Positions 1 through 64,000 of a stretch of 64,000 bases of DNA are shown here, piece by piece. The notes under the pieces are model-generated. The model made no database searches. It saw only the letters and a list, made by a program, of their open reading frames with translations, and was not told the origin of the DNA. The position numbers and the translations under genes are program-made. Source of the DNA: Romanomermis culicivorax (Eukaryota > Nematoda > Enoplea > Mermithida > Mermithidae); the NCBI GenBank assembly GCA_963922205.1, contig CAWUHX010000328.1, positions 1 through 64,000 on the forward strand, written 5' to 3'. Within the stretch, counting starts at the first letter, position 1. Every line of letters starts with the position of its first letter.

Positions 1-3000
1 TGGAAAATTCCAATTTTTGTGTTAATTTGAATGTTTATACTTAAAATTGGAAACTTTTAACCATTCTTTCTTGTTCAAAGTTAATTTATTTTTCAAGTGT
101 AAATTGGGTCGTTTTACATGGAAAATTTTGAGTGTAAACTAGAATTTTTTACACTAAAAATTGTAATATGTTACAGCGGGAAATTGGAACTTTACATTTT
201 AAAATGTGTAAATATTGTTTACAAAAAAAAGTAAATTTTCATTTCGAAAATTGTAAACTAACTTGTGATATTTTTCGTCGTTTTTCGGAGTGTAAAGTTA
301 AGTATCAAAAGTAATACGCTTTTCACGGTGTAAACTTGACTTTTTACACTGAAAATTGAGGATTGAAATTTTTTCGGAGTAAAATCGATTTGTTTACGCT
401 GCGAAATTCGAAATTCCAAACTTGAAATGTAAAGTTGAATTTTGGGATGTAAACCTGGAATTTTTTATTTTTGTGTAAAGTTGAACAAAAAGCAACACAT
501 TTTTTGCTATTCAAAGTGTAAAACTAACTTTTTTACACTAAGCAACTCGAGATTATATTTTTTCAAGGTAAAATCGAGCTGTTTACACTGGAAAAACAAA
601 TCATTTTTTTTAAAAATGTAAAGTCAAATTCCTGCTGTAAACCTACGAACTTTACAATTTTTTTGTAAAGTCAAATTTTTACACACTAAAAAATGGAGAT
701 GTTCCTCTATTTTTGTTGTTAAAAGTTGATATTTTGTTTGAGTGTAAGGTTGAATTTTCTGGTGTAAATATGAAAATTTTCCACATTTTGTGTAAAGTCG
801 AATTTAACAATAAAAATTGGAGATTTTCCACAATTTTTGTGGTTAAAAGTACATTTTTTTCAGGTGTAAACTTGATCGTTTCCCATTGGAATATTGACAT
901 TTTGGTGTAGTGTAAAGTTGAATTTTCTGGTATAAAATATGACAAGTTTACAATTTTTCTGTAAAGTCAAATTTTTACACTAAAAATTGGAGATTTTCCT
1001 CTATTTTTGTTGTTAAAAGTTAATATTTTGTTTGAGTGTAAGGTTGAATTTTCTGGTGTAAATATGAAAATTTTCCATATTTTGTGTAAAGTCGAATTTA
1101 ACAATAAAAATTGGAGATTTTTTACAATTTTTGTGGTTAAAAGTACATTTTTTTCAGGTGTAAACTTGATCGTTTCCCATTGGAATTTTGAAATTTTGTT
1201 GTAGTGTAAAGTTGAATTTTCTGGTATAAATATGACAAGTTTACAATTTTTCTGTAAAGACAAATTTTTACACTAAAAATTGGAGATGTTCCTCTATTTT
1301 TGTTGTTGAAAGTTGATATTTCGTTTGAGTGTAAGGTTGAATTTTCTGGTGTAAATATGAAAATTTTCCATATTTTGTGTAAAGTCGAATTTAACAATAA
1401 AAATTAGAGATTTTTCACAATTTTTGTGGTTTAAAGTACATTTTTTTCAGGTGTAAACTTGATCGTTTCCCATTGGAATTTTGAAATTTTGGTTGTAGTG
1501 TAAAGTTGAATTTTCTGGTATAAAATATGACAAGTTGACAATTTTTCCTAAATTTTGGTTGTTAAAATTACGTTTATTCAAGTGTAAAATTCATCGTTTT
1601 TTATACGAAAAGTTGAAATTTTCTTTGAGTGTAAAGTTGATTTTTCTGGTGTAAATAAAAAATTTTTGGTGTGAAGCCGAATTTTACATTGAAATTTTTT
1701 ACTTTTTTTGCTGTAAAATTCATCGTTTCCCATGGGAATGGTTTAAAATTCAATTGTAGTGTAAAGTTACATTTCTCTAGTTTAAAGTGCAACACACTGT
1801 AGAAACTTGAAATTTGGAAATGTGTAAAATTTGTTTGTTTACAAATAAAAAAGTGTAAAGTGGAACAAATGTCAAAAATTTTATGTTCCAAGGTGTAAAG
1901 TTGACTTGTTTCCACACTTGGAAATTGAAGAAATTCATCTTTCACACGGGAAAGTAGAAATGTTGCTAGAGTGTAAAGTTGAATTTTCAGGCGTAAACCT
2001 GGGAAATTTTCTTTCTTTTTGTGTAAAGTTGAATTTTACACTAAAAATTGGAGATTTCTCACCTTTTTAGTTGTCGAAATTACATTTTTCTGGTGTAAAA
2101 TTAATCGTTTCCTACGGCAAATTTTAAATTTTGATTGGGTGTAAAGTGGAATTTTCTGGTCTAAATATAAAAATTCAAATTTTTTTTGTGTAAAGCGAAG
2201 GTTTACAATAATAATCGAAGATTTTTCGCCATGTTTCTTGTTTAAAGGACATTTTTCAGGTGTAAAATAGATGGTTTTCCATGCAAAAAGTTGGAATTTC
2301 GTTAGAATGTAAAGTTGAATTTTCCGGTTTAAATATGAAAATTTTCTTTTTTTTGTGTAAAGTCGAACGTTTACACTAAAAATTTGAGATTTTCCAATAT
2401 TTTTGTTGTTAAAAGTACATTTTTCAGGTGTAAAATTGACCGTTTCCATTGGGAAATTAAAATTTTTGTTCAAGTGTAATGTTGAATTTTTTGGTGTAAA
2501 TATGCAAAATTTCTACTGTTTTGTGTAAAGTCCAAAATTCACTAAAAAGTGGAGAGTTTTCACTATTTTCGTTTTGAAAAGGTGAATTTTTTTTGGATAG
2601 AAGGTTGAAATTTTATTTGGAGTGTAAAGTTGAATTTTTTGGAGTGTAAAGTTGAATTTTCTGGTGTTAATAGGAAAAATTTTCACCTTTGTATAAATTC
2701 CATGTGTAAACTTATTGTAGTTCAAAAATTTCAAAAATAAATCTACAGAGAAAAATTTGAATTTTCATTTTTTGAAATTTTAAAATTTACATTTGTTAAA
2801 ATACTTTACACTATTTTTGAGAGTGTAAAGTTGGAAAAGATAATAGTGCAAAGCTGAAAGTTTTATCGTTTTTGGAGATAAAAATTTTGTGTTTACACTG
2901 TGAAATTCAAATTTTTAAACTTGAATGTTCTGGTGTAAATTGAGTAAATTTTTTATTTCCAAAGTGTAAACTGATTTTTCTAGAATAAACAGTTGAAGAT

Positions 3001-3360
3001 TTGCCATCAAACTGAAATAGAATTTTGGTGTAAAAATGGTGCAAAATAGAATTCAATGCTGTAGATATGCAAAATTTCTACTTTTTTGGAGTGTAAAGTG
3101 TAAATTTTTTACACCGAGAAGTTGGAGTGTTAAACTGAATTTTCTGGTGTAAATATGGAAAATTCTCATTTTCTGAAGTTTAAAGTGTAATGTATACAGT
3201 AAAACTGGGAGATTTCAATTTTTCCAATTTTTCAAGTGTAAAGACTATGTTATCCTCACGGAAATGTTGAACTCATTTTTTCAAAGTTTAAACTTGAATT
3301 CTTCACTGTAAAGGTAAGTGTAAAGTTTACTTTTTTTCGTATTGGAGAAGTGTAAACTTT
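1..3360. repeat. AT-rich degenerate minisatellite (GTGTAAAGTTGAATTTT family)
   Basis: The whole stretch consists of diverged copies of a roughly 40-60 bp motif around GTGTAAAGTTGAATTTTCTGG and GTGTAAATATGAAAATTTTC. Between about 690 and 1560 the copies are organised into a higher-order unit of about 294 bp (the same landmark recurs near 713, 1007 and 1301). The open frames here are short, exist on both strands and follow the repeat. I see no splice sites joining them and no recognisable protein, so I call no gene. Confidence 0.85.
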
Positions 3361-3365
3361 AATCG

Positions 3366-4925
3366 TTGATGAATTATTTTTTTTCATTTATTTATATTTA
3401 TTTATATTGGTTTACGTTTTTTGTTCATTTGTTTTTATTTGTATTTATTTCTATTTATTTCTATTTATTTCTATTTAATTTTTTCATATTTATTTATTCT
3501 GTTTATTCTAATTTAATTTCACTTATTTTTATTTATTTTCATATATTTTTATCTATTTTCATTTTATTTATATTCTATTTATATTTATTTATATTTATTT
3601 ATATTTATTTATATTTATTTATATTTATTTATATTTATTTATATTTTATTTATATTTATTTATATTTATTTATATTTATTTATATTGATTTATATTTATT
3701 TACATTTATTGATATTTATTTATTTTTATCCATATTTATTTACATTTATTTGTATTTATTTATATTGATTTATATTTATTTACATTTATTGATATTTATT
3801 TATTTTTATTTATATTTATTTACATTTATTTGTATTTATTTATATTGGTTTACGTTTTTTGTTTATTTGTTTTTATTTGTATTCATTTCTATTTATTTTA
3901 TTTATTTTCATACATTTTTATTAATTTTTTATTTACTTTCATTTTTTTTATTTATTTTTATTCATTTTGATACCCTCTTTTAATTTATTTCTATTTATAT
4001 TTATTTATTTATATTTATATTGGTTTACGTTTTTTGTATTCATTTCTATTATTTTTTTATTTATTTTCATATATTTTTATTCACTTTCATTTATTTTTCT
4101 TTATTTCTATTTATTTTTATTTATTTTCATTTATGTTCATCTATTTTTATTTGTTTTCATTTATTTTCATTTATGTTTATTAATGTCAATTTTTTAAAGC
4201 TATGCTTAGTTTTATTTATTTATATTTATTTATATTTATTTATATTGGTTTACGTTTTTTCTTTATTTGTTTTTATTTGTATTCATTTCTATCAATTTTT
4301 ATTTATTTTAATATATATTTTTATTTATTTTTATTTATTTTAATACACTTTTATTTATTTATATTAATTTTTATTCATTTATATTAATTTTTATTCATTT
4401 ATATTTATTTATTTTTATTTATTTTATTTATATTTATTTTCATCCATTTTATTTTTTTTAAATTTATTTTCATTTATTTTTATTAATCTTAATTTTTTGA
4501 GGCTATACTTATTTTTTATTTATTTATATTAATTTATATTAAAATTTTTCATATTTATTTATTTAGTTCATTTCGATTTAATCTCATTTTTTATTTTCAT
4601 TCATTTTTACTTATTTTTATTTTATTTATATTTATTTATAGTTATTTATATTATTTTAATGAATTTATTTTTAAATATATTTATTTATATTATTTTAATG
4701 AATTTATTTTTAAATATATTTATTATTTATTATTTAGTTTTATTTTATTTCGTTTTATTCATTTTATTCATTTTCATTTTTTTTCATTTTATTTTATTTT
4801 ATTTTATTTATTTTATTTTATTTTATTTATTTTATTTTATTTTGTTAATTTTTTATTTTATTTTGTTGATTTTTCATTTTATTTTATGTTATTTTATTTT
4901 ATGTTATTTTATTTAACTCAATTTT
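3366..4925. repeat. (ATTTATTT)n low-complexity array
   Basis: Nearly pure T/A sequence built from TTTATTTATATTTA and, towards the 3' end, TTTTATTTTATT. Open frames here code only for F, Y, I and L runs and are by-products of the missing stop-codon combinations. A block containing TATTGGTTTACGTTTTTTG recurs near 3404, 3843, 4017 and 4244, which indicates larger-scale duplication within the array. Confidence 0.9.
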
Positions 4926-5204
4926 TAATTTAATTCATTTTAATTTAATTTAATTTAATTTAATTTAATTTAATTTAATTTAATTTTTTTAATTTAATTT
5001 AATTTAATTTAATTTAATTTAATTTAATTTAATTTAATTTAATTTAATTTTAATTTAATTTAATTTAATTTAATTTAATTTAATTTAATTTAATTTAAAT
5101 TTAATTATTTAATTTAATTTAATTTAATTTAATTTAATTTAATTTAATTTAATTTAATTTAATTTAATTTAATTTAATTTAATTTAATTTAATTTAATTT
5201 AATT
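4926..5204. repeat. (TTTAA)n pentanucleotide microsatellite
   Basis: An almost perfect run of AATTT/TTTAA units, broken at about 4983 (six extra T) and about 5095-5112. It stops about 10 bp before the acceptor-like ACAG and the start codon of the small secreted peptide gene at 5227, so it forms that gene's immediate 5' flank. Confidence 0.95.
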
Positions 5205-5226
5205 CAATTACAGGTATCGATTAATT

Positions 5227-5995
5227 ATGATTCCATATTTCTTTATTCTATTTATCATCGTAAAATTTGCTTTTTCGGCTCCGAGTATGTTTCCGCATCG
5301 GGCGAATTCGCGTTACATTCACGAAATGCCCGATCATCAACAAAAAAATATTCGAAATTTGTTCGACGAAGGCTTTGAAAATTTATTTTACAAACGTAAG
5401 TTTTGACATGGAGAAGCAATTTTTTTCGTTATCCAATGGCGTAGGCTTAAAAGTTCTGGTTCGGATGTGACTCCTCCTTCTAATGGGTGGAGCTAATGTG
5501 GGTGGAGCAAATGTGGGTGGGGCTAACGTGGGCGGAATAAATGTGGGTGGAGCTAATGTAGGTGATGCAAATGTGGGTGGAGCTAATGTAGGCGGAGTTG
5601 ATGTAGGTGGAGCTAATTCAGGTGGAGTGAATGTGGGTGGAGCTAATGGAGGCCAGGCCAATGTGGGAGGAGCTCAACTAGGCAAGGGAGGAAGGCATAC
5701 ACGAAGGAGGAAGGCATACACGAGCGAAGGTGGAGCCAAGTGAGGGTGGAGCCAAGTGGGGGCAGAGCCAAGTGAGGGTGGAGCCAAGTGAGAGTGTGCC
5801 AGTCAACTGAGGGCAGAGCCAAGTGAGCTTGGAGCCGAGTGAAGGCGGAGCCAAGTGGGGGCGGAGCCAAGTGAGGGCGGAGTCAAAAATGAGATTTCTT
5901 AACCAATGAAATTTCTTCTTTTTTTCCCAGCGCCAGTTAAACAAGTACGATCGCGTAATTCCGATGGTAAATCATTCGAAAGACAATATTATTAA
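5227..5995 (+). CDS. Small secreted peptide precursor, two exons (unrecognised)
   Basis: Exon 1 is 5227-5395 and exon 2 is 5931-5995, joined by a phase-1 intron with donor GTAAGT and acceptor TTTTTTTCCCAG. The spliced product is 77 residues. It has a hydrophobic N-terminal signal peptide (about residues 1-18, ending KFAFSA) and a polar, basic remainder with no cysteine. The C-terminus is SFERQYY. I do not recognise the family. ATTACAG ending at 5214, 12 nt before the ATG, resembles a trans- or cis-splice acceptor. The 535-nt intron is mostly a G-rich 15-bp minisatellite. A peptide hormone or small secreted effector is possible, but no dibasic processing site or amidation signal supports it. 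Frame continuity across the junction, two consensus splice sites and the signal peptide support the model. Only homology or RNA data could confirm it. Confidence 0.6.
5480..5880 (+). repeat. 15-bp GGTGGAGCTAATGTG minisatellite inside intron
   Basis: About 12 units of GGTGGAGC(T/A)AATGTG run from 5483 to 5665. They are followed to about 5880 by a related GGAGCCAAGTGAGGGC repeat. The array fills the intron of the small secreted peptide gene. In one frame the first part reads as an A-N-V-G-G pentapeptide repeat. The same family recurs at 7750-8035 in this orientation and at 30170-31010 inverted. Confidence 0.9.
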
Positions 5996-6919
5996 ATTGA
6001 AGATGAAAAGTGATCTATTCAATATATTGAATTTTTTCCCACAAGTCGATTGTTACAGTAAGACTTGAAATGTTGAATATATTTAACTTGCTTATTGAGA
6101 AAAATTCAATTGAGACCCGAAAGCTGCATGAATCTGACATATTCAGCGCTGAGGAAGCTGCGTTGAGTGCACATGGGACTTTGCGATTCCTTGGGGCGAT
6201 ATTGTCTTTTTCGGTAATTTGAACAACATGTATGCACTTGTGTCATTTTGTCGCAGCGTTCGAATCATCTACTGTAGCTAATTTGATCACCCGAAAGTCG
6301 CAAAAACCGCGCCTTGCTGTTTTTCGCCGTTTTTTCTCCAAGGAAAAAATCTTAGAATGTGGAAAAAATTTTAGGCATGGTTTTCGTATTATTATAGAAT
6401 AAAATTTTTGGGAGTTCAACGCCGAAAAGATGCGTTTCGGTGAACTCTAGAACGTTGAAATGACGAAATTTTACGGCGCTCAGCGTCAATTTTTCAAAAT
6501 TTTTCCCCTAATTTTACCCGAGTTTGTTTTTTTCGGCGTAAAAATTCTCATTATTTTGACAAATATAGCGCCGCAAATGTATTTTGACATTTAGAAACGT
6601 TGGAAAAATCAAATTTTCGAACATTTTTTTCTAAATTTTCCGTCGCTTAAGCTTCAATTTTTCAAAAAATTTTCCCCAATTTTCTCGGAGTTTGTTTTTT
6701 TCGGCGCAAAAATTCTCATTTTTTTGACAAACATAGCGCCGGAAAGTGTAATTTGACATTCTTAAACGCTGGAAAAGTGAATTTTTCGAACATTTTTTTC
6801 TAAATTTTCCATTCAAAAATCCTAGATTCACAATTTTCGAACCAAAAAAAACGGTTTAAATTTTTTTTCGCAGATTTATTTGTAGATCCGAATCGCTAGA
6901 ATTTTAATCAGTTTAAATA
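5996..6919. other. Intergenic AT-rich DNA with a two-copy 171-bp direct repeat
   Basis: No gene is seen. A block starting at GTCAATTTTTCAAAATTTTTCCCC near 6484 is repeated diverged near 6655, a spacing of about 171 bp; both copies include TTTGACAAA(T/C)ATAGCGCCG. Just before the Swi5 start, TTTTAATCAG ends at 6911, nine bases before the ATG, and could be a trans-splice or 5'-intron acceptor. Confidence 0.6.
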
Positions 6920-7691
6920 ATGTTGAAACGTCGCAGCGGAAATATGGGATTTAAAGTTCCGGTGAGAAATTAGAAAATTTACCAGCAAAAAATTCAAATT
7001 AAAGCTTTAAATTCAAAAATTTTAAATTTTGAAATTTTAGGTCAAAATTGAAATTTCAATTAATTAACCAATTTTCTTGTCTATTTAATCATTTTTTTCT
7101 AGTTTAAAAAAGATAAATTGGCCTCGTCCGATGTAGAAAAACCCGAATCGAACGCCGAAACAATAAACGACGAACTAAAATTAAAAAATGAAATCAAAAT
7201 TTTAAAATCTAAAGACGAAGAATTGAATAACGAAATTTTAAAATTGAAAAATGAGTAAGAGATTAAAAAAAACCATTGCGGAGAGAGAATTAGCATAGAT
7301 TTGATGATTGGTCGAAAAAAATTATCGATTTTGGAATTACGTTTTTTCCGACCAATCAAATCCATGATTGAAATTTTTTCGACCAATCAAATCCATGATT
7401 GAAATTTTTTCGACCAATCGAATCGAGGCTAGCGCTCTCTCCACAATTTTCTTCAAAATTTTGCCCAATTTTTTTCAAGAGGATATTCGACGGATAAATT
7501 ATCGGAATTTATCGACAAATTACACGAATATAACGATTTAAAAGACGCCGGCCTTATAATTTTCGGCCAATTAGGTTATTTTTTAATCTAATTTTAAATT
7601 TTTAATTAAATTTTAAATTTTTGAAGCCACGTTGGAAAATTTGCCCATTAAAGCTTTGTACGAAAAATACGGTTTAAATTTAGATGATTAA
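6920..7691 (+). CDS. swi5: Swi5-like DNA recombination/repair protein
   Basis: Four exons: 6920-6961, 7103-7254, 7480-7574 and 7627-7691. All introns are GT-AG and the frame is continuous, giving 117 residues. Residues 30-75 are charged and heptad-like (probable coiled coil). Residues about 79-117 match the Swi5 C-terminal signature as I know it: LHEYNDLKDAG, then GQLATLE, then KALYEKYGL, with a DD end. Swi5 pairs with Sfr1/MEI5 and stimulates Rad51/Dmc1 strand exchange in homologous recombination in the nucleus. The length is typical of short Swi5/Sae3 proteins. Only exons 3 and 4 carry the diagnostic domain; exons 1 and 2 are inferred from frame and splice sites. Intron 2 (7255-7479) holds a MITE-like insertion. 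The fourth exon is short and its donor (GGTTATTT) is weak, but the join restores an uninterrupted domain. Confidence 0.82.
7276..7446. mobile_element. MITE-like element in swi5 intron 2
   Basis: The left end TTGCGGAGAGAGAATTAGC and the reverse complement of the right end, TTGTGGAGAGAGCGCTAGC, match at about 20 of 26 positions over the terminal inverted repeat. Internally, GATTGGTCGAAAAAA is inverted relative to TTTTTTC(C)GACCAATCAAATC, and the latter is repeated in tandem. The element is about 171 bp with no coding capacity. I did not identify an unambiguous target-site duplication. Confidence 0.55.
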
Positions 7692-7747
7692 AAGTTTAGT
7701 TAGGTAGGTAAGGTAGGTATTCGTTGCTCAAATTTTGAAAAAGTTAT

Positions 7748-8035
7748 AGTAGTGGGCGGAGCTAATGTGGGAGGAGGAGGAGTCAATGTAGGCGGGCCCA
7801 AACAAGGGCTGGATTTAGGTGGAGCCGAGACCAAGCATTACAGAGCGAGAAAATTGTCGTTCAATTTGATTGGTCGAAAAAATTTACAGGCCAGTGTGGG
7901 CGGAGCTAGGTCAAGGTGGAGCCTGTGTAGGCGGAGCCGAGTGAGGGCGGAGTCAAGTGTAGGCAACGCTAAGTGATTTGCTGATTTAAATTGGACCCTC
8001 GTGGCTCGTAGGCGGAGCTAGTTAGGGCGGGAATT
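7748..8035 (+). repeat. G-rich GGTGGAGC minisatellite, second block
   Basis: Degenerate copies of GGCGGAGCTAATGTGGG and GGCGGAGC(C)(A/T)AG(T)GTGAGGGC, the same family as the intron array at 5480-5880. A GATTGGTCGAAAAAATT fragment at about 7870 matches the inside of the MITE-like element in the swi5 intron. Confidence 0.75.
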
Positions 8036-8119
8036 CATGGCATTTTTTCAATTTTTTGCGATTTTTATGTTTTTTTAATTTTATCCATATCCTATACTAC
8101 TTAATTCCTTTTTATTCAA

Positions 8120-8205
8120 CCGCGAATAGCTCAGTTGGTAGAGCGGAGGACTGTAGAACTGGTATAGATATCCTTAGGTCGCTGGTTCAAATCCGGCTTC
8201 GCGGA
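8120..8205 (+). tRNA. tRNA-Tyr (anticodon GTA) with 13-nt intron
   Basis: A full cloverleaf can be drawn. Acceptor CCGCGAA (8120-8126) pairs with TTCGCGG (8198-8204), with discriminator A at 8205. The D arm is GCTC/GAGC around AGTTGGTA. The anticodon stem GAGGA pairs with TCCTT, and GTA is at 8153-8155. The T arm is GCTGG-TTCAAAT-CCGGC. The intron is 8157-8169, one nucleotide 3' of the anticodon as in eukaryotic tRNA-Tyr genes. It leaves a 73-nt mature tRNA before CCA addition. The A box begins at 8127 and the B box GGTTCAAATCC is at 8184-8194. Confidence 0.95.
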
Positions 8206-8206
8206 A

Positions 8207-8217
8207 TTTTTTTTTTT
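8207..8217 (+). terminator. RNA polymerase III T-run terminator of tRNA-Tyr
   Basis: Eleven consecutive T residues start two bases after the discriminator base, the standard Pol III stop signal. Confidence 0.85.
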
Positions 8218-8329
8218 AATTTTTTTTGTCTCTTAGATTCCGATAAGTTGGATGGAAATGTTTTCGCAATTGTGATAAATTATGAATTAATGTTACATTA
8301 ATTAATGGTGTAAATAATTGGTTAAAACT

Positions 8330-11300
8330 TTTTGTTTTCGTTCTTTCAGTAAAATTTGCTTTAAAATTATGCAAATATGTGGTTTAAAGTGTATGCAAAT
8401 CAGAAAAACTAAATTTTAGTCGCTTTAGTGTAAAATATTGCCGCAGTTTTACAGATTTTTTGGTGATTTTCCAACAATTTTACACTTTTTTGACAAGTTT
8501 AGAATTTTTTGGTCAACCTTTCAGCAATTTTACACTTTTTTGATAACCTTTTCGACAATTTTTGTTAAATTTTCGAGAATTTCTTAGGCAGCTTTACAAC
8601 AAATTTTCAGCAATTTTACAGCCTACACAACTTTTTTAGTAATTTTCAAAAATTTCTCACTTTTTTGGCAACATTTTCCACAATTTTCGACGATTTCCGA
8701 CTATTTTTGTCCATTTTTGTTAAATTTCCGGATTTTTTGAACTTTGCAACATTTTGACCACTTTACAATCTTTTGGCAGCTTTACTACTTTTTCTGGTAA
8801 TTTTCGAACCACTTTACAATTTAACAGTTTTTTGGCAGTTTTTAAAACAATTTTACACTTTTTTGAACAATTTTCGACAATTTTACCTTTTGAAATTTTC
8901 CAACAATTTTACACTTTTTGAAACAATTTTCTGCATTTTTCAACTGTTTCCGTCAATTTATTTCAAGTTTTCGGGGAGTTTCTTGGCCACTTTACAACTT
9001 TTTCAGCAAATTTGAAGTTTTTTAGCAACTTTACAAATTTTCGCAGCTTCACAACTTTTTTTGGCATTCTTTCAACAACTTTACACTATTTCGACAATTT
9101 TTACAACTTTACAATTTTTTGACATAAAGATTATTGTATATAGTAAGAAAAACTCATTTTTGTATTTTTAATGTAAAATATTGTCCTAGTTTTACAACTT
9201 TTTTTGGTAATTTTTCAACAATTTTACACTTTTTTTACAAGTTTAGAGTTTTTTGGTTAATCTTTCAACAGTTTTAGACTTTTTTCGACAATTTTCATTA
9301 TTTTTGTAAAATTTCCGAGAATTTTTTAGGCAGCTTTACAACAAATTTTTAGCAATTTTACAGCTTTCCAATTTTTTTTTTGGTAATTTTCTAAAATTTC
9401 GCACTTTTTTCGCTACATTTTTCGGAGACTGTTCAAATACTTTACACTTTTTTGGCAACATTTTACACCATTTTCGACATTTTCCAACTAATTTTGTTCA
9501 ATTTTGTTAAATTTTCGTATTTTTTGCAACATTTTGGCCACTTTACAATCTTTGGGGAACTTTACTACTTTTTTTGGTAATTTTTGACATTTTTCGACAA
9601 TTTTACAATTTTTTGAAATTTTCCAACAACTTTACACTTTTTTAAACAACCTTTTTCACGATTTTCGGCATATTTCAACTATTTTCGTCAATTTATTTTA
9701 AGTTTTCGGGAACATTCTTGGCAACTTTGCAACTTTTTCAGCAAACTTGACGCTCAGCTTACACTTTTTCAACAACTTTACACTTTTTCGACAATTTTAC
9801 AACTTCACAATTTTTTTGTATATAGATTGATGTAAACTATAGTAAGAAAAACTTGGTTTTGTATTTTTAGTGTAAAATATTGTCGCAGTTTTACAACTTT
9901 TTTTGGTAATTTAACAATTTAACCATTTTTTTGACCGCAGTTTTCGACCAATTTTCAGCAACTTGAGAACTTTTTGGCAGCAGTGTACACGTTTTTTGGG
10001 TTTTTTGGTCATTTTTATTAACTCCCCACTTTTTTGAAAATTTTTTTGAGAGCTTTACAACTATCTGGCAATTTTTTGACAACTTTACACTTCTTGAACA
10101 ATAATTGACATTTCGTCAAATTTTGGGCAACTTTACAACATTGTTGTAAATTTTACACATTTTTGAGCAACTTTACACTTTTTTCGGCATCTCCCAGCAA
10201 CCCTTGAAGCTCTTTAGCAGCTTTATAACTTTTTGCAGCTTTACAATTTTTGACACTTTAATGACAACTTTACACTTTTTTGACAACTTTTCGAAAATTT
10301 TCCACAACTTTACAATTTTTGGCAACTTTTCAACAGCTTTACGTTTTTTGGCAACTTTACAACTTTTTGGCAGTTTTACAACTATTTTGGAAACTTTTAG
10401 TCGCTTTACAATTCTTTCGGTTTTTTTTCAACGAATTTTTTATAACTTTGCAATCTTGGGCAGATTTACAAGTTTTTTGGTAATTTTTATTAACTTTACA
10501 CCTTTTCGATAACTTTTCGGGCAGTTTTTGGCATTTTTCAGCTATCTTTGTGAATTGTTGTTGATTTTTCGTCAACTTTTTTGGCAATTTCACAATATTG
10601 TAGCAACTTTACAATTTTTGGACAGATTTACAAGTTTTTTGGTAATTTTTTTAACAATCTTACACTTTTTTGACATTTTTTCGATGGATTTTGACAACTT
10701 GACAACTTTTCAACAACTTTACATTTGGTAGACAAGTTTACATTTTTTGGAAAATTTTTCAACAACTTTACACTTTTTGACATTTTTTCCTGCAATTTTG
10801 TGAATTTTTCAACTTTTGTTGTTAAATTCTCGGGAACTTTTTGCAATTTTAGAACTGTTCGACAACTTTATCGATAATTTTCGGCAATTTTGACACTTTT
10901 TTTTATCAAGTTTTCAAAACTTTTTGCCTGCTTTACAACTTTTTGGGAATTTTACACTTTTTTGACAATGTTCTCCAGAATTCTCGGTATTTTTTCTACT
11001 ATTTTTGGTGAATTTTTGGGAAATTTCTTTTCAACTTTACAACATTTTGCCAAGTTTACACCTTGACGGCAGCTTTTTGGCAACTTTACATCTTTTTGCC
11101 AGTTTTACAACTTTTTTCGAAGTTTCGAACAAATTTCTAGCAAGTTTACAACTTTCTTGGTAATTTTTTTTTGCGATTTTACACTTTTCGACAATTTTTT
11201 CGACAACTTTTGTCTATTTAACAGTTTTATTGTAGTTTTCCAACAATTTTATCGATAATTTTCGGCATTTTCCAACTTTTTTTCGTCAATTTTTGTTGAA

Positions 11301-11450
11301 TTTTCGGTAAATATTTTGAACAACTTCACATTCTTTCGACAATTTCGTCGGAAATTCTCAGCAATTTTGAAGCTTTTTGGCAACTTTACATTTTTTTTGC
11401 AGCTTTACAACTTTTTCAGCACTTTTTTGACAACTTAACAATTTTTCTGC
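8330..11450. repeat. Diverged TTTTACAACTTTTTT minisatellite field
   Basis: About 3 kb of old, diverged copies of motifs such as CAACTTTACACTTTTTTGACAATTTT. A longer unit recurs: the block with AAAAACT..TTTGTATTTTTA(A/G)TGTAAAATATTGTC is seen near 8398, 9150 and 9850. No gene is supported; the short open frames on both strands follow the repeat. Confidence 0.85.
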
Positions 11451-14400
11451 CATCTCTTGATCAACATTATACTGTTTTGTAAGTTTTCGACCATATTTGA
11501 CAACTTTATATTTTTTGGAAAATTTTCAACAACCTTACAACTTTTTCGCAACTTTTCATCAACTTTACATTCTATGGGCAGCTTTTCAACAATTTTTAAC
11601 AACTTTACATTTTTTGGAAATTTTTCGACAACTTTACAACTTTTTTGACAATTTTTCAACAACTTTACAACTTTTTTGACAATTTTTCAACAACTTTACA
11701 ACTTTTTTGACAATTTTTCAACAACTTTACAACTTTTTTGACAATTTTTCAACAACTTTACAACTTTTTTGCAACTTTTTATCAACTTTACATTTTATGG
11801 GCAGCTTTTCAACAATTTTTCGACAACTTTACAACTTTTTCGCAACTTTTCATCAACTTTACATTCTATGGGCAGCTTTTCAACAATTTTTAACAACTTT
11901 ACATTTTTTGGAAATTTTTCGACAACTTTACAACTTTTTTGACAATTTTTCAACAACTTTACAACTTTTTTGACAATTTTTCAACAACTTTACAACTTTT
12001 TTGACAATTTTTCAACAACTTTACAACTTTTTTGACAATTTTTCAACAACTTTACAACTTTTTTGCAACTTTTTATCAACTTTACATTTTATGGGCAGCT
12101 TTTCAACAATTTTTCGACAACTTTACAACTTTTTCGCAACTTTTCATCAACTTTACATTCTATGGGCAGCTTTTCAACAATTTTTAACAACTTTACATTT
12201 TTTGGAAATTTTTCGACAACTTTACAACTTTTTTGACAATTTTTCAACAACTTTACAACTTTTTTGACAATTTTTCAACAACTTTACAACTTTTTTGACA
12301 ATTTTTCAACAACTTTACAACTTTTTTGCAACTTTTTATCAACTTTACATTTTATGGGCAGCTTTTCAACAATTTTTCGACAACTTTACAACTTTTTCGC
12401 AACTTTTCATCAACTTTACATTCTATGGGCAGCTTTTCAACAATTTTTAACAACTTTACATTTTTTGGAAATTTTTCGACAACTTTACAACTTTTTTGAC
12501 AATTTTTCAACAACTTTACAACTTTTTTGACAATTTTTCAACAACTTTACAACTTTTTTGCAACTTTTTATCAACTTTACATTTTATAGGCAGCTTTTCA
12601 ACAATTTTTCGACAACTTTACAACTTTTTTGACAATTTTTCAACAACTTTACAACTTTTTTGACAATTTTTCAATTACTTTACAATTTTTTTGCAACTTT
12701 TTATCAACTTTACATTTTATGGGCAGCTTTTCAACAATTTTTCGACAGCTTTACAACTTTTTTGACAACTTTTCAACAACTTTACAACTTTTTTGACAAT
12801 TTTTCAATTACTTTACAATTTTTTTGCAACGTTTCATCAACTTTACATTTTATGGGCAGCTTTTCAACAATTTTTCGACAGCTTTACAACTTTTTTGACA
12901 ACTTTTCAACAACTTTACAACTTTTTTGACAATTTTTCAATTACTTTACAATTTTTTTGCAACGTTTCATCAACTTTACATTTTATGGGCAGCTTTTCAA
13001 CAATTTTTAACAACTTTACATTTTTTGGAAATTTTTCAACAACTTTACAACTTTTTTGACAATTTTCCAATTACTTTACAATTTTTTTGCAACTTTTTAT
13101 CAACTTTACATTTTATGGGCAGCTTTTCAACAATTTTTCGACAACTTTACAACTTTTTTGACAATTTTTCAACAACTTTACAATTTTTTTGACAATTTTT
13201 CAATTACTTTACAATTTTTTTGCAACTTTTTATCAACTTTACATTTTATGGGCAGCTTTTCAACAATTTTTCGACAACTTTACAACTTTTTTGACAATTT
13301 TTCAACAACTTTACAATTTTTTTGACAATTTTTCAATTACTTTACAATTTTTTTGCAACTTTTTATCAACTTTACATTTTATGGGCAGCTTTTCAACAAT
13401 TTTTCGACAACTTTACAACTTTTTTGACAATTTTTCAACAACTTTACAATTTTTTTGACAATTTTTCAATTACTTTACAATTTTTTTGCAACTTTTTATC
13501 AACTTTACATTTTATGGGCAGCTTTTCAACAATTTTTCGACAACTTTACAACTTTTTTGACAATTTTTTAACAACTTTACAACTTTTTTGACAATTTTTC
13601 AATTACTTCACAATTTTTTTGCAACTTTTTATCAACTTTACATTTTATGGGCAGCTTTTCAACAATTTTTCGACAGCTTTACAACTTTTTTGACAATTTT
13701 TCAACAACTTTACAACTTTTTTGACAATTTTTCAATTACTTTACAATTTTTTTGCAACGTTTCATCAACTTTACATTTTATGGGCAGCTTTTCAACAATT
13801 TTTAACAACTTTACATTTTTTGGAAATTTTTCGACAACTTTACTACTTTTTTGACAATTTTTCAACAACTTTACAACTTTTTTGACAACTTTTCGAAAAT
13901 TTTCCACAACTTTACAACTTTTTTGACAATTTTTCAACAACTTTACAACTTTTTTGACAACTTTTCGAAAATTTTCCACAACTTTACAACTTTTTTGACA
14001 ATTTTTCAACAACTTTACAACTTTTTTGACAATTTTTCAATTACTTTACAATTTTTTTGCAACTTTTTATCAACTTTACATTTTATGGGCAGCTTTTCAA
14101 CAATTTTTCGACAGCTTTACAACTTTTTTGACAATTTTTCAACAACTTTACAACTTTTTTGACAATTTTTCAATTACTTTACAATTTTTTTGCAACGTTT
14201 CATCTACTTTACATTTTATGGGCAGCTTTTCAACAATTTTTAACAACTTTACATTTTTTGGAAGTTTTTCAACAACTTTACAACTTTTTTGACAATTTTT
14301 CAATAACTTTACAACTTTTTTGCAACTTCTCATCAACATTACATTGTATGGGCAGCTTCTCAACAATTTTTCGACAACTTTACAACTTTTTTGACAATTT

Positions 14401-14935
14401 TTCAATTACTTTACAATTTTTTTTGCAACTTTTTATCAACTTTACATTTTATGGGCAGCTTTTCAACAATTTTTCGACAACTTTACAACTTTTTTGACAA
14501 TTTTTCAACAACTTTACAACTTTTTTGCAACTTTTTATCAACTTTACATTTTATGGTCAGCTTTTCAACAATTTTTGACAACTTTACATTTTTAATAATT
14601 TTTAAAACAACTTTACGAGTTTTTTGCAATTTTTCGACAACTTTACACTCTATAGACAGCTGTTCGATATTTTTTGACAACTTTACATTTTTCGGAATTT
14701 TTTCAACAACTTTACAAGTTTTTCGCAATTTTTCGACAACTTTACACTTTATAGACAGCTTTTTGACAATTTTGGACAACTTTACATTTCTTGGAAACTT
14801 TTCAACAACTTCACAACTTTTTTGCAATTTTTCGACAACTTTACACTTTTTTACTTTTTTTCAGCAATTTTGGGTTTTTTATATTTGTTTTAAATTTTTG
14901 GGGAACTTTTTTGGCAGGTTCAGAAGATTTTGACA
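11450..14935. repeat. Homogenised 133-bp / 263-294-bp tandem array
   Basis: Near-identical copies of CTTTACAACTTTTTTGACAATTTTTCAACAA, with TATGGGCAGCTTTTCAAC as a landmark in each large unit. From 11.7 to 12.5 kb the larger unit recurs at spacings of 294 and 263 bp. From 12.66 to 13.59 kb a 133-bp unit (once 130) repeats at least seven times. The high identity contrasts with the diverged field upstream, so this is the recently expanded part of the same family. Identical 88-89 residue open frames on the plus strand are repeat by-products. Confidence 0.93.
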
Positions 14936-15245
14936 ACTTTCTAGTAAATTCACAATTTTTTGACAACTTTTTAGTAACTTTACAACTTTTTTTGGCAGAT
15001 TTCAGCAATTGTAAAGCTTTTTATCAACTTTACAAATTTTTGTAGCTCTACGTTAATATTTTTAAAACTTTCCAACAAATTTTTGGCGACTTTACAATTT
15101 TTTAGCAGCTTTACAATTTTTTGCCAATTTTTCAATAACTTTACAACTTTTTACAATTTTTTGAAAATTCTAATGATTAGCCGAAAATCATCAAAAATAA
15201 CATAAAATTGTTTAGAATTTACATATCTATGTCATTTTTCCAAAA

Positions 15246-15375
15246 TGATTCGCAAGTGGATACCGGACCGTATACGTGCGGACCATTTCTACTGGTTACT
15301 GTAGCATGGATTTGGTTGTCAAATTGGTGGTGCTCTCTCATTTTAATTTTGGCCTATTTTTACCTCATACTTGGT
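15246..15375 (+). repeat. Dispersed GGACCAT..TTACTGTAGCA element, copy 1
   Basis: Begins GATTCGCAAGTGGATACCGGACC and continues with GCGGACCATTTCTACTGGTTACTGTAGCATGG, then GGTGCTCTCTCATTTT. Its core (GGACCAT, about 12 nt, then TTACTGTAGCA, and a downstream GCTCTCTCAT) is shared with copies at 34.1, 35.8, 42.1, 42.7 and 46.1 kb. Confidence 0.7.
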
Positions 15376-15707
15376 GTTTGAGCGCATTTTTCGTCTACTT
15401 TTTAGCAACTTTACAACTTTTTGTAAACTTTAAATTTTTTTGTCAGCAGTTTTTAAGCAAGTTTACACTTTTTTGACCAATTTCTTGGGAAATTTACAAG
15501 TGTTTCGTCACTTTTTGAAAAAATTTTTTCAAAAATTTTTAAATTTTTTCAAAAATTTTTAAATTTTTTCAGCAATTTTTCAAAATTTATAAACAACTTT
15601 ACAATTTTTGGAAAATTTCAGTAACTTTACAATCTCACGTAAGTGAGATTTAGAAGGCCTAAAATTGTCAAAAATTGACTAACATTTAGAAATCTGTGTC
15701 AATTTTT

Positions 15708-15790
15708 GGAGTGATTCGCAAGTGCATACCAGACCGTTCATCTGTGGACCATTTCTACCAGTTACTGTAGCATGGATTTTAAGTTGAGTA
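15708..15790 (+). repeat. Dispersed GGACCAT..TTACTGTAGCA element, copy 2
   Basis: GTGATTCGCAAGTGCATACC, then GTGGACCATTTCTACCAGTTACTGTAGCATGGATTT. It is clearly the same element as at 15246 but lacks the CTCTCTCA tail. Confidence 0.65.
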
Positions 15791-16037
15791 AATTACCAAT
15801 TTCTGGGCATTTAATGATGATTTTTGGCATTTTTTAGCCTTTTTTGACAACTTTTTTGAAAATTTTACAATTTTTTTTCGGTAATTTTTCGCAATTTCTA
15901 GACAACTTTGCAACTTTTGAAAAATTTTAGTGACTCTAAAATCTTACATAAATGCAATTTATTTGGTGGAAAATTGAAAAAAATTGTTGAAAAAACCCAA
16001 AATTGTCTTCCATATTTAAATCCCTGTCAATTTTTAG

Positions 16038-16145
16038 AGTGATTCGCAAGTGGATATCAGTCCGTCCATGGGTGGACCATTTCTAGCAGTTACTGTAGCC
16101 TCGAATTGGTGGCGCAACTACTTGTGCTCCTCACCTCATTTCTTA
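16038..16145 (+). repeat. Dispersed GGACCAT..TTACTGTAGCA element, copy 3
   Basis: GTGATTCGCAAGTGGATATCAG, then GGTGGACCATTTCTAGCAGTTACTGTAGCC, followed by GAATTGGTGGCGCAACTACTTGTGCTCCTCAC, a diverged form of the tail in copy 1. Confidence 0.65.
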
Positions 16146-16299
16146 TACTTATTCTCAACTATACTTTGTTAAATGAACGAGCTAATTTTAAATTGTAAAT
16201 TATCAATTTCTGAACATTTAATGACAATTTTCAGCATTTTTTGACAACTTTTGTTAAAATTTTACAATTTTTTCAGCTATTTTTCGCAATTTGAATTAA

Positions 16300-18775
16300 A
16301 AGAAATATAAGATACATAACACGTATAACATATATAGGGTATATAACATAGATAACATGCATAACATATTCAATGAATATAATGTATATAAAATATATAA
16401 CATACATAACATATATAACATATATAATATACATAACATATATAATATACATAACATATATAATATATGTATAATATACTTAACAAATATAACGTATATA
16501 ACATACAAAGATGTATAACATATGTAACACATATATGTATATAACATACATAACATATACCATATTTAACATACATAACATATATAGGGTATATAACATA
16601 CATAACATATATAACATAGATAACGTATATAACATATTTAACGAATATAATCTATATAACATATATAACATACATAACATATACAGGGTGTATAACATAC
16701 ATAAAATATATAGGGTATATAATATAGATAACATATATAACATATATAACATAGATAACATATATAACATATATACCATATATAACATATATGACATATA
16801 TAACATATATAACATAACATATATAACATATATAACATATATACCGTATATAACATATATAACATATATAGCATATACAACATAGATAACATATATAACA
16901 TAGATAACATATATAACATAGATAACATATATACCATATATAACATATATAACATATATAACATATATACGATATATAACATATATAACATACATAACAT
17001 ATATGGGGTATACAACATAGATAACATATATAATATATGTATAACATATATAACATATATAACATAGATAACGTATATAACATATTTAACGAATATAATC
17101 TATATAACATATATAACATACATAGCATATACAGGGTGTATAACATACATAAAACATATAGGGTATATAATATAGATAACAAATATAACATCAATAACAT
17201 ATATAACATATATAACATAGATAACATATATAACATAGATAACATATATACCATATATAACATATATAACATATATAACATATATGTTATATATAACATA
17301 TATAACATACATAACATATATGGCGTATACAACATAGATAACATATATAATATATATAACATATATAACATATATAACATATATAACATAGATAACGTAT
17401 ATAACATATTTAACGAATATAATCTATATAACATATATAACATACATAGCATATACAGGGTGTATAACATACATAAAACATATAGGGTATATAATATAGA
17501 TAACAAATATAACATCAATAACATATATAACATATATAACATAGATAACATATATAACATAGATAACATATATACCATATATAACATATATAACATATAT
17601 AACATATATACGATATATAACATATATAACATACATAACATATATGGCGTATACAACATAGATAACATATATAACATATATAACATATATAACATATATA
17701 ACATAACATATATAACATATATAACATATATACCGTATATAACATATATAACATATATAGCGTATACAACATAGATAACACATATAACATAGATAACATA
17801 TATAACATAGATAACATATATACCATATATAACATATATAACATATATAACATATATACGATATATAACATATATAACATACATAACATATATGGCGTAT
17901 ACAACATAGATAACATATATAACATATATAACATATATAACATATATAACATATATACCATATATAACATATATAACATATATAACATATATACCATATA
18001 TAGCATATATGACATATATAACATAACATATATAACATATATAACATACATAACATATATACCGTAAATAACATATATAACATATATAGCGTATACAACA
18101 TAGATAACATATATAACATATATAACATAGATAACATATATAACATAGATAACATAGATAACATAGATAACATATATAACATATATAACATATATAACAT
18201 ATATAACATATATAACATATATAACATATATAACATATATAACATATATAACATATATAACATATATAACATATATAGCGTATACAACATAGATAACATA
18301 TATAACATAGATAACATAGATAACATATATAACATATATAACATATATGACATATATAACTTATATAACATAACATATATAACATATATAACATATATAA
18401 CATAACATATATAACATATATAACATAACATATATAACATATATAACATATATACTGTATATAACATATATAACATATATAGCGTATACAACATAGATAA
18501 CATATATAACATAGATAACATATATAACATAGATATAATATATACCATATATAACATATATAACATATATAACATATATACGATATATAACATATATAGC
18601 ATACATAACATATATGGCGTATACAACATAGATAACATATATAACATATATAACATATATAACCTATATAACATATATACCATATATAACATATATAACA
18701 TATACAACATATATAACGTAGACAACATATATATTATACATAACATGTATAATATATATAAGACATATAAGGCAC
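16300..18775. repeat. 9-bp (ACATATATA)n microsatellite with higher-order duplication
   Basis: About 2.5 kb of ACATATATA units with recurring variants (ACATAGATA, ACATACATA, ACCATATATA, ACATAACATA). A landmark TTTAACGAATATAATCTATATAAC recurs at about 17084 and 17407, so blocks of about 320 bp were duplicated as units. The unit length is a multiple of three and lacks stops in some frames, which yields open frames up to 583 residues of only Y, I, M, C, L and V. These are not genes. Confidence 0.95.
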
Positions 18776-18867
18776 ATGGCACCCTACAGAGATGTTTGGA
18801 CGCCCCTGTTTTTTGTTTTGATATTATTTGTTATGCTTAGTCGGCAAGTTTACGCTAGCCTAATCTA

Positions 18868-18896
18868 TGATAAGGCGACACTATAAACTGTTATCA
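18868..18896 (+). promoter_or_regulatory. Putative promoter of paralog A: GATA site, TATA box, second GATA site
   Basis: TGATAAG at 18868-18874, TATAAA at 18882-18887 and TTATCA (inverse GATA) at 18891-18896, about 40-70 bp before the ATG at 18936. The block from about 18830 (TATGCTTAGTCGGCAAGTTTA) is recognisably similar to the upstream regions of paralogs B and C. Confidence 0.55.
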
Positions 18897-18935
18897 CATT
18901 TACTTTCGAAAGAAATATTTTATCAAACTGCTACT

Positions 18936-21329
18936 ATGTTTATCCATATATTCTTACCAACTTTTCTTTTCTTGTCGTTCATCAACAATGTACAATCCAT
19001 ATCTTGTTGCAATACGCCTTATCCGGACGTCAAAATTTGGATCTCAGTTTCGGCTGCCGGGGTCGTCAACTACACTTTTTACGATATAATGGGCCAAATG
19101 AGGAAAATGTGGGCTTACGAAGTCGACGATACGGCTACCATTTTGAAAGATCGTAAAATTTTCCAAGCCGATATAAGGTCGTTATTATGCCCCCCGGGTT
19201 ACGCAACCGAAAGCCCGTACCATCAAGAAATGACTAGGTCGTGGCCTCGATGCAATATGTTGTGTTTGCAAAATAAGGCAAGTTTCAAACCCGATAAATG
19301 GTATGTCGTATGTCGGCAAAATTCGTGTCAGTCGTGCAATTTGGATAAGATGAAAAATACGGTAATTTTTTTAGACTATTTTCATATGTTATAACATGGC
19401 GTATGTTATAACATGGAATTTGTAATAACGTGGTATATCTTTAACATGAGACATATACCAACATGGTACATGTTATATCATGATATATGCTTTGGATAGG
19501 TCACAAAATTGGATGTTCAATAATATGGGATATGTTATAATGTGTGATATGTTTTAAGATAGTATATGTTATAGCATGTAATATGTAATAAGATGGTATA
19601 TCTTATAACATGGGATATTTAATAATATAGCATATGTTATAAGATTGGATACGTAATAACATGGAACATGGTTAAGCAAGGTATATATTGGAATATATTA
19701 TATTGTTTGATATAGTAAAACATGATATACGTGTTATAACATAGGACATGTAATAACATGGTATATGTTGCACAATTATACAAGATGGTACACAATATAA
19801 CACCACATATGCCCTAACATGAGATAGGGAATATTATGATATATGTTACAACAGAGAATATGTTTCAACATTGGATATATTGTAACATGTGATATCTAAT
19901 AGCATGGGATATGTAGGTACACATTTTAACATGAGATGTGCTATGGTCTGGTATATGTTACAACATGGGATATGTAATTACATGGCATATGTTATAATAC
20001 ACAATAATATGGAATGTAACATTGGATACGTTATAAATGCAATGGGTAATAACATGAGATATGTTGTAATATGGCATAATGTCGAAGACCTAGTAACATG
20101 GCATATGTTATAACACAGAGTATGTTTCAGCATTAGATATGTTATAACATCGGATATGTAATAGCATGAGATATGTTTTGATATAGCATGATGTTGAAGA
20201 TTGTATAACATGGTATATGTCATTACATACTATATGTTTTAAGTCTGCATATGTTATAACATGTGATATATAATAACATAGGATGTATCATAATGTGGGA
20301 TATGCTATAATATAGCATATCTTATAAAATGCCATATGTAATAACATGAGAAATATTATGTGGTGGGCTATGCAATGTGATATAGGTCGTAACATGGGAT
20401 ATGTTAAAATATGGGACATGCTATAACCTGACATATGTTACGACATAGGATATGTTATAAGATAGGATATGCTTTAATATGGATTAGGTTTTAAGGTGGG
20501 CATGTTATAAGATGAGATATGTTGTGACGTTGGATATGTTATAAGATGTGATGTGCTACAATGTGGGGTATGTTATAAAATGGGTATGATATAAAATGGT
20601 ATATGTTGTGACAGGGGATATGTTATAATATAAGATATGCTTTAACATAGCATAGGTTATAACGTGGGATATGTTATAACATAGGATATGATATAACATG
20701 ATATATGTTATAACATGCAATATGTGAAAACAGGAGAAATAATATAAGTTGGAATATACATGTTGTAACATTGGATATGTTATAAGATGGGATATGCTAT
20801 GACATGGTATATGTTAAAGTATACAATATGCTCTAACATGGGATAGGTTATAATGTGGGATATGTTATAAGATAGGATATGCTATAACATGGGATAGGTT
20901 ATATCCCATGGACCTGGGATATGTTATAAGATGGGATATGCTATAACATATGATAGATTTTTTTTCTTGATAAGAAGAATTACGTAATTTTAGAAAAAAC
21001 GCAATCCCGATTTCGTCAAACTCGATTCAGCGTCCATCGTCAACGATACGTTCTTCGCTCGTCTGACCATCCTCGAAAGTGGTATGCGTTACAACGTCAC
21101 TTTAAAACCCGGCTACTCGCAACCGTCAGTTTTAAATACGACCATCAAATTGGATGAAAAAAATTTGCTCCTAGAATTGCCGCATGTCAATCGAACCATT
21201 GACGCCCGATCGCCGTTCGTATTAAACGTAAAGCCGTGGTTGAAAGGCGACACTTTGCCGTGTAAAGTTGAGCCGGATTTTCAACATTTCACTTTGTATC
21301 AAAGTCATTTACGTCGTAATCAAAATTAA
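18936..21329 (+). CDS. Secreted cysteine-rich protein, paralog A (unrecognised family)
   Basis: Exon 1 is 18936-19361 and exon 2 is 20994-21329, with a phase-0 intron (donor ACG|GTAATT, acceptor TTTTAG). The product is 253 residues. I chose the ATG at 18936 because it directly opens a signal peptide (residues about 1-21) and lies about 50 bp past the TATA box. The mature part starts with a vicinal CC. It continues through KIWISVS, NYTFYDIMGQM, WAYEVD, CPPGY, KPDKWYVVCR and CQSCNLDKMKN in exon 1. Exon 2 has FVKLDSASIVNDTF, GMRYNV and KPWLKGDTLPC. Nine cysteines are present, eight of them shared with all paralogs. I do not know the family. The conserved Cys pattern suggests a disulfide-stabilised extracellular domain, and exon 2 has a beta-sandwich-like look. 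GATA motifs upstream suggest gut expression (inference). Confidence 0.8.
19380..20960. repeat. ATGTTATAACAT palindromic repeat filling the paralog A intron
   Basis: About 1.6 kb of loosely periodic copies (about 20-35 bp apart) of GATATGTTATAACATGG, with half-palindromes TATGTTATA/TATAACATA. It occupies nearly all of intron 19362-20993. The same palindromic core forms the 146-bp satellite at 58.4-60.96 kb. No coding or RNA gene is seen. Confidence 0.85.
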
Positions 21330-21394
21330 ATTCCCTGATTGTAAATTCGATTGCGTAAAACTATTGCGTAATTTACACATATTTTAGCATTTGT

Positions 21395-21690
21395 TACAGT
21401 ATGACCAGTTTTTTATGATGTGCAAGTACATTTCATGTAGTGCATTTTCCCGGAAAATTCTAGAAACTTGCGTAATCTTCTCTTCACGTACATTCTACGA
21501 TGTTCTAGAATATTCCGTGGTGGTATATAAGCCGTGTTATTTTGCTATTTGGTACATTACTATTGTATGTTGTGTTATTTAGCCTAATTAAACTTAGCTA
21601 TAGTATTCCAGTTGGATATTTACCAATTATGCCGAGGCTAATCTATTTTCAACTTAGTCCAGTCATTATTCAAGACACAACACATTTTTT
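21395..21690 (+). promoter_or_regulatory. Heat-shock-element/TATA cassette, copy 1
   Basis: HSE 1 reads GAAaaTTCtaGAA at 21453-21465, preceded by a degenerate TCC unit. HSE 2 reads TTCtaGAAtaTTC at 21503-21515. TATATAAG follows at 21524-21531. This is the arrangement of an HSF-driven promoter: alternating GAA/TTC units at 5-bp steps just upstream of a TATA box. The cassette opens with TTACAGTATGA and continues after the TATA box with a leader-like stretch (TTCCAGTTGGATATTTACC ... CAAGACACAACAC) to about 21684, which then runs straight into the T-rich array. No gene with an ATG and defined stop lies downstream. Confidence 0.7.
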
Positions 21691-24600
21691 TCACATTATT
21701 TCACAATTTTTTGCGTTTTTTGTGTTTTTTTACATTTTTTTGCTTTTTTGTGTTTTTTTTACATTTTTTTGTTTTTTGTGTTTTTTTATATTTTTGTGTT
21801 TTATGTGTTTTTTTATATTTTTTGTTTTTTTCTTTTTTTGTGTTTTTTTACATTTTTTGTTTTTGTTTTTTTTTTACATTTTTTTGTTTTTTGGGTTATT
21901 TTTTATTTTTCTGTTTTTTGTGTTTTTTTACATTTTTTTGTTTTTTGTGTTTTTTTTACATTTTTCTATTTTTTGTGTTTTTTTACATTTTTTTGTTTTT
22001 TGTGTTTTTTTATATTTTTGTGTTTTATGTATTTTTTATATTTTTTGTTTTTTGTGTTTTTTTTTACATTTTTTTGTTTTTTGTGTTTTTTTACATTTTT
22101 TTGTGTTGTTTTACATTTTTTTGTTTTTTTGTGTTTTTTTACATTTTTTGTTTTTTGTATTTTTTTTTGACATTTTTTTTGGCTTATTTTTTATTTTTCT
22201 GTTTTTTGTGTTTTTTACATTTTTTTGTTTTTTGTGTTTTTTTTACATTTTTCTGTTTTTTGTGTTTTTTTACATTTTTTGTTTTTTGTATTTTTTTTAC
22301 ATTTTTTTTTGGCTTATTTTTTATTTTTCTGTTTTTTGTGTTTTTTACATTTTTTTGTTTTTTGTGTTTTTTTTACATTTTTCTGTTTTTTGTGTTTTTT
22401 TACTTTTTTTTGTTTTTTGTGTTTTTTTTTACATTTTTTTGTTTTTGGGTTATTTTTTATTTTTCTGTTTTTTGTGTTTTTTTACATTTTTTTGTTTTTT
22501 GTGTTTTTTTTACATTTTTCTGTTTTTTGTGTTTTTTTACTTTTTTTTGTTTTTTGTGTTTTTTTGGGTTATTTTTTACTTTTCTGTTTTTTGTGTTTTT
22601 TTACATTTTTTTGTTTTTTGTGTTTTTTTTTTTACATTTTTTTGTTTTTTGTGTTTTTTTACATTTTTTGTTTTTTGTGTTTTTTTACATTTTGTTGTTT
22701 TTTGTGTTTTTTTACATTTTTTTGTTTTTTGTGTTTTTTTCTACATTTTTTTGTTTTTTGTGTTTTGCATCTTCTCGGTATTTTATTTTTTTCTATTCTT
22801 TCCATTATTTTCTGTTTTTGCGGTTTTTGGGGTTCTTGGCATTTCTAAACTTTTTCTGCTTTTTTTTATTTCACACGTTTTTGCATTATTCTACGTTTTT
22901 TGCATTTTTTGCATTATTTTGTCTTTTTAGGTTTTTTTGCATTTTTTAAATTTTTCTGTATTTTTTGGATTCTACGTGTTATTTCATATTTTGCATTATT
23001 TTGTATTTTTTTTGCATTTTTTGCTTTTTGGTGTTTTTTGCATCTTTTTAGTTTTTCATGTTTTTTGGCATTTTTTGCATTATTTTTTTTTGGAGTATTT
23101 TGCATTTTTTGAATTTTTCTTTATCATTTGTATTTTACACGTTTTTGCTTTTGTTGCATTATTTTGTGATTTTTGCGATTTTTACATTTTTTCGTTTTTT
23201 GACATTTTTTGTGTTTTTTGCATCTTCTCAGTATTTTATGTTTTTTTGTATTATTTCCATTATTTTTTGTTTTTGCGTTTTTTTGGAGTTTTTCGCATTT
23301 TTGAACTTTTTCTGTATTTTTCATTATTTCACACGTTTTTGCATTATTTTGTGTTTTTTTTACATTTTTTTCTATTTTTTGCAACCTATTAGTGTTTTAA
23401 GTGTTTTGCGTTTTTTGCATTATTTTGTCTTTTTGGGTTTTTTGCATTTTTTAAATTTTTCTGTATTTTTTGGATTTTACGTGTTTTTTCATATTTTGCA
23501 TTATTTTGTGGGTTTTTTTATTTTTTTTGCATTTTTTTGTTATTTTTTGGAGTATTTTGCATTTTTGGAATTTTTCTTTATCATTTGTATTTTACACGTT
23601 TTTACTTTTGTTGCATTATTTTGTGATTTTTGCGTTTTTTACATTTTTTCGTTTTTTGACATTTTTTTGTGTTTTTTGCATCTTCTCAGTATTTTATGTT
23701 TTTTTTGTATTCTTTCCATTATTTTTTGTTTTTGCGTTTTTTTGGAGTTTTTCGCTTTTTTGAACTTTTTCTGTATTTTTCATTATTTCACACGTTTTTG
23801 CATTATTTTGTGTTTTTTTACATTTTTTTCTATTTTTTGCATCTTTTTAGTATTTTATGTATTTTGCGTTTTTTGCATTATTTTGTCTTTTTGGGTTTTT
23901 TTGCATTTTTTAAATTTATCTGTATTTTTTTGGATTTTACGTGTTTTTTCATATTTTGCATTATTTTGTGTTTTTTTGTTTTTTTGCATTTTTCGCTTTT
24001 TGGTGTTTTTTGCATCTTTTTATTTTTTCATGCTTTTTTCATTTTTTGCATTATTTTTTTTGGATTATTTTGCATTTTTGGAATTTTTCTTTATCATTTG
24101 CATTTTACACGTTTTTGCTTTTGTTGCATTATTTTGTGTTTTTACTGTTTTTTACATTGTTTTGTTTTTTGTATTTTTTTTACATTTTTCTATTTTTTGT
24201 GTTTTTTTACATTTTTTTTGTTTTTTGTGTTTTTTTTACATTTTTTTGTTTTTTGGGTTATTTTTTATTTTTCTGTTTTTTGTGTTTTTTTACATTTTTT
24301 TGTTTTTTGTGTTTTTTTTACATTTTTTTGTTTTTTTGTGTTTTTTATATTTTTTTGTTTTTTGTTTTTTTTTACATTTTTTTGTTTTTTGTGTTTTTTT
24401 TACATTTTTTTGTTTTTTGTGTTTTTTTGCATTTTTTTGTTTTTTGTGTTTTTTTACATTTTTTTGTTTTTTGTGTTTTTTTACATTTTTTTTGTTTTTT
24501 GTGTTTTTTACATTTTTTGTGTTTTTTGCATCTTCTCAGTATTTTATGTTTTTTTCTATTCTTTCCATTATTTTGTGTTTTTGCGTTTTTTGGGGTTCTT

Positions 24601-26700
24601 GGCATTTTAAAACTTTTTCTGTTTTTTTTTTTATTTCACACGTTTTGCATTATTTTATGCCTTTTGCATTTTTTGCATTATTTTGCTTTTTTGGGTTTTT
24701 TTTGCATTTTTTCAAATTTATCTGTATTTTTTTTGATTTTACGTGTTTTTTCATATTTTGCATTATTTTGTGTTTTTTTTGTTTTTTTGCATTTTTTGCT
24801 TTTTGGTGTTTTTTGCATCTTTTTATTTTTTCATGCTTTTTTCATTTTTTGCATTATTTTTTTGGATTATTTTGCATTTTTTGAATTTTTCTTTATCATT
24901 TGTGTTTTACACGTTTTTGCTTTTGTTGCATTATTTTGTGTTTTTACTGTTTTTTTACATTTTTTGTTTTTTGTATTTTTTTTACATTTTTTTGTTTTTT
25001 TTTCGTTTTTTTTCGTTTTTTTACATTTTTTGTTTTTGTTTTTTTTCACATTTTTTGTTTCTTGTGTTTTTTTACATTTTTTTGTTTTTCGTGTTCTTTT
25101 TACATTTTTTTGTGTTTTTTGCATCTTCTCAGTATTTTGTGTTTTTTTGTATTCTCTCCATTATTTTTTATTTTTGCGTTTTCTGGGGTTTTTCGCATTT
25201 TTAAACTTTTTCTGTATTTTTTTTATTTCACACGTTTTTGCATTATTTTGTGTTTTTTAAATTTTTTCTTTTTTTTTGAATCTTTTTGGTATTTTATGTT
25301 TTTTGCTTTTTTTGCATTATTTTGTTTTTTGCATTTTTTGCATTTTTTTTGGAGTATTTTGCATTTTTTGAATTTTTCTTTATCATTTGTTTTTTTTCAC
25401 GTTTTTGCTTTTGTTGCATTATTTTGTGTTTTTTGTATTTTACGTGTTATCTTCTCAGTATTTTATGTTTTTTTTGTATTCTTTCCGTTATTTTTTGTTT
25501 TTGCGTTTTTTGGGGTTTTTCGCATTTTTAAACTTTTTCTGTATTTTTTTTATTTCACACGTTTTTGCATTATTTTTTGTTTTTTGTGTCTTTTTGTGGT
25601 TTTTTGCATTTTTTGCCTTTGTTGCATTATTTTGTGTTTTATAGTTTTTTTCCATTTGTTTTTTTGCATCTTTTTAGTATTTTATGTTTTTTTCATTCTT
25701 TGCATTATTTTGTGTTTTTTTTGTGTGTTTTTGTGTTTATTGCATTTTTTAATTTTTTCTTCATTTTTTTGGATTTCACGTGTTTTTTCATTCTCTGCTT
25801 TTTTCAGTGTTTTTTGCATTTTTAGGTTTTTTTTCTTTTTTTTCATTTTTTTGTATTTTACATGTTTTTACATTCTATGCATTATTTTGCGCTTTTGCGT
25901 GGTTTTTTGTGTTTTTTGCATTAAAAATTTTTTTTTGCATTTTTCAATTTATGTGTTTTTGCGTTCTCTGCGTTATTTTGTGTTTTTCGCATTAAACTGT
26001 AATTTTTTCATTTTTCTTTTTTGAATTTTTTATATTTTGCGTTTTTAAAATTTTTTACATTTTATGTTTTTTTCTGTGCTTTTTTGCCTTTTTTTATTTC
26101 TTTTGTTTTTACATGTTTTTGCATTCTTTGCACTATTTTATGTTTTTTACATTCTTGTTTGTTTTTGCATTTCTTGTATTTTTCTAATTTTTTGTCGTTT
26201 TTCTGCATTTTTGGCGTTTTTATGAGTTCTTTTTATCTTTTTTTGCATTATACTGTAATTTTTTCATTTTTCTTTTTTGAATTTTTGATATTTTGCGTTT
26301 TTTACATTTTCTGGGTTTTTTATTGTGCTCTTTTGTTTCTTTCTATCTTTTTCAGCATTTTTTGCTTTTTTGGATTTTATAATTTTTTGCGTTTTTTGTT
26401 TTTTTATTCAATTTTTGTCATATTTTACGTGTTTTTGCTTTATTTGGATTTTTTTGTGTTTTTTAACTTTATTTTGTTTTTTGGCATTTTTTGCATTTTT
26501 ATGCTTTTTCATGTTTTTTACTTCTTTTGTTTTTTGATAATTTCAGGGTTTTACAAAATAAAAAATGTAAAAACCTTACAATTTTGTTTTTTTTGTGTTT
26601 TTAAAAGAAGTTTCAAGATTTTATATATTTTTATTTTTTCTTGTGGACCAATTTTATTTTGTTTTTTGTTTGTAATTTATAGCATTTTTTCAGGTATGGT
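21685..26700 (+). repeat. T-rich tandem array (TTTTTTGTGTTTTTTTACA family)
   Basis: About 5 kb that is over 70 % T. From 21.7 to 22.75 kb it is a 27-29 bp unit TTTTTTACATTTTTTTGTTTTTTGTG. From 22.75 to 25.6 kb longer units of several hundred bp carry landmarks such as TTCACACGTTTTTGCATTATTTTG and TGCATCTTCTCAGTATTTTATG, recurring about five times. From 25.6 to 26.7 kb it is diverged. Open frames of up to 608 residues contain almost only F, L, C, V, I, Y and S and overlap in several frames, so I call no gene. Confidence 0.93.
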
Positions 26701-26975
26701 TTTTTTTTGAAAATTTTTTCATATATTTCACAAAAATTTATTATTTTTCTCAGAATTTCCCAATATTTTAAAAATCTTTGCTGGACCTTTATTTTAATTT
26801 AATGATTTTCAATAATTTTGAATTCATAATTAATAATTTTATTATTAATAATTTTATTATTAATAAATTTAATTAATAATTTTAATTAATTTTATTTTGA
26901 TTAATTTTATTTTGATTAATTTTATTTTGATTAATATATAAATTAATTTAAATTAAATTAATAATTTTAAAAAAC
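26701..26975. other. AT-rich flank downstream of the cystatin gene
   Basis: Contains TTAATAATTTTATTA and GATTAATTTTATTTT short repeats and no gene. As the 3' flank of the minus-strand cystatin it offers several AATAAA-like hexamers; none can be chosen with confidence. Confidence 0.5.
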
Positions 26976-26978
26976 TTT

Positions 26979-29653
26979 TCAATGACGTCTATCTTTTTCG
27001 GCCGATGATGAATCTTCGGCCAATTCGTTGATCGGAATTTCGACGCAAATATGTTTCGAGACATCAGCGGCCGCATTTTCCCCTGCGTTCAACGGTTTGA
27101 ACATTTTGAAGTAACATTGACCAAATTGGCTCACCAGTTGTCGACGGAATGGCTGTCGAAGCAAAGAAAAAATTGCCAGTGTTGTCACGTTACAAGTTAC
27201 AGTACACCTTTTGGGAGTTACAGGATTTTAGGAATTTCTTAAACTACAGTATCTAATGAAGAGATAATGTACAGTGTTTTTGCTCTTGCACCCGAACCAA
27301 TCCTCATAAATTTAGTATTTTTGGATTTGTCTCATCGAGTTCTATCGAATGGACTGTATTTCAACTGTATACGTTCATTTTTGACTGAGTTATGACAAGT
27401 TGAAAATTTACAGCATCAATTACAGTAATAACTTACATAATTTATAGCTTCTTGCTCCTGCACCCGATTCAATCCTCAGAAAATTGGTATCATTGGATTT
27501 GTCTCATTAAGATCTATCTAATGGACTGTATTTCAATCGTATATCTTCATTTTTGACTGAGTTATAACAAGTTGAAAATTTATAGAATCAATTACAGTGA
27601 CCAACTTACATAATTTATAGCTTCTTGCTCCTGCACCCGATCCAATCCTCACAAATTTTATACTTTTGGATTTGTCTCATCAAGTTCTACCCAATGGACT
27701 GTATTTCAATCGTATATCTTCATTTTTGACTGAGTTACGACAATTTGAAAATTTACAGTATCAATTACAGTGACCAACTTACATAATTCATAATATTTTG
27801 GTCCTGCACCCGAACCAATCCTCACAAATTTAGTATTTTTGGATTTGTCTCATCAAGTTCTATCGAATGGACTGTATTTCAAATGTATACATTCATTTTT
27901 GACTGAGTTATGACAAGTTGAAAATTTACAGTATCAATTACAGTAACCAACTTAGATAATTTATAGATTCTTGCTCCTGCACCCAAACAAATATTCAAAA
28001 AATTGGTATCATTGAATTTGTCTGATTAAGTTGTATCAAATAGACTGTATTTCAACTACATTAATTCATTTTTGATCGAGTTATCACAATTCAAAAATTT
28101 ATAGTATCAATTACAGTAACCAACTTACATAATTTTTGGGTTTTTGTTTTCTGCAGCTGACTTAATCCTCAAAAAGTTGGTATTATTGGATTTGTCTCAT
28201 CAAGCTCTATCTAATGAACTGTATTTCAACTGTATAGGTTCATTTTTGATCGAGTTATCTCAATTTAAAATTTACAGTATTAATTACAGTAACCAACCTA
28301 AATAATTTATTTTTTTTCCTCCTGCACCAGTTTTAATCCTGAGAAACTTGATATCATTGGATTCCTCTAATTAAATTCTATCCAATGGAGTGTATTTAAA
28401 TTGTAGATGTTCATTTTTGATTGAGTAACCACAATTTAAAAATCTACAGTATCATTTACAGTAGTCAACTTACATAATTTTAATTTTTTTTCTCCTGCAC
28501 CCGGCCCAATCCTCAGAAAATTGGCATTGTTGGACTCATCTCATCATGTTCTATCTAATGGACTGTATTTCAACTGTATAGGTTCTTTTTTTATTGGATT
28601 ATCACAATTCAAAAATTTACAGTATCAATTACAGTAACCAACATAAATAAATTATGGCTTTTTACTCCTGCACCCAACTCAATCCTCAGAAATTTGATAC
28701 TATTGGATTTGTCCCATCAAATTCTATCCAATGAACTGTATATACACTGTACTGGTTCATTTTTGATTGAGTTATCACAATTTAAAAATTTACAGTATCA
28801 ATTACAGTAATCAATTTACATAATTTATAGTTTTTACCTCCTGCACTCAAACTAATGTCAACAAAAGTAGTATCATTGAATTTGTCACATAGAGTTCTGT
28901 TTAATGAACCACTTTCCAATTGTATATCTCCATTTTTGATCAAGTTATCACGTTTTGAAAACTTACGGTATCAATTACAGTAATCAACTCGTATATTTTA
29001 TAGAATTCTGATCCTGCACCCGAATGAATGGTAAGATAATTGGTATCATTGCATTGGGTTCATCGAGTTCTTTCTAGGGGAGTTTGTTTCAACTCTATAT
29101 CTTCATTTTTGATTGAGTTATCTTATTTTAGAAAATTTACAGTAACCTTTGTTGAGTCAAAAATACAAAAGTACAGTTTTTGGCTGCTGTACCAAACATA
29201 ATACTAATAAATTTGGTGTCATTCGACTCGTCTCATTGAGTTCTATGCAATGAAGTATGTTTCAAGCTTATACCTACATTTTTCATTGAGTTATCGCCCT
29301 TCAAAATTTTACAGTATCACCTACAGTAACCAACTTACATATCTTTGTTTGGCCAAAAACACAACTTTATAGTTAGTTCCATCAACGACTTGTTCTATAG
29401 CTTGCTCGGCTTTCACGAAATTGGTGTAGGCGGCACCCGGCGGATTGGTCTTTTGTAGCTCGTACAAGCTCATTCGGACCAGGTGTTCGACATCATCCTT
29501 TTCACGCTGGTCCTGCAAGTCCACCTGGCGCCAGCCTCCGGGCATGGACGACACTTGTTTGCTCAGGTCGGGAATGAGGCCCGGTTGGTTGGGCACGAAA
29601 TGCAAGCCCGAAGCGACAACCAACAGTGCGGGAATCAAGTAGAAAAAGCGCAT
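26979..29653 (-). CDS. Secreted cystatin-type cysteine protease inhibitor
   Basis: Exon 1 runs from the ATG at 29653 down to 29339 and exon 2 from 27152 to the stop at 26979. The intron is phase 0, with donor TAT|GTAAGT and acceptor CTTTGCTTCGACAG on the minus strand. The 162-residue product starts with a signal peptide (about residues 1-16). It has the three cystatin landmarks in order: a glycine pair before the first strand (PGG at 38-40), the first-hairpin loop QVVDG at 88-92 (family Q-x-V-x-G), and a C-terminal second-hairpin region CYFKMFKP in exon 2, where the usual Pro-Trp is not kept. Two cysteines (GQC and HIC) could form one disulfide. Cystatins block papain-like proteases (cathepsins L/S/B); secreted nematode cystatins can act in digestion, moulting or host interaction. 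Exon 1 is certain in kind; the exact exon 2 start is inferred from frame. A TATA box and paired GATA sites lie upstream. Confidence 0.82.
27265..29335 (-). repeat. About 172-bp intronic satellite carrying repeated splice-donor copies
   Basis: Roughly 12 diverged units, period about 170-175 bp. In plus-strand terms each has CTCCTGCACCCGA, AATCCTCA, GGATTTGTCTCATCAAG, TGGACTGTATTTCAA, TTCATTTTTGA, GAGTTAT and ACAGTATCAATTACAGTAACC, then AACTTACATAATTTATAG. The last block is the reverse complement of the cystatin exon 1 donor region (TTATGTAAGTTGGTTACTGT). Homologous positions lie near 27437, 27606, 27778, 27953, 28126, 28298, 28470, 28641, 28815, 28987 and the true junction at 29338. Confidence 0.85.
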
Positions 29654-29702
29654 GGTCAAAGTTAGGAATGAATGGAAAATGCCCTGGCAGCAAAGTTTTG
29701 AG

Positions 29703-29795
29703 CTTATAAAGCAAAAGCAGAGTGTATTTTCGACAACGTTTGGCAAGTTCGTAAGACAAAAAAGTTTGCTTGACAGATTTTATTTTATCTTATCT
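29703..29795 (-). promoter_or_regulatory. Cystatin promoter: TATA box and paired GATA sites
   Basis: On the minus strand TTTATAAG (plus 29703-29710) lies about 50 bp before the cystatin ATG. Overlapping AGATAAGATAA (plus 29785-29795) lies about 80 bp further upstream. The geometry fits a TATA promoter with an upstream GATA-factor site. Confidence 0.6.
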
Positions 29796-29810
29796 TTGTG
29801 AAAGATTTGA

Positions 29811-30169
29811 CAAGCAGGGTCAAAAAAAAAAAATTGCATCAGATGTGAAACAACTTTCGCTAAAAAGTATGCGACAAAAGATTACATACTTGGAATATAC
29901 ATTAACTTTGGCTTATTTTTTAAAATTTTACACTTGTTTACTTTTTGTGTAAACAATCAATTTGCATATTTTACATTTTGAGATGAAAATTTTGCATTTG
30001 GTGTTGAAATTACATGGAAAATCAACTTTTTTGCACTTGTCATTTTTGAGTGTAATCCACAAGTTGCATCCAAGCGATGCACTTGATAACGATTCAAAAC
30101 TTTTTATACTGTAGCTTCATTAATTGTACTTTTAAAGTTCATGGAAAAAAGTCGTTCATGTTTACAATT
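29811..30169. other. Intergenic AT-rich DNA
   Basis: No gene or strong repeat is seen. It contains a TTTTGTGTAAAC/TTTACATTTTGA stretch resembling the repeat at the start of the window. Confidence 0.4.
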
Positions 30170-31010
30170 GGCTCCGCCTTTAGTTGACTCCTCCTTCCCA
30201 TACACTGCCTGGATCGGCTCCACCTCAGCTCCTCACTTGAGTGAGCCTTAATCATCCCTGCCAACATTGGCTCAACATATATTCACTCCACCCACATTGG
30301 CTCCAGGAACATTTTGTCTTTAGGCATTAGCTCCACCCACATTGACTCCACCTTCACTATTTCCACCCACATCAACTCCACCTAAATTAGCTCCACCCCC
30401 ATCGGCTCCACCTATATTAGCTCCACAAACATTCACTCCACGGACATTAGCTCCTCCCAAATTTACTTTGCTCACATCAGCTGCACCCATATTGGCTTCA
30501 CCTACATTAGCTCCACCCACATTGGCTCCACCTTCATTAGCTCCACCCACATTGGCTAGCTCTACCCACATTACCCCGCCTACAATATTTCCACCCACAT
30601 TGGCTCCACCTTCATTAGCTCCACTCACATTGGCTCTACCTTCATTAGCTCCACCCATATTTACTCCACCTACATCAGCTCCACCCACATTGGCTCCACC
30701 TCCATTAGCTCCACCCACATTGGCTAGCTCTACCCACATTTACCCCGCCTACAATATTTCCACCCACATTGGCTCCACCTTCATTAGCTCCACTCACATT
30801 GGCTCTACCTTCATTAGCTCCACCCATATTTACTCCACCTACATCAACTCCACCCCCATTGGCTCCACCTATATTAGCTCCACAAACATTCGCTCCACAG
30901 ACATTAGCTCCACCCAAATTTACTTTGCTCGCATCAGCTGCACCCATATTGGCTTCACCTACATTAACTCCACCCACATTTACTCCACCCACATTAGTGT
31001 CTTGTGGTCT
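30170..31010 (-). repeat. 15-bp minisatellite, inverted relative to the 5.5-kb array
   Basis: Around 50 copies of CATTAGCTCCACCCA (plus strand), the reverse complement of the GGTGGAGCTAATG family at 5480 and 7750. An internal block of about 180 bp beginning ACATTGGCTAGCTCTACCCAC is duplicated (30550 and 30720), with a 1-bp difference (ACATTACC versus ACATTTACC). On the minus strand the units read as A-N-V-G-G-like pentapeptides in frames of 139 and 103 residues. The two are put out of frame by that 1-bp indel, and I see no start, splice or flanking support for a gene. Confidence 0.9.
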
Positions 31011-32250
31011 GACCAAGGAGTGTTTTGTGTCCTGATCAAGGAGTGCCTTATGGCCTGACCAAGGGTTTTTTTGTGGTCAAACCAATGAGTGTTTTGTGCT
31101 GCGACCAAGGAGTGTTTTTTGCTCTGACCAAGCACTGCTTTGTGGTCTAACCTAGGAATGTTTTCTTTTCTGACCAAGCAGTGTTTTGTTGTTCGATCAA
31201 GGAGTTAATGGGCGTCGGGGTCAATTTCATGGAATTTACTGATCAACCTCACGCCTGGGATCCACAAAGGGTTAGAGTCAATCCAAGGAATGCTTAGCAG
31301 TCGATTCAATGTGAGGGAATTGGAGTTGGAAAAAGCTAAGGGTCAACCAAAGGACTTGGTGGTAGTCAATTTAATTCTCTAATATTATATTCCAAAAATT
31401 AAGTTTTGTGGTCTGACCAAGGAGTGTCTTGTGGCCTGATCAAGGAGTGTTTTGTAGTCAGACCGAGGATGTTTTTTTGATCTGACAAAGGAAAGTTTTG
31501 TGACCAGACCAAGGAGTGTTTTGTGCTGTGACTAGGGGTTCTGTGGTGTGACCCAGGTGTCTTTTGGTGTCTCACCAAGCAGGGTTATGTGGTTCGACCA
31601 AAGAGTGTTTTGTGGTCTGACCAAGGACTGTTCTGTGGTTTGAACAAGAAATGTTTTGTGGTCTGACAAACGAAAGGTTTCAGGGTCTGACCAAGGAGTG
31701 TTTTGTGATCTGACCATCGACTTTCTTGTGTTGGGGCCAACCAAAGGAGTTCGTGGTAGAAAATACAATTCTGTATTATTAGGGTCAAGTCTCGAGAAGC
31801 CGTGACTTGGGGTCAAAAGGTTCCATGATCCACTTCATGGTGATTTGTCGGACATTTCAAAGTTTAGGACCTGACCATAAAGTGTGGAGGCAACTAGGAG
31901 CCCATCTAAGGAGTATTTTCAGCATCCCTTCATAGTTGCCACACAATGCCCTGCTGAAAAACAGGCTGATAATTGCCAGGGTCTGACCACGGAGTTACCA
32001 TTAGATATTGTAGCTCGAGCCATTCTACGTTTCTTTCAGGGTCTGACCATGGAGTGGCATGTAGGTACCAATTCAGTTTTGGGTGTGATGTGCTCCATTG
32101 AAGTGTGAGGTGAACTCTATGAGTAGATGGTGAACTCCAGGGTCAACTCAAGGAATAGCATCTTAGTATGGAGTATGCAGAAGTTGGAGTCAGTTCAAGG
32201 ACTTGCAGCAAAGTTCAACCTGTGACTGATAAATAACCCATGGATTCATC
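31000..32250 (+). repeat. TGGTCTGACCAAGGAGTGTTTTG minisatellite
   Basis: About 24-bp units, best kept at 31000-31200 and 31400-31740, then diverging with forms such as AGGGTCAACTCAAGGAAT and GGGTCTGACCATGGAGT up to about 32170. The core AACC(A)AAGGAGT is the reverse complement of the 62-bp repeat family at 44230-44830. No gene is seen. Confidence 0.85.
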
Positions 32251-32289
32251 AAGAACAAGCTGTAATATTGTAAAGACAAGAATTGTAGA

Positions 32290-32520
32290 ATCTTACAGTA
32301 TGATCACATGATATGATGTGCAGGTATATTTCATGTACTGCATTTTCCTGGAAAGTTCCAGAAACTTTGGCAATATTTGTTCATGTACATTCTACAATGT
32401 TCTAGAATATTCCGTGATGGTATATAAGCCGTGCATGGTCATTCATTTCTTTATTTTGATATTCAGTAAATTATGAGTGTATTTTGTGTTAGTTAGCCTT
32501 ATTAAACTTAGCTATTGCGA
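32290..32520 (+). promoter_or_regulatory. Heat-shock-element/TATA cassette, copy 2
   Basis: Aligns with copy 1: TTACAGTATGATC, then HSE 1 GAAagTTCcaGAA at 32351-32363, HSE 2 TTCtaGAAtaTTC at 32400-32412 and TATATAAG at 32421-32428. The downstream stretch GTGTTAGTTAGCCTTATTAA also matches copy 1. It runs directly into the TATATGTAT microsatellite. Paralog B begins about 750 bp further on, but its own start-proximal elements look separate. Confidence 0.7.
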
Positions 32521-32529
32521 AGGATAGTA

Positions 32530-33020
32530 TTACAGCATTATAGCTGTATTATATGTGTTATACATATTATAGGTATTATATGTGCTATATGTATTATATC
32601 CATTATATCTTTTACATGTGTTGTATGTATTATATGTATTACATGTATTTTGTGTATTATATGTGTTATGTCTATTATACGTATTATACGTGCTATATGT
32701 ATTATATGTATTACATGTGTTTTATGTATTATATGTATTTTGTGTATTATATGTATTATACGTGCTATAAGTATTATATGTAATATATGTATTATATGTA
32801 TTACATGTGTTATATGTATTATGTGTATTATATGTATTATATGCATTATATGTATTATAGGTATTATACATATTGTATGTATTATACATGCTATATGTAC
32901 TACATGTGTTATATGTATTATATGTATTATGTGTATTATATGTATTATATCTATCATATGTAATATATGTATCATATGTATTCTATTTATTATATATATA
33001 TTATATGTATGTATTATTAC
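32530..33020. repeat. 9-bp (TATATGTAT)n microsatellite
   Basis: About 490 bp of TATTATATG/TATTACATG units with scattered variants. Open frames on both strands contain only I, C, H, Y, T, M and V. Like the array before paralog A, this is a 9-bp AT-rich repeat just upstream of a member of the same gene family. Confidence 0.9.
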
Positions 33021-33095
33021 TTCATCCCATTGTCAGTAAATAAAAGTTCGATGGATGCCTAGGCATCCCTGTTGTTTGTTTTCAACATGCTTAGC

Positions 33096-33175
33096 TGGCA
33101 GTTTATACCAAGTTTGAGCAATGATAACAGTGAGCTCTATAGAACAATTTTCTAAATTCCAAAAAACCTTATCAT
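33096..33175 (+). promoter_or_regulatory. Upstream region of paralog B with GATA sites
   Basis: TGATAAC at 33122-33128 and TTATCA at 33169-33174, within 60 bp of the ATG. ATGCTTAGCTGGCAGTTTATAC at about 33088 matches the corresponding block before paralog A. No clear TATA box is seen. Confidence 0.4.
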
Positions 33176-33182
33176 TGCCAAA

Positions 33183-34052
33183 ATGCTCACGCACTTACTT
33201 CTACCAAGTTCCCTAATTTTCGTTTTGCCCAACCTAGAAACATCAACGGGATGCTGCAATACACCGTACCCAAACTCCAAAATTTGGATTTCGGTTTCAC
33301 GGCCAATCGTCAACTATACTTTCTACGATATAATGGGCCAAATGAAGAAAATTTGGGCTTACGAAGTCGACGAAACAGCTACGCTTTTGAAAAATCGTAA
33401 AATTTTCGAAGCCAATACGGCCTCGTTGCTTTGCCCCGCCGGTTACAAAACTGAAAGCCCTTACCATCATGAATTTACGACGTCGTGGCCGTGCAACGTG
33501 TTGTGTCTGCATAAAAGTGGTCAAATTTTCAAACCCGACAAGTGGTACGTCATTTGTCGAGAAAATTCTTGTCAATCGTGTAATTTGGATAGGATGCGAA
33601 ATTCGGTAAGTCGCCTCATATTTTAAACGAGAATTTTTTCCCATAATGACAATGTTGCGAAACTTTTGGTCAAGTGCAAATCACTTCCACTCTGAATATA
33701 GATTTTTTCCATTTAGAAGCGTAGTCCCGAATTCGTCAAACTGGATTCGGCTGCTATTGCAAATGATACTTTCACAGCTCGTCTAAAAGTATTGGAGTCC
33801 GGCATGCGTTACAATGTCAGTTTGGAACCGGGTCATTTCTTGCCCTCAATTTTGAACATCACTATCCAAGTAGATGAAAACAAAGCTATCCTGGAACTAG
33901 CGGACGTGAACCAAACACTTTCCGCCGAATCACCGATTGTACTGAAAGTGACGCCGTGGTTGAAAGGCGACACTTTACGGTGCAAAATTGCGCCCAGTGT
34001 TCAATATATCACGTTGTATCAGAGATATCTACGTCCTGAAAAGTCAAATTAG
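33183..34052 (+). CDS. Secreted cysteine-rich protein, paralog B (unrecognised family)
   Basis: Exon 1 is 33183-33605 and exon 2 is 33717-34052, with a 111-nt phase-0 intron (TCG|GTAAGT ... CCATTTAG). The product is 252 residues with a signal peptide (about residues 1-22). Exon 2 is exactly as long as in paralogs A and D (336 nt). It shares GCCNTPYP, KIWISVS, NYTFYDIMGQMKKIWAYEVD, ESPYHHE, KPDKWYVICR and CQSCNLDRMRN with A, then FVKLDSA and VTPWLKGDTLRC. All eight family cysteines are kept, plus the extra one before LCLH that A also has. It is the closest relative of A in the window. Function is unknown; probably extracellular. Confidence 0.83.
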
Positions 34053-34395
34053 ATGTGCTCGTGGAACTTGTGCTATTGCGTATTTTTACACAATTCATCA
34101 TTTTGTTGATCCATTTCGACACTTCTCACACTGTAGCATGGCTTTTGAGCAAAAAATTATGCTAAGTATATTTCCGACGATTTGTAGAATTATTCTCATG
34201 TTTGTCGTTTTTTGGAAGAGGCGCGCAGGTACAAAGTGGAGTGAGCGACGCGGACCATCGAGAGACGTCTTACTGTAGCATGAATCGGCATGCATGCGTT
34301 GGGTTCGCTCTCTCATATTATTAGTATTATATGTTTCGCTTTGGTGCGCCTCCCCGTGCGCAAAGACACAACAAAAATTTTTCCACAAAAAATTC
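34053..34395 (+). repeat. Dispersed GGACCAT..TTACTGTAGCA element, copy 4, behind paralog B
   Basis: From about 34208 the sequence GCGCAGGTACAAAGTGGAGTGAGCGACGCGGACC, then CTTACTGTAGCATGAATC, GGTTCGCTCTCTCATATTATTAG and GGTGCGCCTCCCCGTGCGCAAAG. It is almost identical to the copy at 35870-36030. The part before 34200 is diverged. The element lies in the 3' flank of paralog B. Confidence 0.7.
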
Positions 34396-35560
34396 TTTTT
34401 TTTCCGAAAAATAATTTCTTGCATTAAAATAAGCTAAAAGTTGTACATTTTTAGAAGTAAAAACATGATTTTTTGAAAAAAAATTGAAATTCTTGAAAAT
34501 TTTGAAAATTTGTAAAATATTTTCAAAATTTTTCTTTTATGGAAAAAAGCTAAAATTTGTGCATTTTTGCTGAAAAGCGAAAAAAATCAAAATTTTTGCA
34601 GTTTCAAGAATTCAAAATTCCAAAATTTTAAACTTTCAAGAATTTGGAATTTCAAGAATAGAGGATTATAAGAATTACGAATTCGATGAATTTTGAATTT
34701 CTGGAATTAAAAATTTCAACAATTCAGAATTCAAAAATTGAGAATTTCAAAAATTAAGAATTCAAAAAATTCAGAATTTAAAAAATTCAGAATTTAAAAA
34801 ATTCAGAATTTAAAAAATTCAGAATTTAAAAAATTCAGAACTTTGAGAATTCAAAATTTGGAGTATTCAAAAGCTGAAAAATTCACGATTACGAAAATTC
34901 AAAATTTCAAGAATTTAGAATTTCAAGAATTCAGATCTTCAGATACTCAGAATTTCAAAAATTCAAAATTTCATGAATTAGGAATTTGATGAATTCAGAA
35001 TTTCGGGAATTTAATATTTCAAGAAGACTTTTAAGAATTCAGGATTTTGAAAATTAAAAATTTCAAGAATTCAGAATTTCAAGAATTCAGAATTTCAAGA
35101 ATTCAGAATTTCAAGAATTCAGAATTTCAAGAATTCAGAATTTCAAGAATTCAAAAGTTCAAGAATTCAAAATTCCAAAATTTTAAAATTTCAAGAATTT
35201 GGAATTTCAAGAGTAGAGGATTTCAAGAACTACAAATTCCATGAATTCTGAATTTCTGGAATTAAAAATTTCAACAATTCAGAATTCAAAAATTCAGAAT
35301 TTCAAAAATTGAGAATTTAAAAAAATAAAAATTTAAAAAATTAAAGAATTTAAAAAATTAAGAATTTAAAAAATTAAGAATTTAAAAAATTCAGAATTTT
35401 GAGAGTTCAAAATTTCAAGAATTCAAAATTTGGAGTATTCAAAACTTGGAAAATTCAGGATTTTAAAAATTAAAAATTGAAATTATAAATTGAAAGCCCT
35501 CAAAAATGATTGAAAGCCCTCGAAAGCAGCTTATACGACTATAGGACCTCACAATTTTGA
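34396..35560. repeat. GAATTCAGAATTTCAA minisatellite and long duplicated block, first copy
   Basis: Built from AGAATTTCAAGAATTC units, about 15-16 bp. The whole block (from TTTTTTCCGAAAAATAATTTC to TTGAAAGCCCTCGAAAGCAGC) reappears at 40228-41870 with an internal duplication. No gene is seen; short frames of repeated E-F-R-I-S are repeat by-products. Confidence 0.85.
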
Positions 35561-35579
35561 TTTTCGCAAATATTCCTAA

Positions 35580-36045
35580 AATTCATTTATTTTCTAGAAA
35601 TTTACATTTTTACACATTTTTTAGGCTTTTATGGTTTTTTTAATCAAAATTTTACTTTTTTGATTTCTCAACCGGATATTAAAAAGTTAAATTTCACCCT
35701 GAAAACCCTCGATTGTTTGCTTCAAATGTGCTTACATGGCATATTTATGCTAGTGAAGTTAATTATAAGGCAGCAGTCCAGGTTGCTATCGTCCTAAATT
35801 TGGAAAAATATTCCATCTGTTGTAGTGTGTTTCGACCGATTTTGCTATTCATTCGTAAATTTTGTCGATATTGGTATGAGACCCGCAAGTACAAAGTGGA
35901 GTGAGCGATGCGGACCATCGAGAGACGTCTTACTGTAGCATGAATCGGCATGCATGCATTGGGTTCGCTCTCTCATATTATTAGTATTATATGTTTGGCA
36001 TTGGTGCGCCTCCCCGTGCGCAAAGACACAACAAAAATTTATTTT
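35580..36045 (+). repeat. Copy of the paralog C 5' flank plus dispersed element copy 5
   Basis: 35700-35820 (TTTGCTTCAAATGTGCTTACATGGC ... AAATTTGGAAAAATATTCCATC) is homologous to the sequence just upstream of paralog C (43160-43268). It is followed by TGTTGTAGTGTGTTTCG, GGACCATCGAGAGACG and CTTACTGTAGCATG of the dispersed element. The GATA motif of the paralog C flank is mutated here (ATTATAAGG). Confidence 0.75.
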
Positions 36046-39000
36046 TTTGCATCAAAATAAGCTAAAAGTTGTACATTTTTAGAAGCAAAAACATGATTTT
36101 TGGAAAAAAATTGAAATTCTTGAAAATTTTCAAAATTTGAAAACATTTTCAAAATCTTTTTTTCACCATGGAAAAAAGATTTTTGTGCATTTTTGCTAAA
36201 AACCTGAAAAAATGAAAATTTTTGCAGAACCGAAAAATATGCAAATTAGATGAAAATGCAAAAATTAAATTTTTAAAATTCAAACAAGCCAGAAATTGTA
36301 AATTTTTGAAGCAAAAAATGACTATTTCTATAGAAAAGTCATCATTTCCAAAAAATATGCAAATTTTATCAAAAATTTCCCAAAATTAATTTTTCTCAAT
36401 TGAAATAACTTAATAAATGTAATCTTTTTAAGCAAAAAATGAAAATTTTCAAAAAAAAATCATGTTTTCCAAAAATTTCCAAATTTCATCAAAATATTTG
36501 CGAAAATTAATTTTTTTCCATGGAAATTAGTTAAAAATTGCGCATTTTTATAGCAAAAAATGACTATTTTACCAAAAATATGCAAATTTCATCGAAATAT
36601 TTGCGAGAATTCATTTTTTTCCATAGAAGCAAAAAATGACAATTTTGCAATTAAAAAAATATTTCAAAAAATATGCAATTTTCATCAAACAATTTGCAAA
36701 AATTAATTTTTTCCATCAAAATTATTTTAAAATTTTTAAATTTTGAAGAGAAAAATCATTTACAAAAAAATTAATTTTCTCCCAAAATATGCAAATTATA
36801 TCAAAATGTTTGCAAAAAATTAATTTTTTTTAAAATTAAAATCAGCTGAAAATTGTATGTAACAGAAAAATATGGATGAGCGACGTTTCGGCAGTATTTC
36901 ACTTCCTCGCATTGATTTTCCCCAAAAATAGGAAATTTAAAAAATTTGCATTTAAAAGTTGAATTTCGACGAATATATTTAAATTTTTTTTTTCATTCAA
37001 AGTTGCAATTTTTCATCAAAATTCAAATTTTAAATATAAAATTACAAGAATATCATAAAAAGCTGAAAAAAATTCAAATTTTTATCGAAATTCAATTTTT
37101 TATGCAAATTTTCAACAAAACCTAAATTTTAAAAGTCAATTTTCGTTTAAAATCTCATGAGTTTCACAAAATATGCAGGAAAATTCGAAATTATATAGAA
37201 AATTTTACTTTTTAAAGCAAATTATTATCAAAATTCAAATTTTAATGAATTTTGACTAAAAATTTTAAAAAAATTCCAATTTTTTTCTTTTTTTGCCGAA
37301 AAAGTGAATTTTCGGTTACAATTTAAAATTTTTCAATTTTTTCATTCTTATTGCCAAAAAACCGAATTTTTTCATAGTTTTGTCAAAAAACGATAAATTT
37401 TAAAATATTTTTTGCATTTTTTCGTTAAAAAACGGATTTTTTGCTCAAATTTCAAAAATTTTTTGAATTTTTCGCCAAAAACAGTATTTTCGCTTGAATT
37501 TTTAAAAAATTCTCAACTTTTTCAATAAAAACCAACTTTTTGCTGAAACTTCAAAATTTTTGCAGGAAATTTTTTTTTGTTTTTTTCGCCAATTCGCCAA
37601 AAAATGAATATTTCGCTTAAACTTAAAAATTTCAGTTAAAAATTCTGGAGTTTCGTTTGTTTTTTACCAAAAAAGCCAATTTTTTATCTAAATTTCAAAA
37701 TTTTCGTTCAAAAAGTAAAAATTTTTCAATTTTCAGCCGAAAAAAGTGAATTTTTCATCAAAATTTCAACTCAAAATTCTATTTTTTCATTTTTGGTGCG
37801 AGAAAAGAATTAAATCCAAAATTTTAGCTAAACATTTTCAATTTTTTTTGTCGTCGAAAAACGTTATTTTTTTGCAGAAATTTGAAAATTTTTATATTTT
37901 TCGCCAAAAAAAGCGTTTTTCAGACATAACTTGATAACGCCTCACCGTAGAAAAACAAAAAAACGTTTTTTGAATAGATCTCGTGAAGATCTATCGATTG
38001 ACACCAAATTTGGCGTATTTTGATGCCATAGAAGCTTTTCTTCGTCGATATTTTGAATTTTTGCTGCCAACAGGGTGCCTGATCTGAATAATATTTGTTT
38101 CGGCTCTAGAATAGCGAAAAATGGAGCTAGAAGAATAAAATTTATGTCATTGTAAAGATCTCGACGAGACGAACAAAAAACAACGATGACTTTTTCTGCA
38201 ATTTTCAATTCCCGTCGACTTATGGCTAGAAATACGATTTGTTGGTTAGAAAATTTTCTTTTTTTCTCCAAAAATTAGCATATTGGGCACCAATCGACAG
38301 ATCTCGATGAGACGAACCCAAAAATCAAATTTATTCTCTCCAATTTTCATTTTTGATGGAGTAATTGAGAAAAAACGCATCAGTTTCACTAAAATTTGAA
38401 TTTTTTTCCAAAGGCTTTTTTTATCTTAAAAATTGACATTTTTGTGCAGAAAATGTAAATTGAAAGTTTTGAAATTTTTCTCAAAAAATTTTTGATGAAA
38501 ATTTGTCGAAATTTAAGTTTTGTTGGGTGTTTTTTAAAGTCCATGACAAGAAATTGAAATTTTGATTTCAATATTTTTACAAAAATTGAAAAAAACGTGT
38601 TTAATTTTACTTTTTTTTTCAAATTTTAGAAAACCTGAATTTTGAAACTTTTTCGAAAAATCAGCAATTTTGAGTTTTTTCCTAAATTTCAGTTGAAAAT
38701 CCAAGAAATTATATCACAAAATTCTAATTTAAATACGAAAACTTTAAAAACTTTTCTATTTTCATTCTTTATATTTTCAGGCCAAAAATCAGAACGTTTG
38801 ATCAAAAATGCGTAGCTTTGATGGAAAATGATTAGAATCAATCATTTTTAGCCAGAATCAGTGATTTCGATCAAAAATCAGTAAGTTTTATCAAAAAATT
38901 GGAATTAGCAGCAATTTTGATAAAGAAATCACGAAACTCTGATGTTTTTTGCATTTTCTAAATTTTTTTTTAATACCGTAAATTAGTTAAATCACATTTA

Positions 39001-40227
39001 AATTTAAATTTGAAAAATTTAAATTTTCTTCACAAACCCAGCTTTCACGCGAGCGACCCGTCATCAAAATTGCTGCAAAAAATAACATTTTACCACAAAA
39101 TCCACATTCTTAAAGCCCAAAAACGTGAAAAACATTCAAAATTTTGAAAAATTTTGTAAATTTCAAAAATTTGAAAGTTTCAAAATTTGAAAATTGTAAA
39201 CATTTTAAATTTTAATTTTTTTAAGCAAAAACTGCAATCAAACATTTTCGACGCCAAATTTTTCATTAAAATTTATGAAAATTTCAGAGATTTAATTTAA
39301 AAAAAATTTAAAATTGCAAAAACGAAGAAATCAGACTGATTTTTGATGCAAAAAAAGTTGAATTTTGACCAAAATATCCCAAATTCTAAAGCCGAAAGTC
39401 AAAAATGGAAAAAATTCAAAATACCACATTTTTCATGAAAATTCATAAAAATTTCAAATTTTAAAAAATTTTAAAATTTCAAAAAAGAAAAAGGTCAATT
39501 TTCAAACAAAAAAAATTTGACAAAAATTCTGATTAAAAAAATCTAAAATTGAACATTTCAAGTGCCAAGTTTTTCATCAAAATTCATAAAAATTTTCAAA
39601 AGTGAAAATTAAAATGAAAAAATTCAAAATTTTGAATTTTGACTAAAAATTTAAAAAAATTCCCAATTTTCGTAATTTGAGAAAGTTTAAAATTTCAAAA
39701 ATCTTGAAAAGTTGAAAAATTCAAAAATTTCCAGAGATATCAGAATGTAGAAAACTGAAATTTTAAGAAATTCTAAAATTTAAAAATATAGAAATTTATA
39801 AATCAAGAAAAAACAAATCGAAATTTGAAATGAAAAATTTTCCAAATCTAAAATTTGAAATTTTGATTAAAAGTTAGATTTTGAGGTATAAAAAAGGGAA
39901 ATTCGTGTTTGAGAAGAAAATTTCAATTTTGACAAATTTTTTAAAAAAAAATTTTCAAAATCTAAAAAATTGAAACTTACAAATTTAACTTTTAAAATTT
40001 TCGAAAAATTTTAAAGTTCGATTTTTTTGAATTTTAGAATTTCTCAATTTTTGAGCACAAAATTTAGAATTTCGATTGAAAAATTTTAAAATTTTGGCGA
40101 AAAAAATCAAAATTTCGAATTCAAAAATTAATCTTTTTCCGATGAAAATTTGTTAAAAAATTGTGCATTTTTGAGAGAAAAAATGACTGAAGTGTTACTT
40201 TCTGTTCGAGTTCAACAAAAAATTCTT
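36046..40227. other. AT-rich intergenic DNA with short diverged repeats, no gene recognised
   Basis: Four kilobases rich in AAAATTTTC, GCAAAAATTAATTTTT and GCATTTTTGCTGAAAA motifs. CAAAAATATGCAAATTTCATC recurs roughly every 100 bp between 36.2 and 36.8 kb. 37.9-38.35 kb is more complex: GATCTCGTGAAGATCTATCGATTGACACCAAATTTGGCG and, inverted, CACCAATCGACAGATCTCGATGAGACGAA. This looks like a remnant of a larger element, but no protein is recognised in it. Confidence 0.5.
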
Positions 40228-41878
40228 TTTTTTTCTGAAAAATATTCTTTTGCATTAAAATAAGCTAAAAGTTGTACATTTTTAGAAGCAAAAACATGAT
40301 TTTTTGAAAAAAATTGAAATTCTTGAAAATTTCAAAAATTTGTAAAATATTTTCAAAATTTTTTTTTTATGGAAAAAGCTTGAATTTGTGCATTTTTGCT
40401 GAAAAGCGAAAAAAATCAAAATTTTTGCAGTTTCAAGAATTCAAAATTCCAAAATTTTAAAATTTCAAGAATTTGGAATTTCAAGAATAGAGGATTATAA
40501 GAATTACGAATTCGATGAATTTTGAATTTCTGGAATTAAAAATTTCAACAATTCAAAATTCAAAAATTGAGAATTTCAAAAATTAAGAATTCAAAAATTG
40601 AGAATTTCAAAAATTAAGAATTCAAAAAATTCAGAATTTAAAAAATTCAGAATTTAAAAAATGCAGAACTTTGAGAATTCAAAATTTGGAGTATTCAAAA
40701 GCTGAAAAATTCACGATTACGAAAATTCAAAATTTCAAGAATTTAGAATTTCAAGAATTCAGATCTTCAAAAACTCAGAATTTCAAAAATTCAAAATTTC
40801 ATGAATTACGAATTTGATGAATTCAGAATTTCGGGAATTTAATATTTCAAGAAGACTTCTAAGAATTCAGGATTTTGAAAATTAAAAATTTCAAGAATTC
40901 AGAATTTCAAGAATTCAGAATTTGAAGAATTCAGAATTTCAAGAATTCAGAATTTCAAGAATTCAAAACTTCAAGAATTCAAAATTCCAAAATTTTCAAA
41001 TTTCAAGAATTTGGAATTTCAAGAATAGAGGATTATAAGAATTACGAATTCGATGAATTTTGAATTTCTGGAATTAAAAATTTCAACAATTCAGAATTCA
41101 AAAATTCAGAATTCAAAAATTGAGAATTTCAAAAATTAAGAATTCAAAAAATTCAGAATTTAAAAAATTCAGAATTTAAAAAATTCAGAACTTTGAGAAT
41201 TCAAAATTTGGAGTATTCAAAAGCTGAAAAATTCACGATTACGAAAATTCAAAATCTCAAGAATTTAAAATTTCAAGAATTCAGATCTTCAAATACTCAG
41301 AATTTCAAAAATTCAAAATTTCATGAATTAGGAATTTGATGAATTCAAAATTTCGGGAATTTAATATTTCAAGAAGACTTTTAAGAATTCAGGATTTTGA
41401 AAATTAAAAATTTCAAGAATTCAGTATTTCAAGAATTCAGAATTTGAAGAATTCAGAATTTCAAGAATTCAGAATTTCAAGAATTCAAAACTTCAAGAAT
41501 TCAAAATTCCAAAATTTTCAAATTTCAAGAATTTGGAATTTCAAGAGTAGAGGATTTCAAGAACTACAAATTCCATGAATTCTGAATTTCTGGAATTAAA
41601 AATTTCAACAATTCAGAATTCAAAAATTCAGAATTTCAAAAATTGAGAATTTAAAAAAATAAAAATTTTAAAAATTAAGAATTTAAAAAATTATGAATTA
41701 AAAAAATTAAGAATTTAAAAAATTCAGAATTTTGAGAGTTCAAAATTTCAAGAATTCAAAATTTGGAGTATTCAAAACTTGGAAAATTCAGGATTTTAAA
41801 AATTAAAAATTGAAATTATAAATTGAAAGCCCTCAAAAATGATTGAAAGCCCTCGAAAGCAGCTTATACGACTATAGG
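40228..41878. repeat. GAATTCAGAATTTCAA block, second copy with internal duplication
   Basis: Homologous to 34396-35560. It contains two tandem versions of the sub-block beginning AATTTGGAATTTCAAGAATAGAGGATT (about 40467 and 41013), and a third beginning at about 41528 in the GAGTAGAGG form. It ends in the same TTGAAAGCCCTCGAAAGCAGCTTATACGAC as the first copy. Confidence 0.85.
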
Positions 41879-43160
41879 ACCTCGCAATTTTGATTTTTGC
41901 AAATATTCCAAAAATTCATTTATTTTCTAGAAATTTACAGTTTTACACATTTTTTAGGTTTTTTTTTGTTTTTTTAATAAAAATTTTACTTTTTTGCTTC
42001 CTCAACAGGATGCTAAAAAGTTAAATTTCACCCTGAAAACCCTCAATTGTTTGCTTCAAATGTGCTTACATGGCATATTTATGCTAGTGAAGTTGATGAT
42101 AAGGCAGCAGTCCAGGTTGCTGTCGCCCTAAATTTGGAAAAATATTCCATCTGTTGTAGTGTGTTTCGGCCGATTTTGCTATTCATTCGTAAATTTTGTC
42201 GATTTTCGTATGAGGCCTGCAAGTACAAAGTGGAGCGAGCAATGCGGACCATCGACAGTCGTCTTACTGTAGCACATGTCATCAGGCGTGCATTTGGCCT
42301 CTCTCGTATTCTTGTTATTGGTATACTTATCATTGATATATTTTTATGGGTTTTCGTTCGCCTCCCAGCATGCCCCGCCTTCTTGTTGTTTTCTCACAGC
42401 ATTTGGGAGTGATTGTCACATTGCCTGCTTCCTGTAGGACCTCGCATTTTTGATTTTTGCAAATATTCCTAAAATTTATTTATTTTCTAGAAATTTACAT
42501 TTTTACACATTTTTTAGGCTTTTATGGTTTTTTTAATCAAAATTTTACTTTTTTGATTCCTCGACAGGATATTAAAAAGTTAAATTTCACCCCCAAAAAC
42601 CCCTCAATTGTTCGGTTCAAATGTGCTTACACGGCATATTTATGCTAGTGAAGTAAATGATAAGGCAGCAGTCCAGGTTGCTATCATCCTAAATTTGGAA
42701 AAATATTCCATCTGTTGTAGTGTGTTTCGGCCGATTTTGCTATTCATTCGTAAATTTTGTCGATTTTGGTAGCAGGCCGGCAAGTACAAAGTGGAGCGAG
42801 CAATGCGGACCATCGACAGTCGTCTTACTGTAGCACATGTCATCAGGCGTGCATTTGGCCTCTCTCGTATTCTTGTTATTGGTATACTTATCATTGATAT
42901 ATTTTTATGGGTTTTCGTTCGCCTCCCAGCATGCCCCGCCTTCTTGTTGTTTTCTCACAGCATTTGGGACTGATTGTCACATTGCCTGCTTCCTGTAGGA
43001 CCTCGCATTTTTGATTTTTGCAAATATTCCTTAAATTCATTTATTTTCTAGAAATTTACATTTTTACACGTTTTTTAGGCTTTTATGGTTTTTTAATCAA
43101 AATTTTACTTTTTTGATTCCTCAACAGGATATTAAAAAGTTAAATTTCAGCCCCAAAAAC
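41879..43160 (+). repeat. Tandem copies of the paralog C 5' flank with dispersed element copies 6 and 7
   Basis: Units of about 550 bp start at GACCTCGCA(A)TTTTTGATTTTTGCAAATATTCC (41879, 42438, 43000). They continue through TTTACACATTTTTTAGG, AGGATATTAAAAAGTTAAATTTCA and TGCTTACATGGCATATTTATGC. The two complete ones then run on through the CATCGACAGTCGTCTTACTGTAGCAC element to CACAGCATTTGGGA. The third unit passes into paralog C. TGATAAGGC is kept in both complete units (about 42088 and 42657). Confidence 0.85.
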
Positions 43161-43217
43161 CCCTGGGTTGTTTGTTTTAAATGTGCTTACTTGGCATGTT
43201 CATGCTAGTGAAGTAAA

Positions 43218-43224
43218 TGATAAG
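43218..43224 (+). promoter_or_regulatory. GATA site upstream of paralog C
   Basis: TGATAAG at 43218-43224, about 58 bp before the ATG at 43282. It lies in the block GCTAGTGAAGTAAATGATAAGGC, which matches GCTAGCCTAATCTATGATAAGGC before paralog A. Confidence 0.45.
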
Positions 43225-43281
43225 GCAGCAGTCCAGGTTGCTATCATCCTAAATTTGGAAAAATATTTTATTGACGCTATC

Positions 43282-44134
43282 ATGCTTTCCCGTACATTAC
43301 TACAAGCTGCAATTTTTTTCTTCACCAATCAAAAAATTATTGTCGGTATAGTATCGACATCATCTTGTTGCAAATATCCCTATCATCCGAATGCCAAAAT
43401 TTGGATCAATGTTTCGTCATCTTCAGTCGTCAACTTTTCATTCTACGATATGAGGGACAAAATGAAGAAAATGTGGGCTTACGAAATTGACCAATCGGCA
43501 ACCATTTTGAAAGATGCAAAAATTTTTCGAAGCCGATACGACATCGTTGTCGTGCCCGCCCGGTTACCAAACCAAAAGCCCCTACCACAGAGATCTGGTC
43601 AAATTTTGGCCTCGAAGCAAAATTTTGTGTTTGCACGAAAATGCTCAAGCCAGGCGAAATTTGAAACCCGACAAATGGTACGTCATATGCGGCGAAAGCA
43701 CCTGCGAATCGTGTTTTTTGGATAGGATGAAAAATTCGGTAAGATGTGCCTTACTCATCGCTTTGCTTGCTAAATTGTATACAATTCAGGTTAAATGGAA
43801 CGAAACCAAATTCGTGAAACTCGACTATGCAAGCATTGTAAATGACACTTTCACGGCTCATCTAACGGTACTCGAGTCCGACATGCGCTTCAATATCAGC
43901 TTAGAACCTGAAAATTTTGGATTGTCGTTATTGAACGTGACTATCGGATCCAACGAAAAGAATGCCGTCGTAGAACAACCCGGAGTTAGTCGGATGATCA
44001 GCGCGGGCTCGCTCATCGCACTACGCGTCAAGCCGTGGTTGACCAACGATGCTTCAGGTTGCACTGTTGGAACAGATTCTCAAACTATTTTCTTGTACGA
44101 GACAAATTTACGTGCTTGGCAAACCAAGCGTTGA
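43282..44134 (+). CDS. Secreted cysteine-rich protein, paralog C, with one-base frameshift
   Basis: Exon 1 is 43282-43738 and exon 2 is 43790-44134, with a 51-nt phase-0 intron (TCG|GTAAGA ... ATTCAG). Up to GATGCAAAAATT the reading frame matches A and B (KIWINVS, MKKMWAYEIDQSATIL). It then breaks at the T-run 43523-43527: one T too many relative to the paralogs. The +1 frame resumes at once with FEADT, CPPGYQTKSPYH, KPDKWYVIC and CESCFLDRMKN. All splice sites and exon 2 (FVKLDYASIVNDTF, KPWLTND) are intact and free of stops. A single homopolymer insertion with everything else preserved points to a sequencing error or a very young pseudogene. The signal peptide is less clean than in A and B (a polar stretch around residue 15). 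It has eight family cysteines and lacks the extra cysteine of A and B. Confidence 0.7.
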
Positions 44135-44224
44135 ATATGTGAATTGTATGTATCGTATAGAAATATCTAGAAATGTGTTTTGGTTGAATTTTATGATTTA
44201 GAGATGTATGATGTAGAAGATGTA

Positions 44225-44830
44225 TAATGGACAATTTGGAACTCCTTGGGTTGACCCTAACTACTCTATAACCCTAAATTTCCCGCATCAAATTTAGTAC
44301 CGGAACTCCTTGGGTTGACCCTACTCCCGTACAACCCCAATTCTCTTGCACATGATTAACTACTGGGAACTCCTTGGTATGACCATAACCCTCATATAAT
44401 TTCCTCCCTCATTGAATTTACTAGTAGGAACTCCTTGGCTTGGCCGTAATCCTGTAAACTTCATTCTACTATGCATTGAATATACTACAAGAACTCCTTA
44501 GGTTGACCATAGCTCATGTGTTAGCTTAATTCTGTCACATAGAAATTACTACTAGGAACTCCTTGGGTTGACCCTAAACCTATTAAATCTGTTCTACTGT
44601 CGATTGACTATGCTAGCAGGAACTCCTTGGCTTGGAGCTAACTCGCGAATAACCCACATTCTCTTGCGTAGGATACAATACTAGGAACTCCTTGGGTTGA
44701 CCCTAACTACTCTATAACCCTAAATTTCCCGCATCAAATTTAGTACCAGGAACTCCTTGAGTTGACCCTAAGCCATATATAACCTCATTTCCATAGCATA
44801 TTGGGTGCAGTTCCGAGTGCAACATTTTCA
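44225..44830 (-). repeat. About 62-bp GGAACTCCTTGGGTTGACCCTAA tandem repeat
   Basis: Nine or ten units whose landmark GGAACTCCTT(G/A)G starts at about 44238, 44302, 44366, 44427, 44553, 44619, 44681 and 44748, with weaker copies between. One unit (ACTACTCTATAACCCTAAATTTCCCGC) is present identically at about 44260 and 44704. Reverse-complemented, the core (TCAACCCAAGGAGTTCC) resembles the minisatellite at 31.0-32.2 kb. Confidence 0.88.
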
Positions 44831-44897
44831 AGAATATATTTTTTGTATTTCTCAAGAGGATACGAAAAACTTGAATTAACCCCCAAAATCCCGTCCT

Positions 44898-44970
44898 TAA
44901 ACTCCGCCCCCTGAAACTCCGCCCCCTGAAACTCCGCCCCCTGAAACTCCGCCCTCTGAAACTCCGCCTT
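44898..44970. repeat. 15-bp AAACTCCGCCCCCTG minisatellite
   Basis: Five consecutive units of AAACTCCGCCC(C/T)CTG. It is a GC-rich island in AT-rich DNA, about 380 bp before paralog D. Confidence 0.9.
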
Positions 44971-45256
44971 ATATATGCTATTTGGATGGGATCAAAAATT
45001 TATGTTAGTTTAAACTTTTTGACTCTGTGTCGATTTTAAATTTTGATAATCAAGTTTCAAAGTTTAGGTTAAATGGGAGGAAAACAAATTTTTGTGCAAT
45101 TGCGACAGATGTTCAAACTATCCTATTATGTATCATAGTGATAAATTGAATATGCAAATTTTTATCAATTTTGTATACTATCATTTTGAAAATTTTATTG
45201 CCTTTCTTAATATAAGTTTTATATGCCGTCGATATTGTTTTTTTTTAGCCGCGTTT

Positions 45257-45281
45257 CTTATCAGTTTTTTATAAAGATAAG
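45257..45281 (+). promoter_or_regulatory. Paralog D promoter: GATA - TATA - GATA
   Basis: CTTATCAG (inverse CTGATAAG) at 45257-45264, TATAAA at 45270-45275 and AGATAAG at 45275-45281, 70-95 bp before the ATG at 45351. A further TTGATAA is at 45302. CATATTTTAG ending at 45333 resembles a splice acceptor about 17 nt before the ATG. Confidence 0.6.
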
Positions 45282-45350
45282 CGCCAAATATTGCTAACGC
45301 ATTGATAAACTTTGTTATTTCATCATATTTTAGAGTATACATTAGCAAAA

Positions 45351-46638
45351 ATGACGAAATTTTTACTTTTTCTTTCGGCAATTTTTTACGTTTCGTACGC
45401 TATTCGTACCACTACGACAGCTTCGCGACGATCTTCCGTCGACGCCGCGGGATGTTGTACGATGACCGTCTATCCGGAAGGCAAAGTTTGGATTAGTACG
45501 GCGGCCCAACCGACACCGACTGACGATCGACCGCCGGCCGTCGGAGCATTCCGCGAATCGACTCAAATTGGTTCGGCGAAACGCAAAAGCGCCGTACGAG
45601 GCTCGGCCCAACCGATTGCGCAACCGGTCGCCCGAAGCGCCGCCTCCATCAATTATACGTTATACGACCCGTACGGCATAATCACCAAAGTTTGGGCTTA
45701 CGACGTCGATCAATCGGGAGCAATTTTGAGCCATAAAAAAGTGTTCGAAGCCGACGCCGACACGTTGAAATGCCCGGCCGGCTATACGACCGACAATCCC
45801 GAACACAAAGAAATGACGAAAGGAGCGCACGCCCAAACGCTTTGTCTACAACAGAACGGGTTGGCGGCGCAAAATTTGAAACCTGACAAATGGTACGCTA
45901 TTTGTCGCGAACGATCGTGCAATACTTGCCATTTGGACAAGATGAAAAATACGGTAAGCAGGCCCCGCCTACTTTTGTTGTACTCATAGATCGTCCTTAA
46001 TGTACGTATTTCCCGCACCCACGCTTACCCGATTAACTTAATTAATAGTACTTAAACTCGACACTGATTACCCTACCAATCAAGAAAAGGTACTTCTCCC
46101 GAATTAAAATGAACACAGGAAAGGAAACCGCGTACCGACGTGTGCTACAGTAAGATGGCTGTTGATGGTCCCCATGGCTCACTCCACTTGGTACTTGCGG
46201 GCCTCATGCACCAATCGACAAAACTGACAAAATCGGCGGAAACACACTGCAACACTTTTTTTTCACAATCGCTCCATTTTAAACCTACACTTTTTTTTCT
46301 AGAAAAAGTTTCCCGAATACGTTAAAGTCGAATCGGCCAAAATTCAAAACGACAAGCTCGTTATACAAATGTCGGTTTTGGAAGCCGGTATGCGCTATAA
46401 TGTAAGCGTCGAAGTTGGCGCCGGTCGACCCGCGTTGGCCAACGCGACAATTCCGGCGAGCCAAACGACGGCGTCGATCCAAGTAACGAACCCGCCCGAT
46501 ACGATCTATCGCCTACCGATGTACGTACACGCTACTCCGTGGCCTAAAATCGATGGCGTCACGTGCGGCGTTTCGTCTCGACGTCAATTGGCCATCGTGC
46601 CGCCTATTAAAAAAGTTGGAGCGTTGAGCCGGGAATGA
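45351..46638 (+). CDS. Secreted cysteine-rich protein, paralog D, with Pro/Ala-rich insert (unrecognised family)
   Basis: Exon 1 is 45351-45953 and exon 2 is 46303-46638, with a phase-0 intron at the same codon as in A-C (ACG|GTAAGC ... TTTTTTTTCTAG). The product is 312 residues with a clear signal peptide (about residues 1-17). It is the most diverged member: GCCTMTVYPEGKVWIS, then an insert of about 50 residues rich in P, A, R, S and T (about residues 52-100) that the other paralogs lack. Then come NYTLYDPYG, VWAYDVDQSG, CPAGYTTDNPEH, KPDKWYAICRERSC and LDKMKNT. Exon 2 has the family ATPWPKIDGVTC end. Eight family cysteines are kept. Codon use is GC-richer than its neighbours. The insert holds KRKS and could be a processing or linker region. 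Function is unknown. Confidence 0.83.
46130..46260 (-). repeat. Dispersed element copy 8, inverted, inside the paralog D intron
   Basis: Read on the minus strand: TGTTGCAGTGTGTTTCCGCC, GATTTTGTCAGTTTTGTCG, GCCCGCAAGTACCAAGTGGAG, GGGGACCATCAACAGCC and ATCTTACTGTAGCACACG. These align block by block with the copies at 35.8, 42.1 and 42.7 kb, in opposite orientation. Confidence 0.8.
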
Positions 46639-46831
46639 TATTGCGCAATGTATGCTAGATTTTCTAGGTCAACATTTATCAGCTGTTTTGTCAAATTTGG
46701 TAATAATTTTGTCGCCGCGGGATTAACCTAGATTACGTAATTATTGGATAGGTCGACTGTAATAAAATTTGTAGTAGGTTGTTCAGTTTTTCCGCATTAA
46801 CGAGTAAACTTTCCATTTGCGCGTGCTAAAA
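46639..46831. other. Intergenic spacer before the MLT-10-like gene
   Basis: Short spacer with AATAAAA at 46761-46767. This could be a poly(A) signal for paralog D, about 125 bp after its stop. GATTACGTAATT (46731) is palindromic. No TATA box is seen for the downstream gene. Confidence 0.4.
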
Positions 46832-48905
46832 ATGAATTTTTGCGTTGCTCTAGCCACAATATTATGTTATATTACACGGAGAGGTAAGCCAAAATTGGTA
46901 GTTTCCCGTAAATTTGATGTTTCAAAATATGCTAAATTTCTAGGTTTAAGTGGCTTCTCGGAATCTTACCCGCATTTTAATACGACCGATGACTCGGATG
47001 TTGAAAACTTTTCTACGCAAATGCTTGCGCAAGCTATTTCGTCAGTTATGGCTGCTACGGCTACTAAAATGATGATCAACGAAGATGCTGCGAGCGTTGA
47101 ATCGTGCACGCAAACGGCTCAAGATTTGTCGGAATACGCTCAATGTCTAGAACCATTGTGGAATCACGCTGAGTAAAATCGGAGGTCACTTTTCGGAGAC
47201 GCTATCCAAACTTTTTTTGTCCATTTTAGGCTACACGACAGAGCGAAAAAAAGTATCGAATCGGCGCAATGGTCGCAAATGAATGACGAAAATCAGCGTT
47301 CGATGAAAAAAGTTGCAGCCGCGGCTCCAAGGGCCAAATCGCCGATTGGTCACGTGGCAGATTTTTTCACTTCCTTATTCGCAAAACCTAAAATTGAAAA
47401 ATACAGTAACCCAAAAATATTTTTTTGTAAAGTTTCATCTTGTAAATTTTCCTATAGAAAAACCTGCATCCGATGATTCGAACATTATGGCCGGAACTTT
47501 AGTCGAATCGTTCGTACACAAATTGTTCGAGCCCGTCGATGGACTAATAGACGCGATTCACAGCGACGATGAGGAAAATGATGACGAGCCGCTTACGATA
47601 AAAAACAAAATGGCCGATTTTGTCGAAAAGATGAAAAAAAGCGAAAATTTTCAGCGATTAATGTCGACGAGACCCAAAAATCAATTGGAATTGTTGGAAG
47701 TGAGGCAAAAAAGTCTCGAATTTGCCTCCCGTGTATGATTTTTCCACCTTTTTTTCTAGAATATTCAACAACTGGTATCGAATTTGACTCGCGAAACTCC
47801 GTCGAGCGTCAAAAATGATGAGAACGCGTTCATTTTGTCGCCGCGATTTTTCCCCGTTAGTCGGCCGGAGAAAGGTCGGCGTCTATTATCGCCTGATATT
47901 TTCAGTTTCGATCACGACTCGACAAAGAAAAAATCCATCATCGACGCCGAAAATATCGCTCCGATGGACAAATTATTCGATGCCGCATTAGTCGAAGGTG
48001 ATCGCCGATCGTTGAAACGATTTATCATGCGATTATCGGGTGCCGAAGAAAAATTGAAAAAAAAGACGACAATGAGGGCATCGATAAGCAAAAATGACAA
48101 AAAGTTGAACAACGCTTTTCGACGTTTGTACGAAAGCGTTCACGCTGATCAAGTCGATGAATTGGCTCGGAATGGGTACGCTTTTTTGACGAAAAAGCAG
48201 ATGCAGATTTTTTATGGTGGAAAAAGACCGATTGTCGATAGCTATTACGGGAACGCGACATTGCGGAGCCAAATGCATAAAATTGTAGACAAGCGGGACG
48301 CGTTGGTACGATATTTCAAAAGTGCGGCCAATGGAGAGGGACTTCGATCAAAAAGGGCCGTCATAGGCAATGCTAGTGTATTGGCGCCCTTCATCCTAGC
48401 TCCGCAGGCTGCCAACCCCATAATCCTGCACCCTTTGGTCCTTTCACCCTTGGTTCTATCCCCCAGTGTCCTTGGCCCTTTGATCCTTTCCCCGGCTCTT
48501 TTCTCCCCTTTGGTCCTCTCACCCTCCGTCCTAGGCGGAGCCGTCCTCAGCCCCCTAGTTGGCGACGCTTTAGTTCTTTCCCCGTTGGTCCTCTTCCCGA
48601 TCATCCTAAGCCCCCTACTATTGAGCCCCCTTATTTTGAGCCCCCTCCTTTTGACCCCTATAGTATTGTCCCCGTTGGTCCTAAGTCCCGTTATTTTGTC
48701 GCCGTTAGTTCTATCGCCCGTCGTTCTATCGCCCGTCGTACTGTCGCCTTTGGTTTTGAGCCCCGGCTTGCTAAGCCCGCTGGTGCATAGTCCCGTAGCA
48801 TCGGGCGTGAAGATGTTGTCGCCGGAGTTGATGTCGCCGAGCGTACATTCACCGAAGACGAACTACACGGTGGTGATGTCGCCGTCGATTCTATCCAAAA
48901 AGTGA
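46832..48905 (+). CDS. Moulting-cycle MLT-10-like secreted protein
   Basis: Five exons as read here: 46832-46883, 46944-47172, 47230-47405, 47458-47699 and 47760-48905, giving 614 residues. An N-terminal hydrophobic segment (MNFCVALATILCYIT) acts as signal peptide. Residues about 20-430 are the mixed charged N-terminal part typical of the moulting-cycle (DUF644-like) family. RSKR at about 429-432 is a furin-like site. From about 438 to 590 follows a run of hydrophobic P-x-x-L-S-P repeats (ILSPLVLSPVVLSP type), the hallmark of C. elegans MLT-10, a secreted hypodermal protein needed for moulting. The first intron (60 nt, a multiple of three) can also be read through. The last intron could use either of two donors (GTGAGG at 47700 or GTATGA at 47733). 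The gene is convergent with the GPCR gene. Confidence 0.85.
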
Positions 48906-48965
48906 AAAATGATATGCAAATTTAAAAACTTTTTTTATATAAAAATTGTAGTACACTATAAAAAT

Positions 48966-48971
48966 AATAAA
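48966..48971 (+). terminator. AATAAA poly(A) signal of the MLT-10-like gene
   Basis: AATAAA 61 bp after the stop codon at 48903-48905, within AT-rich DNA. Confidence 0.55.
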
Positions 48972-48975
48972 ATTT

Positions 48976-49043
48976 TCAATCTGATTTCATATCGATCGAT
49001 TTGTCGGTGCAACAACTGTCGACGAAACTGGTATGGTTTCTGC
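48976..49043 (-). pseudogene. Duplicated C-terminal fragment of the GPCR gene
   Basis: On the minus strand this encodes NHTSFVDSCCTDKSIDMKSD and a stop, nearly identical to the last codons of the GPCR gene (SCCADES in the real gene). Upstream of it (minus direction) the homology ends abruptly at about 49040. It is therefore a tail-only copy without the seven-transmembrane part. Confidence 0.85.
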
Positions 49044-49204
49044 CGAGGGCCGAGCGTTGAAGGGCTTCCTGGGTGGTGCCGTAGCTGTCCCACCATTGGC
49101 CAATGTCAGGGTAGGTGTAATCATCCCGACCAGGGCTCAACAAAAATGGCCGGGTTCGGGACCCGTGGATTGTCTACAACATCAATGCTACGGGTGGAAT
49201 GTTG
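49044..49204. other. Unique filler between the two tail copies
   Basis: About 160 bp (GAGGGCCGAGCG ... ACCATACAATATG) of balanced composition that matches neither gene end in the window. I see no gene; it may be residue of the duplicated segment or an insertion. Confidence 0.4.
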
Positions 49205-49310
49205 TATGTTACCATACAATATGTGCGGCGTGAAAATGTTGTCGCCTGAGTTGATGTCCCCGGGCGTACATTCGCCAAAGACAAACTACATGGTGGTGAT
49301 GTTGCCGTCG
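49205..49310 (+). pseudogene. Duplicated C-terminal fragment of the MLT-10-like gene
   Basis: GGCGTGAAAATGTTGTCGCC and the following bases encode GVKMLSPELMSPGVHSPK and then NYMVVMLPS, almost the same as the end of the MLT-10-like protein at about 48806-48895. Its downstream flank (ATATGCAAATTATATAAC, TAAAAATAATAACATTTTCAATCTG) also matches the flank of the true gene end. Confidence 0.85.
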
Positions 49311-49345
49311 ATATGCAAATTATATAACTTTTTTAATATAAAAAT

Positions 49346-49351
49346 TTTATT
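49346..49351 (-). terminator. Poly(A) signal of the GPCR gene
   Basis: TTTATT on the plus strand, AATAAA on the minus strand, about 26 bp past the GPCR stop codon. Confidence 0.5.
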
Positions 49352-49376
49352 AAATGCTATAAAAATAATAACATTT

Positions 49377-50699
49377 TCAATCTGATTTCATATCAATGGA
49401 TTCATCGGCGCAACAACTGTCGACAAAACTGGTATGGTTTTTCCTAACGACGGAGTGTAGGCTCGTCAACGGCACGCCGCCATTTTGGAAATGTCTCGCT
49501 AAAGGGTTAGGTCTAATACTCAGACAATTATGTTTACACAAGTCGGGACACCGACCCCGCGTATGTTGTTCGCTGGACCCCGACGCCCGGTTAGCCGTCA
49601 CGACTGTTCGATCGTGCCATCGTAGGACGCTATTCACCGAATAATGAAACGATAGAAATTTTTCTCGCAATATACGTTTGAAAGGTTCGGTGAGCAAAGC
49701 ATAGACGACGGGATTGATTGCGCAATTTAAATACGGCAATGCGTGTACGGCATTGAACGCTATTCGAAAATACCAATATTGGATATAGTACGGGTTTAAT
49801 AATACGATCAACGACATTATCCAAACGGGGCTCCAACATACGACGAATACGACGACCAACAATAATACTAATCTTGTTACTTTTCTATAAGCGTATTGTT
49901 TTTGTCGATTGCGTAATCGTTCCCGAGCTCGACGCGACGCGCGCATCAGACGCCTCAAAACTTTAAACGAAAAAAATGTAATGACCACCGTAGGCAAAGC
50001 GAAACAAAATACGAACGTATAAAGCGTGAAATAATATTCGGTCGGATTGGTCTCGTCATTGTCGGTGGCGGCTTCTTCTTCTTCGATCATTTGTTCGATA
50101 TTGGACTCGTTAACGTCCCACGATTGCGTGTCGCCGGGCCATCGGAAACTACAAATGGACAAATTGGAACCGATGTCGATAACGCCGCTATACATATAGG
50201 CCGGCATCATGGGCACCGTAATCAAGAGCCATCCGAAAATTGCGACATATTTGGCCATTTTTTGCGTACGATGAATTTTACACCAATTCGAATGGCACAA
50301 GGCTAAATAACGATCGATGGTCAATATGGTCATAAAGTAGATGGACACGTATTTGGCCGTACTATCGGCGATATGGAATAATTTGCAAACGACGGGCCCC
50401 AACGTCCAATTTTGCGTCAGTTGGAACATTACGACGCACGGTAAAAATAGAACGTAGATTAGATCGGCTAGCGACAAATTGAAAATGTAGACGTTGGTCA
50501 CCGTTCGCATACGTCGAAAGCCGATGATCATAATCAACGTTACCAGGTTTAATAATCCCGATAAAAACATTATCAAATATAAGATCATAAATCCCCATAA
50601 TACGTACGTGTTGAAATAATATTCCGTCGATATTATATTCGTCGACGAAGACAAATTTTCAAATTCAAGATTTAAAAGCCATATAGACGAACTATTCAT
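49377..50699 (-). CDS. Class A peptide GPCR, somatostatin/allatostatin-C-receptor-like
   Basis: A single-exon gene of 440 residues. The N-terminus has NSS and NLS glycosylation sites. Seven hydrophobic segments begin at about residue 33. Class A landmarks are all present: NLSLADL in TM2, C105 at the TM3 top pairing with C183 in loop 2, DRYLA at 129-133, CWSPVW in TM6 (about 278-283) and NPVVY in TM7 (309-313). Extracellular loop 2 is long and acidic (EQMIEEEEAATDNDE). The C-tail is long with CC near the end. The SLADLIYVLFLPC, TLGPVVCK and TILTIDRYLA pattern places it with the somatostatin/opioid/allatostatin-C group of neuropeptide receptors by resemblance; the ligand is not determinable. 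The ATG at 50699 follows an acceptor-like TTTTTACAG. Lack of introns hints at origin by retrocopy or intron loss. Confidence 0.93.
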   Translation of the reverse strand: MNSSSIWLLNLEFENLSSSTNIISTEYYFNTYVLWGFMILYLIMFLSGLLNLVTLIMIIGFRRMRTVTNVYIFNLSLADLIYVLFLPCVVMFQLTQNWTLGPVVCKLFHIADSTAKYVSIYFMTILTIDRYLALCHSNWCKIHRTQKMAKYVAIFGWLLITVPMMPAYMYSGVIDIGSNLSICSFRWPGDTQSWDVNESNIEQMIEEEEAATDNDETNPTEYYFTLYTFVFCFALPTVVITFFSFKVLRRLMRASRRARERLRNRQKQYAYRKVTRLVLLLVVVFVVCWSPVWIMSLIVLLNPYYIQYWYFRIAFNAVHALPYLNCAINPVVYALLTEPFKRILREKFLSFHYSVNSVLRWHDRTVVTANRASGSSEQHTRGRCPDLCKHNCLSIRPNPLARHFQNGGVPLTSLHSVVRKNHTSFVDSCCADESIDMKSD

Positions 50700-50720
50700 C
50701 GTTGTTGAGCGGCTTACGAA

Positions 50721-50730
50721 CTGTAAAAAT
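50721..50730 (-). promoter_or_regulatory. Candidate trans- or 5'-UTR splice acceptor of the GPCR gene
   Basis: On the minus strand GATTTTTACAG ends about 21 nt before the ATG, a nematode-like acceptor with a short leader. A spliced-leader exon or a distant 5' UTR exon could be joined here; no matching donor can be assigned. Confidence 0.4.
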
Positions 50731-50741
50731 CGAAACGGTTA

Positions 50742-50929
50742 TATGTTGCTAATAGAGATAAAAGTAATTAGCGAGCGTGCGCTAGCGACAATTAATGAAA
50801 ACTTAGTAGTGCATGGGAAAATGTAGAAGGAAAAGGAGAATGAAGCTAATTAATATTCTATAGCTGTTGCTAGAGTTTCTGAACTGTATGAGTAAATAGA
50901 TTATATGTCAGGCATATCTTACAGTATGA
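50742..50929. other. Upstream region of the GPCR gene
   Basis: Mixed-composition spacer with GAGATAAAAG at 50755-50764, a possible GATA motif, and no TATA box. No gene is seen. Confidence 0.35.
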
Positions 50930-51910
50930 TCGATAAAGATGTATCAAGGACCCGGGCCTGAACCCTGACCTAGACCCACACCTGGACCTGGACCTGGACC
51001 GGGTCCGGGACCGGGACCTGGACCTCGACCGGGACCTGGACCTGGACCTGGACCCAGACCTGGACCTGGACCCAGATCCGGACCCAGACCTCGATCCAGA
51101 CCTATACCCGGACCCAGGCCCAGACCCAGACCCAGACCCAGACCCGGACCCAGACCAAGACCCAGACCCAGACCAAGACCCAGACCCAGACCCAGACCCA
51201 GACCCAGACCCAGACCCAGACCCAGATTCAGACCCAGACCCAGACCCAGACCCAGACCCAGACCCAGACCCAGACCCAGACCCAGACCCAGACCGAGACC
51301 CAGACCCAGACCCAGACCCAGACCCAGACCCAGACCCAGACCCAGACCCAGACCCAGACCCAGACCCAGACCCAGACCCAGACCCAGACCCAGACCCAGA
51401 CCCAGACCCAGACCCAGACCCAGACCCGGACCCAGGCCCAGACCCAGACCCAGACCCAGACCCAGACCCAGACCCAGACCCAGACCCAGACCCAGACCCA
51501 GACCCAGACCCAGACCCAGACCCGGACCCAGGCCCAGACCCAGACCCAGACCCAGACCCAGACCCAGACCCAGACCCAGACCCAGACCCAGACCCGGACC
51601 CAGGCCCAGACCCAGACCCAGACCCAGACCCAGTCCCAGACCCAGACCTCGATCCAGACCTGGACCCAGACCCAGGCCCAGACCTGCACCCAGACCTGGA
51701 CCTGGACCCGGACCGCGACTAACATATTATATTCTACAATGTTCTAGAACATTCTGTGATTTTCCGTGATGGTATATAAGCGGCGTTATTTTGCTATTCA
51801 GTACATTACTATTGTATATCGTTAGTGTTCCAGTTGGATATTTACAAATTATCCCAAGGCTAATCTATTTTCAACTTTGTCCAGTCAGTATTCAAGACAC
51901 AACACATTTT
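50928..51910 (+). promoter_or_regulatory. Heat-shock-element/TATA cassette, copy 3, split by the hexanucleotide array
   Basis: The cassette's first block, CTTACAGTATGATC, is at 50929-50942. The HSE 1 region is replaced by the (CCCAGA)n array. HSE 2 follows as TTCtaGAAcaTTC at 51742-51754 and TATATAAG at 51773-51780. The downstream leader (GTTCCAGTTGGATATTTAC ... CAAGACACAACACATTTTTTG) matches copy 1 closely and again opens directly into a T-rich array. Confidence 0.68.
50944..51720. repeat. (CCCAGA)n hexanucleotide array
   Basis: About 780 bp. The first 120 bp is a CCTGGA/CCGGGA variant; the rest is nearly perfect CCCAGA with occasional CCCGGA, CCAGGC and CCAAGA. The G-rich strand is (TCTGGG)n, four G-triplets every 24 nt, so it can form G-quadruplexes. 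The 165-residue W-V repeat frame on the minus strand is a by-product. Confidence 0.95.
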
Positions 51911-54900
51911 TTGCATTTTTTATCTTTTTCACTTTTTACATTTTTTTGTATTTTACTTTTTTTTGCATTCTTTACATTATTTTGTTTTTTGCGTGCATTT
52001 TTGCTTCTTGCTATTTCTAATATTTTGTTTTTTCTCTGTTTCTTTTGTGTTTTTTGCATTTTTTACATTATTTAAGTTCTTTGCATTTTTTATCTTTTTC
52101 ATTTTTTACATTTTTTAGTATTTTATGTTTTGGTTGCATTCTTTACATTATTTGTTTTTTTGCGTGTATTTGTGCTTTTTGCTTTTTCCTAATTTTTTGT
52201 TTTTTCTCTGTTTCTTTTGTGTTTTTTACATTATTTTGTGTTTTTTGCATTTTTTACATTATTTATGTTTTTTGCTTTTTTTGTCTTTTTCATTTTTTAC
52301 ACTTTTTAGTATATTACCTTTTTTTGCATTCTTTACACTATTTTGTTTTTTGCGTGTATTTGTGCTTCTTGCTTTTTCTAATTTTTTGTTTTTTTCTGTT
52401 TCTTTTGTGCTTTTTACATTATTTTATGTTTTTTGCATTTTTTACATTATTTATGTTTTTTGCATTTTTATCTTTTTCATTTTTAGCATTTTTTAGTGTT
52501 TTACGTTTTTTTGCATTCTTTACATTATTTTGTTTTTTGCGTGTATTTGTGCTTTTTGCTTTTTTCTAATTTTTTGTTTTTTCTCTGTTTCTTTTGTGTT
52601 TTTTGCATTTTTTACATTATTTAAGTTCTTTGCATTTTTTATCTTTTTCATTTTTTACATTTTTTATTATTTTATGTTTTGGTTGCATTCTTTACATTAT
52701 TTGTTTTTTTGCGTGTATTTGTGCTTTTTGCTTTTTTCTAATTTTTTGTTTTTTCTCTGTTTCTTTTGTGTTTTTTACATTATTTTGTGTTTTTTGCATT
52801 TTTTACATTATTTATGTTTTTTGCTTTTTTTATCTTTTTCATTTTTTACACTTTTTAGTATATTACCTTTTTTTGCATTCTTTACACTATTTTGTTTTTT
52901 GCGTGTATTTGTGCTTCTTGCTTTTTCTAATTTTTTGTTTTTTTCTGTTTCTTTTGTGCTTTTTACATTATTTTATGTTTTTTGCATTTTTTACATTATT
53001 TATGTTTTTTGCATTTTTATCTTTTTCATTTTTAGCATTTTTTAGTGTTTTACGTTTTTTTTGCATTCTTTACATTATTTTGTTTTTTGCGTGTATTTGT
53101 GCTTTTTGCTTTTTTCTAATTTTTTGTTTTTTCTCTGTTTCTTTTGTGTTTTTTGCATTTTTTACATTATTTATGTTTTTTGCATTTTTTATCTTTTTCA
53201 TTTTTTACATTTTTTAGCATTTTAGGTTTTTATGCATTCTTTATATTATTTTCTTTTTTGCGTGTATTTGTGCTTCTTGCTTTTTATAATTTTTTGTTTT
53301 TTCTCTGTTTCTTTTGTGTTTTTTACATTATTTTGTGTTTTTTGCATTATTTACATTATTCATGTTTTTTGCATTTTTTACCTTTTTTGTTTTTTACATT
53401 TTTTAGTATTTTACGTTTTTTTTGCATTCTTTATATTATTTTCTTTTTTACGTGTATTTGTGCTTCTTGCTTTTTTCTAATTTTTGTTTTTTCTGTTTCT
53501 TTTGTGTTTTTTTACATTATTTTGTGTTTTTTGCTTTTTTTACATCATTTATGTTTCTTGCGTGTATTTGTGCTTCTTGCTTTTTCTAATTTTTTGTTTT
53601 TTCTCTGTTTCTTTTGTGTTTTTTACATTATTTTGTGTTTTTTGCATTTTTTACATTATTTATGTTTTTTGCTTTTTTTGTCTTTTTCATTTTTTACACT
53701 TTTTAGTATATTACCTTTTTTTGCATTCTTCATATTATTTTCTTTTTTTGCGCGTATTTGTGCTTTTTGCTTTTTTCAAATTTTTTGTTTTTTCTCTGTT
53801 TCTTTTGTGTTTTTTACATTATTTTATGTTTTTTGCATTATTTACATTATTCATGTTTTTTGCATTTTTTACCTTTTTTGTTTTTTACATTTTTTAGTAT
53901 TTTACGTTTTTTTGCATTCTTTATATTATTTTCTTTTTTACGTGTATTTGTGCTTCTTGCTTTTTTCTAATTTTTTGTTTTATCTGTTTCTTTTGTGTTT
54001 TTTACATTATTTTGTGTTTTTTGCATTTTTTACATTATTTATGTTTTTTGTGTGTATTTGTGCTTTTTGCTTGTTTTTTCTCTGTTTCTTTTGTGTTTTT
54101 TACATCATTCTATGTTTTTTGCATTTTTTACATTATTTATGTTTTTTGCATTTTTTATTTTTTTTGTTTTTTACATTTTTTAGTATTTTACTTTTTTTTG
54201 CATTCTTTACATTATTTTGTTTTCTCTGTGTATTTGTGCTTTTTGCTTGTTTTTTCTCTGTTTCTTTTGTGTTTTTTACATTTTTTACATTATTTATGTT
54301 TTTTGCATTTTTTATATTATTTATGTTTTTTGCATTTTTATTTTTTTTGTTTTTTACATTTTTTAGTATTTTACGTTTTTTACATTCTTTACATTATTTT
54401 GTTTTCTCTGTGTATTTGTGCTTTTTGCTTGTTTTTTCTCTGTTTCTTTTGTGTTTTTTACATTTTTTACATTATTTATGTTTTTTGCATTTTTTATCTT
54501 TTTTGTTTTTTACATTTTTAGTATTTTACTTTTTTTGCATTTTTTACACTATTTTGTTTTTTGCGTGTATTTGTGCTTCTTGCTTTTTCTAATTTTTTGT
54601 TTTTTTCTGTTTCTTTTGTGCTTTTTACATTATTTTATGTTTTTTGCATTTTTTACATTATTTATGTTTTTTGCATTTTTTTATGTTTTTTGTTTTTTAC
54701 ATTTTTAGTATTTTACTTTTTTTGCATTTTTTACACTATTTTGTTTTTTGCGTGTATTTGTGCTTCTTGCTTTTTCTAATTTTTTGTTTTTTTCTGTTTC
54801 TCTTGTGCTTTTTACATTATTTTATTTTTTTTGCATTTTTTACATTATTTATGTTTTTTGCATTTTTATCTTTTTCATTTTTAGCATTTTTTAGTGTTTT

Positions 54901-57900
54901 ACGTTTTTTTGCATTCTTTACATTATTTTGTTTTTTGCGTGTATTTGTGCTTTTTGCTTTTTTCTAATTTTTTGTTTTTTCTCTGTTTCTTTTGTGTTTT
55001 TTGCATTTTTTACATTATTTATGTTTTTTGCATTTTTTATCTTTTTCATTTTTTACATTTTTTAGCATTTTAGGTTTTTATGCATTCTTTATATTATTTT
55101 CTTTTTTTGCGCGTATTTGTGCTTTTTGCTTTTTTCAAATTTTTTGTTTTTTCTCTGTTTCTTTTGTGTTTTTTACATTATTTTATGTTTTTTGCATTAT
55201 TTACATTATTCATGTTTTTTGCATTTTTTACCTTTTTTGTTTTTTACATTTTTTAGTATTTTACGTTTTTTTGCATTCTTTATATTATTTTCTTTTTTAC
55301 GTGTATTTGTGCTTCTTGCTTTTTTCTAATTTTTTGTTTTATCTGTTTCTTTTGTGTTTTTTACATTATTTTGTGTTTTTTGCATTTTTTACATTATTTA
55401 TGTTTTTTGTGTGTATTTGTGCTTTTTGCTTGTTTTTTCTCTGTTTCTTTTGTGTTTTTTACATCATTCTATGTTTTTTGCATTTTTTACATTATTTATG
55501 TTTTTTGCATTTTTTATTTTTTTTGTTTTTTACATTTTTTAGTATTTTACTTTTTTTTGCATTCTTTACATTATTTTGTTTTCTCCGTGTATTTGTGCTT
55601 TTTGCTTGTTTTTTCTCTGTTTCTTTTGTGTTTTTTACATTATTTTATGTTTTTTGCATTTTTTATATTATTTATGTTTTTTGCATTTTTATCTTTTTCA
55701 TTTTTAGCATTTTTTAGTGTTTTACGTTTTTTTGCATTCTTTACATTATTTTGTTTTTTGCGCGTATTTGTGCTTTTTGCTTTTTTCTAATATTTTGTTT
55801 TTCTCTGTTTTTTTGTGTTTTTTGAATTTTTTTTGCATTCTTTGGATTTTTTACATTATTTATGCTTTTTGCATTTTTGCTTTTTCTTATTTTTCTATAT
55901 TTTTTTATTTTTTTGGAGTTTGGTATCTTACGTGTTTTTGCATTCTTTGCAATAATTTATGTTTCTGTATGTTTTTGCGCTTCTTGCATTTTTCTGAGTT
56001 TTTGTATTTTTTGCGTTTATCTTGCATTTTTTGCATTCTTCACATTATTTTATGTTTTTTGCTTTTTTTTACATTATTTATGTTTTTTGCATTTTTATGT
56101 TGTTTTCATTTTTTCTTTTTTCTGAATTTTTTGTATTTTACATGTTTTTTGCATTTTTCATATTATTTTATTTTTTTTGCACTTTCAGTATTTTTCTAAC
56201 TTTTTGTGTTTTTTGCGGTTTTTCGAATTTTTAGCATTCTTTACATTATTTTATGTTTTTTGCATTTTTGTTTTGTTTTCATTTATTCTTTTTTTTGAAT
56301 TTTTTGTATTTTACATGTTTCTTGCATTTTTCGCATTATTTTTTTTGCACTTTCAGTATTTTTCTAACTTTTTGTGTTTTTTGCGGTTTTTCGAATTTTT
56401 TGCATTCTTTACATTATTTTATGTTTTTTTCATTTTTGTTTTGTTTTCGTCTTTTCATTTTTTTATTTTACGTGTTTTTCTATTGTTTGCATTAGTTTGT
56501 GTTTTTGAATGTTTTTGTGCTTCTTGCATTTTTGTAATTTCATGTGTTTTTGCGTCTTTTGCATTTTTTGCATTATTTACATTATTTTATGTTTTTTTGC
56601 ATTTTTGCATTGTTTTCATTTTTTACTTTTTTTAAATTTTTTATATTTCACGTATTTTTTTGCATTCTTTGCATTAGTTCAGTGTTTTTGTGCTTCTTGA
56701 ATTTTTCTATTTTTTTGTGTTTTTTGCCTTTCTTTTACATTTTTTGCGTTATTTGGATTATTTATGTTTTTTCATTACTACATTGTTTTCATTTTTTACT
56801 TTTTCTGTATTTTGTTGTATTTTACCTGTTTTCGCATTCTTTGGACTAGTTTATGTTTTTGTGTGTTTTTGCTTTTCTTGCATTTTTCTAATTTTTTGCT
56901 TTTTTTATCATTTTTTGCATTTTTTTGCATTCTTCACGTTATTTTATGTTTTTTTGTGTTGTTTTCATTTTTACGTTTTTCTGCATTTTGTTGTATTTTA
57001 CCTGTTTTCGCATTCTTTGGACTAGTTTATGTTTTTGTGTGTTTTTGCTTTTCTTGCATTTTTCTAATTTTTTTGGATTTTTTGTCATTTTTTGCATTTT
57101 TTTGCATTCTTCACATTATTTTAGGTTTTTTGTGTTGTTTTCATTTTTACATTTTTCTGCATTTTGTTGTATTTTACCTGTTTTTGCATTTTTTGCATTA
57201 TTTTGTTTTTTCGTCTGTTTTTGTGTTTCCTGCATTTTTTTAATTTTGTGTATTTTTTGCGTTTCTTTTGCGTTTTTCGCATTCTTTACATTTTTGCATT
57301 TTTTATAGTTTTCTTTTTTGTATTGTTTTCATTTTTTGATTTTTTAGCAGTTTTTTGTATTTTATGTGTTTTTTCATTCTTTGCATTAGTTTGTGTTGTT
57401 TTTGCGCTTCTTGTATTTTCCTAATTTTTTGTGTTTTTCGTGTCTTTTGAATTTTTAGCATTCTTCACATTATTTTATATTTTCAGTATTTTTGCTTTTT
57501 CATTTTTTCATTTTTTTGCAATTTTTTGTGTTTTACGTGTTTTTTTTAATTCTTTGCATTAGTTGGTGTTATTCTTGCGCTATTTGCATTTTTCTAATTT
57601 TTTTGTGTTTTTTTGCGTTTTCCTTGCATTTTTTGCATTCTTTACTTTTATTGTTTTTTTTCAGTTTTTTCATTTTTTTCATTCTTTTCATTTTTTGTAT
57701 TTTACCTTTTTTCCATTTTTTGCATGTTTTTTTTGTGTTTTTGCCTTTCTTGCATTTTTTTAATTTTTTGTGTTTTTTGCAGTTTTTTCTATTTTTTGCA
57801 TTCTTTACATTATTTTATGTTTTTTGCATTATTGTAATTTTTCATTTTTTGCAATTTTCTGCATTTTACGCGTTTTTTTGCGTTCTTTGCATTAGTTTGT

Positions 57901-58385
57901 GTTTTTGCGTCTTATTTCACTTTTTGTATTTTTCTCATTTTTTGTGTTTTCTGCGTTTCTTTTGCATTTTTTCCATTCTTTTTTTGTTGTTTTAAATTTT
58001 TCTTATTTTAGGTGTTTTTGCATTGTTTGCATTATTTTATGCTTTTTGAACATTCGTTTGTTTCTGCTAATTTTTGCATCTTTTGAATTTTAGGTGCTTT
58101 TCTGAGTTTTTTGGTCTTTTTGTGCATTATTTTGTGATTTTTACGTTTTCCAATATTTCCCAATTTTTCGCGTTTTTTACATTCTTTGCATTACTTTGCT
58201 TTTTTCTGAGCTTTCTGCCTTTTTCCATTTTTTTGCATTTTTTGCGTCTTTTTGTATTTTTTTATAATTTATAAATTTTTGTACTTTTTGCCTCATTTTG
58301 CCTATTTTGTCTTTTTGGGCTTCATTGAATTTTTGTTTTTTGGTTTTATTTGCATTTTTTGCATTATTTTGTTAATTTTGTGTGT
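51906..58385 (+). repeat. T-rich tandem array with 180-190-bp units and larger duplications
   Basis: From 51.9 to 55.86 kb, units of about 180-190 bp contain TGCGTGTATTTGTGCTT, CTAATTTTTTGTTTTTTCTCTG and TGCATTTTTTACATTATTTATG. Blocks are duplicated at offsets of about 549 bp (52.05/52.59 kb) and about 1359 bp (53.76-54.18 versus 55.12-55.54 kb, seemingly identical). From 55.86 to 58.38 kb the units are diverged. Open frames up to 482 residues in overlapping frames contain only F, L, C, Y, I, V, S and A and are not genes. Confidence 0.93.
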
Positions 58386-58389
58386 TTTT

Positions 58390-60960
58390 ATAACATATAT
58401 ACCAGGTTATAGCATATCCCACATTATAGCACATTCCATATTACAATGTATCTTGTGTTATGACATACTGCATGTTTTAACATATCTGACATTATAACGT
58501 ATAACATGTCAGTGTGTTATAACATTTCCTACGTTATAACATATATACCAGGTTATAGCATATCCCACATTATAGCACATTCCATATTACAATGTATCTT
58601 GTGTTATGACATACTGCATGTTTTAACATATCTGACATTATAACGTATAACATGTCAGTGTGTTATAACATTTCCTACGTTATAACATATATACCAGGTT
58701 ATAGCATATCCCACATTATAGCACATTCCATATTACAATGTATCTTGTGTTATGACATACTGCATGTTTTAACATATCTGACATTATAACGTATAACATG
58801 TCAGTGTGTTATAACATTTCCTACGTTATAACATATATACCAGGTTATAGCATATCCCACATTATAGCACATTCCATATTACAATGTATCTTGTGTTATG
58901 ACATACTGCATGTTTTAACATATCTGACATTATAACGTATAACATGTCAGTGTGTTATAACATTTCCTACGTTATAACATATATACCAGGTTATAGCATA
59001 TGCCACATTATAGCACGTCCCATATTACAATGTATCTTATGTTATTACATATCACATTTTATATCATATCCTACATTATAACATATAACATGTCAGTATG
59101 TTATAACATCTCATATGTTATAACATATATACCAGGTTATAGCATATGCCGCATTACAGCAGGTTCGGTATTATGTATCTCATGTTATTACATATCACAT
59201 TTTATAGCATATCCTACATTATAACATAGAACATATCAGTATGTTATAACATTTCCTATGTTATAACATATATACCAGGTTATAGCATATGCCGCATTAC
59301 AGCAGGTTCCGTATTATGTATCTCATGTTATTACATATCACATTTTATAGCATATCCTAGAGTATAACATAATATAGCATGTCAGTATGTTATAATGTTT
59401 CATATGTTATAACATATATACCAGGTTATAGCATACGCCACATTATAGCACGTTCCATATTACAACCTACCTTATGTTACTACAGATTGCATGTTACAGT
59501 ATATCTGACATTATAACATATAACATGTCAGTATGTTATAACATATCCTATGTTATAACATGTATATTAGCTTATGGCATATGCCACATTATAGCAAGTT
59601 CGGTATTACAGTGTATCTTATGTTATTACATATTGCATGTTATAGCATATCTGACACGATAACATATAACATATCAGTATGTTAAAACATTTCCTATGTT
59701 ATAACATAGACACCAGGTTATAGCATATGCCGGATTATAGCACGTTCCATATTACATTCCTCATGTTATTACATATCACCTTTTATAGCATATCCTACAT
59801 TATAACATATAACATCTCAGTATGTTATAACATCTCATATGTTATAACATATATACCAGGTTATAGCATATGCCCCATTATAGCATGTTCCATATTACAA
59901 CGTATCTTATGTTATTACATATCACATTTTATAGCATATCCTACATTATAACATAGAACATGTCAGTATGTTATAACATTTCCTATGTTATAACATATAT
60001 ACCAGGTTATAGCATATGCCCCATTATAGCACGTCTCATATTACAATGTATGTTATGTTATTACATATTGCATGTTATAGCATATCCTACAGTATAACAT
60101 ATAACATGTCAGTATGTTAAAACATCTCATGCGTTATAACATATATACCAGGTTATAGCATATGCCACATTATAGCACATCCCATGTTACAACGTATCTT
60201 ATGTTATTACATATTGCATGTTATAGCATATCCTACAATATAACATATAACATGTCAGTATGTTATAAGATCTCATATGTTATAACATATATTTGCACGT
60301 CCCATATTACAACTATCTTATGTTATTACATATCACATTTTATAGCATATCCTACATTATAACATCTAACATGTCAGTATGTTATAACATTTTCTATGTT
60401 ATAACATATATACCAGGTTATAGCATATTCCCCATTATAGCACGTCCCATATTACAACATATCTTATGTTATTACATGTTGCATGTTATAGCATATAATA
60501 CAATATGACATATAACATGTCAGTATGTTATAACATCTCATATGTTATAACATATATACCAGGTTGTAGCATATGCCACATTATAGCACATTCCATATTA
60601 CAACGTATCTTATGTTATTACATATCACATTTTATAGCATATCTCACAATGTAACATACAACATGTCAGTATGCTATAACATTTCCTATGTTATAACATA
60701 TATACCAGGTTATAGCATATGCCACATTATAGCACGTCCCATATTACAACGTATCTTATGTTATTACATATTCCATGTTACAGCATATCTGACATTATAA
60801 CATATAACATCTCAGTATGTTATAATATTTCCTATGTTATAAAATTTCCTATGTTATAACATTTCCCATGTTATAACATGTCAGTATGTTATAACATATG
60901 AGTATGTTATAACATGTAAAAAAAATTTTTTTTCATGTTATAACATAGGACTATTTGTAT
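58390..60960. repeat. 146-bp satellite with ATGTTATAACAT palindromes
   Basis: About 17 units. The landmark ATATATACCAGGTTATAGC recurs at about 58397, 58543, 58689, 58835, 58981 and 59127, i.e. every 146 bp, then with small length changes. The first four units look identical; later ones are diverged. Each unit has one or two GTTATAAC palindromes and a CATATCC.ACATTATAGCA block. It ends at 60840-60965 in a run of TATGTTATAACAT only. Confidence 0.93.
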
Positions 60961-60998
60961 GTTATAACATAGGACTATGTTATGTAGATTTTACAATG

Positions 60999-61011
60999 TT
61001 CTAGAACATTC
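60999..61011 (+). promoter_or_regulatory. Isolated heat-shock element, remnant cassette copy 4
   Basis: TTCtaGAAcaTTC preceded by TTTTACAATG, the same context as HSE 2 of copies 2 and 3 (CTACAATGTTCTAGAA). No TATA box follows, so it is probably a truncated cassette at the end of the 146-bp satellite. Confidence 0.5.
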
Positions 61012-61600
61012 GACAATATGTCTCGAAGATTGCGCAATCCATGGCTGGTCGGCATCTCCTCGAGGCTTCCAATTTACAAAATATGAAATAAGATACATAC
61101 ACAAACATGCGGAATAAATAAATATCAATCAAGCGTAAAACAGGTAAACATATGAAAAATTGAAGAACGTGCGGCTAAGAATGTCGAGAAGCACGACCAA
61201 TTGCACGCTTCAAGGATGATGGAGCAACACACACACAAAGAATAGGTATGTTGAAAGAAGCTTTGGATTATCAAATTTCACGAAACTTTAGAGAAAGATA
61301 AGGAAATTTTCTAGTACAAAATTGAATGAGTTAGATGAAGCGGAATCTTGCGAAGCTTTCGGAGCAGACGGAACGCTATTACGAAAAATTATCATTAACA
61401 TAGCGGAGTGTCGCTTTGATCTATTGTAAGAAGATGAAAATCGATTTTTTTTCAACTTTTTGAAATATTTATAATTGATGGTATTAACGAAGAGCAAAAA
61501 AGTTGCACTCTCGCAAGTCCGAAACTAATTAGCTACTCGAAGCGTAATTAATTATGACATTTGTCGTACTGTAACTGTCGTACGTCAAAATACACGTGCC
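61012..61600. other. Unassigned complex sequence
   Basis: About 590 bp of non-repetitive, moderately AT-rich DNA. A short minus-strand frame (61288-61497) is the longest open frame, with no signal peptide or recognisable domain. AATAAATAAATA at 61115 is A-rich. I call no gene, but it is one of the few single-copy-looking stretches on this side of the window. Confidence 0.4.
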
Positions 61601-64000
61601 CGGCACATCAGAAAAATAACGCTCGGTGAGGGGTTCGAACTGTGGACCTTCAGGCAGGGGTGCTAACATGGCCATGTGGATGGTTCCAAAATGTGGTCCA
61701 TGGCTGTGCCCCTCTTTGATTAGGGACGGCACTGGATGGTCAACTGGAGGCTAAAACCGATTTCGATTGCACATCAGAAAAATAAGGCTTGGTGAGGGTT
61801 TTTAACCCTGGAGGTTCAAGGAGGGAGGGCCCAGGATGCTCACGGAGGTTGCATATACCCAAATCTATGAAGCTGGCACATCAGCAAAATAAGGCTCAGT
61901 GAGAGGTGTGAACTGTCCATCTTCTGTTTGGAGCCAGAAATATCTGGCCCATGCTGAACAGGCAGGTGACCCCTGTACCCCCTTCAAGGAGCTAGGGCCC
62001 AGGGTGCTCACGGATGTTACATATACGCAAATGTGGGAGGCCGGAATATCAGAAAAATAACGCTCAGTGAGAGGTGTGAACTGTCCATCTTCTGTTTGGA
62101 GCCAGAAATATCTGGCCCATGCTGAACAGGCAGGTGACCCCTGTACCCCCTTCAAGGAGCTAGGGCCCAGGGTGCTCACGGATGTTACATATACGCAAAT
62201 GTGGGAGGCCGGAATATCAGAAAAATAACGCTCAGTGAGATGTGTGAACTGTCCATCTTCCGTTTGGAGCCAGAAATATCTGGCCCATGCTGAACAGGCA
62301 GTTGACCCCTGTACCCCCTTCAAGGAGCTAGGGCCCAGGGTGCTCACGGATGTTACATATACGCAAATGTGGGAGGCCGGAATATCAGAAAAATAACGCT
62401 CAGTGAGATGTGTGAACTGTCCATCTTCTGTTTGGAGCCAGAAATATCTTGCCCATGCTGAACAGGCAGTTGATCCCTGTACCCCCTTCAAGGAGCTAGG
62501 GCCCAGGGTGCTCACGGATGTTACATATATGCAAATGTGGGAGGCCCGAATATCAGAAAAATAACGCTCAGTGAGAGGTGTGAACTGTCCATCTTCTGTT
62601 TGGAGCCAGAAATATCTGGCCCATGCTGAACAGGCAGGTGACCCCTGTACCCCCTTCAAGCAGGTAGGGCCCAGGGTGCCCAGGCATGTTACGTATATGC
62701 AAATGTGGGAGGCCGGAATATGAGAAAAATAACGCTCAGTGAGAGGTGTGAACTGTCCATCTTCTGTTTGGAGGCAGAAATATCTGGCCCATGCTGAACA
62801 GGCAGGTGACCCCTGTACCCCCTTCAAGGAGGTAGGGCCCAGGGTGCTCACGGATGTTACATATACGCAAATGTGGGAGGCCGGAATATCAGAAAAATAA
62901 TGCTCAGTGAGAGGTGTGAACTGTCCATCTTCTGTTTGGAGCCAGAAATATCTGGCCCATGCTGAGCAGGCAGGTGACCCCTGTACCCCCTTTAAGGAGG
63001 TAGGGCCCAGGGTGCTCACAGATGTTACATATACGCAAATGTGGGAGGCCGGAATATCAGAAAAATAACGCTCAGTGAGAGGTGTGAACTGTCCATCTTC
63101 TGTTTGGAGCCAGAAATATCTGGCCCATACTGAACAGGCAGGTGACCCCTGTACCCCCTTCAAGCAGGTAGGGCCCAGGGTGCCCAGGCATGTTACATAT
63201 ATGCAAATGTGGGAGGCCGGAATATCAGAAAAATAACGCTCAGTGAGAGGTGTGAACTGTCCATCTTCTGTTTGGAGGCAGAAATATCTGGCCCATGCTG
63301 AACAGGCAGGTGACCCCTGTACCCCCTTCAAGGAGGTAGGGCCCAGGGTGCTCACGGATGTTACATATACGCAAATGTGGGAGGCCGGAATATCAGAAAA
63401 ATAATGCTCAGTGAGAGGTGTGAACTGTCCATCTTCTGTTTGGAGCCAGAAATATCTGGCCCATGCTGAGCAGGCAGGTGACCCCTGTACCCCCTTTAAG
63501 GAGGTAGGGCCCAGGGTGCTCACAGATGTTACATATACGCAAATGTGGGAGGCCGGAATATCAGAAAAATAACGCTCAGTGAGAGGTGTGAACTGTCCAT
63601 CTTCTGTTTGGAGCCAGAAATATCTGGCCCATACTGAACAGGCAGGTGACCCCTGTACCCCCTTCAAGCAGGTAGGGCCCAGGGTGCCCAGGCATGTTAC
63701 ATATATGCAAATGTGGGAGGCCGGAATATCAGAAAAATAACGCTCAGTGAGAGGTGTGAACTGTCCATCTTCTGTTTGGAGGCAGAAATATCTGGCCCAT
63801 GCTGAACAGGCAGGTGACCCCTGTACCCCCTTCAAGCAGGTAGGGCCCAGGGTGCCCAGGCATGTTACATATATGCAAATGTGGGAGGCCGGAATATCAG
63901 AAAAATAACGCTCAGTGAGAGGTGTGAACTGTCCATCTTCTGTTTGGAGGCAGAAATATCTGGCCCATGCTGAGCAGGCAGCTGACCCCTGTACCCCTTC
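61600..64000. repeat. 168-bp satellite in trimeric higher-order arrangement
   Basis: Diverged units at 61600-61860, then regular 168-bp units (GTGTGAACTGTCCATCTTC at 61906, 62074, 62242 and 62410 onward) to the window end. From about 62640, three unit types alternate (CAAGCAGG..CCAGGCATG; CAAGGAGG..CACGGATG; TTTAAGGAGG..CACAGATG), giving a 504-bp higher-order repeat. The minus strand stays open for 656 codons because 168 is a multiple of three and the unit has no stop in that frame; it encodes a 56-residue repeat. Differences among units change residues freely, so I treat it as satellite, not gene. Confidence 0.9.

Follow-up and report, generated by a model that had tools for sequence, protein, structure and literature searches.

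The 64-kb window analysed here, from contig C328 of Romanomermis culicivorax, contains at 21.4 kb a cassette in which two heat-shock elements (HSEs) lie directly upstream of a TATA box, TATATAAG, and are followed by 4.8 kb of T-rich tandem repeat (Table 1). The arrangement of two HSEs before a TATA box had been reported in a preliminary description of this DNA and is confirmed by our coordinates; the distance to TATATAAG is 7 bp from the end of HSE-B and 8 bp from the end of its core. The same description stated that only tandem repeat lies downstream, which is correct, since Tandem Repeats Finder rows cover 21706-26509; the open reading frames listed between 21690 and 26700 translate this repeat into low-complexity sequence. 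The similar cassettes that it placed at 32.3 and 51.7 kb are likewise present. In the window as a whole the HSE core TTCTAGAAYATTC has 26 matches with up to two mismatches, against 5.4 expected, a number reached in none of 100 shuffles, and five exact matches (21503, 32400, 47754, 51742 and 60999); there are six matches to TATATAAG against 2.5 expected. The same core search inside the T-rich array (21706-26509) gave no match, and ARAGORN found nothing in the window.

Table 1. Features of the 21.4-kb cassette and of the related copies in the window.
Feature	Position	Strand	Basis and remarks
Worn solo LTR, Ty3/Gypsy family	21383..21682	+	Family and 3' end by sequence; start uncertain, 21383-21394
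Candidate 5' target-site duplication CATAT	21378..21382	+	Partner CATTT at 21683-21687, 4/5 match; tentative
HSE-A	21452..21466	+	Three contiguous perfect units: GAA 21453-55, TTC 21458-60, GAA 21463-65
HSE-B	21492..21516	+	Five-unit register: TTC, degenerate unit 2, TTC-GAA-TTC; core TTCTAGAATATTC at 21503-21515
TATA box TATATAAG of the LTR promoter	21524..21531	+	Sequence match
ATTAAA, candidate poly(A) signal of the LTR	21587..21592	+	Putative function
T-rich tandem array	21706..26509	.	Tandem Repeats Finder rows
Second LTR copy	32284..32520 (approximate)	+	3' end lost where the TGTATTATA array (32545-33010) starts
Third LTR copy	51728..51904	+	5' truncated, HSE-A lost; 3' end ...GACACAACA, then a second T-rich array
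HSE-B-like fragment	60989..61011	+	Adjoins a TATAACAT-type array; no TATA box

Comparison with the rest of the genome supports the assignment of the cassette to a multi-copy family of Ty3/Gypsy LTR retrotransposons. The family LTR has TG...CA ends and is flanked by 5-bp target duplications, 5 bp being the sole length tested. In a first set of 14 copies, 48 of 70 flanking bases match, against 23.3 in shuffles, and in a second set of 20 copies 68 of 100 match, against 32.1; none of 20,000 shuffles reached the observed value in either case, and the two sets have two copies in common. Within the second set, at least four of five bases match in 13 of 20 copies, where 1.3 are expected, with six perfect. 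The 14-copy set excludes three duplicates (L006, L018 and L028), copies aligned short of the 3' end, and ten copies without a recognisable end, among them the 21.4-kb copy (L003); the 20-copy set excludes four copies beside gag or integrase and six without a recognisable 5' start. The 3' end of the 21.4-kb copy, ...GACACAACA, is exact at 21682, and the automatic end test recognised no 5' LTR start there; its target duplication matches at four of five bases and is uncertain because the 5' edge is worn. A 21-mer of the LTR 3' end occurs exactly 112 times in the genome. Copies came from searches by similarity or for the exact end, in which 40 of 820 candidates were scored and 30 of the 112 places fetched; well-kept copies are therefore over-represented. 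When the flanks of the first copies were compared all against all, duplicated stretches and, here and there, other repeats appeared, none of them regularly beside the LTR.

Sixteen loci were fetched for the best-matching integrases, and in 12 of them a family LTR lies no more than about 130 bp downstream (L070 and L071 being near-identical). Along C24 (L051, L063) the domains follow the order Asp_protease_2/RVP, RVT_1, RT_RNaseH, Integrase_H2C2 and rve, in separate open pieces; the integrase is positioned after reverse transcriptase and RNase H, and not before reverse transcriptase as in a Copia element. Gag-like frames and a retropepsin come after the LTR at L050, L051 and L061, the gag part having no Pfam match. 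A purine tract precedes all eight of the 3' LTR starts that could be placed (GGTGAGGAGGAG in seven and GGTGAGGATGAG in one, two of the eight being near-identical loci); a usable 3' boundary is absent at the other four of the 12 LTR-bearing integrase loci. Directly after the 5' LTR, where a tRNA primer binding site would be expected, TTYGGC is found in all six sequences fetched, as TTTGGC in five, and L050/L051 (TTGTGA) and L061 (TTTGGT) differ. The C197 element carries an LTR at either end; the two agree at 334 of 371 positions and are flanked by CCAGC and CCAAC. The LTR pair of the C75 element is identical at 308 of 362 positions, its flanks GGTGA/GGCGG matching at only three of five, and that of C220 (46.5%) is unusable, its 3' LTR having been misplaced. 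The 103 hits of the integrase search are 29-53% identical to it and the best ten relatives 42-53%; these ten include K02A2.6-like fly proteins (45% and 53%) and a Trichuris suis protein (46%), and the search returned no close named family. The resemblance to K02A2.6-like Ty3/Gypsy elements concerns the integrase.

Most of the copies that we read look like solo LTRs and not like promoters of element genes. Among the integrase matches, full-length family members apart from the C24 pair contain stops, and in the C24 pair itself the gag frames are interrupted. A same-strand family integrase match lies within 8 kb of 20 of the 100 listed LTR places, in a pairing with 46 of 120 integrase matches that omits mainly distant matches and extra fragments of the same copies. 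The preliminary description had counted a genome-wide tendency of the copies to precede a transposon open reading frame against its own reading; this applies in part, in that the family is a retrotransposon LTR with integrase near those 20 places, and does not extend to the remaining places.

The HSEs are a feature of the family as a whole. At least three perfect contiguous HSE units are present in 44 of 56 copies, against 0.05 expected (copies of at least 200 bp, with exact duplicates removed and near-duplicates kept). TATATAA or a variant is found in 33 of these copies, together with at least three perfect HSE units in 26, and the HSE-to-TATA spacing is 18, 28 or 8 bp in 38 of the 40 copies in which it could be measured. 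It is plausible that the LTR element is heat-inducible through predicted HSF binding. The majority frequency of the HSE columns is 0.872 and 0.889, against 0.882 for the overall LTR; we reject the idea that the HSEs are conserved above the rest of the LTR, and, given this equality, nothing suggests that any individual copy is retained on account of its HSEs. The copies in the window are worn remnants, with HSE columns likewise conserved no more than their neighbours.

On C328, which was read in part, T-rich satellite lies 3' of six of the seven LTR copies seen and another array lies 3' of the seventh. This could mean that the LTR and the T-rich satellite spread jointly on this contig, the LTR forming the front of a composite unit, as the six copies with T-rich 3' sequence have varied 5' flanks. 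A 14-bp spacing between the TATA box and TATTC is also common to four of the six (at 21.4, 51.7, 342.6 and 343.3 kb) and is found in none of 41 other copies measured (the spacing being measurable in 44 of the 56 copies and in the 51.7-kb copy). The copies at 341.6 and 342.2 kb are without the 14-bp form, so that not every C328 copy belongs to one duplication series. An exact C328-type LTR string matches only at C328:51785 and C328:343439, which is weak evidence for a composite unit, as the string is distinguished from undeleted copies mainly by the base at its start and does not match two of the four C328 copies. Against joint spread, the 3' breakpoints inside the LTR differ in three of the six copies, and at C328:341597-341876 T-rich sequence lies to either side of the copy, whose flanks are CATCT/CATTT, which fits insertion into satellite. 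We regard a composite unit as unlikely. The presence of satellite 3' of all six copies, with varied 5' flanks, is not fully explained by one insertion and duplication.

A promoter dedicated to the satellite array, in the manner of human satellite III or Drosophila hsr-omega, appears more doubtful still. The orientation of the cassette, its strong HSEs and its TATA box all accord with such a promoter, as does the run of C328 copies into arrays, and to this extent the earlier proposal of a heat-inducible promoter for repeat arrays is partly supported. The accompanying expectation that cassettes recur at array edges genome-wide is not supported: among 50 copies off C328, tandem arrays fill the 3' flank in two and the 5' flank in none, against six of 73 control positions, and a genome-wide array-edge element is rejected from this comparison, made from the LTR side. 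The identity of the family as a retrotransposon LTR and the lack of excess conservation in the HSE columns also speak against a dedicated promoter, and the ATTAAA at 21587 could terminate RNA before the array. Two further readings we consider scarcely credible. An HSE with a TATA box is the standard arrangement of an hsp promoter, and the cassette might drive a host hsp gene or belong to an hsp pseudogene; however, the 112 exact copies of its 3' end have mostly unrelated flanks in the 30 places fetched and the frames downstream are repeat translations, and dispersed copies, retrotransposon linkage and target duplications contradict this reading. To our knowledge, Helitrons produce no target duplication. 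Helitrons bearing HSEs are documented in Caenorhabditis (PMC6927752), and the cassette could be a Helitron or a short DNA transposon of this kind; the 5-bp target duplications, the TG...CA ends and the linkage to the integrase of a gag-pol element contradict both.

We therefore conclude that the 21.4-kb cassette is very probably a worn solo LTR of a Ty3/Gypsy element, comprising a U3 with the two HSEs and the TATA box, a candidate poly(A) signal and a U5, and that its position beside the satellite is best accounted for by insertion and local duplication. Under heat stress, host HSF would bind the HSEs of U3, and RNA polymerase II would start about 25-30 bp past the TATA box. For complete elements the outcome would be heat-induced RNA for gag-pol and for new copies, so that transposition would be coupled to the host heat-shock response, as for ONSEN. 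The place of the 21.4-kb copy before the satellite would go back to an LTR insertion at a CATTT-type site within T-rich satellite, followed by local copying of the LTR-satellite stretch along C328; the copy at C328:341597-341876 supports the insertion, and the 14-bp spacing confined to four C328 copies supports the duplication. If the 21.4-kb copy still fires, some RNA may enter the U-rich array, and heat-driven satellite RNA is possible. The fuller proposal, in which the HSE-rich LTRs provide more than 100 potentially HSF-responsive starts and heat makes U-rich satellite RNA at the 5' edges of several T-rich C328 arrays as an independent, transposon-derived counterpart of satellite III, has in our estimate a small chance of being right.

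Drosophila hsr-omega is a known heat-shock parallel with tandem repeats, and the cassette resembles it and satellite III in that a heat-shock-type promoter sequence adjoins tandem repeats. Human satellite III is activated by HSF1 (PMC9032817); unlike satellite III, the promoter here comes from an LTR, the T-rich array contains no match to the HSE core, and the association is seen on one contig only. Another comparison is with ONSEN/ATCOPIA78, a heat-activated LTR retrotransposon of Arabidopsis; a host heat-shock factor binds the heat-responsive element nTTCnnGAAn in its LTR (PMC3907296). Both families have a heat-responsive element in the LTR, with HSF binding shown in ONSEN and predicted in Romanomermis; ONSEN is a Copia element with induction also shown, whereas the nematode family is Ty3/Gypsy and has two longer HSE clusters per LTR. 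Caenorhabditis Helitrons, including Helitron1_CE, carry HSEs for which HSF-1 association and heat induction have been shown (PMC6927752, PMC6765114). The Romanomermis family is similarly a transposable element family that spreads HSEs through a nematode genome, but it is a Ty3/Gypsy LTR element with a predicted HSF response, where the Helitrons are rolling-circle DNA transposons.

Transposon-spread HSF-1 sites in nematodes are already documented for Helitrons. Searches of an open-access library listed no nematode Ty3/Gypsy element with HSEs in its LTR; the transposon library published with the 2024 genome may hold the element with its HSEs unremarked. What stands out is a retrotransposon with an apparently adopted host heat-shock switch, as opposed to a promoter dedicated to a satellite, and the puzzle of a promoter before a satellite becomes a concrete case of a retrotransposon apparently exploiting an animal heat-shock response. 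With so many LTR copies spread through the genome, genes of this mosquito parasite could acquire heat-responsive promoters from them.

The exact HSE-core match at 47754 lies inside TTTTTTTCTAG/AATATTC, immediately 5' of an open reading frame; it is probably a splice acceptor that resembles the core by chance.

At 21.4 kb a pair of heat-shock elements (HSEs) lies directly 5' of TATATAAG and is followed by a 4.8-kb T-rich array, accurately as first described. A similarity search of the assembly with positions 21381-21690 as query returned 44 matches across many contigs (from 820 first-look candidates, of which 40 were scored). In 36 of the 44 the match extends to query position 297-310, giving a common 3' end, ...GACACAACA, beyond which the sequences are mostly unlike between copies. 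The 5' end is TGATACATATCTTACAG, which occurs in partial tandem units, between one and four in number and each about 49 bp long. An exact search of the assembly finds GTCATTATTCAAGACACAACA 112 times, 57 on one strand and 55 on the other, and its reversed control not at all. On this evidence the cassette is assigned to a dispersed repeat family.

The family is identified as a long terminal repeat (LTR) from the flanks of its copies and the genes associated with them. In a first set of 14 copies whose two ends could be recognised, the 5-base flanks agree at 48 of 70 positions (23.3 in shuffles), and seven copies agree at four or more of the five bases where 1.0 would be expected. A second set of 20 copies, which has two in common with the first and includes a few others related by duplication, agrees at 68 of 100 positions (32.1 in shuffles), a level reached by 0 of 20,000 shuffles; 13 of these agree at four or more bases (1.3 expected), six of them perfectly. 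Three loci (L050, L051 and L061) have a gag-like frame directly 3' of the LTR end, followed by retropepsin; the frame is broken in L050 and L051, and by our reading contains a CCHC motif. Downstream on contig C24 the domains run RVT_1, RNase H, Integrase_H2C2 and rve, which is recognised as the Ty3/Gypsy order. The ten best relatives of the integrase are 42-53% identical to it and include K02A2.6-like-named proteins. Searched against the genome, the integrase gave 120 matches, the weaker of which are other families. An LTR of this family lies within about 130 bp downstream at 12 of 16 fetched integrase loci, and two of the remaining four are inverted C24 duplicates; among 100 listed LTR places, 20 have a same-strand integrase match at most 8 kb away. 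L050 and L051 (C24:1157658 and C24:1175479) lie in inverted orientation about 18 kb from each other at 99.97% identity, and represent a palindrome or else an artefact of assembly.

Eight of the 12 LTR-bearing integrase loci allowed the start of the 3' LTR to be located, and a purine tract precedes it in all eight (GGTGAGGAGGAG in seven, GGTGAGGATGAG in one). TTYGGC, a PBS-like start, stands directly 3' of all six fetched 5' LTRs; the sequence after the LTR differs from it in L050, L051 and L061. Paired LTRs were compared in two elements, the C220 pair being left out with its 3' LTR misplaced: those on C197 share 334 of 371 positions, with flanks CCAGC and CCAAC, and those on C75 share 308 of 362, their flanks agreeing at only 3 of 5.

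The HSEs are part of the LTR of the family. Among the 56 LTR copies that reach 200 bp, at least three contiguous perfect alternating GAA/TTC units occur in 44 (0.05 per 56 in a first-order Markov control) and at least four in 20; 33 have a TATATAA-type box, and 26 have it together with an HSE of at least three units. In the 40 copies where it could be measured, the spacing between the HSE-B core and the TATA box is 18 bp in 20, 28 bp in 14, 8 bp in four and other values in two. These 10-bp steps approximate one helical turn and would leave the helical face presented by the HSE unchanged. The HSE columns show no extra conservation (0.872 and 0.889) relative to the whole LTR (0.882), and the TATA box scores 0.93. 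Because the HSE columns do not exceed the LTR-wide level, the copies seem to descend from HSE-bearing parents and to be decaying, rather than to be preserved individually as promoters.

Contiguous nGAAn units are bound by trimers of heat-shock factor (HSF), which activate promoters nearby, and the promoters of LTR elements are their U3 regions. We therefore propose that complete elements of the family would be transcribed on heat shock, like ONSEN. From the 21.4 kb copy, RNA is predicted to start near 21550-21560, and might stop after ATTAAA (21587) or run into the U-rich array. ONSEN is an already-known LTR element transcribed on heat shock (PMC3907296), whereas the heat response of the R. 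culicivorax family is only predicted. HSF-1 sites borne by a transposon are already known in nematodes, from Caenorhabditis Helitrons (PMC6927752; PMC6765114). The family is not described in the accessible parts of the open-access literature on LTRs or retrotransposons and heat shock in nematodes or Romanomermis. Both R. culicivorax genome papers refer, in the text available, to LTR elements or repeats in general terms, with no mention of Gypsy in either, nor of heat shock in that of 2013, the one searched for it.

The preliminary description named repeated occurrence of such cassettes at array edges as support for its reading, which the genome-wide counts do not bear out. With arrays of at least 150 bp scored by Tandem Repeats Finder in 150-bp flanks, arrays fill the 3' flank of 6/56 copies, the 5' flank of 0/56 and 12/82 control positions; without the contig under study (C328) the figures are 2/50, 0/50 and 6/73, so that, viewed from the LTR side, there is no genome-wide association. 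Similar cassettes before arrays do occur on C328, covered here by the window (53% tandem arrays of at least 150 bp) and the final 3.9 kb. T-rich sequence there follows the 3' side of six copies whose 5' flanks are unlike, and a TGTATTATA array truncates a seventh, at 32.3 kb. One C328 copy lies in T-rich sequence at either end and is flanked 5' by CATCT and 3' by CATTT, as would be expected for insertion into the satellite. A spacing of 14 bp from the TATA box to the conserved block that follows it is common to four C328 copies and found in 0/41 other copies measured, which points to local duplication. An exact-string search for the C328-type spacing gave two matches, both on C328; this agrees only weakly with duplication, since the string is mainly one base off undeleted copies. 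Insertion and duplication would account only in part for the constant 3' placement of the satellite on C328. A long CAGACC-type hexamer array (50940-51720) abuts the 5' side of the third LTR copy in the window.

Features of C328
Feature	Position	Strand	Match
LTR copies with T-rich 3' side	21.4 kb; 51.7 kb; 341597-341876; 342236-342409; 342604-342863; 343288-343529		
Small secreted-looking protein genes, four alike	18864-21329; 33156-34052; 43144-44134; 45309-46638		
Frame with Moulting_cycle domain	47760-48902		PF04870, E 2.1e-11
Rhodopsin-family 7TM receptor, single open frame, 453 aa	49380-50738	-	PF00001, E 2.5e-47
Weak cystatin match	29324-29779	-	PF00031, E 0.0003, slightly below gathering score
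tRNA	8120-8205	+	Rfam, 61.1 bits

The four small-protein genes apparently have two or more exons each. BLAST aligns the second and third with the last exon of the first (67.5% and 59%), the fourth looks similar to them by eye, and two scanned pieces of the first gave no Pfam match. The Moulting_cycle frame has a long LSP-rich repeat tail. The tRNA was missed by ARAGORN with the bacterial code, and its length suggests that it contains an intron. Elsewhere, three groups of LTR copies (L043/L044/L045, L037/L038 and L040/L062) have common downstream sequence of about 370 bp to 1.5 kb, not seen as gag-pol, and are possibly duplications. At two contig-internal loci on C168 (L001 and L002, about 600 kb), GCCTAA arrays, which we take to fit the nematode TTAGGC telomere type, adjoin an LTR fragment.
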